DNA from: Woeseiaceae bacterium
GTDB lineage: Bacteria; Pseudomonadota; Gammaproteobacteria; Steroidobacterales; Woeseiaceae
Direction: 5' to 3'
Length of the DNA stretch: 64,000 bases
Assembly: GCA_021773135.1 (NCBI GenBank)
Contig: JAJFKP010000044.1
Coordinates: 1-64,000, forward strand
The number at the start of each line of letters is the position of its first letter. Position 1 is the first letter of the stretch. The translations under genes and the position numbers were made by a program. This document shows positions 1 to 64,000 of this stretch, one piece after another. The notes under the pieces are model-generated. The model searched no databases, was not told the origin of the DNA, and saw nothing but the letters and a program-made list of their open reading frames with translations.

Positions 1-155
1 GCAATTTTTCGTAATAGGGATTGGGTGGTCGATGAGGCCCTCACCGGTGCGTCACATTCGGGCAGCTCTTACAGGTAGTTATTTCCCGCGATTGTCCCAA
101 ACCGGGCACTCATAGATTATCCTTAACCGACCACCGGGATATGGAGTCTCACGAA

Positions 156-584
156 ATGAAATTGGTAAGCGACATCCTCGAATCCAAAGGCAGCGAAATC
201 TGGGCCGTCAAACCCGACAATACGGTGTATGAGTCGCTGCAACTGATGGCGGACAAAGGCATTGGCTCCTTGCTCGTTATGGATGGAGAAAAACTGGTCG
301 GGATCGTGACCGAACGCGACTACGCTCGCAAAGTCATTCTCGAGGGCAAAAGCTCCAAAAATTCCACTGTCGCGGAAGTAATGACCACTCGAGTCCTTTG
401 CGTAAGTCCCGAGCGTACCGTCGATGAGTGCATGGCATTGATGACCGACAAACGCGCCAGGCACTTGCCGGTCCTCGATCACAAACGGGTGGTTGGCGTG
501 GTGTCGATAGGCGACCTGGTCAAGGCGATGATCAGCGAGCAGCAAGTCCTGATCGACCAGTTGCAGCATTACATTTCCGGCTGA
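156..584 (+). CDS. CBS-domain pair protein
   Basis: A 142-residue soluble protein made almost only of two CBS domains (about residues 8-65 and 73-130). The motifs LLVMDGEKLVGIVTERDYAR and HLPVLDHKRVVGVVSIGDL are typical of each half. CBS pairs (Bateman modules) bind adenine nucleotides and act as energy sensors. With no attached enzyme domain the partner cannot be told. An ATG lies 15 bases upstream at 141, but the one at 156 has a GGAG at 143-146 nine bases before it, so I start there. It is convergent with the antiporter gene that follows. Family confident, role unknown. Confidence 0.9.
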   Translation: MKLVSDILESKGSEIWAVKPDNTVYESLQLMADKGIGSLLVMDGEKLVGIVTERDYARKVILEGKSSKNSTVAEVMTTRVLCVSPERTVDECMALMTDKRARHLPVLDHKRVVGVVSIGDLVKAMISEQQVLIDQLQHYISG

Positions 585-627
585 CTACAGCGGAATAGAC
601 CGCAGTTTCAATTTGTATTGCGGAGTA

Positions 628-2028
628 TCAGATCAAGGCGTACAGCGTCGCCGTGACTGCTGCAACCGATAGCGCATACGGCAACTGGGTAATGACATGA
701 TCGATGTGATCACTGCCAGCGCCTACAGACGACAGAACGGTTGTGTCGGACACCGGGGATGCGTGATCGCCGAATATTCCGCCACCGGCGATTGCGGCAA
801 CTGTCTGGTAGACCAAAGGTTCGATCGCTCCTCCGGTTAGTTCGAAAGCGACAGGTAGCGCCACTGGCATCATCATTGCGTAGGCGCCCCACGACGTGCC
901 GGTTGAAAAAGAGATTGCGGCAGTCAACAAAAATGTAATTATAACCAACGAATTAGGTGATAAACCTTCAGTGAATTGTTCAACTATGAATTGCCCCGCT
1001 CCCAGTTCCGTAGTGACCGAATTCAAGGCGTAGGCCAGTGCGATAATCAACAACGCTGCCATCACATTTTTGGTTCCGGCAACCACGACGTCGGCGATCT
1101 CGGCGAGGCTTTTAAAGCTCTTCTTGACGCTAAGAACCACGAATAACCAGGCGTTCGCCAGCATGAATGCCTCGACAATTCTCACCGAGCCCGTTTGAAT
1201 AATCGTCCAGGTACCAATTAGGACCAGCAACAGCACAGGCGCCAGCAGCTCGAGCAATAGTGACGGCCTGTAGTCGCCGGAGACTGCCAGAACATCGTCA
1301 CCGTCATCGGTAAGCAGCGGCTTGGCGCCAGGGCGAATCAGGTCGCCGCTTTCCGCTACCCGCCGCTCAGCTTTACGCATCGGTCCAAAATCCGGAATGA
1401 CGCCAAGGCACACCAGCAATGTAAACAAAAGCATCAGCATTGGATAGAAGTTGTATTTAATGGCGCCAATGAATATCGCCAAGCCCGCATCGACCGAGCC
1501 CACATCGGCCTGTGTTGCGATCAGGCTGGCCACGTACGCGCCCCATGCCGTGAACGGCACCAGGATGCATACGGATGCGGTCGTCGAATCCAGAATGAAT
1601 GCGAGCTTCTCACGTGGTATCCGTACGCGATCGGACATGGGACGTATGACCGCACCGGTCAGGAGCGGGCTGAAATAGTCATCGACGATGACGAAGCCCA
1701 TGCCCCAGGCAGAAATCTCTACTTTCCGTCGGCTGGCGGAATCGCCGGAAAATCGCTGCGCCAGTGCGCCAAGCACACCGGCTCGTTTGAACAACTCGAA
1801 AAGAATCCCGATCAGAATCACGATTTCGCAAATCCAGATAAAATCTCCGTTCCCAAGCGACTTCTGAAACAACTCGTTGAGACCGACTCCAGGAGCACTT
1901 CCGAGCATGAGCGTGCCTGCAAACGTGCCTACCAACATGGCCAAGAGTGCGGAACGGGTGATGAACGCCAGCACCAGCGTAGTCAGAAGCGGCAGCATCG
2001 ACCACACTCCCCAGCCCATCTCCTGCAT
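628..2028 (-). CDS. NhaC-family Na+/H+ antiporter
   Basis: A 466-residue polytopic inner-membrane protein with roughly eleven or twelve hydrophobic segments. It carries the family signatures in both halves: VDDYFSPLLTGAVIRPMSDR near residue 120 and GDHASPVSDTTVLSS near residue 415. These are hallmarks of the NhaC/YqkI antiporter family, which exchanges Na+ (or organic substrates in some relatives) for protons. A longer hydrophilic loop around residues 215-255 separates the halves. The start has a GGAG about eight bases upstream. It is divergent from the secreted FAH-like gene, with about 185 bases between them. Substrate specificity cannot be read from sequence. Confidence 0.85.
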   Translation of the reverse strand: MQEMGWGVWSMLPLLTTLVLAFITRSALLAMLVGTFAGTLMLGSAPGVGLNELFQKSLGNGDFIWICEIVILIGILFELFKRAGVLGALAQRFSGDSASRRKVEISAWGMGFVIVDDYFSPLLTGAVIRPMSDRVRIPREKLAFILDSTTASVCILVPFTAWGAYVASLIATQADVGSVDAGLAIFIGAIKYNFYPMLMLLFTLLVCLGVIPDFGPMRKAERRVAESGDLIRPGAKPLLTDDGDDVLAVSGDYRPSLLLELLAPVLLLVLIGTWTIIQTGSVRIVEAFMLANAWLFVVLSVKKSFKSLAEIADVVVAGTKNVMAALLIIALAYALNSVTTELGAGQFIVEQFTEGLSPNSLVIITFLLTAAISFSTGTSWGAYAMMMPVALPVAFELTGGAIEPLVYQTVAAIAGGGIFGDHASPVSDTTVLSSVGAGSDHIDHVITQLPYALSVAAVTATLYALI

Positions 2029-2213
2029 CTATTCCACTCCGATCACTGACTTGCGGCCCACGATGCAGTTTTTTGGGAATCATTACAACGCAGGCACGAT
2101 ACGAAAGAGCACTTGCATTACAGCGCCCGTGGAAGGAGACTTCGATTCAAACTGGCCAGGCGGCCGGCGCACCTGAAGACAAAAGACTTCGGCGAGAATT
2201 CGGGGGAATTCGA

Positions 2214-3080
2214 ATGATAAGAAAACGAGTGGCCGGCGCGGCAGCGCTTGGCTTGATTGTATTTAGCGGGGCAACAGCAATGGCGGCAGATATCACCAGG
2301 TATGTTCGTTATGCGGCGAACGAACAGGCCCATTACGGCGTCGAGGACGGCAATCAAATTAACGAACTCGATGCGGCGCCCTGGCATGGTGGCAAACCGA
2401 CAGGCAAACAGGTGGCAACTTCGGACGTGACGTTACTCGCGCCGGCAGAACCCTCCAAGGTCATCGCCGTGGGCTACAACTATGTCAGTCATCGTGAGGA
2501 CATGACGCACGTAGAAAATCGTCCGATTCCGGAATACCCGCCCCTGTTTTTAAAATTGCCAACAACGATTACAGGACCCAATACGGATGTTGAATACCCT
2601 GCCGACGCTTCGGACCTGCATTTTGAAGGCGAGCTCGTCATCGTCGTCGGCAAGACAGCCAGCAAGGTTTCTGCCGATAACGCCGGCGACTACATTTTCG
2701 GCGTAACTGCCGGCAATGATATTAGCGAGCGATCCTGGCAAGCCAATGATCTGCAGTGGTTTCGTGCTAAGGGCACCGATGGCTTCGGCCCACTCGGCCC
2801 GGCGATTGTCACCGGACTGAACTACCTCGACTTGCGCGTACAAACCCGCCTAAACGGCGAAACGATGCAGGACCAAAGTTCGATCGATCAAATCCATAAC
2901 CCGCACGCCGTGTTGAGCTATATAAGCCAGTACGTGACGCTGCATCCGGGCGATATCATCTATACCGGCACACCGGGTGCAACAAGCGCTATGCAACCAG
3001 GCGATACAGTTGAAATCGAAGTGGAAGGTGTCGGTGTCCTGAGAAACCGCATCGTATCGTCGGGCAAAAACGCCCGCTGA
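2214..3080 (+). CDS. Secreted fumarylacetoacetate hydrolase-family protein
   Basis: A 288-residue protein with a clear Sec signal peptide (MIRKR, hydrophobic core, cleavage after AMA near residue 24) followed by an FAH-fold catalytic domain. The fold is shown by the metal-binding FEGELVIVVGK, then GNDISERSWQ, then KGTDGFGPLGPAIV and YTGTPGATSAMQPGD. Family members hydrolyse or decarboxylate beta-diketo or 2-oxo acids in catabolism and are normally cytosolic. Export is unusual. I start at 2214 because GGGGGA precedes it and the signal peptide begins there; a longer in-frame reading from 2073 has no such support. The NHL-propeller gene follows after 43 bases, probably co-transcribed. Substrate unknown. 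Confidence 0.85.
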   Translation: MIRKRVAGAAALGLIVFSGATAMAADITRYVRYAANEQAHYGVEDGNQINELDAAPWHGGKPTGKQVATSDVTLLAPAEPSKVIAVGYNYVSHREDMTHVENRPIPEYPPLFLKLPTTITGPNTDVEYPADASDLHFEGELVIVVGKTASKVSADNAGDYIFGVTAGNDISERSWQANDLQWFRAKGTDGFGPLGPAIVTGLNYLDLRVQTRLNGETMQDQSSIDQIHNPHAVLSYISQYVTLHPGDIIYTGTPGATSAMQPGDTVEIEVEGVGVLRNRIVSSGKNAR

Positions 3081-3123
3081 ATAATCAGAATTGCGTTGAA
3101 AACACATTTTTTAAGGTGAATAA

Positions 3124-4140
3124 ATGAATCGAGTAACCAAGGCCACACTTTCTATTGTCATGTTTGTTCTGACCAGCGCTGGCATCGCTTCTGCCCAAAA
3201 CAATGCGCCGAACCCCTACAGGACTATTGCAGGCTGGGCGAAGCTGCCAGACGGTCGCGAATGGGGTGCAACCAGTGCGATCTATCCTGCCAATGACGGC
3301 AAGCATATCTGGATTGCAGAGCGCTGCGGCACCAACCTCTGCGTTGGCAGTGATGTTGACCCGGTCATGTTGTTTGACGCCGACGGCAACGTCGTCAAGA
3401 GTTTTGGCTCAGGCATGATTACCTGGCCACATGGCATGTATGTCGACGCCGATGACAATGTGTGGATCGCTGATGCCGTCGGTTATGCACCGGTGCCCGA
3501 AGGCATCGGACATACGATTATGAAGTTCAGCCCCGATGGCGAACTCCTTATGCGACTTGGCAAGGAAGGCGAGGCGGGTGACGGCATTGACGTGTTCAAT
3601 AAGCCCTCCGACATGCTGGTAGCACCCAACGGCGACATCTTCGTTGCCGACGGCCACGACGCCGGGGGCAATAATCGCATCATCAAGTTCGATAAAGACG
3701 GTAAATACCTCCTGCAGTGGGGTTCAACCGGCGGCGATCATGGGCAGTTTCGTGACCCGCATGCACTGGCAATGGATTCGCAGGGCCGACTGTTCGTCGG
3801 CGATCGCGGCAACAGTCGATTGCAGATATTCAGCCAGAACGGCGAATGGATATCGACCTGGACCCAGTTCGGGCGTCCCAGCGGACTGTTCATTGACGAC
3901 AATGACATTCTCTATTCCGCAGACTCGGAGTCGAATGCGCGCCGCAATACAGGGTGGAAACGTGGCATTCGCATTGGGAGCGCCAAAGACGGTTTTGTAA
4001 CGGCCTTTATTCCGGATCCGGAACCTGACCAGGATAATTCCGGTACCAGTGCCGCGGAAGGCATTGCGGTAGATGCGGCAGGCAATATCTATGGTGCCGA
4101 GGTCGGGCCCCGCACCGTCATAAAATACGTGCGGCGCTAG
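3124..4140 (+). CDS. Secreted NHL-repeat beta-propeller protein
   Basis: A 338-residue protein with a signal peptide (residues 1-24, cleaved near ASA|QNN) and four to six NHL-type blades, for example WPHGMYVDADDNVWIADAVG, KPSDMLVAPNGDIFVADGHD, DPHALAMDSQGRLFVGDRGN and AAEGIAVDAAGNIYGAEVG. Such proteins resemble the peptidyl-alpha-hydroxyglycine amidating lyase and SMP-30 groups. Whether this one is a lyase, a lactonase or only a binding scaffold is open. A pair of cysteines (RCGTNLC) in the first blade may form a disulfide, which fits a periplasmic location. It lies 43 bases after the secreted FAH-like gene, so a shared periplasmic task is likely. Confidence 0.85.
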   Translation: MNRVTKATLSIVMFVLTSAGIASAQNNAPNPYRTIAGWAKLPDGREWGATSAIYPANDGKHIWIAERCGTNLCVGSDVDPVMLFDADGNVVKSFGSGMITWPHGMYVDADDNVWIADAVGYAPVPEGIGHTIMKFSPDGELLMRLGKEGEAGDGIDVFNKPSDMLVAPNGDIFVADGHDAGGNNRIIKFDKDGKYLLQWGSTGGDHGQFRDPHALAMDSQGRLFVGDRGNSRLQIFSQNGEWISTWTQFGRPSGLFIDDNDILYSADSESNARRNTGWKRGIRIGSAKDGFVTAFIPDPEPDQDNSGTSAAEGIAVDAAGNIYGAEVGPRTVIKYVRR

Positions 4141-4317
4141 CCGACCGTTTACATTTGAGCGATTAATAAGGCTAAGCTTTCCGCAAGTACTTGATATTGC
4201 TGGAGCGGGCCCCACGTTACAGCAGTAAATCTGCCAACAATGCGGAACCAGGTAGATTGTGCACAGGTCAGAAATGGTAGACTTTTCGAATAGATTTTTA
4301 CTTCAGGAGTAAGCGGA

Positions 4318-5007
4318 ATGAACCAGAACGTCAACTACCTGGCGCCGGTAGCAGAGGCATCAGTAGAGGATCGCTCGAACTTTATCTGGAAGTGCTACGC
4401 ACATGTCGTGGGCGCCATACTGGCGTTCGCCGCGATCGAGATGTACCTGTTCCAGGCAGGCGTAGCCCAGTCAATGGCAATGCGCCTGAGTGAAATCTGG
4501 TGGATGATTTTCGGTGCTTTCATTCTTGGTGGCTGGGGTGCAACGCATGTGGCACATCGCGTTCAGTCGATCCAGGCACAATACGGGGCGCTGGCATTTT
4601 TCATCGTAATTCAGGCAATCATTTTCGCGCCAATTCTTTACATCGCATCAGTCATGCGTCCTGGCCTGATCGATGATGCGGTCGGCGTAACAGTGCTGGG
4701 TTGCGTAGGCTTGATCGCTACCGCGATGATCACACGCAAAGACTTTTCATTCTTGCGCGGCATGCTCGTCTGGGTGGGCATACTTGCTTTCGTCGGCATC
4801 ATCTTCAGCATGATCTCCGGCTTCCAGCTGGGCACATGGTTTTCTGTCGCGATGATTGGCTTCGCCGGCGCGGCGGTGCTGTATGACACATCCAACATCA
4901 TTCACCACTATCCGCAGGACAAATATGTAGCCGCATCCATGCAACTGTTTGGCTCAATTGCGCTGATGTTCTGGTACATACTCAGGCTGTTCATGAGTCG
5001 CGACTAA
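4318..5007 (+). CDS. Bax inhibitor-1 family membrane protein
   Basis: A 229-residue inner-membrane protein with seven predicted transmembrane segments. It has the BI-1/YccA pattern, including the late motif GFAGAAVLYDTSNIIHHYPQ and a C-terminal hydrophobic helix ending in LFMSRD. Bacterial relatives (YccA, YbhL, BsYetJ) are linked to membrane-protein quality control through FtsH or to calcium leak. The exact role here is unknown. AGGAG about eight bases before the ATG supports the start. Transcription should end at the strong hairpin at 5027-5052. Confidence 0.88.
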   Translation: MNQNVNYLAPVAEASVEDRSNFIWKCYAHVVGAILAFAAIEMYLFQAGVAQSMAMRLSEIWWMIFGAFILGGWGATHVAHRVQSIQAQYGALAFFIVIQAIIFAPILYIASVMRPGLIDDAVGVTVLGCVGLIATAMITRKDFSFLRGMLVWVGILAFVGIIFSMISGFQLGTWFSVAMIGFAGAAVLYDTSNIIHHYPQDKYVAASMQLFGSIALMFWYILRLFMSRD

Positions 5008-5026
5008 CCGGTCGTTTAACGACACG

Positions 5027-5052
5027 AAAAGGCCGGCATTCGCCGGCCTTTT
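5027..5052. terminator. Bidirectional intrinsic terminator
   Basis: An 11-bp perfect stem, AAAAGGCCGGC, with an ATTC loop and its complement, followed by a T run. The A run on the left makes it work in both directions, which suits its place between the convergent BI-1-like gene and serS (stop at 5074). Confidence 0.9.
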
Positions 5053-5073
5053 TATTGTGCCTGACCGGCACCA

Positions 5074-6387
<1,314 letters not shown>

Positions 6388-7758
6388 TCACTTCGTCTCT
6401 TCATTCGGCGAATTCCCAGATTTCTCATTACGCCTGGCAATATCCGCCAGCTTCTCGCGAATCTGTAACTCGAGACCGCGCGGGACGGGATGATAATACT
6501 TACGTGTCGGCATGTCGTCGGGAAAGTAAGTTTCACCCGCTGCCAATGCGTCTTCTTCGTTATGAGCGTAGCGATAATCCTTGCCGTAACCTAAGTCCTT
6601 CATCAGGCGGGTGGGCGCGTTCCTCAAATGCAGCGGCACGTCCAGCGTTCCGAACTCCTGTACGTCCGCGGCGGCACTTTTGGCGGCTTCGTATACAGCG
6701 TTGCTTTTTGCCGCACAAGCCAGGAACACGACCGCCTGTGCAATTGCGAGCTCGCCTTCGGGGCTGCCCAGCCGCTCATACGTTTCCGAAGCATCCAGGC
6801 ATAGCCTGAGCGCGCGTGGATCCGCATTCCCGATATCCTCGGAGGCAACGCGAATGATTCGTCGTGCCACGTAAAGCGGATCACAGCCACCATCGAGCAT
6901 TCGCATAAGCCAATAGAGTGACGCATCCGGGTCAGACCCGCGAATCGATTTGTGCAATGCAGAAATCTGGTCGTAGAAATACTCGCCCTTCTTATCAAAT
7001 CGGCGCCGACTGCCCTGCGCAATTTCCTGCGCGATCGCAGCCGTAATCGTCCGAACACCCGCTTCAACCGGCGCGAGATCTGCGGCCAGTTCGAGGAGGT
7101 TTAACGCACGCCGCGCATCGCCGTCGGCAGCCATCACAATTAACTCGGCAGCGTTGTCGTGAAGCGCTATGTTTTCTGACGCCAGGCCCAGATCGACCTC
7201 GCGCAGCGCTCTGCGCAGCACCTCGTGCAACGATGCGGACGCAAGGGACTTGAGCACATAGACTCGCGCACGAGACAGCAAAGCATTATTCAATTCAAAA
7301 GACGGGTTTTCGGTCGTTGCACCGATAAAGGTAAGTGTGCCGTCCTCCACGTACGGCAGGAATGCATCCTGCTGTGATTTGTTGAATCGATGTACTTCAT
7401 CGAGGAACAGTACGGTTCGTTTGTCGTAGACCTCACGGTATTCTTTCGCTTCCTGTACCGCGGCACGCACTTCCTTGATACCTGCCATAACAGCCGAAAG
7501 GCCAATGAAATGGGCGTCAGTCGCGTGCGCCATCATCCGCGCAAGGGTCGTTTTACCAGTGCCGGGCGGGCCCCAGAAAATCATTGAGTGCACCCGCCCC
7601 TGCTCTATTGCAGTACGCAGCGGCTTGCCTTCGGCGAGCAGGTGCTCCTGGCCGAAAAACCCGTCCAGAGATGCCGGGCGAGCGCGATCCGCCAGCGGGC
7701 GATGCACGTCGGCACCGGGTGACAACCTTTCTTTCTGGTTTTGAAAGAGATCAGCCAA
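6388..7758 (-). CDS. rarA: Replication-associated recombination AAA+ ATPase RarA
   Basis: A 456-residue AAA+ ATPase of the RarA/MgsA/WRNIP1 family, which acts at stalled replication forks and single-strand/double-strand junctions. Walker A is GPPGTGKTT and Walker B is [21 protein letters not shown] is the sensor 1 region. The C-terminal tetramerisation half carries [20 protein letters not shown] place the start at a TTG (7758) that overlaps the stop of the upstream VanZ-like gene by eight bases, giving the N-terminus (M)[12 protein letters not shown] longer frame from 7806 would run through the VanZ gene and adds residues unlike the family. Translational coupling is likely. Confidence 0.93.
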
Positions 7759-8158
7759 ACTTCTTTTGCATCCAGTCCTCTGCGCGCAGACTCCAGCCGC
7801 CAGCACCTATGAGCGCGAGAATCAGCCCGCATCCAACGCCGAGAATGTCTGCGATGAGATCACCGGTTTCGGCCGTCCGGTAAGACACCAGCGACTGGCA
7901 GACTTCAATCAGGCCGCCAAAGGCTACAAGGGCCACTGCCAGCCAGCCATAGGACCGACGCGCGAATTGCCCAGAATACCAGACAGCCAGGAAGGCAAAC
8001 GTTATACCGTGCAGCCACTTGTCGGAAAGCGGCAACCAGCGCGGGCCCGAATCGCCGGACCATGGAAACAATGCGGGCATCATAGCGAAACCGAGAACAC
8101 CAATAAGCAGAAGCAGACCGGCAAACCGCCATCGCCCGGGATAACTCAATGGCAACAT
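7751..8158 (-). CDS. VanZ-like small membrane protein
   Basis: A 135-residue inner-membrane protein with four hydrophobic segments. It has the VanZ-type features LPLSDKWLHGITFAFLAVWYS and AFGGLIEVCQSLVSYRTAETGDLIADILG, where the His and the E-x-x-Q/D-x-x-AD residues are the conserved positions. VanZ itself gives low-level teicoplanin resistance; most homologues have no known role. It starts directly after the lolA stop and its own stop overlaps the rarA start, so it sits inside the lolA-rarA-serS operon. It is an addition relative to the E. coli order. Confidence 0.85.
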   Translation of the reverse strand: MLPLSYPGRWRFAGLLLLIGVLGFAMMPALFPWSGDSGPRWLPLSDKWLHGITFAFLAVWYSGQFARRSYGWLAVALVAFGGLIEVCQSLVSYRTAETGDLIADILGVGCGLILALIGAGGWSLRAEDWMQKKFG

Positions 8159-8827
8159 TTAGAGATCTGCGGGCGGTTTGGCTACCGGTGTTCCGACCAG
8201 GTCGACGCCGGCAGGCGGCGAAAAGGCGAACAGTTGATCGTCGATGGGTTCGTTAAACGTCACATCCAGCAGTGCAATCAGAGTGGTTTGTTCGAGATTG
8301 TCGGTAAACAGCATGCGCGTCAATTCGCCGTCGGTGAAACCCAGTTCGACCATATTGAAACCACTGTCCGTATCCTTTGGCCGCAGCCGTACCCACACGG
8401 TGCCACGCTCTGAAAAACTGCCCACGTAATCGAAATCGTCCAGCACGTCACTTGAACCGCCAAGCAGAATGGCCGGGGTGCTGCCAAGCGCATTTGACTG
8501 GTCCTTGACTGTGACCTGCTCAAGGTCCACATCGTAACTCCAGATATTGACGCCGTCCGCAATCAGTATCTGCTCGTATGGATACTTGTAAGACCAGCGA
8601 AACTGTCCGGGCCGGCGTATATGCAGCGTGCCGGACGACTCTTCTATGACTGCATTGCTCGCATCAACCAGCTCCTGTTCGAACCGCCCCGAGATCGTAG
8701 TAACCTTGCTGAGAAAGTCCTCAACCAGCAGACGGCCTGCTGCATTGTCGACCTGTTGGGCGTTGGCCAGCGCGCCATGTAGCAGACAGGAAAGGAGAAA
8801 CAACCAACCAGATCGCATGATGTTCAC
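8159..8827 (-). CDS. lolA: Periplasmic lipoprotein carrier LolA
   Basis: A 222-residue chaperone that carries lipoproteins released by LolCDE across the periplasm to LolB in the outer membrane. It has a signal peptide ending ALANAQ and the LolA core RFEQELVDASNAVIEESSG, RRPGQFRWSYKYPYEQ and LIADGVNIWSYDVDLEQVTV. I choose the GTG at 8827 because AAGGAG (8835-8840) lies seven bases upstream. The ATG nine bases further in is too far from it. The ribosome-binding site sits inside the ftsK 3' end, so the two genes are coupled. The cognate release complex is encoded at 55.1-58.3 kb in this window. Confidence 0.93.
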   Translation of the reverse strand: MNIMRSGWLFLLSCLLHGALANAQQVDNAAGRLLVEDFLSKVTTISGRFEQELVDASNAVIEESSGTLHIRRPGQFRWSYKYPYEQILIADGVNIWSYDVDLEQVTVKDQSNALGSTPAILLGGSSDVLDDFDYVGSFSERGTVWVRLRPKDTDSGFNMVELGFTDGELTRMLFTDNLEQTTLIALLDVTFNEPIDDQLFAFSPPAGVDLVGTPVAKPPADL

Positions 8828-8831
8828 CAAG

Positions 8832-11150
8832 TCACTCCTTGCCAGGCGTTGGAACGAGAATTTCCCGTGTACCATTCGACTGCAACGGGCCAACCAGGCC
8901 CGCCTCTTCCATCGTCTCTACCATCCTGGCCGCCCGGTTATAGCCGATCTTGAGGCGCCGCTGTACGCCTGATATTGAAGCCTTCCTGGTGTCCATAACT
9001 ACCTGCACTGCCTGATCGTAAAGCGGATCCTGCTCCGCATCTATCTGGTCCGCCGGCATCGGATCGATGCCGGTCAGTCCTGGCGTTAGACTCGACGGCG
9101 CATCAACAATTTCATCTATATAGCGTGGTGCACCGGCTTTTTTCAGATTGCGCACCACCGCGTGAACCTCGTGATCCGCAACAAACGCCCCATGGACACG
9201 GGTAGGCAAAGAGGTTCCGGGCGGCAGATAAAGCATATCGCCGTGTCCCAACAGGTTCTCCGCACCCATCTGATCCAGGATGGTGCGGGAATCCACTTTC
9301 GCCGAAACTTGAAACGCGATGCGAGTCGGGATGTTTGCCTTGATCAGACCGGTTATAACGTCCACTGAAGGCCGCTGCGTAGCGAGGAGCATGTGAATGC
9401 CGGACGCACGTGCCTTCTGCGCGAGCCGGGCGATCAGTTCTTCGACTTTCTTGCCGACAATCATCATCATATCGGCGAGTTCGTCGATGATGATTACGAT
9501 AAATGGCAACGGTGTCAGGGTAGGATGCTCGACCGGTTTATCGGGATCCTCTAATTCGGGCGGCTTCCAGGTCGGGTCCGGTATCGGGGCGCCACTGTCC
9601 AGGGCATCTTTTACCTTGCGGTTGTAACCGCCGATATTGCGGACGCCGAGTGCTGCCATCAACCGATAGCGCCGATCCATTTCCCCCACGCACCAGCGCA
9701 GCGCATTGGCAGCCTCTTTCATGTCGGTGACGACAGGCGTGAGGAGGTGCGGAATTCCTTCGTAAACGGATAGCTCAAGCATCTTCGGATCGACCATGAT
9801 CAGTCGCACATGCTCGGGCTTCGCCTTGTAAAGCAGGCTTAAAACCATGGCATTGATTGCGACCGACTTACCTGAACCCGTGGTTCCAGCTATTAGCAAA
9901 TGCGGCATCCGCGAGAGGTCAGCCACCACCGATTTGCCACCGATATCTTTGCCCAGAGCAAGCGTCAGAGGAGAGGCCAGTTCGTCGTAGGCCTTACTCT
10001 TCAGTATTTCGCCAAGCGTCACAATCTCGCGATTTTCATTGGGAATTTCTAAGCCGATGTACGATCGCCCGGGAATAACTTCGACAACGCGGACGCTCAC
10101 CACCGACAAGGAACGGGCCAGATCTTTTGCGAGATTAGAGATTTGGCTAACTTTTACGCCGGGCGCGGGATCGAGCTCAAACCGGGTTATGATCGGTCCG
10201 GGTGAGACTGAGACGACTTCCACTTCGATGCCGAAGTCGCGCAGCTTGAGTTCCACAAGCCGGGACATCGCCTCCAGTGATTCCTCCGAATAGCCGTTGG
10301 TTTGCGGTGCAGGGTCGTCCAGCAGCGATAGCGGCGGCAATTCACCCTCTGATGGCGGCTCGAAAAGCGGTACCTGGCGCTCTTTCTCTGCCCGCACGCT
10401 GGTCTCAAGCGTCGCCATTGACGGCTCGATTCGAGGTGGCTTGCGACCCGCCGTGCGCTTCTTTTCCTTCTCGAAGACATCCTGGCGAGCTGCGAGCTGA
10501 CGCTTGCCTTCGGCACGATCACGAAATTCACCGATTTTCTCGCGCGCCTTCTCGAAACCCAGCAGGCACCACTGACCGACGCGATCCATGATCGTCAGCC
10601 AGGATATTCCGATGAACAAAGAAACGGATGCCACCCAGAGAAAAAACAGCAGCACACTCGCCCCCAGCAGTTTCATCAGGTCGGCCAGGTTGTTGCCGAA
10701 CACCTGGCCAACGATGCCGCCGGCCGTTTCGCGAAAACCTTCATTCGAGAAATGCAGGGTTGACAGCGCACAGCTCGTGATCAGGGTGGCAAGGAATCCG
10801 CCGAATCTTAGTGCGTAGTCTGCACGTGTGAACTGCTGTTCGTCGCGCTGCTCGCGAAAGATCATCCAGCCGAAGAAAAATACCATGATCGCAAACAGGT
10901 AAGCCGGCCGACCAAACAAATTGAACAACAAATCCGCAATAAGTGCGCCAATGCGCCCCATGCCGTTCTGTATATCACCGCCGCCACTCGCCTGGGTAAA
11001 TCCGGGATCGGTGGGATCATAGGTGAACAGTGCAGCCCACAGGATCACCGCAAAGGCGATAAAAATGGCCAACGCACCCTCACGCAGAGTCTTGGCGACC
11101 TGCGCCGATACCTTCGCGGGTGGTGTACGTACTTGTTTCGCTCTTGCCAT
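8832..11150 (-). CDS. ftsK: DNA translocase FtsK
   Basis: A 772-residue septal DNA pump that clears and aligns chromosome termini for XerCD recombination. Four transmembrane helices lie in the first 190 or so residues. A short linker rich in Lys, Arg and Glu follows, then the RecA-like motor with Walker [11 protein letters not shown] and Walker [16 protein letters not shown]. The C-terminal gamma winged helix (about the last 65 residues, [20 protein letters not shown]) reads KOPS sites. The start [11 protein letters not shown] at 11150 is preferred; the frame stays open to 11258 but those residues look non-coding. The linker is much shorter than in E. coli FtsK, as in many non-enteric bacteria. 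Confidence 0.95.
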
Positions 11151-12416
<1,266 letters not shown>

Positions 12417-12431
12417 GCGGCGCGAGAGACG

Positions 12432-13586
12432 ATGCAGGTCAGAATAGCGACCAGCATCAGCGACTACGACGCGCATGACTGGAATCGTCTCGCCGGAGAT
12501 CGGTATCCATTCCTGAGACACGAGTTTTTGGAAGCGGCGGAACTCAGTGGCTCTGTCTCAGAGGCGACCGGCTGGACGCCACGTCATGCCGGGCTCTTTG
12601 ACCCATCGGGCAGGCTGAAGGCGGCATTGCCGCTGTATGCAAAGACTCACTCATGGGGCGAGTTTGTATTTGACTGGAGTTGGGCCCGGGCCTATGAACA
12701 GAATGGCCTCGACTATTATCCGAAGCTGGTGTCGACCATTCCTTTCACACCCGCTACCAGTAAGAAGCTGCTGGCCGATGACCCGGAATTGGCAATTGAG
12801 TTACTTGAAAAAACACGTGCATTTGCCCACTCAGAAGGATATTCATCGCTCCACGTCCTGTTTCCGGAAGAGTCAGAACTGGCGGCGCTGCAAGCGTGCG
12901 GACTAAAGATCCGCAAAGACTGCCAGTTTCACTGGCACAACAGGAATTATCGTGATTTCGATGAGTTCCTGGGCACGTTCAATTCTGCCAAGCGCAAGAA
13001 GGCACGCAGAGACAGGCGACGTGTCTCTGAACAGGGAATCAGTTTTCGACGGCTCAAGGGTCAGGATATCGACCCTGCGATGTGGAAGATCGTGTATGAC
13101 CTCATCAGCATTACCTTTTTGCGGCGCGGTTCAATGCCGTATTTCAGTTTTGACTTTTTCCTGACGATTACTAAACGGCTCGCGGAAAACCTGTTGGTCG
13201 TGGTGGCTGAGCTAGACGCGGTGGCCGTCGCTGCGGCGGTCTTTTATGACAGCGAGGACGCACTTTACGGCCGCTACTGGGGCGCCGATGCACGCTATGA
13301 CGCGCTGCATTTCGAAACCTGCTACTACCAGGGCATCGACTATTGCATTGAGCACGGCAGGCCTAAATTCGAACCTGGCACCCAGGGAGAACACAAAATC
13401 AGCCGCGGTTTCATACCGGTAACGACCTGGTCTGCCCACTGGCTGGAAAGGCCGGATTTCTTTTCAGCCATAGAACAGTTCATGCAGGCTGAAGGACGGC
13501 ACGTAGATTCTTATATCGACGCTGTCAACGATCACAGTCCCTATAAGTCCACGGACTCGCCCGCTGGCAGCGACTCATCGTCTTGA
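12432..13586 (+). CDS. FemAB-like (PF04339/DUF482-type) transferase
   Basis: A 384-residue protein of the FemAB-like family related to GNAT folds. Recognisable blocks are FLRHEFLEAAELSGS, SWGEFVFDWSWARAYEQNGL, the double-domain middle, and the C-terminal WLERPDFFSAIEQFMQAEG followed by NDHSPYK. True FemABX proteins add amino acids from aminoacyl-tRNA to peptidoglycan precursors. The biochemical role of this subgroup is not established to my knowledge. Its stop overlaps the TTG start of aat by four bases (TTGA), so the two are translationally coupled. That is notable because aat is also an aminoacyl-tRNA-dependent transferase. Confidence 0.82.
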   Translation: MQVRIATSISDYDAHDWNRLAGDRYPFLRHEFLEAAELSGSVSEATGWTPRHAGLFDPSGRLKAALPLYAKTHSWGEFVFDWSWARAYEQNGLDYYPKLVSTIPFTPATSKKLLADDPELAIELLEKTRAFAHSEGYSSLHVLFPEESELAALQACGLKIRKDCQFHWHNRNYRDFDEFLGTFNSAKRKKARRDRRRVSEQGISFRRLKGQDIDPAMWKIVYDLISITFLRRGSMPYFSFDFFLTITKRLAENLLVVVAELDAVAVAAAVFYDSEDALYGRYWGADARYDALHFETCYYQGIDYCIEHGRPKFEPGTQGEHKISRGFIPVTTWSAHWLERPDFFSAIEQFMQAEGRHVDSYIDAVNDHSPYKSTDSPAGSDSSS

Positions 13587-14326
13587 AATCACCGCGCATA
13601 ACCTGGATCAGCGCCGAAGATCCGCCGAATGCATTTCCTGCAATAGACGCGGCTTTCGACGTGCCCGACGGCCTGCTCGCTGCAGGCGGCGACTTATCCG
13701 CTGACCGACTCCTGTACGCCTATCAACACGGCATTTTCCCGTGGTTCGATGACGGCCAGCCGATCCTGTGGTGGTCACCTGACCCCCGTTGCGTACTTTA
13801 TCCGCCAGCTTTTCACGTTTCGCGACGGCTGCGGCGGTCACTTGGCCGCAGCGGCTTTGAAATTCGATTCAATACCAACTTCGAGAGCGTAATCGCAGCC
13901 TGTGCGGATACACGGGTCGGTCAAGAAGGAACATGGATTACTGCTGACATGATCGCAGCGTACCAAGCCTTACATATCGACGGCTGGGCGCACTCGATCG
14001 AAGTATGGCAGTGCGACAAACTCATCGGCGGAATGTACGGACTGGCAATCGGTAAAGTTTTCTTTGGCGAGTCAATGTTCAGCCGCACGACCAATGCCTC
14101 AAAGGCGGCGATGCTGGCATTGACAAAAATACTGGCTGAAAAGGATTTTGCACTCTTGGATTGCCAGGTCGAATCCCCACATCTCATGAGTCTCGGCGCC
14201 AGTCTGGAACCGCGGCAGAAATTTGCCTCGATTCTGGCCAAATCGTGCTCTGCGGCAACCCGATTCACAGCCTGGCCGGCGAAACCCAGCAATATCAAGG
14301 AATTCCTAGGTGATTCATTGCAATGA
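13583..14326 (+). CDS. aat: Leucyl/phenylalanyl-tRNA-protein transferase
   Basis: A 247-residue cytoplasmic enzyme that moves Leu or Phe from tRNA onto N-terminal Arg or Lys of proteins, creating a destabilising N-terminus. The signature blocks are FPAIDAAFDVPDGLLAAGGD, AYQHGIFPWFDDGQPILWWS, SPDPRCVLYP, GWAHSIEVWQ and GKVFFGESMFSRTTNASKAA. It starts at TTG within the stop of the FemAB-like gene. The products that read its mark, ClpS and ClpA, are encoded just beyond infA, so the bacterial N-degron pathway is clustered here. infA follows after about 55 bases. Confidence 0.96.
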   Translation: MKSPRITWISAEDPPNAFPAIDAAFDVPDGLLAAGGDLSADRLLYAYQHGIFPWFDDGQPILWWSPDPRCVLYPPAFHVSRRLRRSLGRSGFEIRFNTNFESVIAACADTRVGQEGTWITADMIAAYQALHIDGWAHSIEVWQCDKLIGGMYGLAIGKVFFGESMFSRTTNASKAAMLALTKILAEKDFALLDCQVESPHLMSLGASLEPRQKFASILAKSCSAATRFTAWPAKPSNIKEFLGDSLQ

Positions 14327-14380
14327 CCACTACCTTTCTGCACAATTCGGCTCGCTGGACATACCGGAGATTTGAGTAAA

Positions 14381-14599
14381 TTGGCTAAAGAAGAAGCGCT
14401 ACAGATGGAAGGCGTCGTGACCGAGACGCTACCCAACACGACTTTCAGGGTCGAGTTGGAGAACGGTCATGTCGTGACTGCGCATATTTCCGGGAAAATG
14501 CGCAAGAATTATATCCGTATTCTTACCGGAGACTCCGTCACGGTTGAACTAACGCCGTACGATCTGAGCAAAGGCCGCATCGTCTACCGCGGCAGATGA
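14381..14599 (+). CDS. infA: Translation initiation factor IF-1
   Basis: A 72-residue OB-fold protein that binds the 30S A site during initiation. It is almost identical in pattern to E. coli IF-1, with [40 protein letters not shown] and [18 protein letters not shown] choose the TTG at 14381 (M)[10 protein letters not shown], which gives exactly the E. coli length and lies eleven bases after GGAG at 14366-14369. Another TTG at 14372 would add three residues and sits too close to that site. Convergent with clpA. Confidence 0.96.
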
Positions 14600-14740
14600 C
14601 CATTCGGGGCCAGACGCACTGGCGAACCTGACGAGTAAAACAGAAATCTAACTAACGTGGCTGATGCCGCGCCCCAATCTATGCGGAAGTTGTGGATCGT
14701 GGCTGCAATCTTCGATGCTGTTGCTGGCGCGTCTTCGGCA

Positions 14741-17014
14741 CTATTTGTCAGGCAGGTGCGCCAGTTCTTTCAGATTTGGCTCTGCGTTAAGGTGCAGACT
14801 ACCGTCCTCTCCGACCGAAATCCGCACATGTCCGCCATCGGCCAGCTTGCCAAACAAGAGCTCTTCAGCGAGCGGACGCTTGATTTGTTCCTGAATGATC
14901 CTGGCCATCGGCCGCGCGCCCATTTTCGGATCGTAGCCGCGATCGGCGATCCAGTCCCTGGCAGCATCATCGAGTTCCAGCGTCACATCATTTGAGCCGA
15001 GCTTGCTTTCCAGCTCGACCACCAATTTGTCGACCACACGGGCAATTGAATGCGCGTCGAGCGGCGCGAACTGGATGATGGCATCAAGCCGATTGCGAAA
15101 TTCCGGCGAGAACGCCTTTTTGATGATCGCCATGCCATCGGTGCTGTGATCCTGCTGGGTAAAGCCGATGGAGGCGCGGCTCATTTCCTGTGCGCCTGCA
15201 TTGGTCGTCATTACCAAAACGATATTCCGAAAGTCCGCTTTCCGGCCATTGTTGTCGGTCAACGTGCCATGATCCATAACCTGTAACAGCAGGTTAAAAA
15301 CTTCCGGATGCGCTTTCTCTATCTCGTCGAGCAACACCACTGAATGAGGATTCTTGGTAACGGCCTCCGTAAGAAGTCCACCTTGGTCAAAACCGACGTA
15401 GCCTGGCGGCGCGCCAATAAGCCTCGAAACAGTATGTCGTTCCATGTACTCGGACATGTCGAAGCGAATGAGCTCAACACCCATTACCATTGCGAGTTGC
15501 CGGGTTACTTCCGTTTTACCGACACCGGTTGGCCCCGAGAACAGAAATGAGCCTACTGGTTTTTCCTCTTCGTTGAGTCCGGATCGTGACATCTTGATTG
15601 CAGAACTCAGGGCCTCGATGGCCGGATCTTGGCCAAAAATTGTCAGCTTGAGATCCCGTTCCAATGTTCGCAGGACGTCTTTGTCTGAGGCGGACACACT
15701 TTTCGACGGTATACGCGCCATCCTCGCGACGACGTTTTCCACCATCTCGACCGTGACCGACTCGCCACGCTCAGCAACGGGCTTTAACCGCAAATTGGCG
15801 CCTGCCTCATCGATAACGTCGATCGCCTTATCCGGCAAGCGGCGATCATTGATGTGCTTTGCTGCGAGTTCCGCAGCAGCAGTCAGGGCTTCGTTTTCGT
15901 AGCTGACGCCGTGATGTTCCTCAAACCGGGTCTTCAGGCCGCGCAGGATATCGATTGTTTCTTCGAGACTGGGCTCGGGCACATCGATCTTCTGAAACCG
16001 ACGCGCCAGCGCATGGTCTTTCTCGAATACGCCGCGATACTCGGCATACGTGGTCGAACCAATGCAGCGAATCTCGCCGTTGGCCAGCACCGGCTTGATC
16101 AGGTTCGAGGCGTCCATGACGCCGCCGGATGCTGCGCCAGCGCCGATAACGGTATGAATTTCATCTATAAAAAGAATCGCGCCCGGGTCTTCCTGAACTT
16201 CGCGGATAACCGCTTTCAGGCGTTTTTCGAAGTCGCCTCGATATTTGGTACCGGCGATCAGCGTGCCCATGTCGAGCGAGTAAATTGTTGCGTCCTGCAA
16301 TACATCCGGCACGCGCTCTTCTGTAATCATCCGCGCGAGCCCCTCGGCCAATGCCGTCTTGCCGACACCAGCTTCGCCAACGTACAGCGGGTTATTTTTT
16401 CGCCGACGGCAGAGAATCTGCACCGTCCGTTCGATTTCAATCTCACGGCCGATCAAAGGATCGATTTTCCCTTCGATCGCTCGATTGTTCAGATTGGTCG
16501 CATACTTATCGAGCGCGCTGGAATCTGCTTCCATCTCGGTCTCAACCGATGCTTCCTGATCTTCGTCACTGCCGTCTCCGGGAACCTGCGGCATGCCATG
16601 CGAAATATAGTTGACGACATCGAGCCTGGTAATGTCCTGCATGCCGAGAAAATAGACGGCCTGTGATTGTTTTTCGCTGAAAATAGCAACCAGCACATTG
16701 GCGCCTGTAACTTCTTTCTTGCCGCTGGATTGCACATGATAGACGGCGCGCTGCAGTACGCGCTGAAAGCCCAGCGTAGGCTGAACATCACCTTCATCCC
16801 CTAATGGCATGAGCGGCGTTGCTTCGTCGATAAATTCAATAAGCTGGCGACGCAGTTGCCCTACGTCGGATTCGCAAGCTTTGAGAATTTCATGCACGCG
16901 CGGAATATCCAGCAGAGCAAGCAGGAGATGCTCTACTGTCATAAATTCGTGGCGCCGATCGCGAGCACCCTGAAACGCCTCGTTAAGGCAAAATTCGAGT
17001 TCGCTGCTTAGCAT
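14741..17014 (-). CDS. clpA: Clp protease ATP-binding subunit ClpA
   Basis: A 757-residue double-AAA+ unfoldase that feeds substrates, including ClpS-delivered N-degron proteins, to ClpP. The Clp N domain covers about residues 1-145. The first ATPase has Walker A GEAGVGKTALAEG and the second has GPTGVGKTEVTRQL. An IGF tripeptide at ASIGFTQQDHS is in the place of the ClpP-docking loop (IGL in E. coli). The length matches E. coli ClpA (758). Downstream of clpS by 46 bases on the same strand, as in E. coli. Confidence 0.97.
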   Translation of the reverse strand: MLSSELEFCLNEAFQGARDRRHEFMTVEHLLLALLDIPRVHEILKACESDVGQLRRQLIEFIDEATPLMPLGDEGDVQPTLGFQRVLQRAVYHVQSSGKKEVTGANVLVAIFSEKQSQAVYFLGMQDITRLDVVNYISHGMPQVPGDGSDEDQEASVETEMEADSSALDKYATNLNNRAIEGKIDPLIGREIEIERTVQILCRRRKNNPLYVGEAGVGKTALAEGLARMITEERVPDVLQDATIYSLDMGTLIAGTKYRGDFEKRLKAVIREVQEDPGAILFIDEIHTVIGAGAASGGVMDASNLIKPVLANGEIRCIGSTTYAEYRGVFEKDHALARRFQKIDVPEPSLEETIDILRGLKTRFEEHHGVSYENEALTAAAELAAKHINDRRLPDKAIDVIDEAGANLRLKPVAERGESVTVEMVENVVARMARIPSKSVSASDKDVLRTLERDLKLTIFGQDPAIEALSSAIKMSRSGLNEEEKPVGSFLFSGPTGVGKTEVTRQLAMVMGVELIRFDMSEYMERHTVSRLIGAPPGYVGFDQGGLLTEAVTKNPHSVVLLDEIEKAHPEVFNLLLQVMDHGTLTDNNGRKADFRNIVLVMTTNAGAQEMSRASIGFTQQDHSTDGMAIIKKAFSPEFRNRLDAIIQFAPLDAHSIARVVDKLVVELESKLGSNDVTLELDDAARDWIADRGYDPKMGARPMARIIQEQIKRPLAEELLFGKLADGGHVRISVGEDGSLHLNAEPNLKELAHLPDK

Positions 17015-17060
17015 TGCATTACGCCGTCGTATTCCTTGTAAGAGTCAGTTGTCATAGTTA

Positions 17061-17390
17061 TCAGTGTTCTTCCATTGTGCACAACAGTGGGTGCTGCTGC
17101 TGTTGCGCGATACTGCTCACCTGGGCAACCTTGGTCTCCGCAATTTCATAGCTGAATGTACCGCAGATTCCCTTGCCTTTCGTATGTACCTCGAGCATAA
17201 CCCGAGTAGCCTGGCTGCGCCCCATGCCGAATATCGATTCGAGAACTTCGACAACAAATTCCATGGGTGTGTAGTCGTCGTTTATCAGTATCACACGATA
17301 CAATGGTGGTCGTTTGAGCTTGGGATCTGCCTCTTTGACGGCTAGATCATGGTCATCAATACCTGGTTGTGAAGAATTTCGGTCGGTCAT
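17061..17390 (-). CDS. clpS: ClpS N-degron adaptor
   Basis: A 109-residue adaptor that binds destabilising N-terminal residues and hands the protein to ClpA. The core matches the family closely: [44 protein letters not shown] and the terminal [10 protein letters not shown]. The NDDYTPMEF stretch and the following His form the N-degron pocket. The start at 17390 gives the usual length. The frame is open back to 17633 with several in-frame ATGs, but the extra residues have no family counterpart. Confidence 0.95.
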
Positions 17391-17712
17391 GGTTTCAATT
17401 CTGGTTTTCTGGCGCCCTGATTTGGCAGTGTTAAGGTGTGCTTCCGCGGCCATTATATATGGGCACGAAGTCGCATTCTCCAAGTGTGTTTCAGAACGTA
17501 ATTCATGGATTTTTCGGTGAAACGGCCGATAATTAAAAATATCCTTTAGGTAAAAGGGGTATATCATTGCCATATATAGGTTTTTTTGACTTTTCGGGCT
17601 TGTTGCGGACCGCGATGAGACCTTATCATTCATCCTCTGCGTTTAATCGTGTAAGTCCAGCAGCGTTGTTGTTGGCACAACGATTGCTGCGAGGGTGCAA
17701 CCGGAAGTGACG
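17391..17712. promoter_or_regulatory. clpS / gspC divergent control region
   Basis: About 320 bases between divergent clpS and gspC, AT-rich around 17530-17590. A possible sigma-70 promoter for the gsp genes is TTGTTG (17600-17605), an 18-base spacer and TATCAT (17624-17629), about 85 bases before the gspC ATG. The -35 match is poor. No other structure stands out. Confidence 0.35.
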
Positions 17713-18630
17713 ATGGAAGCAAGATGGTCTGATTTCAGCAGCTTGGATGCGGAAAGCGTCATCGCGTCTGTGAACAAGTCGCTGCCACGCTGGGTTGCAC
17801 TCATTCTCGTGGTCGCGATTGCCTGGCAGCTAGCCCGCATTATCTGGATGCTGATGCCAGGGTCAGATGTCGGCAACCAGGTCATTACGCCGCCAGCGCA
17901 GATAGCCCGAGCAGCTGGTGTAGCCGGCCGAAACATAGATGCGCAGCTGATTGCCAATACACATCTTTTCGGTGAAGCCGATCCGAAGGAAGTGGTCGTA
18001 GCGCCCCAGGAAAATGTTGAGAACCTGGCCGAGACGCGCCTGAGCCTTTCCCTGAAGGGCACCATCGCCTCACCGGAGGAAGCGTCATCGGTTGCCATCA
18101 TTGCCGACAATCGCAATGAAGAGAAAATCTACTCGATCAAAGATACCGTGACAGCCGGAGCAACGCTGCATGCCATTTATGCAGACCGGGTGGTACTGAA
18201 TCGTGGCGGCAACCTTGAAGTGCTGAAGTTGCCGAAGGAATTTCCAGCCGGCAGTGCCCCGATCCGGCGCAATGCGGCAACCGTTGCGCGGGCAGCATCC
18301 GATAACCAAAGCATTCAGAATGTCATTTCGGATAACGTGTCCAAACTGGCCGACGTGATTCGACCAACGCCCTACTACGTCTCCGGACAGATGCAGGGCT
18401 TTCGCGTTTATCCGGGTAGAGATCGCAAGCAGTTTGCCGCGCTCGGTTTGCGGCCAGGCGATCTTGTGAAAGACGTGGATGGCGCGGCGCTGACCAACCC
18501 GGCACAGGCGACAGAGATTTTTCAGGGGCTGGGCGACAAAGATCAGGTTTCGGTAACAGTCGAAAGAAATGGCCAGCCAGAAGTGATTGTATTGAGTACC
18601 TCCCAGCTAAGCCTGGATGACAAGCAATGA
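17713..18630 (+). CDS. gspC: Type II secretion protein GspC
   Basis: A 305-residue inner-membrane protein that links the cytoplasmic-membrane platform of the type II secretion system to the GspD secretin. It has a short cytoplasmic part, one transmembrane helix (about residues 28-46, WVALILVVAIAWQLARIIWM), and a periplasmic homology region near residues 90-165. A C-terminal PDZ-like domain includes FRVYPGRDRKQFAALGLRPG. GGAAG five bases upstream supports the ATG at 17713 over a GTG at 17695. Its stop overlaps the gspD start (ATGA). Confidence 0.9.
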   Translation: MEARWSDFSSLDAESVIASVNKSLPRWVALILVVAIAWQLARIIWMLMPGSDVGNQVITPPAQIARAAGVAGRNIDAQLIANTHLFGEADPKEVVVAPQENVENLAETRLSLSLKGTIASPEEASSVAIIADNRNEEKIYSIKDTVTAGATLHAIYADRVVLNRGGNLEVLKLPKEFPAGSAPIRRNAATVARAASDNQSIQNVISDNVSKLADVIRPTPYYVSGQMQGFRVYPGRDRKQFAALGLRPGDLVKDVDGAALTNPAQATEIFQGLGDKDQVSVTVERNGQPEVIVLSTSQLSLDDKQ

Positions 18631-20612
18631 AGGAAGTGAATGTAGTGCAGCCAATAACTCTTCGAACGCGAGTTTCCCTTGCGGCGCTACTGTTTGTGTT
18701 CCTGTTGCCACTGGCAAACAGCCAGGAACCGACGATCACCCCCAACTATCGCGAGGCGGACATTCGACAGATTGTTGAAGCCGTTGGCGAGGTGACCGGA
18801 CGCAACTTCATTCTGGATCCGCGCGTCAATGCGAAAGTCACCATGCTGTCATCGACGCCGATGTCCCCGGACGCATTCTATGAAGCGTTTCTGTCGATTC
18901 TGCAGGTCAATGGCTTCGTTGCAATGACAACCGGTGACATCGTCAAGATCGTCCCGGATGCCAGCGCTCGACAGTATTCCGGCCTGCTTTCAACGGATAG
19001 CGCGGCTGCCGATGATATCGTCACCCAGGTTGTTCAGGTGCAGAATATTGGCGCGGCACAGCTGGTACCGATATTGCGACCATTGATTCCGCAGTACGGT
19101 CATCTTGCTGCACACCCCGGCTCAAACATGCTGATCATCTCCGACCGTGCATCCAACGTAGAGCGGATGCTGCGCATCATTCGGCGCATCGACCAGGCGA
19201 ACGATGACGATATTGAAGTGGTGCGTCTGGAACATGCCTCTGCGTCCGAGGTCGTGCGGGTGCTGACCGCGTTGACACAGACGCCGCGTGCAGATGGCGT
19301 ACCCATTACGACTTCGCTGGTCAGTGACGCGCGGACGAACAGCGTTCTCATTGGCGGAGACAAGAGTGACCGACTGCGGCTGCGAGCGCTCGTTGCACAT
19401 CTGGATACGCCTCTCGAGGACGGTGGCGACACGCAGGTACGATACCTGCGGTTTGCCGACGCTGAGGAACTGTCAACCAAACTGCAAACGCATTTTACAC
19501 AGCAGGCTGCCGGCGAAGCCGGCGCAACAGGCGCCAACGCTGTGACCGACGTCAGTGTTTGGGCTGACGTGCAAAATAACGCGATCATCGTCAGTGCTCC
19601 GCCTAAATTGATGCGCTCCCTAATGAGCATCGTGGACAAGCTGGATATTCGCCGTGCCCAGGTGCTTGTCGAAGCCATCATTGTCGAAGTCATCGCGGAC
19701 AACTCGGCAGACTTCGGTGTGACCTGGGCGGTGGACGGCAGCGGCTCGAATAATCCAATAGGGGTAACCGAGTATCCGGGAGCCGGCGCATCTGTTGTGT
19801 CGCTGGGCAGCGCATTGGCGGGCGGTGGCGATACTGTCGCCAACCCGGCAAGCCTCATTGGTACCGGGGTTACCCTCGGTGTCGGTCGTATCAGCGATTC
19901 CGGTACAAGTTTCGCCGCGTTGCTGAATGCAATAAAAGGCGACGCGAATACGAACGTGATTTCAACTCCGACGATCGTGACCACCGACAACGAAGAGGCC
20001 AGCCTGAATGTAGGCCAGGAAGTCCCTTTCATATCGGGCTCCTTTTCGAATACGGGTACAGGTACCGGTGGCGGCGTTAATCCGTTTCAGACTATTCAAC
20101 GGGAACAGGTGGGCACCAAACTGACGATTACGCCGCAGATAAGCGGCGGTGATTCGCTCCTTCTGAGTATTTCCCAGGAAGTATCAAGTATTGCTTCCTC
20201 TTCTGCCGGTGCGGCGGACCTCATCACCAACGAAAGAACGATTGAAACGACGGTTATTGTCGAGGACGGCGAGATCCTGGTACTGGGCGGACTCATTGAG
20301 GATACACTTCGGGAAAGCGACCAGCGGGTACCGATTCTTGGCAGCATTCCAATCCTGGGCAACCTGTTTCGCAATCGTTCCACGGACCTGGTCAAAACCA
20401 ATTTGATGGTATTCATTCGCACCAAAATTCTGCGCGATTCCATGCAGTCCTCGTTCGAAACAAATGCGAAATACAACTCCATTCGCGATGCACAACGCGG
20501 CGGGCGCGTTGACCTGATGCCATTCGCTGACCGGCCCGTGTTGCCGCCGCTCGACGAGTACGCGGACAGCCCGGACACCGTGGACGGTGTCGCCCCGGAA
20601 CCAAACCCCTAA
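18627..20612 (+). CDS. gspD: Type II secretion outer-membrane secretin GspD
   Basis: A 661-residue secretin forming the outer-membrane channel of the type II system. A signal peptide (to about residue 33, NSQ) is followed by N0 (from YREADIRQIVEAVGEVTGRN), N1-N3 repeats and a beta-barrel secretin core. The core includes VISTPTIVTTDNEEASLNVG, VPFISGSF and the signature block VILVEDGEILVLGGLIEDTL-like segment near residue 545. VPILGSIPILGNLFRNR is the classic C-terminal block. The extreme C-terminus could be the pilotin-binding tail, but no pilotin gene is nearby. It overlaps gspC by four bases and is followed by gspE after 21. Confidence 0.95.
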   Translation: MKEVNVVQPITLRTRVSLAALLFVFLLPLANSQEPTITPNYREADIRQIVEAVGEVTGRNFILDPRVNAKVTMLSSTPMSPDAFYEAFLSILQVNGFVAMTTGDIVKIVPDASARQYSGLLSTDSAAADDIVTQVVQVQNIGAAQLVPILRPLIPQYGHLAAHPGSNMLIISDRASNVERMLRIIRRIDQANDDDIEVVRLEHASASEVVRVLTALTQTPRADGVPITTSLVSDARTNSVLIGGDKSDRLRLRALVAHLDTPLEDGGDTQVRYLRFADAEELSTKLQTHFTQQAAGEAGATGANAVTDVSVWADVQNNAIIVSAPPKLMRSLMSIVDKLDIRRAQVLVEAIIVEVIADNSADFGVTWAVDGSGSNNPIGVTEYPGAGASVVSLGSALAGGGDTVANPASLIGTGVTLGVGRISDSGTSFAALLNAIKGDANTNVISTPTIVTTDNEEASLNVGQEVPFISGSFSNTGTGTGGGVNPFQTIQREQVGTKLTITPQISGGDSLLLSISQEVSSIASSSAGAADLITNERTIETTVIVEDGEILVLGGLIEDTLRESDQRVPILGSIPILGNLFRNRSTDLVKTNLMVFIRTKILRDSMQSSFETNAKYNSIRDAQRGGRVDLMPFADRPVLPPLDEYADSPDTVDGVAPEPNP

Positions 20613-20633
20613 ACGCGTATCGGCGCCACAGTT

Positions 20634-22172
20634 ATGGATAACAGCACTGAAATTGTCCTCGAACTCGAGCCGGACATTGCGGCCGCCAGCGATCCGGGCG
20701 TCGCTGCAGAAGCGGCCAGAGTGCTGCCCTTCTCATTTGCAAAGCGGCACGGCGTGCTGATTCGGGAAGTGGAGGATGGCATCGCGCATGCCGTCTATCG
20801 AACCGGCGCGTCCCCCTTAAGCCTCGCGGAGGCAAGACGGTTTGCAGGCAAGCCGTTGAAACTGTCGCGAGTGTCGGCGGATGCATTCGACGGCATGTTG
20901 CAGCAATCGTATGAACAAGGGAGCCAGATGGCCATGCAGATGGTCGGCGATCTTGACGAACATACGGATTTGCTGCAGGTCGCTCAGGAACTGCCGGAAC
21001 CGTCCGACCTGCTCGAAAGCGACGATGACGCACCTATTATTCGTTTCATTAACGCTGTGCTGACCGAGGCCGTCAAGGAAAATGCGTCGGACGTGCACAT
21101 CGAACCTTACGAGAACCGACTGGGTGTGAGGTTTCGGATCGACGGCGTCCTGCAGGAGGTTTTGCAAACTCGTCGAGCGCTTGCACCGTTGGTTGTATCG
21201 CGAATCAAGGTCATGTCGAAACTCGACATCGCCGAAAAACGATTGCCCCAGGATGGCAGAATTTCGTTAAAAATCGCCGGTCGCGCCGTGGATGTGCGCG
21301 TGTCGACGATGCCGTCCGGGCATGGCGAACGGGTCGTACTCAGATTGCTCGACAAGCAGGCAGGCCGGCTCGACCTCACCTCATTGGGCATGGAGCCCAA
21401 GTCGCAGGCATTGATGGACGAACTCATTCACAAGCCGCACGGCATCATTCTTGTCACCGGCCCTACCGGTTCGGGAAAAACCACGACTCTTTACGCGGCG
21501 CTGGAGCGTATCAACGACAACAGTCGCAATATCATGACCGTCGAAGATCCGATCGAGTATTTCATCGATGGTATCGGCCAGACGCAGGTAAATACCAAGG
21601 TCGAAATGACGTTTGCGCGCGGACTTCGGGCAATATTGCGGCAGGACCCCGATGTTGTGATGGTCGGTGAAATACGTGACCTTGAAACCGCCGAAATTGC
21701 GATTCAGGCCAGTCTCACCGGGCACTTAGTTCTTTCCACCCTGCATACCAACACGGCAGCAGGCGCAGTGACGAGATTGCGAGACATGGGCGTAGAGCCC
21801 TTCCTGCTGTCCTCCAGCCTGATCGGCGTGCTTGCGCAGCGCCTGGTGCGTGTCCTCGACAACGACTCAAAAGTGCCCTATACCGCCCGCGAGTATGAAT
21901 GTCGTACCTTGAATGCAGACCCCGCAAATCCACCCACTCTCTACCGCCCTGAGAAGGACGACAACACCGGATTCCGCGGCCGTACCGGCATCTACGAACT
22001 GATTGCCATTGACGACGCGATGCGCACAATGATTCACGATGGCGCCAGCGAACAAAATCTCGAGAAGTACGCGCGAACCCTGACGCCGAGCATCAGGGAT
22101 GACGGGCAACGGCGCGTACTTGCTGGCGATACGACGCTGGAAGAGGTTCTGCGCGTGTCCCGCGCCGACTAG
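20634..22172 (+). CDS. gspE: Type II secretion ATPase GspE
   Basis: A 512-residue cytoplasmic ATPase that powers pseudopilus assembly. The N1E-like domain covers about residues 1-110. The motor has Walker A GPTGSGKT at 276-283, an Asp box at MTVEDPIEYFIDGI, Walker B in DPDVVMVGEIRD and a His box at STLHTNTAAGAVTRL. The C-terminal region that normally carries a tetracysteine zinc motif reads YECRTLNADPANPPTLYRPE then DDNTGFRGRTGIYE. Only one cysteine remains, so the zinc finger is lost. The rest is standard. Confidence 0.95.
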   Translation: MDNSTEIVLELEPDIAAASDPGVAAEAARVLPFSFAKRHGVLIREVEDGIAHAVYRTGASPLSLAEARRFAGKPLKLSRVSADAFDGMLQQSYEQGSQMAMQMVGDLDEHTDLLQVAQELPEPSDLLESDDDAPIIRFINAVLTEAVKENASDVHIEPYENRLGVRFRIDGVLQEVLQTRRALAPLVVSRIKVMSKLDIAEKRLPQDGRISLKIAGRAVDVRVSTMPSGHGERVVLRLLDKQAGRLDLTSLGMEPKSQALMDELIHKPHGIILVTGPTGSGKTTTLYAALERINDNSRNIMTVEDPIEYFIDGIGQTQVNTKVEMTFARGLRAILRQDPDVVMVGEIRDLETAEIAIQASLTGHLVLSTLHTNTAAGAVTRLRDMGVEPFLLSSSLIGVLAQRLVRVLDNDSKVPYTAREYECRTLNADPANPPTLYRPEKDDNTGFRGRTGIYELIAIDDAMRTMIHDGASEQNLEKYARTLTPSIRDDGQRRVLAGDTTLEEVLRVSRAD

Positions 22173-22237
22173 GCAGCTCGCTCTTGACCAGGATAACGAC
22201 AGTCAATTGTTTCTCGTTCGCAGCCTGAGAGCTATCC

Positions 22238-23452
22238 ATGGGCGCCTTTGAATTTGTAGCACTCGACAAGAAAGGTAAAGAGTCGAAAGGCCTGCTCGAA
22301 GGGGATACGCCGAAGCATGTCCGGCAGATGCTCAGAGAACGCCAACTCCTGCCGGTCAGCGTAACCGAAGTTGCTCGTAAAGAATCGAAACGGCAATCCA
22401 CTTTTTCGGTTCGCGGTGGCATATCGGCGAGTGAACTGGCCCTGATTACACGGCAGCTGGCAACGTTGTCGAAAGCAGGATTGCCGCTTGAGGAAACGCT
22501 TCTCGCAGTCGGTCAGCAGAACGAAAACCCGCGCACGCAAAGCATACTGCTCGGCGTGCGGTCGCGCGTCATGGAGGGTCATTCACTTGCGGACGGCCTG
22601 GCGGATTTCCCACAGGCATTTCCAATACTTTACCGCGCAACTGTCGCCGCAGGAGAGCAGTCAGGTCACCTGGATGCGGTCCTGGAACGGCTTGCTGATT
22701 TCACTGAATCACGGCAGGCGTTGCAGCAGCAGGTTAGAAATGCACTGATCTACCCCATCGCCCTCGTAGTCACCGCAATTGGGATCATCAGCTTCATGCT
22801 GGCCTACGTGGTGCCGAAAGTGGTTTATATTTTCCAGAACTACGATCAACAGCTACCGCTGTTGACCCGTATCATGATCGGTTCGAGCGACTTCATTCGT
22901 GGCTACTGGTATTTAATCATCGCAGTTGTGGTCGTCATCGTCTTCGGCGCGCGCCAACTGCTGAAGCATGACGGGCCACGCCGACAGTACCACCGCATGC
23001 TGCTGCGATTACCGATTGTGAGCAGACTGACGCGCGGCATCAATACCGCCCGCTTTACACAGACGCTGAGTATCCTGGCCGGCAGCGGTGTGCCAATCCT
23101 GGAATCACTGCGTATTGCGTCACAGGTCGTCGTTAACATGCCAATGCGCGAAGCGGTTGAAGAGGCTTCACTACGTATTCGGGAAGGCGCGATGATCAGC
23201 TCGTCGCTCGCCAGCAGCAAGTTATTCCCACCCATGACGACCCACTTGATCTCCAGCGGTGAAGCCAGTGGCAAACTTGAGGAAATGTTGTCACGTGCCG
23301 CCACAAACCAGGAAAAAGAAGTGGACGGCCTGATCGCCACCCTGCTCGGCGTCATGCAACCACTCATGGTCATTATTATGGCGGCTATCGTGTTGCTGAT
23401 TGTTCTCGCTATTCTTCTGCCAATATTCGAAATCAACAACCTGATTCGTTAA
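22238..23452 (+). CDS. gspF: Type II secretion inner-membrane platform protein GspF
   Basis: A 404-residue polytopic protein at the centre of the type II secretion platform, contacting GspE. The N-terminal part GAFEFVALDKKGKESKGLLE is typical, followed by two GspF repeats (about 70-195 and 275-400) and three transmembrane segments. SGEASGKLEEMLSRAA is the conserved repeat-end block. It ends the gsp run: no gspG or later gene follows on this strand, and the next gene is an unrelated acidic protein. Confidence 0.95.
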   Translation: MGAFEFVALDKKGKESKGLLEGDTPKHVRQMLRERQLLPVSVTEVARKESKRQSTFSVRGGISASELALITRQLATLSKAGLPLEETLLAVGQQNENPRTQSILLGVRSRVMEGHSLADGLADFPQAFPILYRATVAAGEQSGHLDAVLERLADFTESRQALQQQVRNALIYPIALVVTAIGIISFMLAYVVPKVVYIFQNYDQQLPLLTRIMIGSSDFIRGYWYLIIAVVVVIVFGARQLLKHDGPRRQYHRMLLRLPIVSRLTRGINTARFTQTLSILAGSGVPILESLRIASQVVVNMPMREAVEEASLRIREGAMISSSLASSKLFPPMTTHLISSGEASGKLEEMLSRAATNQEKEVDGLIATLLGVMQPLMVIIMAAIVLLIVLAILLPIFEINNLIR

Positions 23453-23693
23453 AAGCACGACCATTGGCTGCGTAGATTAGCGTGACCTCGTCGGCCTTCT
23501 GTTCAGCAAGCGCCACCTGATCGATTCGGCGCCCATCCACGTAAGCCTTTGGTTTTAATGATTTTGACGAGTCTTTAAATATGCCGATTGTCTGCTTGCG
23601 CCGCTTTTTTTTTCGCGGTATACAGGCTGGAACAAGTTATGGATGACTGTTTCGGGTAGGGATTTGTAAGTGTCATTTGTGAGGGTTGTGACT

Positions 23694-24038
23694 ATGAACA
23701 ACAAGGTCGGTACTGAGTTACCGGGAGAAGATGAATATGTCGATGTTGACGAGGTGGTCAGCGTTGATGATGAAATTGAAGATGACGACGACAACGACGA
23801 TGTCGATTCTGACGATGAGGTTTTACCTGATAGCGTTATCCTGTCCGGCTCAAGTGATGACAATATCGACGACACTATTTCTACAGCCGAAATCAATGTC
23901 GAAAAGCTAATTGCCGAGCTCGGTGAGACGGATGATAAGGATGCTTGCCGGAAAAAAGAAATCCGACGACGATTAGAAGAAATGGCAGAGGAAAAATCAT
24001 TTGAGGATACGTATGCGGTGGATTTCGGATCTGACTGA
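23694..24038 (+). CDS. Highly acidic small protein, function unknown
   Basis: A 114-residue protein. The first 70 residues are dominated by Asp and Glu (a run of about ten acidic residues near residue 30) and are surely disordered. The last 35 or so hold a short charged helix, KKEIRRRLEEMAEEKSFED. That C-terminal pattern recalls the small PA3496-like proteins of gammaproteobacteria, but the match is weak. GAGGG about eight bases upstream supports the ATG at 23694; a GTG at 23670 would add eight residues. Convergent with dnaE2. A stretch of open minus-strand frame (23436-23636) in the gap before it lacks a good start. Confidence 0.6.
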   Translation: MNNKVGTELPGEDEYVDVDEVVSVDDEIEDDDDNDDVDSDDEVLPDSVILSGSSDDNIDDTISTAEINVEKLIAELGETDDKDACRKKEIRRRLEEMAEEKSFEDTYAVDFGSD

Positions 24039-24067
24039 TGGGCCGCTTTGCCTGTGCCAGGCGGTCT

Positions 24068-27000
24068 TCAATGAAAGTCCCGCGACGTGACCGTTAACTC
24101 TCCTAATAAATCACTGTGATCGACTAGTTTCCTGGCAATCACATGCGTGACTTTCCCTTCTTTTTGCAACTCGCCCTGCACACCCATTAACCGAGCATTT
24201 AGCAAAATATCACGCTGTTCATCAGCGATTCTTTTCCATACGATCAGGTTGCTGCAACCGGTTTCATCCTCCAGGGTCACGAATGTTACGCCACTCGCTG
24301 TCCCGGGCCTCTGCTTGGTAATAACCAGTCCCGCAATGCTGATTCGCTTTCCGGTTGGCAAAGCGTTTAGCTGCTCTGCTGTCAAATACCTAAAGACATT
24401 CAAATCCGCGCGAATAAGGGCCATTGGATGACGACCGAGGGTCAGGCCGAGGCTCTGATAATCCGCCACGATATCCTGTCCTTCCGTAGGTCGCCGCAAC
24501 ATTGGCGTCGCTTCATATCGGTCCAGGGAGGAAAACAGGGATGTGGGCTTCTCTACTCCCGCTACGGTCCAGCTGACTTTATGGCGATGACCTTCAAGCG
24601 ATTTCAGTGCTCCTGCCGCGGCAAGCGCACTCAACTCACGCCGGTTCAGTCCGGTGCGCTCGAGCAATTGTTGAATGCTCCGGTAGCGATCCATGCGCTT
24701 TGCGACGAGTAACTCGCCCGCCACTTCCGATAATCCCTTGACCTGTCGTAATCCCAGGCGAAGCGCCGGCTCACCATGCTCCGCCCGCTCAATGCTCGAA
24801 TCCCACCCACTCTCATTGACATCAACGGGCCTGACCTCCACACCATGACGCCGCGCATCCTGGGTTAGCTGTGACGCCGAATAAAACCCCATCGGCTGAC
24901 TGTTCAGCAACGCACAGGTAAACATCGCGGGCGTATGACACTTTAGCCAGCAGGATACGTAAACCAGTAGCGCGAAACTGGCTGAATGAGATTCAGGGAA
25001 TCCGTATTCGCCGAAGCCTAATATCTGCTGAAAAATCTGTCGTGCAAAATCCTCCTCATAGCCACGCTCCCGCATGCCACTAATCAGCTTTTCTTCAAAA
25101 GGCCCCAGTCCGCCACGCCGTTTCCAGGCAGCCATCGCACGTCTCAGGCGATCCGCTTCACCGGGTGTAAAGCCTGCTGCCACCACGGCAAGTTGCATCA
25201 CCTGTTCCTGAAAGATGGGCACTCCCAAGGTCCGCTGCAGAACTTCCCTGACGTCATCACTGGGATACTCGACTGCTTCCTCGCCGTTTCGCCGCCGCAG
25301 GTAGGGATGCACCATGTCACCCTGAATAGGTCCGGGACGGATAATGGCAACTTCAATGACAAGATCGTAATAACAGCGTGGCCGCAGGCGCGGCAGCATT
25401 GCCATCTGTGCACGCGACTCAATCTGGAAAACACCCATGGTGTCCCCCTCACAGATCATGTCGTAAACCTCGCCGTCTTCAGGCGGTACCGTAGCAAGCG
25501 TGTACTCTCTCCCATCGTAACCCTTGATCAGATCAAAGCTGCGTCGAATAGCCGTGAGCATCCCGAGACCAAGCACATCGACTTTGAGCAACCCCAGGTC
25601 TTCAAGATCGTTCTTCTCCCATTGAATGACCGTGCGATCATCCATGCTCGCATTCTCGACAGGTACGAGCCCTGACAATGGCCCGTTCGAAATGACAAAA
25701 CCGCCGACATGCTGCGAAAGATGGCGAGGAAACCCCAGCAACTGTTTAACCAGGTATAACAGGCGTTTAATAAGTGGGCTCGCAGGATCAAGACCCGCCT
25801 CCAGGACGCGACTGTCATCGACCTCACTACCATCCCACCACTGCATTGACCTGGCCAGCCTGTCGACCTGCAACCCGCTTAAACCCAGTGCCTTACCGAC
25901 ATCACGTAACGCACTTCGTGGCCGATAGGTAACCACCGTTGCGGCCAGGGCCGCTCTCTCCCTGCCATACTTTTGATAAATATATTGAATGACTTCTTCG
26001 CGACGCTCATGTTCAAAGTCAACATCAATATCCGGCGGCTCATTGCGCTCTTTGGAAATAAAGCGCTCAACCAGCGTTGCCATTCGTTCCGGATCAACCT
26101 CTGTAATGCCAAGGCAGAAACATACGGCGGAATTAGCTGCGGAGCCGCGCCCCTGGCAAAGGATGTGCTGACTCCTGGCGAAAGCGACAAGGTCATAGAC
26201 TGTTAGAAAAAAGGGCTCGTATTTAAGCTCACGAATCAATTCGAGCTCATGTTCAACCAGCTTGATAACCTTTCCGGGCGTGCCGGCCGGCCAGCGCTTT
26301 TGCATCCCTGCTTCGGTCAGGTGACGTAACCAGCTTGTTGACGTTTCACCTTCAGGCACCAACTCATCAGGATATTCATAGCGCAATTCATCAAGAGAAA
26401 AATTAATTAAATTGGTTATACGAAGCGTTTCCTGAAGCAGCGCGGCAGGATAAATTCTGCGAATCGTTTCTCTCGGCCTGAGATATCGCTCGCCGTTGGG
26501 ATATAAAGAGAACCCCGCTCGATCTACGGTGACCCGCTCGCGAATGGCCGTCACCGTATCCTGTAGTGCACGACGCTCACGACTGTGCATGTGGACATCG
26601 CCAGTGGCGACAAGAGGAAGGCCCAATGCCTGGCTCAGTCTTTGCAGGCGCTCAAGGCGCAATCGCTCAAGCCCGTCTGCGAGTAACTCCACTGCAATCC
26701 ACAGCCGGCCGCGAAAAATCTCTGTTATCCATGCATCTTCAGCGCCCAGCAGTAACTGGTTGGCAGGAATCCACAGCACGAGACAATCTTTCAGTCCGTC
26801 ATGAAAATCATCTGCAGTGAGTTTATAACTGCCCTTTTCGGCTGCCCGCCTGCCACGGGTAATCAGTTCGCATAACGCTGCGTAGCCGGCACGGCTTTGC
26901 GCCAGCACAACCAGCTTCAGACCACTTTCCAGGCGAAACTCAGAACCGATGATTAACTTCTTGAGGCCTTTTTCTTTGGCGCTAACATGCGCCCGCACGA

Positions 27001-27145
27001 CACCGGATACTGAGCACTCATCCGTAATCGCCAGCGCCTCATAGCCCAGCTTTGCGGCAGTTTCGACAAGTTCTTCAGGATGAGATGCGCCCCTCAGGAA
27101 CGTAAAATTGCTGAGCGCATGCAGCTCGGCATAACCGGAAGCCAT
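24068..27145 (-). CDS. dnaE2: Error-prone DNA polymerase III alpha subunit DnaE2
   Basis: A 1025-residue C-family polymerase, the catalytic part of the ImuA-ImuB-DnaE2 mutasome that carries out damage-induced translesion synthesis. A PHP domain opens the protein (AELHALSNFTFLRGASHPEE). The polymerase core follows, with GRGSAANSAVCFCLGITEVD and PPDIDVDFEHERREEV, which carries catalytic aspartates. An OB domain lies near the end (ISIAGLVITKQRPGTASG). It lacks the tau- and clamp-binding tail of DnaE1, as expected. Last gene of the lexA-imuA-imuB-dnaE2 run, separated from imuB by about 250 bases holding a tandem repeat. Confidence 0.96.
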   Translation of the reverse strand: MASGYAELHALSNFTFLRGASHPEELVETAAKLGYEALAITDECSVSGVVRAHVSAKEKGLKKLIIGSEFRLESGLKLVVLAQSRAGYAALCELITRGRRAAEKGSYKLTADDFHDGLKDCLVLWIPANQLLLGAEDAWITEIFRGRLWIAVELLADGLERLRLERLQRLSQALGLPLVATGDVHMHSRERRALQDTVTAIRERVTVDRAGFSLYPNGERYLRPRETIRRIYPAALLQETLRITNLINFSLDELRYEYPDELVPEGETSTSWLRHLTEAGMQKRWPAGTPGKVIKLVEHELELIRELKYEPFFLTVYDLVAFARSQHILCQGRGSAANSAVCFCLGITEVDPERMATLVERFISKERNEPPDIDVDFEHERREEVIQYIYQKYGRERAALAATVVTYRPRSALRDVGKALGLSGLQVDRLARSMQWWDGSEVDDSRVLEAGLDPASPLIKRLLYLVKQLLGFPRHLSQHVGGFVISNGPLSGLVPVENASMDDRTVIQWEKNDLEDLGLLKVDVLGLGMLTAIRRSFDLIKGYDGREYTLATVPPEDGEVYDMICEGDTMGVFQIESRAQMAMLPRLRPRCYYDLVIEVAIIRPGPIQGDMVHPYLRRRNGEEAVEYPSDDVREVLQRTLGVPIFQEQVMQLAVVAAGFTPGEADRLRRAMAAWKRRGGLGPFEEKLISGMRERGYEEDFARQIFQQILGFGEYGFPESHSASFALLVYVSCWLKCHTPAMFTCALLNSQPMGFYSASQLTQDARRHGVEVRPVDVNESGWDSSIERAEHGEPALRLGLRQVKGLSEVAGELLVAKRMDRYRSIQQLLERTGLNRRELSALAAAGALKSLEGHRHKVSWTVAGVEKPTSLFSSLDRYEATPMLRRPTEGQDIVADYQSLGLTLGRHPMALIRADLNVFRYLTAEQLNALPTGKRISIAGLVITKQRPGTASGVTFVTLEDETGCSNLIVWKRIADEQRDILLNARLMGVQGELQKEGKVTHVIARKLVDHSDLLGELTVTSRDFH

Positions 27146-27217
27146 CTCTCACGTCACCTCGTGAGCCGCGTTTCTGCGGTCATTGACATTAATGAGATGG
27201 CCTGTTCGCGTTCGCAT

Positions 27218-27411
27218 ATCCCATGTAAGCACGCCGCTCATCATGTAGAGGTTCATTGGCAGCACTAACCTAAGTGCCCGCTCGATTCAGGGTGAGCCGT
27301 CATCCGAACATCCCTACTACAAACGTGCTCGAACCATCACTGCAGAGATTCATTCGAAAGCACTACCCGGAAACCCGCTCAGTTCAGGGTGAATAGTCAT
27401 CCGAACATCCC
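27218..27411. repeat. Degenerate tandem repeat, unit about 92-97 bp
   Basis: Two diverged units, about 27218-27309 and 27310-27406, with a third partial unit beginning at 27407 inside the imuB 3' end. Shared blocks in order are ATCCC, CATCA, AGAG(G/A)TTCATT, GCACTA, CCCGCTC and TTCAGGG. The clearest pair is 27277-27314 against 27374-27411, which match at 33 of 38 positions by my count. On the minus strand the inner copy repeats the imuB ending GMFG-stop. This looks like duplication of the imuB tail. Confidence 0.65.
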
Positions 27412-29088
27412 ATGTAAATACCAGAAGGACGAATCCCGGGCACGATCCTTAAAGATCCAGAGGTGTATGCCGCGAGGATTACGTGCGACAAAATAATCCC
27501 TGGCAATGCCATCAGCATCCCACCAGCCGGTTTCGAGTCGCTCCGGCCCGTCAAGTATTTGCAACACGCCCTGATAACAAGGCATGTCATTTTTTATCGC
27601 CAACAACTCCGGCGCCTGCAGCATCCACAGGGGACGTCTTAACACGAGACTATTCGTGCGGTGCACATCTGTCAGTAATGCCAACTCGTCAGGATAGCCC
27701 GTCAAATCCCTGTAGTTGGAAGCGCTCGCACAATGCGGCACACCGTCAAATACATCTCGCCGCCGCCATGTATATTGAGGCCGGTGCTCAGCCACCGTCT
27801 CGATACCATGGACAGTCTCTTTCCCCATGCGGGCACAAAGGCGCTCAGCGAGATGAGTAATAGAAGTATTACGTCCCTGGCGCTCCTTTTTGGTGAACGG
27901 CAAAACATCGTTCTCTGCAGTAAAACCCTGTGTCTGACCAGCGCTCAATCGAATCGCAATAACTGGTGCAGGCAGTGGCAAACGATCAAATTTAATTTCA
28001 AGCAAATCAAACCAGTGTTGCACGGCCCGATCAGCCTGCACGCAGCCTAATGACAGGTGTGTTGCAGGTTCCTGCAGGTGAAAAAAAATAAACTCAACAT
28101 GCTGAACCAGCATTTGTCGACTAAGTAAAAAACGCTCCAGTTTCTTAAGCAATTCGTGGCAGACATTCAGAAGCAAATGACTATCACTCTGCTCCTCATA
28201 GAGGTCGTAATCAGCAACAAAACGCTCAGGCGCCCGATAACTCGCGCGTGGATCCGGCATGGCGCCTGTGGCCCGATCAAACTCCAGCAGGCGACTGGCC
28301 CCAAAACGTTTGGCGAATCCCTGTCTTGGCAAACGCAAGGCCTCACCGACCACCGTGACCCCCATACCCTGTAATGCCTTGCAGACAGCCTCTGGCCACC
28401 CAAGGCAGGTAATGGGCAAAGGACTCAGCTTTCCAACCAGGTGACGTGCATCGCGAATACAAACCTTCTGCCCGGCTCGTGCTAACCAGGTCGCCGCAAG
28501 CGGCGTAGGTGCGATTGCTACCCTGACATGAAAACCCTGGCTGACGAAGCCCCTGACAATGCGTTCACGCAACGTCTTTAAGCCGCCAAACAGCCGCAGG
28601 CTTCCCGCTAACTCCAGAAGCAATAACGAAGGTTTCTCGACGGAGGTAAATGCAGTAAATTTTTCAGACCACCCGGCCAGGTCTTTTAAAACACGCGCTT
28701 CCCGATCCGGCCGTCGTTCCTCAAGTCTCAGTGTCGGCATGAGCGCCAATGCAGCATTAACACTCAGTCCCGGGCTAATCCCTGCTGCCCCGGCCTCGGC
28801 ATTAGCCAGCAACACCCTGCGGATACCCTGCCCTTCCTCGAAAACTGCCGCAGCTTGCGGAGAATTAATGACGGCCTCAAGTGGCAGCATCGGCAAATAG
28901 ACACACAGCCACAGCTGGCGAAGTGAGCCAACAGGAGCCGACAATGGAGATGGGTTTTTAAAATCTGTCGCCACCAGCGACAGTTGCTCAGGTGCCTGGC
29001 GCGGCTGTGCCCTGCTGTGCGGGTTCTTTAACGAGGAAGTCGGGGCGACTTCCCGGGAACGAGCAGATGGTTTATCCGGGATCGGCAT
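27397..29088 (-). CDS. imuB: Mutasome Y-family-like protein ImuB
   Basis: A 563-residue homologue of Y-family polymerases that lacks the catalytic acidic residues. In the mutasome it is the hub that binds the beta clamp, ImuA and DnaE2. The conserved fold starts at about residue 58 (LWLCVYLPMLPLEAVINSP) and the tail reads FWYLHGMFG. There is an N-terminal extension of about 57 residues, low in structure, containing QLSLV at 35-39, a near match to the clamp-binding motif QLxLF. Three bases separate it from imuA. The start at 29088 is the only good one close to imuA, so the extension is probably real. Confidence 0.9.
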   Translation of the reverse strand: MPIPDKPSARSREVAPTSSLKNPHSRAQPRQAPEQLSLVATDFKNPSPLSAPVGSLRQLWLCVYLPMLPLEAVINSPQAAAVFEEGQGIRRVLLANAEAGAAGISPGLSVNAALALMPTLRLEERRPDREARVLKDLAGWSEKFTAFTSVEKPSLLLLELAGSLRLFGGLKTLRERIVRGFVSQGFHVRVAIAPTPLAATWLARAGQKVCIRDARHLVGKLSPLPITCLGWPEAVCKALQGMGVTVVGEALRLPRQGFAKRFGASRLLEFDRATGAMPDPRASYRAPERFVADYDLYEEQSDSHLLLNVCHELLKKLERFLLSRQMLVQHVEFIFFHLQEPATHLSLGCVQADRAVQHWFDLLEIKFDRLPLPAPVIAIRLSAGQTQGFTAENDVLPFTKKERQGRNTSITHLAERLCARMGKETVHGIETVAEHRPQYTWRRRDVFDGVPHCASASNYRDLTGYPDELALLTDVHRTNSLVLRRPLWMLQAPELLAIKNDMPCYQGVLQILDGPERLETGWWDADGIARDYFVARNPRGIHLWIFKDRARDSSFWYLHGMFG

Positions 29089-29091
29089 CGT

Positions 29092-29724
29092 CTAGCCCGC
29101 ATAATCTCGCACCACGGCAGGTCTTCCACCGCGACTTTTCAAAATGCCAATATCGGTGCCGGTAGCGCCTGCCTCAAGTCGAATACGCAAAGCTGCTGCT
29201 GATGGCTGTGACGATGCCGCCAAAGAGCGAAAGGCAATGGCCCAGCTTTGCCCCGTTTCTGCCGCCAGCTGCAGGCGTCGACTGGCAGCATCGTCAAGCC
29301 TGGTTGACCAGAGTAAAACTGCCGCACAGTTACCCGAAGACAGCGCCTGCTCAGCAGCCCATAAAGACTCCTGCGGTTTTTTGGGTCTGACAATTAATAC
29401 GCGGGAAAGATTAACGCCCCATTGCATCAGCGCAGGCGGGTAAGGTTCGAAAGGCGGGGCAATCCAGGCAATCCAGCCCGCCTCCCTGTCCTCCTGCGGC
29501 TGGCTCAAGCTTGCCAGCGCAGGCATCAGGAGCTGTAGTTCTCCAGTACCGTAATGATCGAGCAGGATTTCCGTCAGGGCATGCTTTGGCCAACCGCCAC
29601 CCGGCAGATGTTGATCCAGCCTGGGATAACCACTGGCAAGTCCTTGCCAGTTCAGGTCCTCCGCCTGAGTCTGCCCCCGCCAGATACGCGGGTTTTTTAG
29701 CAAAGCCTCAAGCGCGTCAGACAT
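29092..29724 (-). CDS. imuA: Mutasome accessory protein ImuA
   Basis: A 210-residue RecA-like protein of the ImuA/SulA-related group found with ImuB and DnaE2. It binds RecA and ImuB and has no full Walker A. Typical segments are WRGQTQAEDLNWQGLASGYP, LDQHLPGGGWPKHALTEIL and GWIAWIAPPFEPYPPALMQW. It lies ten bases after lexA and three before imuB, so the whole cassette is most likely driven by the LexA-controlled promoter upstream of lexA; I see no separate SOS box in front of it. Confidence 0.93.
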   Translation of the reverse strand: MSDALEALLKNPRIWRGQTQAEDLNWQGLASGYPRLDQHLPGGGWPKHALTEILLDHYGTGELQLLMPALASLSQPQEDREAGWIAWIAPPFEPYPPALMQWGVNLSRVLIVRPKKPQESLWAAEQALSSGNCAAVLLWSTRLDDAASRRLQLAAETGQSWAIAFRSLAASSQPSAAALRIRLEAGATGTDIGILKSRGGRPAVVRDYAG

Positions 29725-29734
29725 TGGATTTCAA

Positions 29735-30352
29735 TTAGTGGAGTGGCATGCCGTCGCGGATCACGCCAACAACCACACCCTCAATCACCATCGCCTGCAG
29801 TTTCAGATCAACTTCTATCGGCTCGAAATCATCATTTTCCGGCAACAGCCAGACTATGGAACCATTCTGTCGATAGCGTTTGACGGTTACTTCGTCATCA
29901 ACACGGGCGACAACGATCTGTCGACTGCGCACTTCAGGTGTCCGATGCACCGCAACGAGATCACCATCGAGAATGCCGGCATTTTTCATGCTCATGCCAT
30001 TAACGCGCAGCAGGTAGTGTGGCTTGGGGTCGAAAAACGCCGGATCGACCCGGTAATGTGCCTCAATATGTTCTTCCGCGAGAATCGGACTGCCCGCCGC
30101 AACCCGGCCAACCAGGGGCAGACCAAGCTGTTCACGCAGTGAGTCCTTAAGCTGAATCCCTCTCGAGGCGCCTGGTATCAGGTCTAAAACGCCCTTCTTC
30201 TGCAGCGCCCGCAGATGCTCTTCAGCCGCATTGGCTGACTTGAAGCCGAGCTCCCGGGCAATTTCCGCACGCGTAGGCGGCATGCCAAACTCATTGCTAA
30301 AATCTTGAATTAATTCGAGTATTTGCTGTTGTCGAGGGGTCAGTTGGCGCAT
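29735..30352 (-). CDS. lexA: SOS repressor LexA
   Basis: A 205-residue repressor. The N-terminal winged helix (residues 1-70) includes [20 protein letters not shown] as recognition region. The C-terminal peptidase has the self-cleavage site Ala86-Gly87 in GRVAAGSP and the catalytic pair Ser121 ([10 protein letters not shown]) and Lys158 (VTVKRY). RecA filaments trigger cleavage. It controls itself through the box at 30363-30378 and, being first in the operon, the mutagenesis genes that follow. Confidence 0.97.
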
Positions 30353-30362
30353 TTAAACATAC

Positions 30363-30378
30363 CTGTATAGATAAACAG
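30363..30378 (-). promoter_or_regulatory. LexA (SOS) box
   Basis: CTGT-TTATCTAT-ACAG on the minus strand, a full match to the CTGT-N8-ACAG consensus, 10 bases before the lexA ATG and just downstream of the -10 box. Two further CTGTAT half-sites lie upstream (complements at 30393-30396 and 30415-30418). Confidence 0.92.
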
Positions 30379-30385
30379 TAGTGGC

Positions 30386-30413
30386 ATTATATACAGCTAA
30401 ATCGATTTGTAAA
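30386..30413 (-). promoter_or_regulatory. lexA sigma-70 promoter
   Basis: -35 TTTACA (30413-30408), 16-base spacer, -10 TATAAT (30391-30386). Transcription would begin near 30379, at the edge of the LexA box, so bound LexA would block it. Confidence 0.85.
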
Positions 30414-30681
30414 TACAGCTGGGAAGTTTTATCCGCCATGCGCCTTACCCGAATCGAAATGACGCATGTCGACCCGGCAAAATCATGCACCATTCTGCGT
30501 TCTTAAGGGTCGTTATTGCCTGCCGAGACCGAATGGCCGCCAGCACCTCAGGGGCAAATACCCGCCAGCTAAGATTCACGCCAATCACTCAGCGACTGCG
30601 GCTATGCTCCGTGCAGCGACCGAAGACACCGGGCACGTGTCACTAAAGAGAGACAAACCCTAAGAAAAACAAGGAATTTCG

Positions 30682-30710
30682 TTGCGGATGACGACGCTTT
30701 ACGAAATAAT
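30682..30710 (+). promoter_or_regulatory. Possible promoter of the Lpp-like gene
   Basis: TTGCGG (30682-30687), 17-base spacer, AATAAT (30705-30710), with a predicted start about 30 bases before the lipoprotein ATG. The -35 is weak. The rest of the lexA to lipoprotein gap (30414-30681) shows no gene or clear structure. Confidence 0.4.
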
Positions 30711-30747
30711 GCGCGTGCATTTTTACCCAACAGAGGAAATTTGGACA

Positions 30748-31050
30748 ATGATTAAGAAAGTATTGAAAGTGGGCGCCATCGTGCTCGTCCTGGGCGTAGC
30801 CTCTGGTTGCGCGAGTTCGGCAGCTATTGATGCTGCACAAGCGACTGCAGACAATGCAGCGAGAGATGCAGCAGCCGCTAAATCAGCTGCTGAAGCCGCT
30901 CGCGCCGCCGCCGACAGCGCTGCTCAGTCAGCTCGAAGCGCTCAGAGCACTGCAGACCGGGCGCTTTCAGCAGCGACTGAAGCCCAGTCTTGCTGCGACG
31001 CCAATCGTGACCGCCTGGAGCGCATGTTCCAGAGATCACAGGCTAAGTAA
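30748..31050 (+). CDS. Lpp/OprI-like alanine-zipper lipoprotein
   Basis: A 100-residue lipoprotein. The signal peptide MIKKVLKVGAIVLVLGVASG ends in a lipobox (A-S-G-C), so Cys21 should be lipidated. The mature part is a long helix of Ala-rich heptads (AAIDAAQATADNAARDAAAA and on), the alanine-zipper coiled coil of Pseudomonas OprI and E. coli Lpp. It ends RSQAK: a C-terminal lysine, which in Lpp is the residue joined to peptidoglycan. A CC pair sits before the last helix. The ATG at 30748 is preferred over 30682 because the signal peptide starts there. An L,D-transpeptidase gene faces it 15 bases away. Confidence 0.85.
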   Translation: MIKKVLKVGAIVLVLGVASGCASSAAIDAAQATADNAARDAAAAKSAAEAARAAADSAAQSARSAQSTADRALSAATEAQSCCDANRDRLERMFQRSQAK

Positions 31051-31065
31051 AAAAATATTGCAGGA

Positions 31066-32109
31066 TTATTCAGACGCCGCGCTGGTCGCGGCGTCTTTTA
31101 TTTTACGCCCTGCAACTGCCGGAATACCGTCAGCGCGTTCGAGCAAAAGCTCCGCAACATCCCAATCCAGTTCCGCCGGCCTTTCATTCGTGGCCATGAC
31201 AAACTGCTGCGTAAGCGCAGTCATTGCAGCCCGAACCGGTGGCGCCGCCGCAACCACGGCGACTTCTTTGGCAATATCGGCCGCTTCCCCGGATACATGA
31301 GGTTCCGCTGAATCCTGAGGCACCGGCGCCGGCGACATTTCCAGCGTCTGGTGAACTTCGACCACCAGCTCGTCACCGTTCCAGCCGATCTTGACGGGCT
31401 CGTTAATAATCCTGACGCCGGTATTTAAACTCACATTGCCAAACAGGTAATCGATGTCTTCCGGAAACATGCGAATGCAGCCGTGGGTCACACGCATGCC
31501 AACACCGGATGGTCGATTGGTGCCGTGAATCAGGTATCCGGGCAAGCCTAAGCGCATCGCATATTCGCCCAGCGGATTATCCGGTCCCGCCGGCACGATT
31601 CTCGGCAGGGGATCGCCGTCCGCTGCGTGTTCCGCGCGAATTGACTCGGGTGGGTACCAGGCCGGATTGCGAACTTTCGAGATAATCGACGTCCGACCCA
31701 GTGGCGTTTCCCAGTCCATCCGCCCGATGCTGATGGGATAAGTCATTACAACAGCGGGTTCGCCGTCTTTCGCTGGCGGATAGTAGTACAGCCGGTATTC
31801 GGCAAGATTGAGTACAACCCCCTCACGAGGTCCGTGGGGCAGGACGTAGCGGGTCGGCAACGTAACCGCCGTACCCTCACCCGGGAGCCAGGTGTCAACT
31901 TCGGGATTCGCCCTGACGATATCCTCATAACCCAGCCCATGGCGGCGCGCAATGTCGAGCAACGTATCTTCGGCACGGGCCGTAATCGTTGTCAACGCGC
32001 CGACCACATCATTGCCTTCCGGCGGCAGGTCATAGACCTCCGCGGTGGCGCAGACGGGGAGCGTTGCAAAAAAGAGTACTGTGACAAACTGGCGTGTTGT
32101 ACCCATCAC
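31066..32109 (-). CDS. L,D-transpeptidase (YkuD domain) with LysM-like domain
   Basis: A periplasmic protein of 347 residues (346 if the ATG at 32106 is used). It has a signal peptide (to about ATA at residue 23), a LysM-like module (about 40-86, TARAEDTLLDIARRHGLGYE) and a YkuD catalytic domain (about 97-240). The catalytic motif is HGTNRP from His195 to His209-Gly-Cys211 (RVTHGCIRM). Such enzymes form 3-3 crosslinks or attach Braun-type lipoproteins to peptidoglycan. The 110-residue C-terminal tail is low in recognisable domains. The start overlaps the stop of the glutathione transferase gene (GTGATG), so they are coupled. Confidence 0.93.
   Translation of the reverse strand: MMGTTRQFVTVLFFATLPVCATAEVYDLPPEGNDVVGALTTITARAEDTLLDIARRHGLGYEDIVRANPEVDTWLPGEGTAVTLPTRYVLPHGPREGVVLNLAEYRLYYYPPAKDGEPAVVMTYPISIGRMDWETPLGRTSIISKVRNPAWYPPESIRAEHAADGDPLPRIVPAGPDNPLGEYAMRLGLPGYLIHGTNRPSGVGMRVTHGCIRMFPEDIDYLFGNVSLNTGVRIINEPVKIGWNGDELVVEVHQTLEMSPAPVPQDSAEPHVSGEAADIAKEVAVVAAAPPVRAAMTALTQQFVMATNERPAELDWDVAELLLERADGIPAVAGRKIKDAATSAASE
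31073..31099 (+). terminator. Intrinsic terminator of the Lpp-like gene
   Basis: A 9-bp perfect stem, GACGCCGCG (31073-31081), CTGGT loop, complement at 31087-31095, then TTTTATTTTA. It lies inside the last codons of the convergent L,D-transpeptidase gene. Confidence 0.85.
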
Positions 32110-32756
32110 TGACCTACTTCCTCTGTATCGATTACTTCGGTTTCCGACTCACTTTCCAACAGCCACTCCTGAATCGCGCTGCTTTCCAACAGCCGTTCCG
32201 GAAAACTGCTCGCTGAATCGGGCAGATTGATGCCATAGGTTCTGAATCGCAAAACAACCGGCGCGTACATCGCATCCGCGATGCTGAACTCGCCGAAAAG
32301 CCAGCGACCGCCGGATGCATAGCGTTGCTGACAATCCGCCCAGATTTCAATGACTCGATCAATATCCGCCGTTAATTCATTCGGCAGCGATACTTTACGC
32401 CCCATTGCGCGGCAATTCATAGGCATTGCTTCACGTAACGCCTGAAATCCGGCATGCATCTCAGCGCTGACAGCCCGCGCATGTGCCCTGGCTTTGTCAT
32501 CCGCAGGCCATAAATGCTTGTCCGGCCAACGCTCCGCTATGGTCTCAGCAATAGCCAGCGTGTCCCAAATGGTCTGGCCGTCCAGTATCAACACAGGAAC
32601 ACGACATGCTGGTGAGGCGGCCGCCAGCGCCTCGCCCGTCGACCCCTCATCCAGCGGAATCCGCTCCTCCTCGAATTCGATGCCGGCTTCTTTTAACAGG
32701 AGCCAGGACCTCAGCGACCAGCTGGAGTAGTTCTTGTTACCGATGATGAGTTTCAT
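32106..32756 (-). CDS. Glutathione S-transferase family protein
   Basis: A 216-residue cytosolic protein. The thioredoxin-like N-terminal domain (about 1-80) begins KLIIGNKNYSSWSLRSWLLL, where the N-Y-S-S-W segment places the catalytic Ser/Tyr, and continues to CRVPVLILDGQTIWDTLAIA. An all-helical C-terminal domain includes WLFGEFSIADAMYAPVVLRF. It conjugates or reduces substrates with glutathione; the real substrate is not predictable. The gene is upstream of and overlaps the L,D-transpeptidase gene, though no functional link is obvious. Confidence 0.9.
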   Translation of the reverse strand: MKLIIGNKNYSSWSLRSWLLLKEAGIEFEEERIPLDEGSTGEALAAASPACRVPVLILDGQTIWDTLAIAETIAERWPDKHLWPADDKARAHARAVSAEMHAGFQALREAMPMNCRAMGRKVSLPNELTADIDRVIEIWADCQQRYASGGRWLFGEFSIADAMYAPVVLRFRTYGINLPDSASSFPERLLESSAIQEWLLESESETEVIDTEEVGQ

Positions 32757-32903
32757 GAAAAACCGCCTACTACCGTTCTACAGCTATTATTTCACAAATG
32801 GGTCGGAATCTGGGCCTCACGGTATTGCAAATCGATCCCTGCATTGACCGTTATTATCGAGGTGGGTAGCCTAGTCGCCTGTTAAACACCCGCGTGACCG
32901 ACA

Positions 32904-33455
32904 ATGAAATTTACGATCGAACTGAGCGACCGCGACCTCAGATTTTTTCGCGCGGCGCTCAAGAAATCCCGCTATGCAGTTCGCCACGCCGAAGAATCAG
33001 AAATCGTTGAAGCAATTGGTGACGTGCTAGCCGAAATAAAAAGTAAGGAACCACTGCCCGATTTTGTCTCAAAAAGACTGCCACAACTTGAGGCACTCAT
33101 TCGCATGTTGCAGGACCACGAATGGAAACTGCCAAGTGAAGAACGGGAACGACTGCTCGCAACGTTTGTATACTTCGGAGATCCCGAAGACATCGTTCCT
33201 GATGACATTCCGGTAATCGGCTACCTCGATGACATCATCATGATAGAACTCGTGATCCGCGAGTTACAACATGCACGTGAAGCATACGATGACTTTTGCG
33301 ATTTTCGCGACCTTTACGACAAACGCATGAAAGGAAAATCGGACAGTGCTGTGCGAAGAGATCGTGTCGACCGGAAACGACAGCAATTGCACCAACGAAT
33401 GAAACGGCGACTGGCGAAAGACAGGCGCGCAAAAAAATCTTCAGCGGTCTGGTGA
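32904..33455 (+). CDS. DUF1232 (YkvA-like) protein
   Basis: A 183-residue protein with the DUF1232 signature DDIPVIGYLDDIIMIELVIR near residues 98-117. The N-terminal half is a charged helical region (LSDRDLRFFRAALKKSRYAV, DFVSKRLPQLEALIRMLQDH). The C-terminal 45 residues are strongly basic (RRDRVDRKRQQLHQRMKRRL), suggesting contact with nucleic acid or membranes. No signal peptide, and the DUF1232 helix is only mildly hydrophobic. Function unknown. Convergent with fabH. Confidence 0.78.
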   Translation: MKFTIELSDRDLRFFRAALKKSRYAVRHAEESEIVEAIGDVLAEIKSKEPLPDFVSKRLPQLEALIRMLQDHEWKLPSEERERLLATFVYFGDPEDIVPDDIPVIGYLDDIIMIELVIRELQHAREAYDDFCDFRDLYDKRMKGKSDSAVRRDRVDRKRQQLHQRMKRRLAKDRRAKKSSAVW

Positions 33456-33542
33456 TTATTCGCTGCAATCAATAATAGTTTTCTTGCCGCTTGTTGCAGA
33501 GAACTGATTACGCACCGTGCGATTGACGAGTGCAAATAATCA

Positions 33543-34511
33543 TCAGTATTTCAGCAGCACCGAACCCCAGGTAAAGCCGCCGCCAAAGGCCTCCAGCAAC
33601 AGCGTCTGGCCACGCTCAATGCGGCCGTCACGTATACCGACGTCAAGGGCGAGTGGAACCGACGCCGCTGATGTATTGCCATGAATCTGTACTGTCTGAA
33701 TGACTTTTTCCATTGGCAGGCCCAATCGTTTTGCGGTCGCCTGGATAATTCGCAAATTCGCCTGATGCGGGATCAACCAATCGATGTCGTCGAGTCCCAG
33801 ACCATTCGCATCGAGGGCCTCCTGCGCAACGGCACCCAATGTCCTTACAGCAACCTTAAAGACTTCGTTACCGCTCATCATGATTCTTGAGTCACCGACA
33901 CCAGCGGCAGCAAGGTTGTTCGAGACGCCCACCGGGTAATACAGTAAGTCTTTATACTTCCCGTCAGCACCCAGGTGTGTAGAAATAATGCCCGCATCCT
34001 CTGCCGGCTGCAGCACGACCGCGCCCGCACCATCTCCGAATAAGACGCAAGTACTGCGATCTTCCCAGTCGATAAGTCTCGTAATTATCTCGGCGCCGAT
34101 TACCAGCGCACACTTGGTGTCGCCTGCGCGAATAAACTTGTCGGCAGAGCTGAGTGCATAAATAAAGCCAGTGCATGCAGCTTCGATGCTGAATGCAGCG
34201 CATGCCGGTATGCCCATCTTGTGTTGCACGATGGTAGCAATATTGGGGAAAATCAGGTCCGGGCTCGTCGTTCCGATGACGATGAGGTCAATATCGGACG
34301 CTGTTACGCCGGCGTCTTCAATCGCGATTTTCGCCGCCTCGACGCAAAGATCGGATGTGTTTTCTTCTTCCGCTGCAACGTGTCTTTGCTCGATGCCGGT
34401 ACGCGTCCGTATCCATTCATCGCTGGTTTCGACGATTTTTTCCAGATCGGCATTGGTGAGAATTCGTTCTGGCAAATACCGACCGGTGCCTGCGATTCGT
34501 GAATACGTCAT
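33543..34511 (-). CDS. fabH: Beta-ketoacyl-ACP synthase III
   Basis: A 322-residue enzyme that starts fatty acid synthesis by condensing acetyl-CoA with malonyl-ACP. The catalytic Cys lies in FSIEAACTGFIYALSSADKF, His in the LIPHQANLRII block and Asn in QIHGNTSAASVPLAL. The C-terminus is GGGFTWGSVLLKY. The start overlaps the plsX stop by four bases. fabH is the last gene of this operon: the usual fabD-fabG-acpP do not follow, and the DUF1232 gene faces it instead. Confidence 0.97.
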   Translation of the reverse strand: MTYSRIAGTGRYLPERILTNADLEKIVETSDEWIRTRTGIEQRHVAAEEENTSDLCVEAAKIAIEDAGVTASDIDLIVIGTTSPDLIFPNIATIVQHKMGIPACAAFSIEAACTGFIYALSSADKFIRAGDTKCALVIGAEIITRLIDWEDRSTCVLFGDGAGAVVLQPAEDAGIISTHLGADGKYKDLLYYPVGVSNNLAAAGVGDSRIMMSGNEVFKVAVRTLGAVAQEALDANGLGLDDIDWLIPHQANLRIIQATAKRLGLPMEKVIQTVQIHGNTSAASVPLALDVGIRDGRIERGQTLLLEAFGGGFTWGSVLLKY

Positions 34512-35518
34512 GCCGTTTCCTCTTGCAGCAAATTTCCAATTTGCTGCGGTACCTGGTTCTTAACTTCGACCAGTGCAGTTTCTATAGCGTGCTGAAATGC
34601 ATACGAATCCGCGCTGCCATGGCTTTTAATTACAATACCATTAAGTCCGACCAATGATGCACCATTGTAGTTGCGCGAATCCATTTCGACTGAAAGGTTT
34701 TTCAGAACCGGACTGGCCAGAAACGCCTGCACTTTGGCGAAAAAATTTCGGGTAAATGCCCTGCGCAGATAGTGCGATGCCAGGCCCACCGTTCCCTCCA
34801 TAGTCTTCAATGCGACGTTCCCGGTAAAGCCATCTGTGACGACGACATCAGCCTTTCCGGAAAATATCTCGTTGCCCTCTATGAAACCAACGTAGTTGAG
34901 GCCACTTTGATTTAACTGTGCCGCACCTTCGCGCACGGTTTCGTTGCCTTTGGTGTCCTCGACACCGATGTTAAGCAATGCCACTCGCGGTCGTTCTATA
35001 TTACGAATTTCCGCAGTAACAATTGAGCCCATGACGGCAAACTGAAACAACTGGTCCGCGCTGCTCACGGTGTTGGCACCCAGATCCAGCATGTGAACCG
35101 TGCCACCGATAGCGGGCAATTCGGCGATGATAGCGGGCCTGTCAACGCCGGGTAACATCTTAAGAACGAACTTTGCGGTCGCCATCAATGCACCGGTGTT
35201 TCCTGCGCTGACGCAAGCCTGCGCGGTACCGTCCTTCACGAGGTTTATAGCGACGCGCATAGAGGAGTCTTTTTTCTTGCGCAAGGCATCCGCGGGTGCC
35301 TCGGACATGCCAACAACTTCGGCGGCATTCCTGATCGTTAGGCGCGGTTCAACGCCAACGATACGGGTGACGTGACCCGCTATTTCGTTGCTGTCTCCAA
35401 CCAGGATCAGATCGAGATCAGGATGCTGCTCGAGGGATTTCTGTGCCGCACGCACGACAATCTCGGCGCCGAGATCGCCGCTCATCGCATCCAGTGATAT
35501 GACGGATTTTGTTCCCAC
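34508..35518 (-). CDS. plsX: Phosphate acyltransferase PlsX
   Basis: A 336-residue peripheral enzyme that makes acyl-phosphate from acyl-ACP, the donor for PlsY in phospholipid synthesis. Family blocks include VISLDAMSGDLGAEIVVRAA, SAGNTGALMATAKFVLKMLP, MLDLGANTVSSADQLFQFAV and VVTDGFTGNVALKTMEG. The start codon is GTG at 35518, 57 bases after rpmF. Order yceD-rpmF-plsX-fabH is the conserved one. Confidence 0.96.
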   Translation of the reverse strand: MGTKSVISLDAMSGDLGAEIVVRAAQKSLEQHPDLDLILVGDSNEIAGHVTRIVGVEPRLTIRNAAEVVGMSEAPADALRKKKDSSMRVAINLVKDGTAQACVSAGNTGALMATAKFVLKMLPGVDRPAIIAELPAIGGTVHMLDLGANTVSSADQLFQFAVMGSIVTAEIRNIERPRVALLNIGVEDTKGNETVREGAAQLNQSGLNYVGFIEGNEIFSGKADVVVTDGFTGNVALKTMEGTVGLASHYLRRAFTRNFFAKVQAFLASPVLKNLSVEMDSRNYNGASLVGLNGIVIKSHGSADSYAFQHAIETALVEVKNQVPQQIGNLLQEETA

Positions 35519-35575
35519 GAAATCTTTGAGACAGTCGCCCTCTACAAAAGGCTATCTGTCCGAGACAGGAAACGT

Positions 35576-35770
35576 TTATTCGTCGTCGTCTTCGATTTCC
35601 GGCTGTGCGATAACCTGATTGCCTCGATAGAAGCCATCGGGGGTTACACGATGCCGCAAATGGGTTTCGCCTGATGTCGGATCAACCGACAGCGCCGGCC
35701 CTTTAACCTTGTCGTGCGAACGCCGCATGCCGCGTGTCGATGGGGTTCTGCGACTCTTTTGAACAGCCAT
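35576..35770 (-). CDS. rpmF: Ribosomal protein L32
   Basis: A 64-residue large-subunit protein. It begins [20 protein letters not shown], the typical N-terminus, with later [18 protein letters not shown]. It is the zinc-free type, with no CxxC pairs. The acidic end (EIEDDDE) is a small extension. It lies 72 bases after yceD. Confidence 0.96.
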
Positions 35771-35842
35771 TCCAATCTCCAGTGATGATGACCCGGTTGG
35801 TCAACACCCAATTCCAAATCCAGTCAGACAAGTGTCCGACAC

Positions 35843-36412
35843 TCAATTATCCCTGTTTTCCATTTTCGCCCGCAAATCTGCAAATGGGCGAACAATATCC
35901 GCCCCTTCGGAGCTGACGGTTTCAACTGGTGCTGCGCAATTCTCCGCGGAATCATGCACAGGCGCGAACGGCAGCGCCATCACAAGTGACTCCTCTACCA
36001 AGTCGATCGGCCGCACACTGTCCTCATCCAGATCCCAGACGTCGTACCCGGCAATACTCTCTTGCTGCGCCGCATCAGTCGTCGCAGCAACGAGGACCAT
36101 CCTGATTTCCGTCACGACCGCGAATTCAAATACGGCAAGACAACGTTGGCAAACTGCTGTGATGGTCGCCGCTGCGCGACCATCGACCGCCAACATCCCG
36201 GCGTGCCCGGCCAACCACGAAAACGCAAGTCTAATATCAACCGGCGCCGCCCGCCATTGGCGCGGCCGTTCCGGCTCGGCAAGCGCATCGAGTTCCGCCT
36301 CGATGATTTCGCTGACGCGCGGAAGATCGCTAATTTTACCAGTAAACTCAACATCTTGAACGAGCTCTGCCAATTCTTTTGGCAGGTAGCGCTCGAAGAT
36401 AGGGTTCGCCAT
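35843..36412 (-). CDS. yceD: YceD / DUF177 family protein
   Basis: A 189-residue protein of the YceD (DUF177) family, which in plants and bacteria is linked to 23S rRNA and ribosome assembly. The conserved core is AVCQRCLAVFEFAVVTEIRM and VDLVEESLVMALPFAPVH-like segment near residue 140, here with IDLVEESLVMALPFAPVHDS. The expected second C-x-x-C cysteine is present as one CQRC pair. It is the first gene of the yceD-rpmF-plsX-fabH operon. A strong promoter ends so close that the predicted transcript has almost no leader before this ATG. Confidence 0.9.
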   Translation of the reverse strand: MANPIFERYLPKELAELVQDVEFTGKISDLPRVSEIIEAELDALAEPERPRQWRAAPVDIRLAFSWLAGHAGMLAVDGRAAATITAVCQRCLAVFEFAVVTEIRMVLVAATTDAAQQESIAGYDVWDLDEDSVRPIDLVEESLVMALPFAPVHDSAENCAAPVETVSSEGADIVRPFADLRAKMENRDN

Positions 36413-36421
36413 GGCGGGCGC

Positions 36422-36450
36422 ATGATAAGGAGGTCAACGGAGACTGTCAA
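36422..36450 (-). promoter_or_regulatory. yceD-rpmF-plsX-fabH promoter
   Basis: -35 TTGACA (36450-36445), exactly 17-base spacer, -10 TATCAT (36427-36422). Predicted transcription start is near 36415, only about three bases before the yceD ATG at 36412. Confidence 0.8.
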
Positions 36451-36482
36451 AGGTTGCTCGCAGTCCTTGCAAAACATTTGTT

Positions 36483-36510
36483 GTTTAACCGAGCGGATAT
36501 AAGGTTAAAC
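36483..36510. repeat. Inverted repeat between yceD and yceF
   Basis: GTTTAACC (36483-36490), 12-base spacer, GGTTAAAC (36503-36510): perfect 8-bp arms in the 129-base region between divergent genes. It could be an operator for either gene. I do not recognise it as a FadR or FabR site. Confidence 0.6.
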
Positions 36511-36541
36511 TTAATAAAAATCCACAACATACTGATTACAT

Positions 36542-37135
36542 ATGCAAAACCCGTCTGCCCCTCAAATCCTGCTGGCCTCGAGCTCGCGCTACCGTCAGGG
36601 GTTGCTGGACCGATTCCTTAACGACTATGAGAGCTTAAGCCCAGCGGTCGAAGAGACCGCAGAAGAAGCGGAAGAACCGGCAGCGCTGGCCACCAGGCTG
36701 GCACGCAAAAAGGCAGAGGCGGTATCCAGCACCCATCGCGAGGCGCTGGTCATCGGTGCGGACCAGCTGGCGGTATTGGAAAACAGGGTACTCGGCAAGC
36801 CGGGCGACCATCAAAAGGCGGTGGAGCAACTCCTCGCGGCGTCTGGCAAGGCGCTGAGTTTCCTTACCGCCGTCTGCGTTCTGGACCCGGTTTCACGACG
36901 TCGATATGAACATACTGACATAACGACCGTCCGCTTCCGCCGCTTTGATCGTCGCCTGGCCGACGATTATCTGCATCACGACAAACCCTACGATTGTGCC
37001 GGCAGTTTCAAAATTGAAGGTGCCGGATTCGTGTTATTCGAATCAGTGACGACGGATGATCCGACAGCGCTGATCGGCCTGCCTATGATCTGGCTCGCCG
37101 GCAAATTAAAGGAATTAGGCTACCTTCTGCCCTGA
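36542..37135 (+). CDS. yceF: Maf-like nucleotide pyrophosphatase (YceF type)
   Basis: A 197-residue house-cleaning pyrophosphatase. The Maf signature ILLASSSRYRQGLLDRF opens the protein; KAEAV, VIGADQLAVLENRVLGKP and KPYDCAGSFKIEGAG are the substrate and metal blocks. E. coli YceF hydrolyses m7GTP and related modified nucleotides; DLIVIG-type YhdE enzymes take dTTP/UTP. The neighbourhood (yceD on one side, rluC and rne on the other) matches the YceF branch. Confidence 0.93.
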   Translation: MQNPSAPQILLASSSRYRQGLLDRFLNDYESLSPAVEETAEEAEEPAALATRLARKKAEAVSSTHREALVIGADQLAVLENRVLGKPGDHQKAVEQLLAASGKALSFLTAVCVLDPVSRRRYEHTDITTVRFRRFDRRLADDYLHHDKPYDCAGSFKIEGAGFVLFESVTTDDPTALIGLPMIWLAGKLKELGYLLP

Positions 37136-37183
37136 TTCCTGCAGGATCCAGTCTGCTTCAATCGCGGCTGCAGCCGCATTACG

Positions 37184-38239
37184 TTATTGCCTGCTGCGTC
37201 GCACTCGCGGCTGACCGCGCCTGTTGCCGTCGCCTGAACCGTGCTCGGCGCGGGCTTCCCGTGCCTGAACCTTCTTGCCACCACCCCGAATCGCCTGCAG
37301 GAATCGATCCAGATCATCAGGCAGAGGTGCCGTAAAGTGCAACTCATTGCCACTGTCGTCTGGAAAAGCGATCGACTGCGCGTGCAGGAACAGTCGTTTG
37401 AGGCCCCGCTTTTTCGCCGTGGCGTTGGCTGTTACATCGCCATAGCGATCATCACCGAGGATGGCGTGGCCGGTGTGCAGCGCGTGCACCCGAATCTGGT
37501 GGGTGCGACCGGTCTGCGGCTGGCATTGCATCAGGCTGTACTGGCCGAAGGTACGGGAAAGTCGAAAAATCGTCTGAGCGGGTTTTCCCGCACTGCTCAC
37601 AACGACGTGCCGTTCGCCGTTCTTGCGATGCTCAACGAGGAGTGGCGCATCGATCGTCTGTTCTCCAAACTGCCAATCACCCGCCACTAACGCAAGATAG
37701 TTCTTCTCAACCGTGCCGCGACGAAATCGCTCATGCAATTCGCGCAGTGAACTCCGTTTTTTGGCGAACACCAGGCACCCCGATGTCTCGCGGTCAAGAC
37801 GGTGCACCAGCGAAAGGTCGCGGCACGCCGGGCGCGCCTCACGCAGTAATTCAATGGCACCGTGACTGATACCGCTGCCGCCGTGTACGGCGAGACCGCT
37901 GGGCTTGTTCAGGACCAAGATGCGCTTGTCCTCAAAGATAATCTGACTTTCTAGATTTGCGATTCGCCCGGGAGCTGCGGGCCCAGACTCCGCATTTATC
38001 CTCGCCGGCGGAATTCTTACCTCATCGCCATCGAGCAGGCGGTATTCGGCACGTACCCGGCCGCCATTTACGCGTACCTCGCCCCGCCGCAATATTCGGT
38101 ACAGGCGTCCTTTGGGAAGACCCGGCAATTCGCGGCGCAGGAAATTGTCGATCCGCTGACCAGCCTGTTCGGCATCGATACGGACTTTGCGCACGCCCGT
38201 TTGCCGGACATCCTTTTGTGACGGAGTACTGGGATTCAT
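37184..38239 (-). CDS. rluC: 23S rRNA pseudouridine synthase RluC
   Basis: A 351-residue RluA-family enzyme; E. coli RluC makes pseudouridines at 955, 2504 and 2580 of 23S rRNA. The S4 RNA-binding domain covers about residues 18-80 (RIDNFLRRELPGLPKGRLYR). The catalytic Asp is in SLVHRLDRETSGCLVFAKK. The C-terminal 30 residues form a basic tail, GKKVQAREARAEHGSGDGNR, longer than in E. coli. Divergent from rne, the same arrangement as in enterics. Confidence 0.94.
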   Translation of the reverse strand: MNPSTPSQKDVRQTGVRKVRIDAEQAGQRIDNFLRRELPGLPKGRLYRILRRGEVRVNGGRVRAEYRLLDGDEVRIPPARINAESGPAAPGRIANLESQIIFEDKRILVLNKPSGLAVHGGSGISHGAIELLREARPACRDLSLVHRLDRETSGCLVFAKKRSSLRELHERFRRGTVEKNYLALVAGDWQFGEQTIDAPLLVEHRKNGERHVVVSSAGKPAQTIFRLSRTFGQYSLMQCQPQTGRTHQIRVHALHTGHAILGDDRYGDVTANATAKKRGLKRLFLHAQSIAFPDDSGNELHFTAPLPDDLDRFLQAIRGGGKKVQAREARAEHGSGDGNRRGQPRVRRSRQ

Positions 38240-38689
38240 GATTAGGAACTTATTTTAGTTGGCTCAATGACTTATTTCGCATTGCCGGAACCGCAAGCTA
38301 TGCTATATTACCTGCCCGTGGCGGCATTAGGGTGAAATTACCTGTCGCACGAACGGCTTTTCTGCCCGATATCGACAATTTTTTTTAAACCATCGTGCGG
38401 GCGCAAAAAGCAATTTTTCAATTCATTCCTGGCCTCGCTTGATCGAGACCAGATTCCACGGTAGCAAGCACGGTAACCCGGCGAGCGCCGACGCGGTTAA
38501 GCCGCAGGGTATAAATGATCAATTTTTTGCTGGGCCTGATCAATATGCATCAGGACCGCACGAATTCAGTAGCGTTGAGTGCAGACAGTCACTGTCTTGC
38601 GCTCCTCTTTGCATTGCCCTGTCCCGCCGCCTCGCTCTCATTGAGCCACCCCTGCCCGCTGCCCGCGAAAGATCAAAAAGAAGGGCACC
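38240..38689 (+). promoter_or_regulatory. rne promoter and long leader
   Basis: A 450-base gap between rluC and rne. A good promoter is TTGCCG (38282-38287), 16-base spacer, TATATT (38304-38309), giving a leader of about 370 nt. This is close to the 361-nt E. coli rne leader through which RNase E controls its own mRNA. Within it lies an inverted repeat, CGCACGA (38346-38352) and TCGTGCG (38393-38399), enclosing a run of eight T. Short open frames in the leader lack ribosome-binding sites and are not called. Confidence 0.6.
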
Positions 38690-41581
38690 ATGAAAAGAAT
38701 GCTAATCAACGCAACTCAGGAAGAGGAGTTGCGCATGGCGATGGTCGATGGCCAGAGTCTATACGACCTCAACATAGAACTTCCGGCGAGCGAACGTAAG
38801 AAAGCTAACATCTACAAAGGCCAAATTACCCGAGTCGAGCCCAGTCTCGAAGCGGCTTTTGTAAACTACGGCTCCGAACGCCACGGCTTTCTGCCGCTAA
38901 AAGAAATTTCTCCAGAATATTTTGTCAAGGAGCCTGGCTCCGGCAAGCCGAATATCAAGGATGTGCTGCGCGAAGGCCAGGATATCGTCGTCCAGATCGA
39001 CAAGGAAGAACGCGGCAACAAGGGTGCGGCGCTGACCACCTATGTCAGCCTGGCAGGCCGCTTCATCGTACTGAAACCAAACAAATCCAGGTCGGGTGGT
39101 GTTTCGCGCCGCATTATCGGCGAAGAGCGGGACCTGGCGCGCAAATCATTGCGTGATGTCGATGTGCCAGAAGACATGAGCGTCATTTTGCGCACTGCTG
39201 GCATTGAACGTACCGGCGAAGAACTAACCTGGGATATGGAGAATCTGCTCGCCGTCTGGGAAGCGATAAAGAAAGTCGTTGTCGAACGCGACTCGCCATT
39301 CCTGATCTACCGGGAAAGCAACGCCGTAGTGCGTGCCCTGCGCGACTATCTCACTACCGAGATTGGCGAAATCCTTATCGATGATGAGGCGACTTACCAG
39401 GAAGCGAAAGAATTTGTAGAGCAGGTTATGCCGCATAACTTCCGCAAGCTGAAACATTACACGGATTCGGTGCCGCTATTTACTCGCTACCAGATCGATT
39501 CGCAGATTGAAACTGCATTTGCTCATTCCGTAAACCTGCCGTCGGGCGGCAGCCTGGTTATCGACCACACCGAAGCACTGGTGTCTATCGATATCAACTC
39601 GGCTCGAGCGACAAAAGGCGGGGATATCGAAGCCACGGCACTCAATACGAATCTCGAAGCAGCGGACGAGGTTGCACGACAGTTGCGTCTACGTGACTTA
39701 GGTGGCCTGGTCGTGATCGATTTTATCGATATGGGACCACAACGAAATCAACGTGAGGTCGAGAATCGACTTCGTGATGCGGTTCGTCAGGACCGCGCAC
39801 GCGTACAGTTAAGCAAGATCAGTCGTTTTGGCCTGCTCGAAATGTCCCGACAGCGGCTGCGGCCGTCATTGGGCGAGTCGAGCTACCTGGTGTGCCCGCG
39901 CTGTTCAGGCATAGGCAATATAAGGAGCGTTGAATCACTGGCGCTGGCCATCCTGAGAATTGTGGGTGAGGAAGCCCGCAAAGAACGCACTGCCAAGGTC
40001 ATTGCACAATTACCGATCGAGGTAGCAACCTACCTGCTGAATGAAAAGCGCGATTGGGTGCAAAGCCTGGAATCCCGTCACGACACCCAGGTCATCCTGG
40101 TCGCCAACCCGGCGCTCGAAACACCGCACTTTCAGGTCAGACGCGTGCGTGACGACCAGGTCGAACTGCCGGAGAATATCGGCAACAGTTTCATGCTTAT
40201 GGAATCCGACGACGAGCCGGAAATTACGCAGACAATGCAGGACAAGAAAGCCGCTGAAATCGCCGCGGTTACGACGGTGGTCGCCACAACACCTGCTCCA
40301 GCGCGGCCGGAACCGGTTGTCGAAACGAAATCCGGACCAGGCCTGTTGGCACGGCTGGCAGGATTCTTCGGCGGATCAGCAGAAGATGAACCAGAACCAA
40401 AGAAGGATTCACGCGCGAATGCTCGTAGCAAATCAGCGCCTGACAGCCGACGCCGTGGCGGACAGAGAAACAATAAGCGCAGCGATTCGCGCCAGGGCGG
40501 CAACAGGAACCCGCAGCGCCAGAAACAACCCACAGCGAAAAAGAAGCGTGCCAAGAAGGCATCGGGCAAGGCCGCAGATCGCGGCGCAGCGAGGCCGGGA
40601 AAGTCGGCGCAGGAAACCGCGCGCGGTGACGAGCGTCAGGAAAAACAGGCTGATTCCCGTCAAACAGCCAACAAGCGGCGCAGTCGCGGCGGACGTCGCC
40701 GGCGACGCGGCCAGGACGCATCAGAAAGCAACGATAATCAGTCCGCCAATCAGCAGACTGAATCGCAGTCCGGAAACCAGGCACCGAGTTCAACGGGGAC
40801 GGAAACCAAGGCGAAACCTGCCCGGCGTCCGCGACGATCAAGATCTGAATCGACGCGCCAGGAAAAGCCTGCAACCGAGTCTGCTGCGGCAACGGCTGAC
40901 GACACGACTCCGAAACAAGAACAACGTGTGCCGAAAAAAGCGGCCGCGACCTCGGACAAACCAGATGGCAAGCCGGCCGGCAGGCCAGACCGAAATAAGG
41001 CGGCGCCGAAGCTCGAAGTTGTGAAATCCGAACCCGAATCACCGCCTACGCAAATTGAAACTAAGGTCGCCCAGGTTAAGAAAAGCGAAACCGAGAGCGC
41101 GAAATCGAAAGCACCTGCCAAATCCAGGCCTCTTACTCAAGTCGAAACGAAGAAGCCCCAAAACACACAGGCTACGAAACCGGAATCTGTCCGCTCCGTT
41201 GAGACACAGAAACCGGATTCGGTTAAGTCCGAACCTCCGCGACCAGCGCCAGCGACAAAACCGGACCGGTCAAAAACGTCGTCCGCTGCAAGAAATGCAG
41301 GCAACAAGCCCGCTGCGGTAAAGTCTGTACCGGCGCCGGCGAAAAAGCCGGAGAGACCAGCAGGGTACGAAGATACGCAGCCTGAACTAACAGTCATCAA
41401 GCCACCAAAACAGGAAAAACCAAAAACTGCTGCAGCGCCTGGCAACGGCGAATCCAAACCTGTTGCAAAACCTGAATCGACTGCTACAACAAAAACAGAG
41501 AACTCAAGACAGCAGGATAAGCCCGCTGCCCGGTTGCTGCCATGGGAATCGGATGGCCAGACGCCAACTGACAAAGACTAG
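38690..41581 (+). CDS. rne: Ribonuclease E
   Basis: A 963-residue endonuclease and degradosome scaffold. The catalytic half (1 to about 500) has an S1 domain (about 36-120), the 5' sensor/RNase H region, catalytic Asp301 and Asp344 (E. coli 303 and 346) and the Zn-link Cys402/Cys405 in CPRCSG. The remainder is disordered and low in complexity. It has a Trp-containing amphipathic stretch (LLARLAGFFGG near residue 545) that may bind the membrane, Arg-rich RNA-binding runs (RRSRGGRRRRRG) and many Lys-Pro/Glu repeats. Near the C-terminus, ARLLPWE could be a short partner-binding motif. AAGAAGGGC precedes the ATG. Confidence 0.96.
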   Translation: MKRMLINATQEEELRMAMVDGQSLYDLNIELPASERKKANIYKGQITRVEPSLEAAFVNYGSERHGFLPLKEISPEYFVKEPGSGKPNIKDVLREGQDIVVQIDKEERGNKGAALTTYVSLAGRFIVLKPNKSRSGGVSRRIIGEERDLARKSLRDVDVPEDMSVILRTAGIERTGEELTWDMENLLAVWEAIKKVVVERDSPFLIYRESNAVVRALRDYLTTEIGEILIDDEATYQEAKEFVEQVMPHNFRKLKHYTDSVPLFTRYQIDSQIETAFAHSVNLPSGGSLVIDHTEALVSIDINSARATKGGDIEATALNTNLEAADEVARQLRLRDLGGLVVIDFIDMGPQRNQREVENRLRDAVRQDRARVQLSKISRFGLLEMSRQRLRPSLGESSYLVCPRCSGIGNIRSVESLALAILRIVGEEARKERTAKVIAQLPIEVATYLLNEKRDWVQSLESRHDTQVILVANPALETPHFQVRRVRDDQVELPENIGNSFMLMESDDEPEITQTMQDKKAAEIAAVTTVVATTPAPARPEPVVETKSGPGLLARLAGFFGGSAEDEPEPKKDSRANARSKSAPDSRRRGGQRNNKRSDSRQGGNRNPQRQKQPTAKKKRAKKASGKAADRGAARPGKSAQETARGDERQEKQADSRQTANKRRSRGGRRRRRGQDASESNDNQSANQQTESQSGNQAPSSTGTETKAKPARRPRRSRSESTRQEKPATESAAATADDTTPKQEQRVPKKAAATSDKPDGKPAGRPDRNKAAPKLEVVKSEPESPPTQIETKVAQVKKSETESAKSKAPAKSRPLTQVETKKPQNTQATKPESVRSVETQKPDSVKSEPPRPAPATKPDRSKTSSAARNAGNKPAAVKSVPAPAKKPERPAGYEDTQPELTVIKPPKQEKPKTAAAPGNGESKPVAKPESTATTKTENSRQQDKPAARLLPWESDGQTPTDKD

Positions 41582-41588
41582 GTTGACC

Positions 41589-41620
41589 AACGGATCGTCG
41601 CGTGCAAACGGCGATCCGTT
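41589..41620. terminator. Hairpin between convergent rne and phosphatase genes
   Basis: A 12-bp stem with one G-T wobble, AACGGATCGTCG (41589-41600) and CGGCGATCCGTT (41609-41620), loop of eight. There is no T run, so it is not a classic intrinsic terminator. It may protect 3' ends. Confidence 0.45.
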
Positions 41621-42108
41621 CAGAGGCCTCGCCTGATTTCTGTGAGCAATCCTTTGGCGGCGTCTTCCACCAGATCCAGCACCCGCTCAAATCCTGCCAG
41701 CCCGCCGTAATAGGGATCGGGTACTTCCGTTAAAGTCGATGATTCAGCGAATTCAAGGAACAATCGCAGCTTGCCATGATGATCTTCAGCGGAAGACTCT
41801 CGTAACTTGGCCAGATTATCTTCGTCCATTGCGATGATATGGTCGAACGCTTCGAAATCTGCTTCCGCGACGCGCCGGGCGCGGATACCCTTCAGTGAAA
41901 ACCCACGTCGCTCTGCTGCCTCCATGCCGCGTCGGTCCGGAGGTTCGCCGGTGTGATAAGCGTGCGTTCCGGCAGAATCGGCATGAATTCGATCTTCGAG
42001 ACCAGCGTCACTGACCAGTTTACGAAACACTCCCTCTGCAGTTGGCGAGCGGCAAATGTTGCCCATACAGACGAACAATATTGATATTTTTTCTTTCTTT
42101 TCAGACAT
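41620..42108 (-). CDS. Low-molecular-weight protein-tyrosine phosphatase
   Basis: A 162-residue cytoplasmic phosphatase. The active-site loop C-x5-R-S is FVCMGNICRSPTAEGVFRKL (Cys14 by count), and the general acid Asp is in VPDPYYGG. Relatives dephosphorylate tyrosine kinases of capsule export or act as arsenate reductases; no such partner is nearby. In Pseudomonas a homologue also follows rne near kdsB, so this is a conserved neighbour. Convergent with rne. Confidence 0.92.
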   Translation of the reverse strand: MSEKKEKISILFVCMGNICRSPTAEGVFRKLVSDAGLEDRIHADSAGTHAYHTGEPPDRRGMEAAERRGFSLKGIRARRVAEADFEAFDHIIAMDEDNLAKLRESSAEDHHGKLRLFLEFAESSTLTEVPDPYYGGLAGFERVLDLVEDAAKGLLTEIRRGL

Positions 42109-42414
42109 TTATTGTATTTTCTTCAAGTAGATAATTGCATGGGTAGGATGGCATTTTCTGGGACCAATCGCGTTTGACGGCCTTGCAGAGATCATTGCGC
42201 GCGCATTCTACAGCTTTCAGGCGGACGAGATTACGTTTTAACCGGGAGAAAAATGTGCCCGGTTCAGGACCCGGAATGAACCGCGAATTCCATTGCGCCA
42301 TTTTTCGCGCCTGTTATCTTGAATTCAGAACAGGCGCTAACGATCGCGCCGGCAAAATGCGTCACCAGGCCTGCCACCACATTGTCGCACCAACCCACTG
42401 ACGGAGACGACAAA
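42109..42414. other. Phosphatase / dioxygenase-like intergenic region
   Basis: 306 bases between divergent genes, no gene found. It holds the inverted repeat at 42307-42337 and, at its end, the GGAG of the dioxygenase-like gene. No convincing promoter hexamers were found. Confidence 0.5.
42307..42337. repeat. Inverted repeat upstream of the dioxygenase-like operon
   Basis: GCGCCTGTT (42307-42315), 13-base spacer containing TTGAATTCA, AACAGGCGC (42329-42337): perfect 9-bp arms, 78 bases before the ATG at 42415. The dyad and its position suggest an operator or leader hairpin for the operon at 42.4-47.4 kb. Confidence 0.65.
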
Positions 42415-43350
42415 ATGAGTTTCGAATTTGATATTCCCGACGTTGTGCAAATTGATGGCGTGGATGGCTCGCCCTATCCGCGCCCAATGCGGGTCGGCTC
42501 CGAGAAGGCACGCCAGGAAGAAGTCGCGCAAACGTCTGGCATGCCAATAACTGAATTTGAAGGGAAAAGTAATCCCTACATCGACTATGAGAGCATCGAC
42601 CTGCTGCTGAGCCTGCAGCACCCGCGCTCAGGCGGATATGACGAAATGTGTTTCATCATCATGGGACAGGCCAAGGAACTGCTGTTCAAGGCGGCGTACT
42701 TCGAGCTTTACAACACCAGAACACGGATTCGCGAAGACGATTTGCCCAATGCAACGGTGCTACTGGACAGGACGAAAAAGATTACGCGGCAGATCGTCGG
42801 CTTCTGGGATGTGCTGTCGACGATATCGACTGATGGCTTCAACGAATTTCGTGATTATCTCGACGTGGCGTCCGGCCAGCAGTCGTTCATGTATCGTCAC
42901 GTTGAATTCATCCTTGGAAACAAGCGCGAGCAGATGTGTTCCGTGCACAAAAACGTGCCACATGTATATCCCGCAATCCTCGAAAACTTCGCATCACCCA
43001 GCATTTATGATGAGGTTATCAGGCTGCTGGCCAGGCGGGGTTATGACATCGCCCCGGAGTGCCTGGACCGGGACTGGACCGAAACCTACCAAGCGCATCG
43101 CAGCATCGAGTTGGCCTGGCTCGATATCTATCGCAACGCCGGCCCGCAAAACGATCTTTATGTGTTGGGTGAAAACCTGACTGAACTCGCCGACCTGATA
43201 GCACAATACCGTTGGCGTCACTTCGTCACCGTCGAGCGAATTCTGGGCTTCAAACCCGGCACCGGCGGTTCCGCTGGCGTTGGCTGGCTGCGCAAGATCG
43301 TCGACCATCGTTTTTTCCCGGAACTCTGGAACATTCGCAGTGAGCTGTGA
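42415..43350 (+). CDS. Tryptophan 2,3-dioxygenase-like heme protein
   Basis: A 311-residue protein of the TDO superfamily. Matching Xanthomonas TDO, I see the tyrosine pair Tyr55/Tyr58, the carboxylate-binding Arg161 (FMYRHVEFILGNK), the proximal heme ligand His269 (RWRHFVTVERILGFK) and Thr283 in PGTGGSAGVG. The active-site His55 of the Xanthomonas enzyme, in FIIQHQTSEL, is replaced by Gly84 (FIIMGQAKEL). The substrate may therefore not be tryptophan. The N-terminus is about 30 residues longer than usual. No kynurenine-pathway gene is near; it leads the sulfatase-peroxidase operon. GGAG twelve bases upstream supports the start. Confidence 0.82.
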   Translation: MSFEFDIPDVVQIDGVDGSPYPRPMRVGSEKARQEEVAQTSGMPITEFEGKSNPYIDYESIDLLLSLQHPRSGGYDEMCFIIMGQAKELLFKAAYFELYNTRTRIREDDLPNATVLLDRTKKITRQIVGFWDVLSTISTDGFNEFRDYLDVASGQQSFMYRHVEFILGNKREQMCSVHKNVPHVYPAILENFASPSIYDEVIRLLARRGYDIAPECLDRDWTETYQAHRSIELAWLDIYRNAGPQNDLYVLGENLTELADLIAQYRWRHFVTVERILGFKPGTGGSAGVGWLRKIVDHRFFPELWNIRSEL

Positions 43351-43354
43351 CCGG

Positions 43355-45088
43355 ATGACGAACGAAAGAAGCTCAAGGCGACTTCTTGCGAAACTTTTTG
43401 GCGGCTTGGCCGCACTGCTTCTCCTGCTGTGCGGTTGCAGTAACCTAGCCGACTCAAACCAGGACGAAACGCAGCCACCAAATCCTGCCCTGAAACCACC
43501 TAACATCCTGTTCATCGTCGCTGACGATCTCGGCTACACAGATTTAGGCGTTTATGGCAGCGAGATTGAAACGCCAAACCTGGACATGCTGGCGCGCAAC
43601 GGCGTGATGTTCAGCAATTTCTACACTGCGCCAACCTGCTCCCCGACACGCGCGATGCTGCTTTCAGGGGTCGATAATCACCCCGCGGGAATGGGCAGCA
43701 TGTACCGGGAACTAGCGCCAAACCAGGTCGGCAAAACCGGCTATGAAGAACAGCTGCATACGCGCGTTGCAACCATCGCCGAGCTGCTGGCCGATGCCGG
43801 CTACCACACATACATGACTGGCAAATGGCACCTGGGATACGACCTCGACAACAGCCCGTACGCACGGGGCTTTGAGCGTTCATTTGCGTCACTGGCGGGA
43901 GGTTCCGGGCATTTCGATTTGTTGCCGATTGTTGGTCCCGGCAAAGCGCCATATCGCGAAGACCGTGACCTGCTTGAAACTCTCCCGCAGGACTTTTACT
44001 CAAGCCGCTTTTTTACACGGAAAATGATCGACTACATCGACGACAATCGTGAGGATGGTCGCCCCTTTTTCGGCTACCTGGCGTATACGGCGGTTCACTG
44101 GCCGCTGCAGGCGCCTGCAGAATCCATAGCGAGGTTTAGCGGCCGTTACGATGACGGATACGATGCGCTGCATGCGCGGCGCGTCGCAAAGCTCAGGGCG
44201 CTCGATCTTTTGGCGGAATCGACCCAACCCTATCCGCGCCTCGCGGAGGAACCCGCCTGGACGGACCTGACCGCCGATCAAAAAAAACGGGAAGCGCGCA
44301 TGATGGAAATCTATGCGGCGATGATCAGCGATATCGATGTCTACGTGGGCGATCTGATCGCATATCTGAAGTCGATCGATGAGTTCGAAAACACGTTTAT
44401 TGTGTTTATGTCGGATAACGGTGCGGAGGGTCATCCCGTCGGCACGTCCATCGGCGCCGTGGCCCGCTGGCTGGAGCAATGCTGCGACAACAGTTACGAG
44501 AACATGGGCAAACGGGATTCGTTCCTCTGGTACGGTGCCAGTTGGGCCCGAGCAAGCGTCGGCCCCTGGCGTATGTTTAAAGGATTCACCTCAGAAGGCG
44601 GCATTCGTGCGCCGGCATTCGTGCATTATCCCAAGCTCGGCGGCCAACAGATCAACGAGGCCGTAGTGACTGTGAAGGATGTCATGCCGACGATTCTCGA
44701 CCTGGTTGGCATTGATCATCCCGGTCTCACCTACAAAGGGCGTGAAATCGTACCCATGTCCGGCAAGTCCATGCTGCCGATGCTGCGCGGAATTTCGGAT
44801 TCGATCCACCAACCTGATGAGGCGATCGGCTGGGAACTGTTCGGCAAAACCGCGATTCGGCAAGGCGACTGGAAAATTGTGCAGGAACCTGACGATGCCT
44901 TCTGGACAGTTCGAAACCCGGTCGCAGAGGCCTATCGCTGGCGACTCTTCAATCTTGCCGAAGATCCGACGGAGCTTAACGATGTGTCGGGACAGAATCC
45001 CGAAAAACTACAGGAGATGATCCGGCTTTGGGACGAATATGAGGAGCGTAACGGCGTAATAATTCCAAATCAGGTCATGGGGTACTGA
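43355..45088 (+). CDS. Arylsulfatase-type sulfatase, lipoprotein-like
   Basis: A 577-residue exported sulfatase. The N-terminus is a signal peptide ending LLLCGC; Cys28 may be lipidated, although Cys at the -2 position is atypical. Metal-binding NILFIVADDLGYTDLG starts the catalytic domain. The formylglycine site is Cys95 in TCSPTRAMLLSG (C-x-P-x-R), then GKWHLGY and FMSDNGAEGHP. Activation needs a formylglycine-generating enzyme, not encoded here. It removes sulfate esters from an unknown substrate in the periplasm. The TDO-like gene ends four bases upstream, the next gene starts six bases downstream. Confidence 0.9.
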   Translation: MTNERSSRRLLAKLFGGLAALLLLLCGCSNLADSNQDETQPPNPALKPPNILFIVADDLGYTDLGVYGSEIETPNLDMLARNGVMFSNFYTAPTCSPTRAMLLSGVDNHPAGMGSMYRELAPNQVGKTGYEEQLHTRVATIAELLADAGYHTYMTGKWHLGYDLDNSPYARGFERSFASLAGGSGHFDLLPIVGPGKAPYREDRDLLETLPQDFYSSRFFTRKMIDYIDDNREDGRPFFGYLAYTAVHWPLQAPAESIARFSGRYDDGYDALHARRVAKLRALDLLAESTQPYPRLAEEPAWTDLTADQKKREARMMEIYAAMISDIDVYVGDLIAYLKSIDEFENTFIVFMSDNGAEGHPVGTSIGAVARWLEQCCDNSYENMGKRDSFLWYGASWARASVGPWRMFKGFTSEGGIRAPAFVHYPKLGGQQINEAVVTVKDVMPTILDLVGIDHPGLTYKGREIVPMSGKSMLPMLRGISDSIHQPDEAIGWELFGKTAIRQGDWKIVQEPDDAFWTVRNPVAEAYRWRLFNLAEDPTELNDVSGQNPEKLQEMIRLWDEYEERNGVIIPNQVMGY

Positions 45089-45094
45089 CACAAC

Positions 45095-45757
45095 GTGTCC
45101 TTGTATAGAATACGCGCCATGTTCGGTGTCGCGTTACCTTTCATTTCTTTCATATTATTGCTCGGTCTGGCGATTTCGCCCAAGGCTGTGCTTGCACATG
45201 GCAGCGTTACGCCAGATGCCGACCTGTGCATCATTCGTATCGGCTACTACCGTGCGCATTTCAAAATATACCTGCCGCAGACGCGCGGCCATAAAGAATA
45301 CTGTGAAGATATTCCCGCAACAGGCACTGCAACTTTCGTCATGGAATACGAACATAGCGGGCTTGGCAGCGTTCCCATTGATTTTCGCGTTATCCGTAAT
45401 GTCACAGGCAAAGGTGTATTCACGATATTGGAAGATGTAGACCAAATTAGCAATCTGGATGACGTTACGGTATTCCACTATCCGGCAACGATTCAGCCGG
45501 ATGTGTTTACCTACCTGTATCCATTCGACGAACAGGGCGAATTCGTGGGCATCGTCACCGTGCAAGATGCGGACACTGGCGAAATGTATACAGCCGTGTT
45601 CCCTTTCAGAGTCGGCTTCGCCGGAATTCCGATCTGGGTCTGGTTCATCGTTGTTGCAGTTGGCCTGCAACTTAATTTTCTATGGATGAACGGCTCGTTT
45701 GCACGCTGGCGAAAGCAGCTCTCTGCGCGGGGCGGTGTGGGTGCTGCACATGCGTAG
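45095..45757 (+). CDS. Exported membrane-anchored protein, function unknown
   Basis: A 220-residue protein I do not recognise. It has a signal peptide (about 1-35, cleavage near VLAHGS) and a periplasmic beta-rich domain (about 35-175) containing Cys44 and Cys69, perhaps a disulfide. A C-terminal transmembrane helix (IPIWVWFIVVAVGLQLNFLW) ends with a basic cytoplasmic tail. A GTG start at 45095 gives the signal peptide a basic n-region (Arg5, Arg7); an ATG at 45119 would remove it, so I prefer GTG. The first residues of the mature part, HGSVTPDADLC, could bind metal. It overlaps the next gene by eight bases. Confidence 0.65.
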   Translation: MSLYRIRAMFGVALPFISFILLLGLAISPKAVLAHGSVTPDADLCIIRIGYYRAHFKIYLPQTRGHKEYCEDIPATGTATFVMEYEHSGLGSVPIDFRVIRNVTGKGVFTILEDVDQISNLDDVTVFHYPATIQPDVFTYLYPFDEQGEFVGIVTVQDADTGEMYTAVFPFRVGFAGIPIWVWFIVVAVGLQLNFLWMNGSFARWRKQLSARGGVGAAHA

Positions 45758-46157
45758 CGGTCGTGCAGTCACCTTACTCGCCGGGCTCTGGCTGGCGGTC
45801 GCAGCGTACGCTCAGGACAGCGGCGAAAAAGAGTCCTGGTTGACGAGATCGGGCTACTACAAAGTCAGCTACACGAGTGAATTGACGCCAGTGACAATCA
45901 ATAAAATTCATCACTGGATTTTTCATATTGAAAACGCCGCCGGTGAACCGGTGAACAATGCCACAGTGAGCATCACCGGTGGTATGCCGGAACACAATCA
46001 CGGTTTACCCACCAGTCCAAGAATGACTGACGCGCTCGACGACGGAAATTACATGCTGGAGGGCGTTCGTTTTCATATGCGTGGCTTCTGGGAGTTAACA
46101 GTTACGGTCGAGGCCGGCGGCCGTCGTGATACCGTGGTAATTCCGCTGACAATATGA
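45750..46157 (+). CDS. FixH/YtkA-like secreted protein
   Basis: A 135-residue protein with a signal peptide (MRSGRAVTLLAGLWLAVAAY, cleaved near AYA|Q) and one immunoglobulin-like domain of the FixH/YtkA type. The family pattern is NKIHHWIFHIENAAGEPVNN, SITGGMPEHNHGLPTSPRMT and GVRFHMRGFWELTVTV. The M-P-x-H-x-H-G segment is typical and may bind copper. FixH-like proteins help cytochrome oxidase assembly; others are uncharacterised. ATG at 45750 is my choice; GTG codons at 45735 and 45741 are alternatives. It overlaps the upstream gene by eight bases and the peroxidase gene by four (ATGA). Confidence 0.75.
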   Translation: MRSGRAVTLLAGLWLAVAAYAQDSGEKESWLTRSGYYKVSYTSELTPVTINKIHHWIFHIENAAGEPVNNATVSITGGMPEHNHGLPTSPRMTDALDDGNYMLEGVRFHMRGFWELTVTVEAGGRRDTVVIPLTI

Positions 46158-47431
46158 CCACCGGCGGCAGAAGAAAAATAATTGCGATGCTTTCGGTCGC
46201 GCTAGCGGCAACGGCATGGTGGCAGTATGGACCACGATCGCCTGCGGAATGGACTACAAGCGACCTGGTCGTGTTGCAGTCACTGTCGCTAAATAATTTG
46301 CCAGCGCTTCCTGCGGACCCCTCGAATGCCGTCGCGGACGAACCACGCGCCGCCGAATTTGGTCACAAGTTATTTTTCGACACCCGGCTCAGTGCAAACG
46401 GCGCAGTCTCCTGCGCAACCTGCCACCAACCGACGCGGCACTTTTCCGACAGCTTCCAGAAAGGCCGCGGCATCGGACTGTCAGGCCGCAATACGCGCAG
46501 CATCGTGGGCTCTGCCTACAGTCCCTGGCAGTACTGGGACGGCCGCCGCGACACTCAGTGGGCCCAGGCACTGTCGCCGCTTGAAGATCCTGCCGAGCAT
46601 GGTGGCAACCGCATGCAGTTCGCCCGCTTCATCTCAATTGAGCCGGTCTATCGTGCGGAATACGAGACACTATTCGGACAGCTGCCCGATTTCTCCGATC
46701 GACGCCGATTTCCCGAAGCGGCCGCGCCGCTGCAGGATCCCACTATGTCTGCGGCCTGGCATTCGATGTCCGCCGAAGATCAGCACAGCGTCAACACAGT
46801 ATTTGCCAATATCGGTAAAGCGATTGCCGCCTACGAGAGATTGTTGTTACCAGGGACGTCACGTTTCGATCAGTATGTACAAGCAGTTGCAGACGATAAG
46901 CAGGAACAGGCAGATGAACTCCTGACCGACGACGAAATAATCGGCCTCCAACTGTTCATCGGCAAGGCGCGCTGCACTGAGTGTCATAACGGGCCGCTGT
47001 TCACCAATAACGAATTTCACAACACCGGCGTTTTGTCTTTTCCAAACGAAGTGCCGGATCGTGGACGTACGGACGGGTTGAAAAAAGTGCTTGCCGATCC
47101 GTTTAATTGCGCTGGAATATTCAGCGATGACCCGAGCAGGCGCTGTGACGAACTGGTTTATGTGCGGACAGGGATCGAACTGCTTGGCGCTATGCGCACG
47201 CCCTCGCTGAGAAATCTTGGCGGCACCGCACCTTACTCACACAAAGGCCAACATGCGACTTTGGCCGAGGTCATAGACCTTTACAACAGGGCGCCACTTG
47301 CGATGATCGGCCATAACGAAGCTGAGGACAAACTCTATCTGAGTCGTCGCGAACGTAAACAGCTCGAAGCATTCCTGAATACGCTCGCTGCCCCACTGGC
47401 CACGGCCGAAAAGTGGCTCGAATTGCCCTAG
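46154..47431 (+). CDS. Diheme cytochrome c peroxidase / MauG family
   Basis: A 425-residue exported protein with an N-terminal anchor or signal (IIAMLSVALAATAWW) and two c-type heme sites, CATCH at 87-91 and CTECH at 274-278. The second heme Met or Tyr ligand region is LLGAMRTPSLRNLGGTAPYS, with the family motif SHKGQHATLAEVIDLYN. The family includes bacterial peroxidases that remove H2O2 and MauG-type enzymes that oxidise protein tryptophans. Which applies is open. The start overlaps the FixH-like stop. Downstream, a small TGCGG hairpin (47438-47452) without a T run separates it from convergent kdsB. Confidence 0.9.
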   Translation: MTTGGRRKIIAMLSVALAATAWWQYGPRSPAEWTTSDLVVLQSLSLNNLPALPADPSNAVADEPRAAEFGHKLFFDTRLSANGAVSCATCHQPTRHFSDSFQKGRGIGLSGRNTRSIVGSAYSPWQYWDGRRDTQWAQALSPLEDPAEHGGNRMQFARFISIEPVYRAEYETLFGQLPDFSDRRRFPEAAAPLQDPTMSAAWHSMSAEDQHSVNTVFANIGKAIAAYERLLLPGTSRFDQYVQAVADDKQEQADELLTDDEIIGLQLFIGKARCTECHNGPLFTNNEFHNTGVLSFPNEVPDRGRTDGLKKVLADPFNCAGIFSDDPSRRCDELVYVRTGIELLGAMRTPSLRNLGGTAPYSHKGQHATLAEVIDLYNRAPLAMIGHNEAEDKLYLSRRERKQLEAFLNTLAAPLATAEKWLELP

Positions 47432-47475
47432 TTCTTATGCGGCAATTCCGCAAATACGCTTGTGCTTACTAAGAC

Positions 47476-48243
47476 TTACGCTTCTTTCTGCGTCTTGAAT
47501 TTACCAATGAGACGCCCTGCTGCCGCCAAATCTTCCTCAGTATCTACACCCGGGCCAGGGCGGACCGATGGCATACCCACTTTGATCTTTAGCCCGAGGC
47601 TCAATGCGCGTAATTGTTCGAGTTGTTCGGCAATTTCCAGCGCAGACTGAGGCGCAGACACAATAGCCTGCAGTACTGAGTTGCGATACGCGTAAATGCC
47701 GTGATGATGCAATGCAGAATTTCTGGCCAGCTCGTTATTGACAGCAGACCTCGCATACGGAATGGCTGCCCTGCTGAAATACAGGGCGAAACCGTTGTCA
47801 TCCACTACGGTCTTTACAATATTCGGATTGTCGAAATCCTGCTGCGACTGAATCGGCGAAGCAAGCGTTGCGACGTCTGCCCGTTCGTCATCCAGCAATG
47901 CCGCACATTGATTGATAAGCCGTGACGGCAGCAGCGGCTCATCGCCCTGTAAATTAACGATAAACTGCTCGTCCGGCCAGCCAGAAAGGCGTGCAACCTC
48001 CGCGAGACGGTCGGTTCCGGAACGGTGTGCAGCGGACGTCATGCAGCATTTCGCGGAGAAAGATTCTGCAGCGGCCACAATCCGCTCGTCATCGGTCGCG
48101 ATCACGACATCAGCAGCGGCGCTCTCAATACCTCGCTCGTAGACGTGCTGCAGCATCGGTTTGTCGCCGATCAGGCGTAACGGTTTGCCCGGAAGACGCT
48201 CGGATGCATAACGGGAAGGGATAACGACGACAAAGCCCGTCAT
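47476..48243 (-). CDS. kdsB: CMP-KDO synthetase
   Basis: A 255-residue cytidylyltransferase that activates KDO for lipopolysaccharide inner core. The N-terminus VVIPSRYASERLPGKPLRLI holds the nucleotide-binding signature; VATDDERIV, RSGTDRLAEVARL and NLQGDEPLLP follow. Its start overlaps the lpxK stop by four bases. It ends the comEC-exbB-exbD-msbA-lpxK-kdsB run. Confidence 0.96.
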   Translation of the reverse strand: MTGFVVVIPSRYASERLPGKPLRLIGDKPMLQHVYERGIESAAADVVIATDDERIVAAAESFSAKCCMTSAAHRSGTDRLAEVARLSGWPDEQFIVNLQGDEPLLPSRLINQCAALLDDERADVATLASPIQSQQDFDNPNIVKTVVDDNGFALYFSRAAIPYARSAVNNELARNSALHHHGIYAYRNSVLQAIVSAPQSALEIAEQLEQLRALSLGLKIKVGMPSVRPGPGVDTEEDLAAAGRLIGKFKTQKEA

Positions 48244-49280
48244 ACTGCAGGCCTCTCAGCTTCAATATTACGCACCACCAGATCAAGCAGCATGTCGCCT
48301 TCCTCGCCTTCAAATTCAACCTCAACCTCAACGCTCCAGCACTGCCCTGCCGCCGGAAATCGACACTTGACGGCATCCTTGCTGGTCATTATGACGGGCA
48401 TTGTGTCAGCAAAGCTGATGTCGGCTGGAGAAATTTTCGCATGATCCGGAAGCGGATGTCGCTTAACGATCATTCCATGAGATTCAAGCATGCGAAAAAA
48501 GCGCTCGGGGTTGCCGATTCCTGCAATCGCATGAACTTTACGGCCCGCAAAATCTGCAAGAGCAGCGACCTCGTTGTTATCCAGCCGACGCATCGCCACC
48601 GGCTTAAGCGAAAAATGTAGCGGTTGCCGATCAGATGCTCGTCGCAATACGTTATCCGGCCGATTCAGTCGCCTTTGTACGACTACCTTGTCGACGGAAT
48701 CGAGTCGAGCCGGTTTTTCCCTTAGCGGCCCGGCCGGAAGCAGCCGTCCGTTACCGAACCCGCGATGTCCGTCAATCACTGCAATTTCAACATCGCGTTC
48801 GAGTCGGTAGTGCTGCAAGCCGTCGTCAGCAAGAATAACGTTCGCACCAAGTTCAATCGCCCGGATCGCCGCGGCGATGCGATCCGGATGTACGACGACG
48901 TGGCATTTGCTGTGACTGGCCAGTAGCACAGCTTCATCACCGACAACGGCAGGATCACTCTGCGGCGTGGCCACTACAGGAGTTGCCCCGACAATGCCAC
49001 GATAACCGCGACTGACGACACCCGGCGAAAAGCCGCGCGCTTTCAACTCGCTTGCCAGCCAGATTGTCAGGGGCGTCTTGCCGGTGCCGCCCACCGTAAT
49101 GTTTCCAACCACGACGACCGGCACACCAACTGCCCGGGACTGAAATATATTGCGCCGATAGAGTGCACTGCGAACTTTTATGACAGCCGCGTAGAGCCAG
49201 CTGAAGGGAACAAGAAGCCATACCAGGGACGAGTTCCCGTACCACGTTTTGGCGACCCAGCTATCTTCGGCGCGACTCAT
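48240..49280 (-). CDS. lpxK: Tetraacyldisaccharide 4'-kinase
   Basis: A 346-residue inner-membrane P-loop kinase that phosphorylates the lipid A precursor. A hydrophobic N-terminal helix (SLVWLLVPFSWLYAAVIK) is followed by Walker A VGNITVGGTGKTPLTIWLA and the DDGLQHYRLERDVEIAVID block with the catalytic Asp pair. It lies 41 bases after msbA. The Trm112/YcaR gene often found between lpxK and kdsB is absent. Confidence 0.96.
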   Translation of the reverse strand: MSRAEDSWVAKTWYGNSSLVWLLVPFSWLYAAVIKVRSALYRRNIFQSRAVGVPVVVVGNITVGGTGKTPLTIWLASELKARGFSPGVVSRGYRGIVGATPVVATPQSDPAVVGDEAVLLASHSKCHVVVHPDRIAAAIRAIELGANVILADDGLQHYRLERDVEIAVIDGHRGFGNGRLLPAGPLREKPARLDSVDKVVVQRRLNRPDNVLRRASDRQPLHFSLKPVAMRRLDNNEVAALADFAGRKVHAIAGIGNPERFFRMLESHGMIVKRHPLPDHAKISPADISFADTMPVIMTSKDAVKCRFPAAGQCWSVEVEVEFEGEEGDMLLDLVVRNIEAERPAV

Positions 49281-49321
49281 CGATTGGTGTAAGGCATGCT
49301 GGTAGTCTGGAGAGCCATACG

Positions 49322-51088
49322 CTAGTTCCGGGTGGGAGAATCGTCGCTGAACTGCATACGATAGAGACTTTCGTAGTGACCGCGGGCTGCAATCAGTTCA
49401 TCGTGCGTACCAGATTCAACAATCCTGCCCTGGTCAAGGACGATGATCTGGTCGGCTTTCTCAACAGTCGACAAACGATGAGCAATCACCAGCGTGGTGC
49501 GATTCGTCATCAACCTGTCGAGTGCATCCTGAATGCGCCGTTCCGATTTCGTATCAAGCGATGATGTGGCCTCATCCAGTATCAGCACAGGCGCATTCTT
49601 CAACAATGCACGGCCGATGGCGATTCGCTGTCGCTGACCACCCGACAACAGGACGCCCCGATCGCCCACGTTGGTTTCGAACCCATCCGGCATTTCGTTT
49701 ACGAAATCGATGATATGCGCCGCTTCCGCCGCCTCCAGAAGCTGCGATCGACTGCAGTTGCGCAACTCGCCATAGGCGAGATTATTTTCGATGGAGTCGT
49801 TGAACAGTACGATATCCTGGCTTACGAAACTGATATTCGAACGCAAACTGGACAACTCATAATCCAGCACGGAACGTCCATCAAGCAAAATATCGCCTGC
49901 TTCCGCGTCATATAATCTTGGCAGCAGGCCGACAAGCGTCGTCTTGCCGCTGCCGGAATGCCCGACAATAGCGACCGTTTTGCCAGCGTCTACTTTGAGC
50001 GAAATATTTTTCAAAACCGGAGATTTGTCTCCGTTGTAGGAGAAACTGACATCGCGAAACTCAACCGTTCCTACTACCGAGTCTGGCGCGTAGGTTCCAT
50101 GGTTAATTTCGTCCGGCTCATCGATAATTTTGAAGAGGCTGTCGCCAGCTGCAATGCCGCGCTGTAGCGTGGCATTGATATTATTAATTCGTCGCAGTGG
50201 CTGCAGCATCAACATCATGGCGCCGAAAAACGACATGAAGCTGCCTGGCGAAAGGTTGCCATTCACCGATTCAACACCGGCAGCGTAAATTACGCCAGAA
50301 ACACCAATGCCGAATATCACCTGGGTAATCGCAACACCGAGTGATCGTGAACGGATCAACTTCAGATTCTGCCTTCGATTGGATTCGTCGACATTGATCA
50401 GTCTTTCCAGCTCATAACTGTAACCACCAAATATCTTAACGACTCGATTACCGACGAGCACTTCGTCGGTCACCTGTGCAACCTCGCCGACTGAGTCCTG
50501 GATGCGATTGCTGTAACGCCTGAACGCCTTGCCCAGCAGTTGAATAATAATTGCAATAACCGGCAACAGGACCGCGACGAACAAGAACAGACGCTGACTT
50601 TGATATAGCATCAGGGCAATTGACACAATCACCGTCAATGAGTCACGAACCAATACGGTCACCACATTGGTCACTGACTCGGCGACCATCTCGACGTTAT
50701 AAGTCATTCGCGACAGCATGGGACCTGTCGAATGCGTCTCGATAAAACGCGACGGAAGCGTCAGAAATTTACGAAATACGTCACGCCGCAATGAACTGAT
50801 GACGCTGCGGCCAATCCACCCAAGGGATGCCTCTGTGGCGAAGCCGGCGATGCCCCTGAGAATGAATACCGTTACAAACGCAAGGGGCATCCAACGCGAA
50901 GTTTCAAGGTTCTGTGCGACCAGCGTGTCGTCCATGAGCGGCTCAACGAGCCACACCATGCCGCCCTCAACAGCCGCCGTCGTCGCCATGGCAAATACCG
51001 CTATTCCACCGATCAGCTTGTGCGGAACAACATAGCCCCACAGCCTGCCATAGACTTCCTTCGCGCGTGGATTCAGCTTGCTAGCCAA
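49322..51088 (-). CDS. msbA: Lipid A exporter MsbA
   Basis: A 588-residue half-transporter ABC protein that flips lipid A-core across the inner membrane. Six transmembrane helices occupy about residues 20-310. The ATPase domain has Walker [21 protein letters not shown], signature LLSGGQRQRIAIGRALLK and Walker B PVLILDEATSSLD. It is flanked by exbD (9 bases upstream) and lpxK. Confidence 0.95.
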   Translation of the reverse strand: MASKLNPRAKEVYGRLWGYVVPHKLIGGIAVFAMATTAAVEGGMVWLVEPLMDDTLVAQNLETSRWMPLAFVTVFILRGIAGFATEASLGWIGRSVISSLRRDVFRKFLTLPSRFIETHSTGPMLSRMTYNVEMVAESVTNVVTVLVRDSLTVIVSIALMLYQSQRLFLFVAVLLPVIAIIIQLLGKAFRRYSNRIQDSVGEVAQVTDEVLVGNRVVKIFGGYSYELERLINVDESNRRQNLKLIRSRSLGVAITQVIFGIGVSGVIYAAGVESVNGNLSPGSFMSFFGAMMLMLQPLRRINNINATLQRGIAAGDSLFKIIDEPDEINHGTYAPDSVVGTVEFRDVSFSYNGDKSPVLKNISLKVDAGKTVAIVGHSGSGKTTLVGLLPRLYDAEAGDILLDGRSVLDYELSSLRSNISFVSQDIVLFNDSIENNLAYGELRNCSRSQLLEAAEAAHIIDFVNEMPDGFETNVGDRGVLLSGGQRQRIAIGRALLKNAPVLILDEATSSLDTKSERRIQDALDRLMTNRTTLVIAHRLSTVEKADQIIVLDQGRIVESGTHDELIAARGHYESLYRMQFSDDSPTRN

Positions 51089-51097
51089 AACTCTTCA

Positions 51098-51520
51098 CTA
51101 TTCCGTGGGATCGTTAACGGTGGCGATGCTGATACGGGTAAAGCCGAGCTTTCCGGCAACGTCCATGGCTGTCACGACGTGCTGATGACGGGCGTTGGCG
51201 TCCGCGCTGATCGTAAGCGGCAGGCTCGCGTCTCCATCAGATACAGTTTGTAATGCGTTGCGTATGGTTTCCGGCCGGTTGTTCACAAGTTCGCGATTGT
51301 TGACCAGATAGGTACCCTGCTCCGTAATCATGATGTCGATCTTTCGCGGCGGATCGTCAGTAACAGTCGAACTGTCGGCCTCGGGCAAACGAATCGAGAT
51401 TTGCGACTGTTTTACGAAACTCGTCGACACCATGAAGAAAATCAGCAAGAGCAAGACGACATCAATCAGGGATGTCATATTGACCTCCGGCTCCGCCTTG
51501 GCGCGAAGGTTGAGCTTCAT
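51098..51520 (-). CDS. exbD: ExbD/TolR-family energy transducer
   Basis: A 140-residue protein with one transmembrane helix (VNMTSLIDVVLLLLIFFMVS) carrying the essential Asp (SLIDV), followed by a periplasmic domain. With ExbB it forms a proton-driven stator that energises an outer-membrane process. The partner here is not clear; no TonB is close, and this pair sits between comEC and msbA as in Pseudomonas. It overlaps exbB by four bases. Confidence 0.92.
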   Translation of the reverse strand: MKLNLRAKAEPEVNMTSLIDVVLLLLIFFMVSTSFVKQSQISIRLPEADSSTVTDDPPRKIDIMITEQGTYLVNNRELVNNRPETIRNALQTVSDGDASLPLTISADANARHQHVVTAMDVAGKLGFTRISIATVNDPTE

Positions 51521-52152
51521 TTCTTGCTGCCGGCTCTTTGTTCTTTGTCTTGCCGACGGTGCAATGCCTCGACAAGCTTGATGGCTTCCTTTTCCATTTC
51601 GACCACCAGCCCGTCGATCCGGTTTCGATAGTAGCGGTAGCCAATCAGTGCCGGTATGGCGACCGTCAATCCCGCACCGGTTGTGATAAGCGCCTCCGCG
51701 ATACCGCCGGCAAGAACCGTTGGATCGCCCACGCCATGCGTCGTGATGGCTGTAAATACTTTTACCATGCCGATCACTGTGCCAAGCAGGCCCAGCAATG
51801 GCGTGATCGCGGCAATGGTGCCAAGCGTATCGAGGTAGCGCTCAAGCTCGTGGACAACGTGCCGACCGGTGTCCTCAATGCTGTCTTTCATGATAGTACG
51901 TTCGCGATCACGGTTGATTAATCCTGCGGCGAGGATCTGCCCGAGCGGCGAGCCCTGATGTAAGGTCTGGATCTGGCTTTGATCCAGCGCGTCACGCTTA
52001 ACCCAGCCCCAGACCTTGCTAGTCAGGTCCTCCGGGATAACCCGCTTTAATTGCAGCGTCCAGTAACGTTCCAGGACGATGCCCATCGCGATAATGGCGC
52101 AAAGGATGATCGGCGCCATCAGCCAGCCGCCAGCTTTAACGATTTCAACCAT
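51517..52152 (-). CDS. exbB: ExbB/TolQ/MotA-family proton channel
   Basis: A 211-residue protein with three transmembrane helices. The conserved segment LDTLGTIAAITPLLGLLGTV and the later GAGLTVAIPALIGYRYYRNR are family marks, with the channel-lining Thr. A large cytoplasmic loop lies between helices 1 and 2. Pairs with the overlapping exbD. Confidence 0.92.
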   Translation of the reverse strand: MVEIVKAGGWLMAPIILCAIIAMGIVLERYWTLQLKRVIPEDLTSKVWGWVKRDALDQSQIQTLHQGSPLGQILAAGLINRDRERTIMKDSIEDTGRHVVHELERYLDTLGTIAAITPLLGLLGTVIGMVKVFTAITTHGVGDPTVLAGGIAEALITTGAGLTVAIPALIGYRYYRNRIDGLVVEMEKEAIKLVEALHRRQDKEQRAGSKK

Positions 52153-52221
52153 CTACAGACACTCAAGCGAAAATCGGAATATACAGTGACCAGCCGGAAA
52201 ATTCTTCAGTCCCCGCCTGGC

Positions 52222-54519
52222 TTAACCGATGTCGTGCCAGTATTTTCTCGATTCAAGACGCTCGCGATGAATCACCCCCGGGGCCAACCCCCTGCAGAGC
52301 CGCTGACTAACGGATCCTGAAATGGCTGTATTAAACACCGTTGCACCTGCCGTTTCCCAGCGCGACACAACGTCAGCCTTGGGGAAATTCCAGCGATTAC
52401 CAAAACCGGCTGCCACTATTGCGGTTCGGGGACGTGCAGCACGAACCAGTGGCAGGGTCGACGAAGTACGACTACCGTGATGCGGCACCACCAGGACCGT
52501 GCTGGGACGAATTGAGCGGCGGTACACGAGTAATTTCTCAACCGGTGCCTCGATATCTCCGGATAGCAGCAGGCGATGCGCTCCCATTGAGATCTCGAGA
52601 ACACACGACGCGTTGTTGCGCGTCCATGGGGCCCTTAGTCGCGGATGCAGGACTGAGTAGACCGCACTATCAGACCGCCATGAAATGCCTGCTACGCAGC
52701 GGGTGTGCTGCGCAGGGATGCCTTCGATTTCCTCACCGGTCATTAGCCGCCGGACGGGTAATGCTGCGATGACCCGTTCAATCCCGCCCGCATGGTCAAG
52801 ATCAGCATGACTCACGATCAGCCGATCCAGACGAGTGACACCGAGGCCTTGCAGGAATGGCAGGACAACTAATTCTGCCGCAGTGTTGCCGGTCGAAAAC
52901 CTGGGGCCCGTGTCGAACAGGAGCGCATGATTGGCAGTGCGCACAAAAACTGACAAGCCCTGACCGACGTCGAGTACATAATAGTCAAGGCAGTCGCGCG
53001 GCGTTTCCGGAGGTTTGTAAGCCAGCACAGCAATTACTGCGAGCAGTGCGAGTTTCCGGCCTGGCCAGCCGATGGGAAGTACTACGTACAATGCGGGCAG
53101 CAGCGCTACCCATACGACCGGGCCCGACAGGTACTTAAGCTGCTGGTCAACGTAGGGCAGCTGAGTCATTGCGTGCAGTAGCCGGACGACGGAATCGACG
53201 GTCGCATGGGCCCCGCGCAGCAGGAAATCGCCCTGTGCAGAGAATGCGTGGTCCAGGGTAACGCCCAACAGCGTCAGCGGCACGGTCAAAAAATTGAAAA
53301 CGGGCAGTATCAGCATGTTGGCGACGGGCGCCAGCGGTGCGAAACGACCGAAAATGAGTGCCGTGAGTGGAAACAGAGCGATCAGAAGTGCAATTTGCAG
53401 GCCGCACAAACGCGTAAGCCCTGTAATTGCTGCACCAACCCGGTTGTCCAGCAGTACAGACGGGCGAACATGCCGGGCCGAAACTGCAATCAGGATTGCA
53501 ACCGCAGCAAATGACAGCTTGAATCCGGGTGCCAGTATTGCGAGCGGGTCAGTGATGAAGATTACCAGGCAAGGTCCGGCCACCAGGTAGCTGGCAGAGA
53601 CACGTCGGCGCAGCAGCATGGCAAGGCCACCCCCGCTTGCCATCAGCAGTGCCCGCCGGGCCGGGACTGCGAAGCCGGCCACTGCGGCATAGAGCGCGGC
53701 CGTCGCGATGGCTGTGACCAGGGCGGCGTCGCGAATGTTTCCTCGCTTGCCCACGAGCCCCAACATGCCCCAGGACAGGAGGCAGGCAAATCCTGCCGCC
53801 AAGCCTATATGAAGCCCGGAAATGGCCATAAGGTGGCTCGTGCCGGTCCTGGCGTAAAGATCCCAATCGGCTGAGCTGATCGACTGTCGCGCGCCGGCAC
53901 CAACCGCCGTGAGCGCAGCAGATGCAGTGTCCTCCGGCAACACTGCCTGCATTCTCCTGACGATGCGTACCCGCGCTGCAGTCAGCAGCGAGGGCGATTC
54001 GCCGTGAACGCGATAGCTATGGCCTTTGTTATCGACGTAGCCGACCGCCCCGGTTTGTTCGCGGAACAACCAGCCTTCCAGGTCAAAACCGCCCGGATTC
54101 GCGTAGCCGCGCGGGCGTTTCAGATGGGTCACCAGGTGCCAGGTATCTCCCAACTCAGGTATAGCGAGCGGCTCAAGCCAGGTCAGACGGATTCGCCGCG
54201 GCAAATCCGGCCTGCCCTGTGGTCGCACGAAAAAACGGACTGAGGTCTCAGCACTAACCGGAAAACTATCGATTCGACCGGTAAAGGCGGTGCGCACACC
54301 GACCTGCTGCCGATTCAATTGGCTTGCCAGCATGCCGTCTGCTGTCATCCCCATTACAGCAAAACCGAGAAGAAAACAGCCCAATGGGGCCATAGTGCAC
54401 CAGCGGCAGCAGGCGATGCCGCCCACGATGCATAGCAGGAATACCGGAGGCGCTGGCAGCCGGGTAAACAGCTCCAGTGAATACGCACCGCCAAGTGTGC
54501 ACAGACACAACAGGCGCAT
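52222..54519 (-). CDS. comEC: ComEC/Rec2 DNA uptake channel
   Basis: A 765-residue inner-membrane protein that takes single-stranded DNA into the cytoplasm in natural competence. It has an N-terminal OB-like domain (about 60-175), a competence domain with about ten helices (HLMAISGLHIGLAAGFACLL) and a C-terminal metallo-beta-lactamase domain with SHADLDHAGG and PHHGSRTSS. All three parts are complete, so it should work. Natural transformation also needs type IV pili and ComEA, not seen here. Confidence 0.93.
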   Translation of the reverse strand: MRLLCLCTLGGAYSLELFTRLPAPPVFLLCIVGGIACCRWCTMAPLGCFLLGFAVMGMTADGMLASQLNRQQVGVRTAFTGRIDSFPVSAETSVRFFVRPQGRPDLPRRIRLTWLEPLAIPELGDTWHLVTHLKRPRGYANPGGFDLEGWLFREQTGAVGYVDNKGHSYRVHGESPSLLTAARVRIVRRMQAVLPEDTASAALTAVGAGARQSISSADWDLYARTGTSHLMAISGLHIGLAAGFACLLSWGMLGLVGKRGNIRDAALVTAIATAALYAAVAGFAVPARRALLMASGGGLAMLLRRRVSASYLVAGPCLVIFITDPLAILAPGFKLSFAAVAILIAVSARHVRPSVLLDNRVGAAITGLTRLCGLQIALLIALFPLTALIFGRFAPLAPVANMLILPVFNFLTVPLTLLGVTLDHAFSAQGDFLLRGAHATVDSVVRLLHAMTQLPYVDQQLKYLSGPVVWVALLPALYVVLPIGWPGRKLALLAVIAVLAYKPPETPRDCLDYYVLDVGQGLSVFVRTANHALLFDTGPRFSTGNTAAELVVLPFLQGLGVTRLDRLIVSHADLDHAGGIERVIAALPVRRLMTGEEIEGIPAQHTRCVAGISWRSDSAVYSVLHPRLRAPWTRNNASCVLEISMGAHRLLLSGDIEAPVEKLLVYRRSIRPSTVLVVPHHGSRTSSTLPLVRAARPRTAIVAAGFGNRWNFPKADVVSRWETAGATVFNTAISGSVSQRLCRGLAPGVIHRERLESRKYWHDIG

Positions 54520-54602
54520 TTTCCGCTTCCCTGCGTTTTATCGTTATGATGCGGCCCTCGACACAGGACCTTTCGCAGCTATAGAAGCAAAGCCAGCAGC
54601 AG

Positions 54603-55133
54603 ATGCCCAGAAGATTTTTTCGCAAATTCGCATTAAAACGCGAAAACCTGAAAGGCCGCTGGTGGCTCGCTCCCTTCAACCACCTGTTGCACGAGCCACA
54701 GCTTTGGGTGATTCGCCGCCGTAACGTCGTACCGGCCTTTGCCCTCGGACTGTTTGTGGCCTACCAGCCATTCCCGGGTCATATTCTCATTGCCTGCCTG
54801 CTTGCAATTCTGCTACGCGTCAACATGCCGGTTGCGGCAATCACGACGCTGGTCGGCAACCCTATAACCTTTGGACCTATGTTTTATGTCGCTTACGACG
54901 TCGGTCGACGCTTGCTTGGACAAGCACCACAACCGTTTGAGTTTGAGTTATCTTTCGACTGGTTGTTCGACCGCTTCATCGATATCTGGCAGCCGCTGAT
55001 GCTGGGCAGTCTGCTGCTTGGCGCTGTCCTTGCGCTAATCGGATTCGTCACGCTCGATTTATTGTGGCGGGCGTCAATCTGGGATTACCTTGCGAAACGC
55101 CGAAAACGCAATTCGTCGAGATCTGCTGACTAA
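54603..55133 (+). CDS. DUF2062 membrane protein
   Basis: A 176-residue protein of the DUF2062 family. The N-terminal basic stretch is followed by the conserved [20 protein letters not shown] and [20 protein letters not shown], with two or three transmembrane segments. Function unknown. A homologue also lies next to comEC and the lol genes in Pseudomonas. Its stop overlaps the lolD stop by three bases, convergent. Confidence 0.88.
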
Positions 55134-55828
55134 ACGCCGGTTGCGTCGTCAAGTTTGCCGTTCTCCAGCACCAGTATTCGATCCATTTTCGCTGCGATCG
55201 AATGATCATGGGTCACGACAACGAGGCTGGTCTGCAACTCCTCATTTAACTCGAGCATCAGGCGAAGTACGTGCTCGCCGTTACCGGCATCCAGGTTGCC
55301 AGTCGGCTCATCCGCAAGGACCAGCTTTGGCCGCGTAATCAGGGCCCGAGCGACTGCCGCACGCTGTCTCTCACCGCCGGACAGCTCGCCTGGTTTATGT
55401 TCTAGTCGGGCACCCAGACCGACCCGGTCCAGTAACGCAGCGGCCTGTTCCAGCGCAGCTTCCTTCGCGGTACGGCGGATCAAAAGCGGCATCGCCACGT
55501 TCTCATGGGCGGTGAATTCCGGCAGCAGGTGATGGAATTGATAGATGAAGCCGATGTACTGGTTGCGTAATACGCCTTTTTTCGCTTCATTGAGATCGGC
55601 CATCGACTGACCATTGACGTACACATCTCCGGACGTGGGATCGTCCAGGCCGCCCATGATCTGCAGCAAGGTCGTTTTCCCCGACCCTGACGAACCGATG
55701 ATCGCAAGGCGCTCAGCAGGTTTGACAACGAGGTCGGCGCCGCTTAGAACTTCCAGCGTTGAATCTCCCTCCTTGAAGCGGCGAAAAATCGACCGGCACT
55801 CGAGCACCGCATGGGCTACGTCAGTCAT
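55130..55828 (-). CDS. lolD: Lipoprotein-release ATPase LolD
   Basis: A 232-residue ABC ATPase that powers the LolC/LolE complex to pull lipoproteins out of the inner membrane for LolA. Walker A is [20 protein letters not shown], signature [19 protein letters not shown] and Walker [15 protein letters not shown] start at 55828 ([13 protein letters not shown]), overlapping the lolE stop by eight bases; the frame is open to 55915 within lolE. Confidence 0.95.
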
Positions 55829-57068
55829 AGCGCAATGCCTCTGCCGGCAATGTGCGTGCACCGCGCCACGCCGGGTAAAGTGTTGACGCCAGGGCCAGCA
55901 CCAATGCGATCGCACTGATCCTCGCCACGTCCATTACTCTCAAATCTGCCGGCAGGTCGCTTATGAAATATACGTCTGCGGCAAGAAACTTGATGCCAAA
56001 TGTTGCTTCCATAAATTGCACAATTCCTTCCAGGTTTAGTGACAACACAACACCGAGAACCACGCCCGCCACGGTGCCAAACACACCGATAACGGACCCT
56101 TGGGTAATAAATATTCTAAGAATGTCCCGTGGCGTCGCGCCGACTGTGCGCAGAATAGCGATGTCCGACTGCTTGTCCTTGACGACCATGACCAGCGTCG
56201 AAACGATATTGAATGCCGCAACGGCAACCACCATCAGCAGGATTACGAACAGAATTGATTTGGTTATCTGAATGGAACGAAAGAAATTCACATTGCGCCG
56301 GGTCCAATCGGTAACCAACACCCCACCACCGCCTGCCATGGCAGCTCGACGCACAATCTGCGGCGCATCGAAGACCTCTGTAACGGCCAGACGAATGCCG
56401 CTAACCGTTTCTGCCATACGAAACAATCGCTGTGAGTCCCCGAGATTGATAAATGCAAGTCTTCGATCAAACTCGTACATACCAACCCGATAAATACCTG
56501 ATACGGTAAAGCGCTTGGTACGTGGCACAACGCCAGCGGGCGTTACAATGCCCTCTGCCAGCGTCAGTGTAACTTTGTCACCGATAGTCGCTTGTAGCTC
56601 GGCTGCAAGTTCGACGCCCAGCACGATATTAAACGCACCCGAGGTAAGGGACTCAAGATCGCCGTCAACGAGCGTGGCACCGACCCCCGATACACGTGCC
56701 TCCAATTGCGGATCAATGCCGCGAAATTCGGCACCGCTAAGTTGATTGCCGAATACGAGCAGTCCCTGGCCCTCGACAAACGGCGCCGCGGCCGACACAT
56801 CCGGCTGCAACTCGGCTGTTTCTGACCACGTTAGCCAATTACTGAGGCCGCCGTTCGGATCCTCGATGGTCGCATGCGCCGACATCGCAAGCAGACGATC
56901 TTTAAGCTCCTGCTCGAATCCATTCACTACGGATAACACGACGATCAGAACAGCCACCGCGATGGCGATCCCCAGCATGGATATCGCGGAAATCAGCGAA
57001 ATAAATCCGTTGCTACTGCGCGCACGTACATAGCGTCGGCCAATCCAGAATTCGTAGCCGCCAATCAT
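55821..57068 (-). CDS. lolE: Lipoprotein-release permease, LolC/LolE family (second)
   Basis: A 415-residue permease with one N-terminal transmembrane helix, a periplasmic MacB-like domain (about 45-270) and three C-terminal helices ([19 protein letters not shown] region and on). The N-terminus [20 protein letters not shown] is typical. It pairs with the upstream copy to form LolCE. Which of the two is LolC or LolE is not settled by eye; I name by position. Three bases separate it from the upstream gene. Confidence 0.88.
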
Positions 57069-57071
57069 CGG

Positions 57072-58316
57072 CTACTCATAACGCAAGGCAATTGCAGGAT
57101 CGACGCCTGCTGCGCGGCGCGCCGGATAAAGTGTTGCCAATGACGTCAGCACAAAGGCCGCTACAGCGATAATGACGACGTCCTCAAGCTCTAGAATGGA
57201 GGGTATCGCCGACACGTAATACACATCGCCCGGCATAACCTGGAAGCCGAACGTACTTTCCAGTACAGGCACGATAACCGGGACATAGAAAGCCAGCAAT
57301 ATGCCTAACGCCACGCCTACAAAAACACCAAGCCAGCCGATCACCGCTCCCTGTATAAAAAAAACGCGGACAACGTTCGCCGGTCCCATTCCGAGGGTAC
57401 GCAATATTGCGATGTCGTTGGTCTTATCAGTCACAACCATCACCAGGCTGGCCACTATATTGAATGCAGCGACGCCGATAATGAGTGACAGCAGCAGCGA
57501 CATCATCATTTTCTCAAGCCGAATGGCGCGAAAATAACTTTCGTTTTCAATTGTCCAGTCGCTGGTTACGTAACGATCGCCGAGTTCTGCCTGCAACCTG
57601 GCCGACACGGAGGGAGCAGACATCACGTCATCAGTTATAAAGCGTACCTGGTTGACGCTGTCTCCCAACGACATCAGTCGAGCTGCGTCGCTCAAATGCA
57701 CCAGCGCCAGTGACGCATCATGATCCTGCACCCCGGCTCGAAAAACGCCACGTACGTTAAATCGTTCGAGCCTGGGTTCCAGCGTGCCATCCCCGGCCGG
57801 GCGCGGAATAAGTAGCACAACGCCGTCGTCCAGCTTTACCCCGAGCTCGATCGCCAAGTATTGTCCGAGGATAATATTGCGGCCGTCAGGCTTAAGCTCG
57901 GCCAGGCTACCGGCGACGAAATCGACGGTGCGACCTGACACCGCTTGTTCGGCTTGTGGATCGATGCCATGCACGAGAACGCCATTTAAAGACCTTCCAG
58001 TACGGACCATCCCCTCCATTTCGATAAGCGGCGCTGCAGCAATTACGCCAGCCTTAACCCCGATCCGTCTGCTAATAGCGGGCCAGTCATCCACAGTGCG
58101 GTCCTCACTGCTGACGTAACCATGCGCCGTCATGCTTAACAAGCGATCCCGCAGTTCACCCTCGAAGCCGTTCATTACAGACAAAATGACGATCAGGGCG
58201 GCCACACCTACCGCAATTCCCAACAGCGAAATCAAGGTAATGAAAGAGACGAAACGCGTCTGCCTTTTGGCCCGCAGATAGCGCAGGCCGATGAAGAGTT
58301 CGACAGCATTGATCAT
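57072..58316 (-). CDS. lolC: Lipoprotein-release permease, LolC/LolE family (first)
   Basis: A 414-residue permease with the same layout as its neighbour and clear sequence similarity (FIGLRYLRAKRQTRFVSFIT, LSVMNGFEGELRDRLLSMTA). It handles recognition of lipoproteins or LolA docking, depending on whether it is LolE or LolC. The start at 58316 (MINAVELFIGLRYL) is best; an ATG three codons earlier is possible, and the long frame back to 58532 is not coding. First gene of the lolC-lolE-lolD run. Confidence 0.88.
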   Translation of the reverse strand: MINAVELFIGLRYLRAKRQTRFVSFITLISLLGIAVGVAALIVILSVMNGFEGELRDRLLSMTAHGYVSSEDRTVDDWPAISRRIGVKAGVIAAAPLIEMEGMVRTGRSLNGVLVHGIDPQAEQAVSGRTVDFVAGSLAELKPDGRNIILGQYLAIELGVKLDDGVVLLIPRPAGDGTLEPRLERFNVRGVFRAGVQDHDASLALVHLSDAARLMSLGDSVNQVRFITDDVMSAPSVSARLQAELGDRYVTSDWTIENESYFRAIRLEKMMMSLLLSLIIGVAAFNIVASLVMVVTDKTNDIAILRTLGMGPANVVRVFFIQGAVIGWLGVFVGVALGILLAFYVPVIVPVLESTFGFQVMPGDVYYVSAIPSILELEDVVIIAVAAFVLTSLATLYPARRAAGVDPAIALRYE

Positions 58317-58570
58317 GCGGCGCATTAAACCACATAAATAGCCTGGCGCCGCGGGCAACCCGACCAGGCGAGCTCGCGAAAACGTGATCACGATCACATT
58401 CATACTGACGCCCGGGAGGCTACGGTAGCTCAGGCCAGTCGGGCACCGGCCTTTCGCGAACCAGGGCGGCGCTATCTGGCGTGAGACAGCATGAAATTCC
58501 TGTCCAATCTTATTTTTTGACCCTGAGCGCAATGTTATAGTCGTCAGGGACGACAGCTGGAGAGACTCAA

Positions 58571-58855
58571 ATGGCTAAGTTTTCTGCAACAATTATTATC
58601 GCCCTAATGCTGGGATTCGCCGCTAACGCAGGCGCCCAGAATCTTGACATGAGTCGCAGCAATCAGGCTGCATCGTTTGATGCAGCGGGCAAACCCACCC
58701 GCGGCATGACGCAGGCCAGTGTTGAAGCCACCTATGGCACGCCGCAGTCAACTCGGCAAGCAGTTGGCGATCCGCCAATTTCTCGCTGGGAATACGCGGG
58801 GTTCGTGGTTTTCTTTGAATTCGACAAGGTTATTCATTCGGTTTCAAAGACCTAG
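58571..58855 (+). CDS. Small secreted protein, BamE/SmpA-like pattern
   Basis: A 94-residue protein with a signal peptide (to about AGA|QN, residue 22). The mature part has GMTQASVEATYGTPQ and SRWEYAGFVVFFEFDKVIHS, a short alpha-beta pattern like SmpA/BamE-type folds, but no lipobox, so it is periplasmic rather than lipidated. Function unknown. GGAGAG about six bases upstream supports the start. It ends at the hairpin at 58882-58906, so it is separate from mfd. Confidence 0.75.
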   Translation: MAKFSATIIIALMLGFAANAGAQNLDMSRSNQAASFDAAGKPTRGMTQASVEATYGTPQSTRQAVGDPPISRWEYAGFVVFFEFDKVIHSVSKT

Positions 58856-58881
58856 ATTCAAGCGACCACGATTCAAGAATG

Positions 58882-58906
58882 ACGCGCAGTTTGGCTGCGC
58901 GTTTTT
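58882..58906 (+). terminator. Intrinsic terminator before mfd
   Basis: An 8-bp perfect stem, ACGCGCAG (58882-58889), TTTGG loop, CTGCGCGT (58895-58902), ending in a T run (58902-58906). Confidence 0.85.
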
Positions 58907-58979
58907 CGTTGTGCCCCCACCCGGAGCGGTCTGTGCCATAATCCCCGGCCCCCGTAATCCGCCGTTCCCAGATTTCACC

Positions 58980-61900
58980 GTGACGCAGGAAAAACTCCTC
59001 AGTTCCGCAACCGCGGAACGATTGTTTGAGCTCTCATTGACTGAAGCGTCCCTCGGGCGGCTGATCGGTGCTAGCGCCGCAATGGCCGCCGTAGAACTTG
59101 CCGCCGCTGCAGCAGGGCCGCTAATCGTAGTTGCCGATAACCCGCAACATGCTGACCAGCTGGAAGCGGAGATAAGGTGGTTTGGGGGTGCGGAGCTGCC
59201 GATACAGCATTTCGTCGAATGGGAGACGCTTCCATACGACAGCTTTTCTCCGCATCAGGACATTGTTTCGCAACGCCTCAAGGTGCTCGCATCCCTGGCC
59301 CACCTCGAGCACGGCATCGTGATTGTGTCCGGACCGGCGCTGCTGCAAAGACTGCCGCCGGTTGATTACGTTGCTGCGCGTACCCTAGAGCTTGAAACCG
59401 GCCAGACCCTGGACCGGCAAAACTTTATCGAATCGCTGGGAGCTTGTGGCTACCTGCGGGTTCCCCAGGTTAGCGAACACGGCGAATTTGCGGTTCGCGG
59501 CTCGCTGCTGGATGTGTTCCCGATGGGTTCGGACCAACCGTTGCGCATAGACTTCTTTGACGATGAGCTGGAGAGCATCCGTAATTTCGATGCAGATACC
59601 CAGATGTCGGGCGACAGTATCTCTGGCATCAGTATTCTGCCGGCGCGCGAGATTCCGCTGGACGCAGAGGACATTCGGTTTTTTCGCCATCAATATCGCG
59701 AACGGTTTGAGGGTCAGCCGTCCAAGTCACGAGTCTATCGGGACGTATCCGACGGCATCGCCCATGGCGGGATCGAATATTATCTGCCGTTGTTTTTTGA
59801 AACCACGGCCAGTTTCACTGATTACCTGCCCGGCGACGCCGTCCTTTTTGCACCTGCGGAACTGCAATCAATCATCGGCAAATCCTGGGACGAAATCGGT
59901 GAGCGGCACGACCTGTGCAGCCTTGATCCGGAAAGACCCATTCTGGCACCATCTGAGAGTTTCTTCGACCCGGCCGAACTGGGCGCGTTGTTGGCGAAAT
60001 TTCGCCGCATCAGTTACGCCAGCAAGACGCTCCCTGAGCACCCGGGTACGATCAACATTGCTACCCGCCTGCCCCCTGCCATCAGAATAGAGGCCCGCTA
60101 TGAAGACGCGGCCCAGGCACTGATGCAGTTTCTGCAGTCATTCAACGGTCGGGTGTTATTTACGGCCGATTCTGCTGGACGACGCGAAAGCGTGCTCGAA
60201 CTGCTGGCCGGACGCAATATTGAGACGGCACGAGTCGACAGCTGGCGCGAGTTTTCGTCCGGGGTCCAGCAAACAGGTGTCGCTATCGCGCCAATCGATG
60301 ACGGCGTCCTGCTGCTCGAGCAGGGACTCGCAATTGTCAGTGAGCATCAGTTGTTCGGTGAGAAACCGCGGCAGCGAAATCGGCGCATGCGGGCCGAGCG
60401 CGATCCCGAAACTATTATCCGCCAGCTCAATGACCTGCAAGAAGGCTCTCCCGTTGTGCACGCGGAGTATGGTATCGGTCGATACATAGGGTTGATTACC
60501 CTCAGTGTGGGTGGTTTCGAGGCAGAGTTTCTGCATTTGCAGTATGCCGATGGCGACAAGCTGTATGTACCGGTTAACGCACTGGATCTGATTTCACGTT
60601 ATACCGGCGCATCTCCGGAAAATGCGCCGCTGCATCGACTGGGCAGCGATCAATGGGCCAAAGCCAAGAAAAGAGCAATAGCCAGGATTCGCGACGTTGC
60701 AGCCGAATTGCTCGACGTCTACGCCCGTCGCGCTGCGCGCCCCGGACACCGGTTTCGCTGGCCTGAAGCTGACTACCGGGCATTCGAGAACGGCTTCCCT
60801 TTTGAGCCCACCGACGATCAGGACCGTACGATCAGCGAAGTACTGGCGGACCTGGAGTCCCCTCAGCCGATGGACCGGGTCGTTTGTGGTGACGTCGGAT
60901 TCGGCAAGACCGAAGTCGCATTGCGGGCAACATTTGCCGCGGTGCATGGCGGTAAGCAGGTCGCTATCCTGGTCCCAACCACGTTGCTCGCGCAACAGCA
61001 TGGCCAGACATTCAAAGATCGATTTGCCGACTGGCCCGTGCGCATAGAAGTGTTATCTCGATTTCGCACCGCCAAACAGGCAGCCGAAATCGTCGCCGGT
61101 CTTAAATCGGGCGCGGTCGACGTAGTGATCGGCACGCACAGATTGCTACAACACACCGGCGATTTTAAAGATGTCGGACTGGTGATAGTCGATGAAGAAC
61201 ATCGATTTGGCGTGCGCCACAAAGAGGCGATCAAATCACTGCGCAGCGAAATAGATGTTCTTACACTCACGGCGACACCCATCCCCCGCACGCTGAACAT
61301 GTCACTTGGCGGTCTCCGGGAAATGTCGCTAATCACGACACCGCCAGCAGAGAGATTGTCTGTTAAGACATTCGTGAGCGAATGGAATGACGTTGTTATT
61401 CGGGAAGCCTGCCTGCGAGAAATTAAACGTGGCGGCCAGGTCTATTTTATTCACAATCGTGTTGCCGACATTGTCAATATCGAACAGCGCCTGCAGAAGC
61501 TCGTTCCCGAAGCCGAAATTCGAATCGGCCATGGGCAAATGCAGGAACGCGACCTGGAGCAGGTCATGCTCGATTTTTATCACCGACGTTTTAATGTCTT
61601 GCTATGCACAACAATTGTCGAATCGGGCATTGACGTCCCCACGGCAAATACGATTATCATCAATCGGGCGGATCGATTCGGTCTTGCACAATTGCATCAG
61701 TTACGCGGACGTGTCGGACGCTCTCATCATCGCGCCTATGCATACCTGATTGCGCCGCCCAGGGCCGCGATGACTGCCGATGCCGTCAAGCGGCTGGAGG
61801 CAATCGACTCTCTTGAAGACCTCGGGTCCGGTTTCACGCTCGCGACCCACGATCTGGAAATTCGTGGCGCGGGCGAACTGCTGGGCGAAACTCAAAGCGG

Positions 61901-62489
61901 ACAGATCCAGGAAATCGGCTTCTCTTTGTATACGGAATTACTGGGACGAGCCGTTGCGGCGCTGAAGCGTGGCGAAGTCGCAAATCTTGACAAGCCGCTG
62001 CATGCCGGCGTGGAGATTAATCTGCACGTCCCTGCCCTCCTGCCGGACGATTATGTACCGGACGTACATCTGCGCTTGATGTTGTATAAACGCATTTCGA
62101 GCGCACAGACCTCCGCCGAGTTGCGCGAACTTCAAGTGGAGCTAATTGATCGCTTCGGCCTGCTGCCGACAGCGGCAAAGAACCACATGCGCGTGGCGGC
62201 GCTCAAGCTCGACGCTATAGCGCTGGGCATCGAAAAGATAGATGCAGCGGACGGCGGCGGATATGTGCTGTTCGGCGAGCAACCGCGTACCGATCCGGTG
62301 GCGCTGGTCAATCTGGTCCAAAATGAAGGACACATCTATCGATTAAGTGGAGCACATCGTCTACAGTTCCGGCTTGACCTGTCAGATACGGATGTACGCT
62401 TTGCCAATATTGAACAATTGCTCGAAAAGCTGGGCGGAAATTTACAGAAAGACTTGCAGGACAACGATCAGGCACCAACACTGACATGA
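58980..62489 (+). CDS. mfd: Transcription-repair coupling factor Mfd
   Basis: A 1169-residue ATPase that removes stalled RNA polymerase and recruits UvrA. The UvrB-like N-terminal module has WETLPYDSFSPHQDIVSQRL. The RNA polymerase-interacting domain lies around 460-540 (GSPVVHAEYGIGRYIGLITL). The RecG-like motor has Walker A GDVGFGKTEVA, DEEH box VIVDEEHRFGVRHK and motif VI QLRGRVGRSHH. The TRCF domain ends the protein. I start at the GTG at 58980 ((M)TQEKLLSSATAER); there is no good ribosome-binding site, and the open frame back to 58719 runs through the small gene and the terminator. Confidence 0.95.
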   Translation: MTQEKLLSSATAERLFELSLTEASLGRLIGASAAMAAVELAAAAAGPLIVVADNPQHADQLEAEIRWFGGAELPIQHFVEWETLPYDSFSPHQDIVSQRLKVLASLAHLEHGIVIVSGPALLQRLPPVDYVAARTLELETGQTLDRQNFIESLGACGYLRVPQVSEHGEFAVRGSLLDVFPMGSDQPLRIDFFDDELESIRNFDADTQMSGDSISGISILPAREIPLDAEDIRFFRHQYRERFEGQPSKSRVYRDVSDGIAHGGIEYYLPLFFETTASFTDYLPGDAVLFAPAELQSIIGKSWDEIGERHDLCSLDPERPILAPSESFFDPAELGALLAKFRRISYASKTLPEHPGTINIATRLPPAIRIEARYEDAAQALMQFLQSFNGRVLFTADSAGRRESVLELLAGRNIETARVDSWREFSSGVQQTGVAIAPIDDGVLLLEQGLAIVSEHQLFGEKPRQRNRRMRAERDPETIIRQLNDLQEGSPVVHAEYGIGRYIGLITLSVGGFEAEFLHLQYADGDKLYVPVNALDLISRYTGASPENAPLHRLGSDQWAKAKKRAIARIRDVAAELLDVYARRAARPGHRFRWPEADYRAFENGFPFEPTDDQDRTISEVLADLESPQPMDRVVCGDVGFGKTEVALRATFAAVHGGKQVAILVPTTLLAQQHGQTFKDRFADWPVRIEVLSRFRTAKQAAEIVAGLKSGAVDVVIGTHRLLQHTGDFKDVGLVIVDEEHRFGVRHKEAIKSLRSEIDVLTLTATPIPRTLNMSLGGLREMSLITTPPAERLSVKTFVSEWNDVVIREACLREIKRGGQVYFIHNRVADIVNIEQRLQKLVPEAEIRIGHGQMQERDLEQVMLDFYHRRFNVLLCTTIVESGIDVPTANTIIINRADRFGLAQLHQLRGRVGRSHHRAYAYLIAPPRAAMTADAVKRLEAIDSLEDLGSGFTLATHDLEIRGAGELLGETQSGQIQEIGFSLYTELLGRAVAALKRGEVANLDKPLHAGVEINLHVPALLPDDYVPDVHLRLMLYKRISSAQTSAELRELQVELIDRFGLLPTAAKNHMRVAALKLDAIALGIEKIDAADGGGYVLFGEQPRTDPVALVNLVQNEGHIYRLSGAHRLQFRLDLSDTDVRFANIEQLLEKLGGNLQKDLQDNDQAPTLT

Positions 62490-63442
62490 TGAGGACACTG
62501 AAAATCAATACATGGGGAAGCCGTTTTGTCGCGGTCTGTGCGACTGTTATCGCGCTGCTTCCCATTGCAGCAATCGGACAGCAGGCAACTGTTCCGGGCG
62601 CACGCACCCTCGAAACGGAAGCGACAGAAGAGACCAGACGCTACGCCGTTGAGCTGATTGTTTTCGAGTATACCGAGCGCTCCTCGGCTGGTTCTGAGGT
62701 CTTTTTACCCGACCCGGTAGCCGAACCTGTTCCGGAGGACGAGTTTTTTACCGCGCCACCTGGCAATCAGCGGTTTGGAGACTCGCGGCAAACTGATGGC
62801 GCCGGGCCACTGGACGCGACGGGCGAACTGCTGCCCGGAGCTACGGATATCGGTGCCGGGATCGAACGTCCCGGCGACCAGCTCTCCGCCACTGTAGCGG
62901 ACGTCGCGACCGACGACGTAGAACTGACCGAGATACGGACTTACGAACAAAGCGGTCTGGTTTTGCTCGCACCGGAAGACTATGTACTGACCGATGTCTA
63001 TGAACGACTCGAACGCCTGGATGCCTATCGACCCATCATGCACACAGCCTGGTCACAGAAGACGCTGGAGAAAGACGAAATGCTGCCGATTTCGTTGCGC
63101 CGCCTGGGAACACCGCCGCTGCGACTTGAAGGGTCGATTAATTTGTACCTCAGTCGATTCCTGCACCTGGTCGTAGACCTGTCGCTGGCAGAACAATCAC
63201 CGCTGCGACCTACCGCTGATAATAGTCGGGTACGTAATTTTGGCGACAACCAGTCCCGCTTTGGCTTCGATCGCAATTTGGTCACGCCGACTGTCTACTA
63301 CCGTATCGAAGAGGATCGGATCGTTCGTAATGGCGAGCTCAGATATTTCGATCATCCGCGCTTTGGCGTCGTGGCAAAAATTACCAGGGTAGAGGATCTA
63401 GAATCCGCACGAGATGGGCAGGCCCTGCCGATTGATCAATAG
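62486..63442 (+). CDS. csiV: CsiV-family periplasmic protein
   Basis: A 318-residue exported protein matching the CsiV family (Pfam CsiV), named for cell-shape integrity in Vibrio, where it works with peptidoglycan synthesis. A signal peptide ends near IGQQ. The family block RYAVELIVFEYTERSSAGSE opens the mature part. PLRLEGSINLYLSRFLHLVV and YRIEEDRIVRNGELRYFDHP lie in the C-terminal half, with a low-complexity middle. It overlaps the mfd stop by four bases (ATGA), the usual partner arrangement. Convergent with the GGDEF gene. Confidence 0.88.
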   Translation: MMRTLKINTWGSRFVAVCATVIALLPIAAIGQQATVPGARTLETEATEETRRYAVELIVFEYTERSSAGSEVFLPDPVAEPVPEDEFFTAPPGNQRFGDSRQTDGAGPLDATGELLPGATDIGAGIERPGDQLSATVADVATDDVELTEIRTYEQSGLVLLAPEDYVLTDVYERLERLDAYRPIMHTAWSQKTLEKDEMLPISLRRLGTPPLRLEGSINLYLSRFLHLVVDLSLAEQSPLRPTADNSRVRNFGDNQSRFGFDRNLVTPTVYYRIEEDRIVRNGELRYFDHPRFGVVAKITRVEDLESARDGQALPIDQ

Positions 63443-63449
63443 GGTCAGC

Positions 63450-64000
63450 TTAGTCAAGCACACTGTCCAGAAATTCCGATTCTGATCGATTGCCGTTTCC
63501 TGCCGTGCAGACATTGGTCTTGAAGGAAACGGTGACGAATCGAGATTCGCTGGAACGTGGATGATGAAGGCCGAGCTCCCTGATCGCAGCGGCAATTGTT
63601 GCCGCAAAATCGCCTACACCACTGTCTGCCGGCGAGTGAGACAGCACAACCAGGCACTCCCTGTTTTCACTCTCTACTCGTGCGGCGACATCGCTCGCGC
63701 GGCGCAGGCAACGCCGCACAGCCTGTGCTACTCGCCTTAGGCAGGAATCAGCTGCATGACGACCGAATACCTCTATATAGGCCGGAAAGTCATCCAGCGT
63801 GAATGACACCAATGCAAGGCTGGCCTTTTCGCGGGCGGCCACTGCCCAGTCATGCGCGAGGACTTCCCTGAAAGATCGCTCATTTAGCAGGCCGGTCACA
63901 GCGTCATCTCTGGATAGATCACGAATTCGACGTTTGGCTTTTAATAGCGCCTGCTGAATTTCGTTGTCCGCAACGTTCGCAGCGCCCGCAGTGCCGCGCC
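63450..64000 (-). CDS. GGDEF-domain protein with degenerate motif, partial
   Basis: The C-terminal 183 or so residues of a protein that continues beyond the window. A helix LLKAKRRIRDLSRDDAVTGL leads into a GGDEF fold (TGLLNERSFREVL, then DDFPAYIEVFGRHAADSCLR). Where active diguanylate cyclases have R-x-GGDEF, this one reads ARVESENRECLVVLSH: the GG(D/E)EF residues are lost. It is likely inactive and may serve as a sensor or scaffold. The open frame has no start within the window. Confidence 0.8.
   Translation of the reverse strand, partial: RGTAGAANVADNEIQQALLKAKRRIRDLSRDDAVTGLLNERSFREVLAHDWAVAAREKASLALVSFTLDDFPAYIEVFGRHAADSCLRRVAQAVRRCLRRASDVAARVESENRECLVVLSHSPADSGVGDFAATIAAAIRELGLHHPRSSESRFVTVSFKTNVCTAGNGNRSESEFLDSVLD

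Follow-up and report, generated by a model that had tools for sequence, protein, structure and literature searches.

Does a tightly packed row of five genes in a genome of the Woeseiaceae encode one pathway, or have separate gene sets come to lie side by side? The question is raised by the region between positions 42415 and 47431 of the window (the whole 64,000-nucleotide stretch of contig JAJFKP010000044.1 that was analyzed), where the + strand holds five ORFs flanked by genes for a low-molecular-weight phosphatase, kdsB and lpxK. The Pfam assignments of these ORFs, in order, are PF03301, PF00884, none, PF13115 and PF03150. A sequence-only reading of the locus had described a tightly packed array with gaps of 4 and 6 bases and overlaps of 8 and 4, and the ORF coordinates reproduce this layout when GTG 45095 is taken as the start of the third gene. 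Conservation, however, favors ATG 45119, which turns the 6-base gap into one of 30 bases that contains a -10-like box. Export of four of the five products is predicted from their translations.

Two neighboring units

The five genes are two neighboring units, namely unit A, with a tryptophan 2,3-dioxygenase (TDO)-like and an arylsulfatase gene, and unit B, with genes for PmoD-like, YtkA and MauG-like proteins. All five are found together in one of 60 related genomes, which is the window's own, and the units recur apart; the gene-neighborhood check that the sequence-only reading had proposed for its single operon thus came out against it. The three genes of unit B form a set at 15 of the 33 loci with a PmoD-like gene, the window's included, and at six of eight further loci (those, among 30, from genomes new to the analysis, which cover 8 of the 64 genomes newly found), and unit B stands without unit A in the other loci examined. 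The two genes of unit A adjoin at 7 of 75 TDO loci and at six loci of genus g5.

In the same genomic place, several congeners carry unit B without unit A, and others have different DNA at the junction. Unit B begins 98 bp past the phosphatase gene in G011 and 132 bp past it in G008; two other genes occupy this junction in G007; and the TDO orthologs of G007 and G011 (85% and 80%, respectively) are on different contigs from unit B. Third-position GC is 0.657 in the TDO-like gene and 0.647 in the sulfatase gene, compared with 0.549–0.617 in unit B and 0.509–0.577 in four flanking genes, an offset that weakly fits insertion of unit A. The variable junction that separates unit B from the phosphatase gene would be where unit A came in, and the two units would be neighbors by chance.

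The -10-like box TATAGAAT (45104..45111, + strand) lies 15 bases after the sulfatase stop and 7 bases before ATG 45119. Ten genomes of the genus encode the PmoD-like protein; seven of them (all but G003, G006 and G009) were aligned, and the box is shared by the window and the six congeners in this set, one of which has it as TACAATAT. It was not seen ahead of the PmoD-like gene in G003 and G009, which are more divergent, and the consensus promoter scan did not list it.

The TDO-like protein and the arylsulfatase

The TDO-like protein (311 aa; 42415..43350, + strand; PF03301, 172.6 bits) shares with tryptophan 2,3-dioxygenase (Cupriavidus 2nox; Xanthomonas) the heme His, Arg117, Ser124 and Thr254, and differs from it in having Gly at the distal His position (the His55 column), Glu/Gln for Leu28 and Phe for Tyr113, in the numbering of the enzyme. 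Also unlike the dioxygenase, it scores 302.8 bits with TIGR03036, below the curated cut-off of 390.7, and so falls outside that family model. Relatives of this gene adjoin those for kynureninase and 3-hydroxyanthranilate dioxygenase, and from these kynurenine-pathway neighbors unit A can be read as a tryptophan/kynurenine-linked pair. The second member, a P. aeruginosa-type arylsulfatase (577 aa; 43355..45088, + strand), matches PF00884 with 197.3 bits (cut-off 25) and PDB 1hdh over residues 47–569 (E 7.3e-149), and its translation shows a lipoprotein-like signal and CSPTR, an instance of the C-x-P-x-R motif that places it in the family. Sulfatases that are 23–32% identical occur near TDO-like genes at 8 of 75 loci.

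A PmoD-family protein in genomes where no copper membrane monooxygenase was found

The third product, an unknown in the sequence-only reading, is by profile comparison a membrane-anchored periplasmic protein of the PmoD/AmoD family (212 aa from the ATG, 45119..45757, + strand; 45095..45757 on the same strand from the alternative GTG). Positions 32–164 of profile A1 align with residues 4–128 of the chain in PDB 6cpd (PmoD; E 1e-19). Like Methylocystis PmoD (6cpd; Fisher et al. 2018, PMC6189053), the protein has a signal peptide, a periplasmic domain, two conserved Cys and a C-terminal transmembrane helix, the signal peptide and the hydrophobic C-terminal segment being read from the sequences. 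In 20 aligned rows, C37, C62, His47 and His79 are invariant; the protein of G006 has Arg in place of the conserved His. The CuA motif Cx7MxHxnC is not found in the window protein, where, unlike in CuA-type PmoD, the Met is replaced, in this case by Arg (C-x7-R-x-H). The resulting pattern is Cx9HxnC, a class whose representative binds copper without CuA (PMC6189053). The mature N-terminal His, a sign of a histidine brace, is a possible ligand. As a mark of unit B it was rejected because it is kept in MauG-linked (17/17) and CuMMO-genome (9/9) rows alike; Gly replaces it in 13 of 16 multicopper oxidase-linked rows. A single-sequence structure model, with a mean pLDDT of 44 and the C-terminal helix as its sole confident part, was set aside.

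PmoD has been reported as tied to copper membrane monooxygenases (CuMMOs) and as specific to methane and ammonia oxidizers (PMC6189053), and the CuMMO link holds for 98.5% of 860 PmoD sequences (PMC6189053, methods). Unlike these, the genomes with the window-type protein yielded no CuMMO. The PmoD-like protein is present in 32 of 60 relatives; PmoB (PF04744) was found in none of the 60, several of which are incomplete, in a search whose internal controls also gave no match, and a separate search was positive for PF04744 in 10 of 12 PmoD-bearing genomes. PF02461 was likewise found in 0 of 27 genomes, with all three positive controls detected. Among the matches listed from the open-licence literature, no title dealt with PmoD outside CuMMO genomes.

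The partners of the window-type protein, YtkA (at times fused to it) and a MauG-like enzyme, also set it apart from the PmoD described previously (PMC6189053). The neighbor of the PmoD-like gene is a multicopper oxidase gene at 15 of 33 loci and a YtkA gene at 17, never both, and a MauG-like gene is present at 15 of the 17 YtkA-partnered loci, the remaining two being cut by contig ends. Fusions of YtkA to the PmoD-like protein occur in some relatives. In the PmoD tree, from which the second copy of G379 was left out because it had no motif match, the MauG-linked proteins fall on one side of a branch with support 88/89.

A YtkA protein with a tryptophan signature and its diheme partner

The exported YtkA/FixH-like protein (135 aa; 45750..46157, + strand; PF13115, 44.0 bits against a cut-off of 25.9) carries the motifs INKIHHW and GGMPEHNHGLPT, as seen in the alignments. 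Profile A3 matches PDB 9ll2, a 'Copper resistance protein', with E 8.7e-5. CtaK (YtkA) of Bacillus subtilis is likewise an extracytoplasmic member of the YtkA-domain family and is implicated in CuA assembly (PMC13344008); the window protein differs in its HxW plus GGMxxHxHGxPT signature and in having an enzyme partner. This family-level evidence (9ll2, CtaK) points to a candidate copper carrier. The placement of the FixH-like protein and of the former unknown in copper-protein families (YtkA/CtaK and PmoD, respectively) supports and sharpens the earlier suggestion that both act as helpers for metal.

The pairing of YtkA with a MauG-like enzyme extends beyond unit B. At loci without PmoD, the MauG-like gene lies beside the YtkA gene or is fused to it in 16 of 18 cases outside the order, the two misses being weaker second copies (L255 and L256), and in 8 of 9 cases in relatives, one of which (G034) starts at a contig end. 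L256, though, has a weak in-frame match to YtkA. The YtkA–MauG regions have no PmoD-like gene nearby in 16 of 16 cases outside the order and in 9 of 9 in relatives, so the pair did not arise to serve PmoD. Among the matches listed from the open-licence literature, nothing dealt with YtkA paired with MauG, and no paper combined YtkA with cytochrome c peroxidase, FixH and copper.

Of 40 MauG-linked YtkA proteins, 36 retain the Trp of the HxW motif; none of the 14 unlinked YtkA domains that could be aligned has it. The linked set divides into 16 of 16 with PmoD (rows chosen by the GGMP motif and hence informative for the Trp count alone), 14 of 16 outside the order and, among relatives that lack PmoD, 6 of 8. 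The unlinked comparison started from 30 loci, two of which gave no domain. At the Trp column, alignment failed for 6 of the 20 unlinked domains, and the eight MauG-linked loci of this comparison (seven with W, one with C) duplicate genes of the with-PmoD and outside-order sets. Trp is missing in 4 of the 24 MauG-linked proteins without PmoD, i.e. in G241, in G132 (Cys), and in G043 and G056 (Tyr), the last two of which have also lost the His of the motif. The Trp may therefore be structural or replaceable, and the two added partners with Tyr in its place slightly lower our confidence both in the mechanism and in the broader proposal given below.

The last gene encodes a diheme MauG/MbnH-like enzyme (425 aa; 46154..47431, + strand; PF03150, 126.5 bits) with a hydrophobic N-terminal segment and CATCH and CTECH heme sites; the first Cys and the His of both CxxCH sites are present in 31 of 31 diheme enzymes. 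Its scores are well under the cut-offs of TIGR04039 (MbnH; 130.8 versus 362.85 bits) and TIGR03791 (MauG; 118 versus 443.85 bits). In bacterial cytochrome c peroxidase, an axial Met is a ligand of the second heme. Tyr377 of the window enzyme occupies the column of this Met in 1iqc, 3o5c and 2c1u, with Tyr in 31 of 31 enzymes, and 6e1c has Tyr in the same column of the alignment. The diheme character assigned by the sequence-only reading stands, then, but its peroxidase label is doubtful because of Tyr377.

A proposed copper unit with an enzyme-made site, and its alternatives

The reading that we favor, with a probability of about 0.48, combines the chance adjacency of the two units with a role of unit B in copper handling, in which the MauG-like enzyme oxidizes a Trp and copper passes from YtkA to the PmoD-like protein. 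Unit B would be a periplasmic copper unit composed of a membrane-anchored PmoD-family protein, a YtkA-type carrier and a membrane-anchored MauG-like diheme enzyme. Using H2O2, this enzyme would oxidize the HxW Trp of its YtkA partner, and the resulting residue (kynurenine or something similar) could complete the copper site together with neighboring His and Met. The copper-charged YtkA protein would then exchange copper with the PmoD-like protein, and the latter would hold it at the membrane for cuproenzymes, e.g. a heme-copper oxidase.

By analogy with what has been suggested for CorB and CorA, construction of a copper site through oxidation of the YtkA Trp is the most likely role of the MauG-like enzyme. 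In CorA, the Cu(I) site includes Kyn62, His64 and His114, and the gene of diheme CorB is co-transcribed (PMC3912023). As in CorA–CorB and MopE–SACCP, a copper protein gene adjoins a MauG-like diheme gene, and, as in CorA, the Trp is two residues from a His (Kyn62 and His64) (PMC3912023). Unlike CorA, the window partner is a small YtkA-type domain with the HxW order, and the window enzyme is under the MbnH and MauG cut-offs. MbnP–MbnH, which is found far beyond methanobactin producers, is similarly a kept pair of a conserved-Trp partner and a MauG-like diheme protein (PMC3621798). The window enzyme differs from MbnH in its low TIGR04039 score, and MbnP models gave no match among 15 YtkA partners. 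MbnH reportedly makes the kynurenine of MbnP. A broader proposal is offered only tentatively: YtkA and the MauG-like enzyme would join CorA/CorB and MbnP/MbnH as another kind of 'Trp-made' copper pair. Its carrier would be small and widespread, with a copper site completed when the diheme enzyme oxidizes the HxW Trp; in the order, the pair would have captured a PmoD-family protein no longer tied to the CuMMOs, once taking the place of a multicopper oxidase partner, and would have fused to it in several lineages.

The sequence-only reading envisaged one five-gene pathway for the redox modification of a compound that is sulfated or aromatic, assisted by metal or heme helpers. The single strand, short gaps and overlaps speak for it, as does the recurrence of sulfatases near TDO-like genes in other lineages. 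It was nonetheless rejected, given the single co-occurrence in 60 genomes, the promoter-like box inside the set, the different DNA at the junction and the loci that carry unit B without unit A; rarity of the five together is also what that reading had named as contrary evidence, so the inference fails on its own terms, and we hold it to be extremely unlikely. Units that are separate in evolution might still have become linked in expression, such that the promoter of unit A now drives unit B as well and copper handling responds to tryptophan. Co-transcription by read-through could occur in the window's species, since only 30 bases separate the sulfatase stop from ATG 45119 and a scan of this interval gave no terminator-like site, but unit B has kept an intact box of its own and no functional link is known, which makes such an adoption quite improbable.

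The remaining alternatives concern the chemistry of unit B. The MauG-like enzyme could be an H2O2 reductase that clears peroxide from the periplasm and modifies no protein, its electrons being supplied by the two copper proteins (PmoD-like and YtkA) or by a different donor. Cupredoxins donate electrons to diheme peroxidases, the closest solved relative of the enzyme is diheme peroxidase 1iqc (E 1e-23; profile 2.8e-34), and the four Trp-less partners among 24 fit as well; against this, the axial-Met column holds Tyr throughout, as in 6e1c, and a peroxidase does not require a constant YtkA partner that in most cases bears the Trp. On balance, we find this rather unlikely. The either/or occurrence of multicopper oxidase and YtkA–MauG beside the PmoD-like gene, together with the tree, suggests replacement, and unit B might accordingly serve as cuprous oxidase in place of the unit with the multicopper oxidase, its MauG-like enzyme converting Cu(I) on the PmoD-like or YtkA protein to the less toxic Cu(II) and so conferring copper tolerance. 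The YtkA–MauG pairs at loci without a PmoD-like gene argue against such a role, and we know of no diheme cuprous oxidase, so that we deem it improbable.

Implications

A clade of PmoD-family proteins with two alternative partner sets, in bacteria where no CuMMO was found, points to general periplasmic copper handling and would allow the role of PmoD to be examined separately from the monooxygenase. The MauG–YtkA pair, small enough for co-expression, is a compact enzyme–substrate candidate for a copper site made post-translationally.

Five genes in two units

The five ORFs lie on the forward strand as the sequence-only reading described them, with gaps of 4 and 6 bases and overlaps of 8 and 4: a tryptophan 2,3-dioxygenase (TDO)-like gene (42415-43350; PF03301), a sulfatase gene (43355-45088; PF00884), a PmoD-like gene (45095, or 45119, to 45757), for whose protein no Pfam family was found, a YtkA/FixH-like gene (45750-46157; PF13115) and a gene for a diheme MauG-like enzyme (46154-47431; PF03150). 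Genes for a phosphatase, kdsB and lpxK flank the set. The source genome, in which the window is G000:C39:1-64000, is 99.67% complete (G, C and L numbers denote genomes, contigs and fetched loci). Elsewhere in the window (24068-29088), judging by the translations, a DnaE2-like polymerase adjoins an ImuB-like Y-family protein, a pair that looks like an SOS mutagenesis cassette.

The proposal of one five-gene redox pathway for a sulfated or aromatic compound fails, as all five genes occur together in only one of the 60 related genomes (window's included), the window's own. Of these 60, 32 have the PmoD-like protein, 23 the diheme enzyme at an E value no higher than 1e-30, and 41 a TDO relative, nine of them close (58-100% identity). 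Among named genomes, the TDO loci closest to the window's are from Woeseiaceae (85% and 80% identity). Two congeners have a close TDO gene, G007 (85%, C26) and G011 (80%, C282), followed in G011 by a sulfatase fragment (74%) that runs to the contig end; their unit B, the PmoD-like, YtkA and MauG-like genes, is on separate contigs, C51 and C92. Measured between match ends, unit B lies 98 bp after the phosphatase gene in G011 and 132 bp after it in G008; this junction spans 1359 bp in G010 and holds one other ORF (977 bp) in G005 and two other genes (2938 bp) in G007, and no phosphatase gene was found within the stretch fetched around unit B in G001 and G003. The two G007 genes (L190 5152-7689) encode a 471-aa protein, amidohydrolase-like by eye, and a 358-aa protein. 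Because its content differs across congeners, the junction is variable, with the TDO-sulfatase pair (unit A) as one of several occupants; it is a possible insertion hot spot. The five genes are two units, not one.

The TDO-sulfatase unit

In the distal-His column of 85 aligned TDO-like proteins, 80 have Gly, three His and two Thr; by this alignment, the window protein is a member of a TDO subfamily with Gly at the distal active-site His. The three His-bearing rows are other TDO copies, including the second TDO of the window's genome (L186 8069-9064, contig C30). An alpha/beta-hydrolase-type gene cluster is found at 49 of 75 TDO loci, in most cases immediately upstream; a kynureninase-type cluster is found at 22, and one of its members scores 327.2 bits against TIGR01814 (cut-off 246.4). 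In an Emcibacteraceae locus (L023), genes for 3-hydroxyanthranilate dioxygenase and muconic semialdehyde dehydrogenase lie upstream of the TDO-like gene. Given such neighbors, unit A is kynurenine-linked by gene company. In many lineages the Gly-type subfamily was seen beside genes of the kynurenine pathway.

The sulfatase is of the P. aeruginosa arylsulfatase type (PDB 1hdh, E 7.3e-149) and adjoins the TDO-like gene at seven of the 75 loci, plus six loci of one genus (g5). Three g5 genomes carry another TDO copy and, near it, a sulfatase related to the window's (49% identity) (G015:C67, G025:C37, G029:C50; divergent in the first, L192 5940-8683), so that sulfatases lie near both TDO copies.

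A PmoD-family protein in genomes without detected CuMMO

A profile of 20 relatives of the PmoD-like protein, left unassigned in the sequence-only reading, matches PmoD (PDB 6cpd, E 1e-19), with no other match below 0.4. C37, C62, H47 and H79 are invariant in these 20; a further relative, in G006, has Arg at the H47 position. The account of PmoD in PMC6189053 gives as hallmarks a signal peptide, two conserved Cys and a C-terminal helix, links CuA only to the Cx7MxHxnC motif, and reports copper binding without CuA for a representative of the Cx9HxnC kind, to which the window protein belongs. According to its methods, PmoD is tied to genomes with copper membrane monooxygenase (CuMMO), for 98.5% of 860 sequences; in contrast, the protein studied here is found in genomes without detected CuMMO. 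PmoA/AmoA (PF02461) was found in all three controls but in none of the 27 genomes searched from this clade that bear PmoD, namely G102 and 26 of the 32 relatives; completeness is at least 98% in 10 of the 32 and lower in the others. PmoB (PF04744) gave no match in the 60 relatives, nor in the built-in controls of that search. The PmoD profile matches 96 of 366 genomes in the order, 13 of 369 in the class and 3 of 398 in the phylum (window's included each time); 12 of the 13 class genomes were searched with PF04744, and 10 were positive, the negatives being G000, the window's own, and G102. In a 43-row tree, the proteins of genomes without CuMMO matches form one group of 34 rows (support 100/100).

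Partners of the PmoD-like gene were surveyed at 33 loci in relatives, window's included. YtkA adjoins or is fused to it at 17 (fusions: six loci in five genomes), with the MauG-like gene next at 15 and a contig end at the other two (G009, G042a). A multicopper oxidase is found instead at 15 loci, and one (G006) is cut; none of the 33 has both partners. Of eight further loci, six have YtkA and MauG, one has a multicopper oxidase, and one has a fused YtkA where the contig breaks off. The 17 MauG-linked PmoD-like proteins all lie to one side of a branch with support 88/89 that recurs in 86% of 200 bootstrap trees, and the multicopper-oxidase label needs three changes, so the simplest reading of the tree is one switch to the YtkA-MauG partner set. 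CoxA-type genes lie at most 6 kb away at 4 of all 44 loci in the partner survey. A divergent ZIP-transporter-like gene was seen beside unit B, next to a PmoD-YtkA fusion, in G036 and G027 (L106 6466-7053, L107 7699-8313); the L106 gene, the only one scanned, scores 23.5 bits against PF02535, under the cut-off.

Upstream of the PmoD-like gene, aligned DNA retains TATAGAAT in the window and six congeners, in one as TACAATAT, 7 bases 5' of the common ATG (45119 in the window) and, in the window, 15 bases 3' of the sulfatase stop. At the L097 locus the box is non-coding, as an in-frame stop lies directly 5' of it with no start codon in between. It was not seen in G003 and G009, which are more divergent congeners, nor listed by a consensus promoter scan, and conservation is poor in the -35 region. 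Unit B appears to carry a promoter-like box of its own.

The YtkA-MauG pair

When the class was searched at E 1e-70 using the MauG-like profile, 17 of 369 genomes matched. Leaving aside G000 and G021, the matches lie at 18 places. YtkA is immediately upstream of the MauG-like gene, or fused to it, at 16 of them (14 recognised by model, G109 and G351 by eye); the other two are weaker second copies. No PmoD-like gene was found in any of these 16 regions. Among the 60 relatives, a MauG relative without a PmoD match occurs in eight; at nine loci fetched from these eight, YtkA is fused to the MauG-like protein in five and directly upstream in three, and G034 starts at a contig end. Because this pairing recurs without PmoD, YtkA-MauG is, by gene company, the wider pair, which the PmoD-like protein appears to have joined in this order. 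Two further frames were seen: a 2486-aa protein matching the MauG-like profile downstream of the pair in G102 (L271 23-7483), and an 820-aa frame with two consecutive MauG-like matches, YtkA directly upstream, in G040 (L336 3288-5750).

MauG-linked YtkA proteins usually have HxW and GGMxxHxHGxPT, with small variants. The HxW Trp is kept in 36 of 40: all 16 linked to PmoD (rows chosen by the GGMP motif), 14 of 16 outside the order (Cys in G132, none in G241) and six of eight in PmoD-less relatives (Tyr in G043 and G056). A class sample of 30 YtkA-family loci includes eight MauG-linked ones, seven with Trp and one with Cys, all genes already in the count of 40. Among unlinked YtkA domains, none of the 14 (of 20) alignable at this column has Trp (Phe 5, Leu 3, Val 3, Tyr 2, Ser 1).

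A possible copper site

No description of the PmoD-family, YtkA and MauG-type combination was found in the openly licensed literature. CorA binds Cu(I) through His64, His114 and a kynurenine derived from Trp62, and is co-transcribed with MauG-like CorB, suggested by the authors as the kynurenine maker (as described in PMC3912023); MbnP/MbnH forms a comparable conserved pair (PMC3621798). PMC13344008 implicates the YtkA domain in B. subtilis CuA assembly, and among solved structures the YtkA profile matches 9ll2, named 'Copper resistance protein' (E 8.7e-5).

Instead of oxidising the YtkA Trp, the MauG-like enzyme may act as a peroxidase, or unit B as a cuprous oxidase. All 31 MauG-like enzymes retain Glu148, the Cys and His residues checked at the two heme sites, and Tyr377, which occupies the column where peroxidases have their axial Met. 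The MbnH and MauG models are matched by each of the 15 aligned members; the window enzyme scores far below both cut-offs. Unit B may work like CorA/CorB and MbnP/MbnH, and by the tests made it is assigned to neither.

Unit B combines a PmoD-family protein, in genomes without detected CuMMO, with a partnered, sometimes fused, YtkA and a MauG-type enzyme. By analogy with CorA/CorB and MbnP/MbnH, the HxW Trp of YtkA is most likely oxidised by the MauG-like enzyme, a step that most likely completes a copper site in YtkA, and the PmoD-like protein would accept or keep the copper at the membrane.
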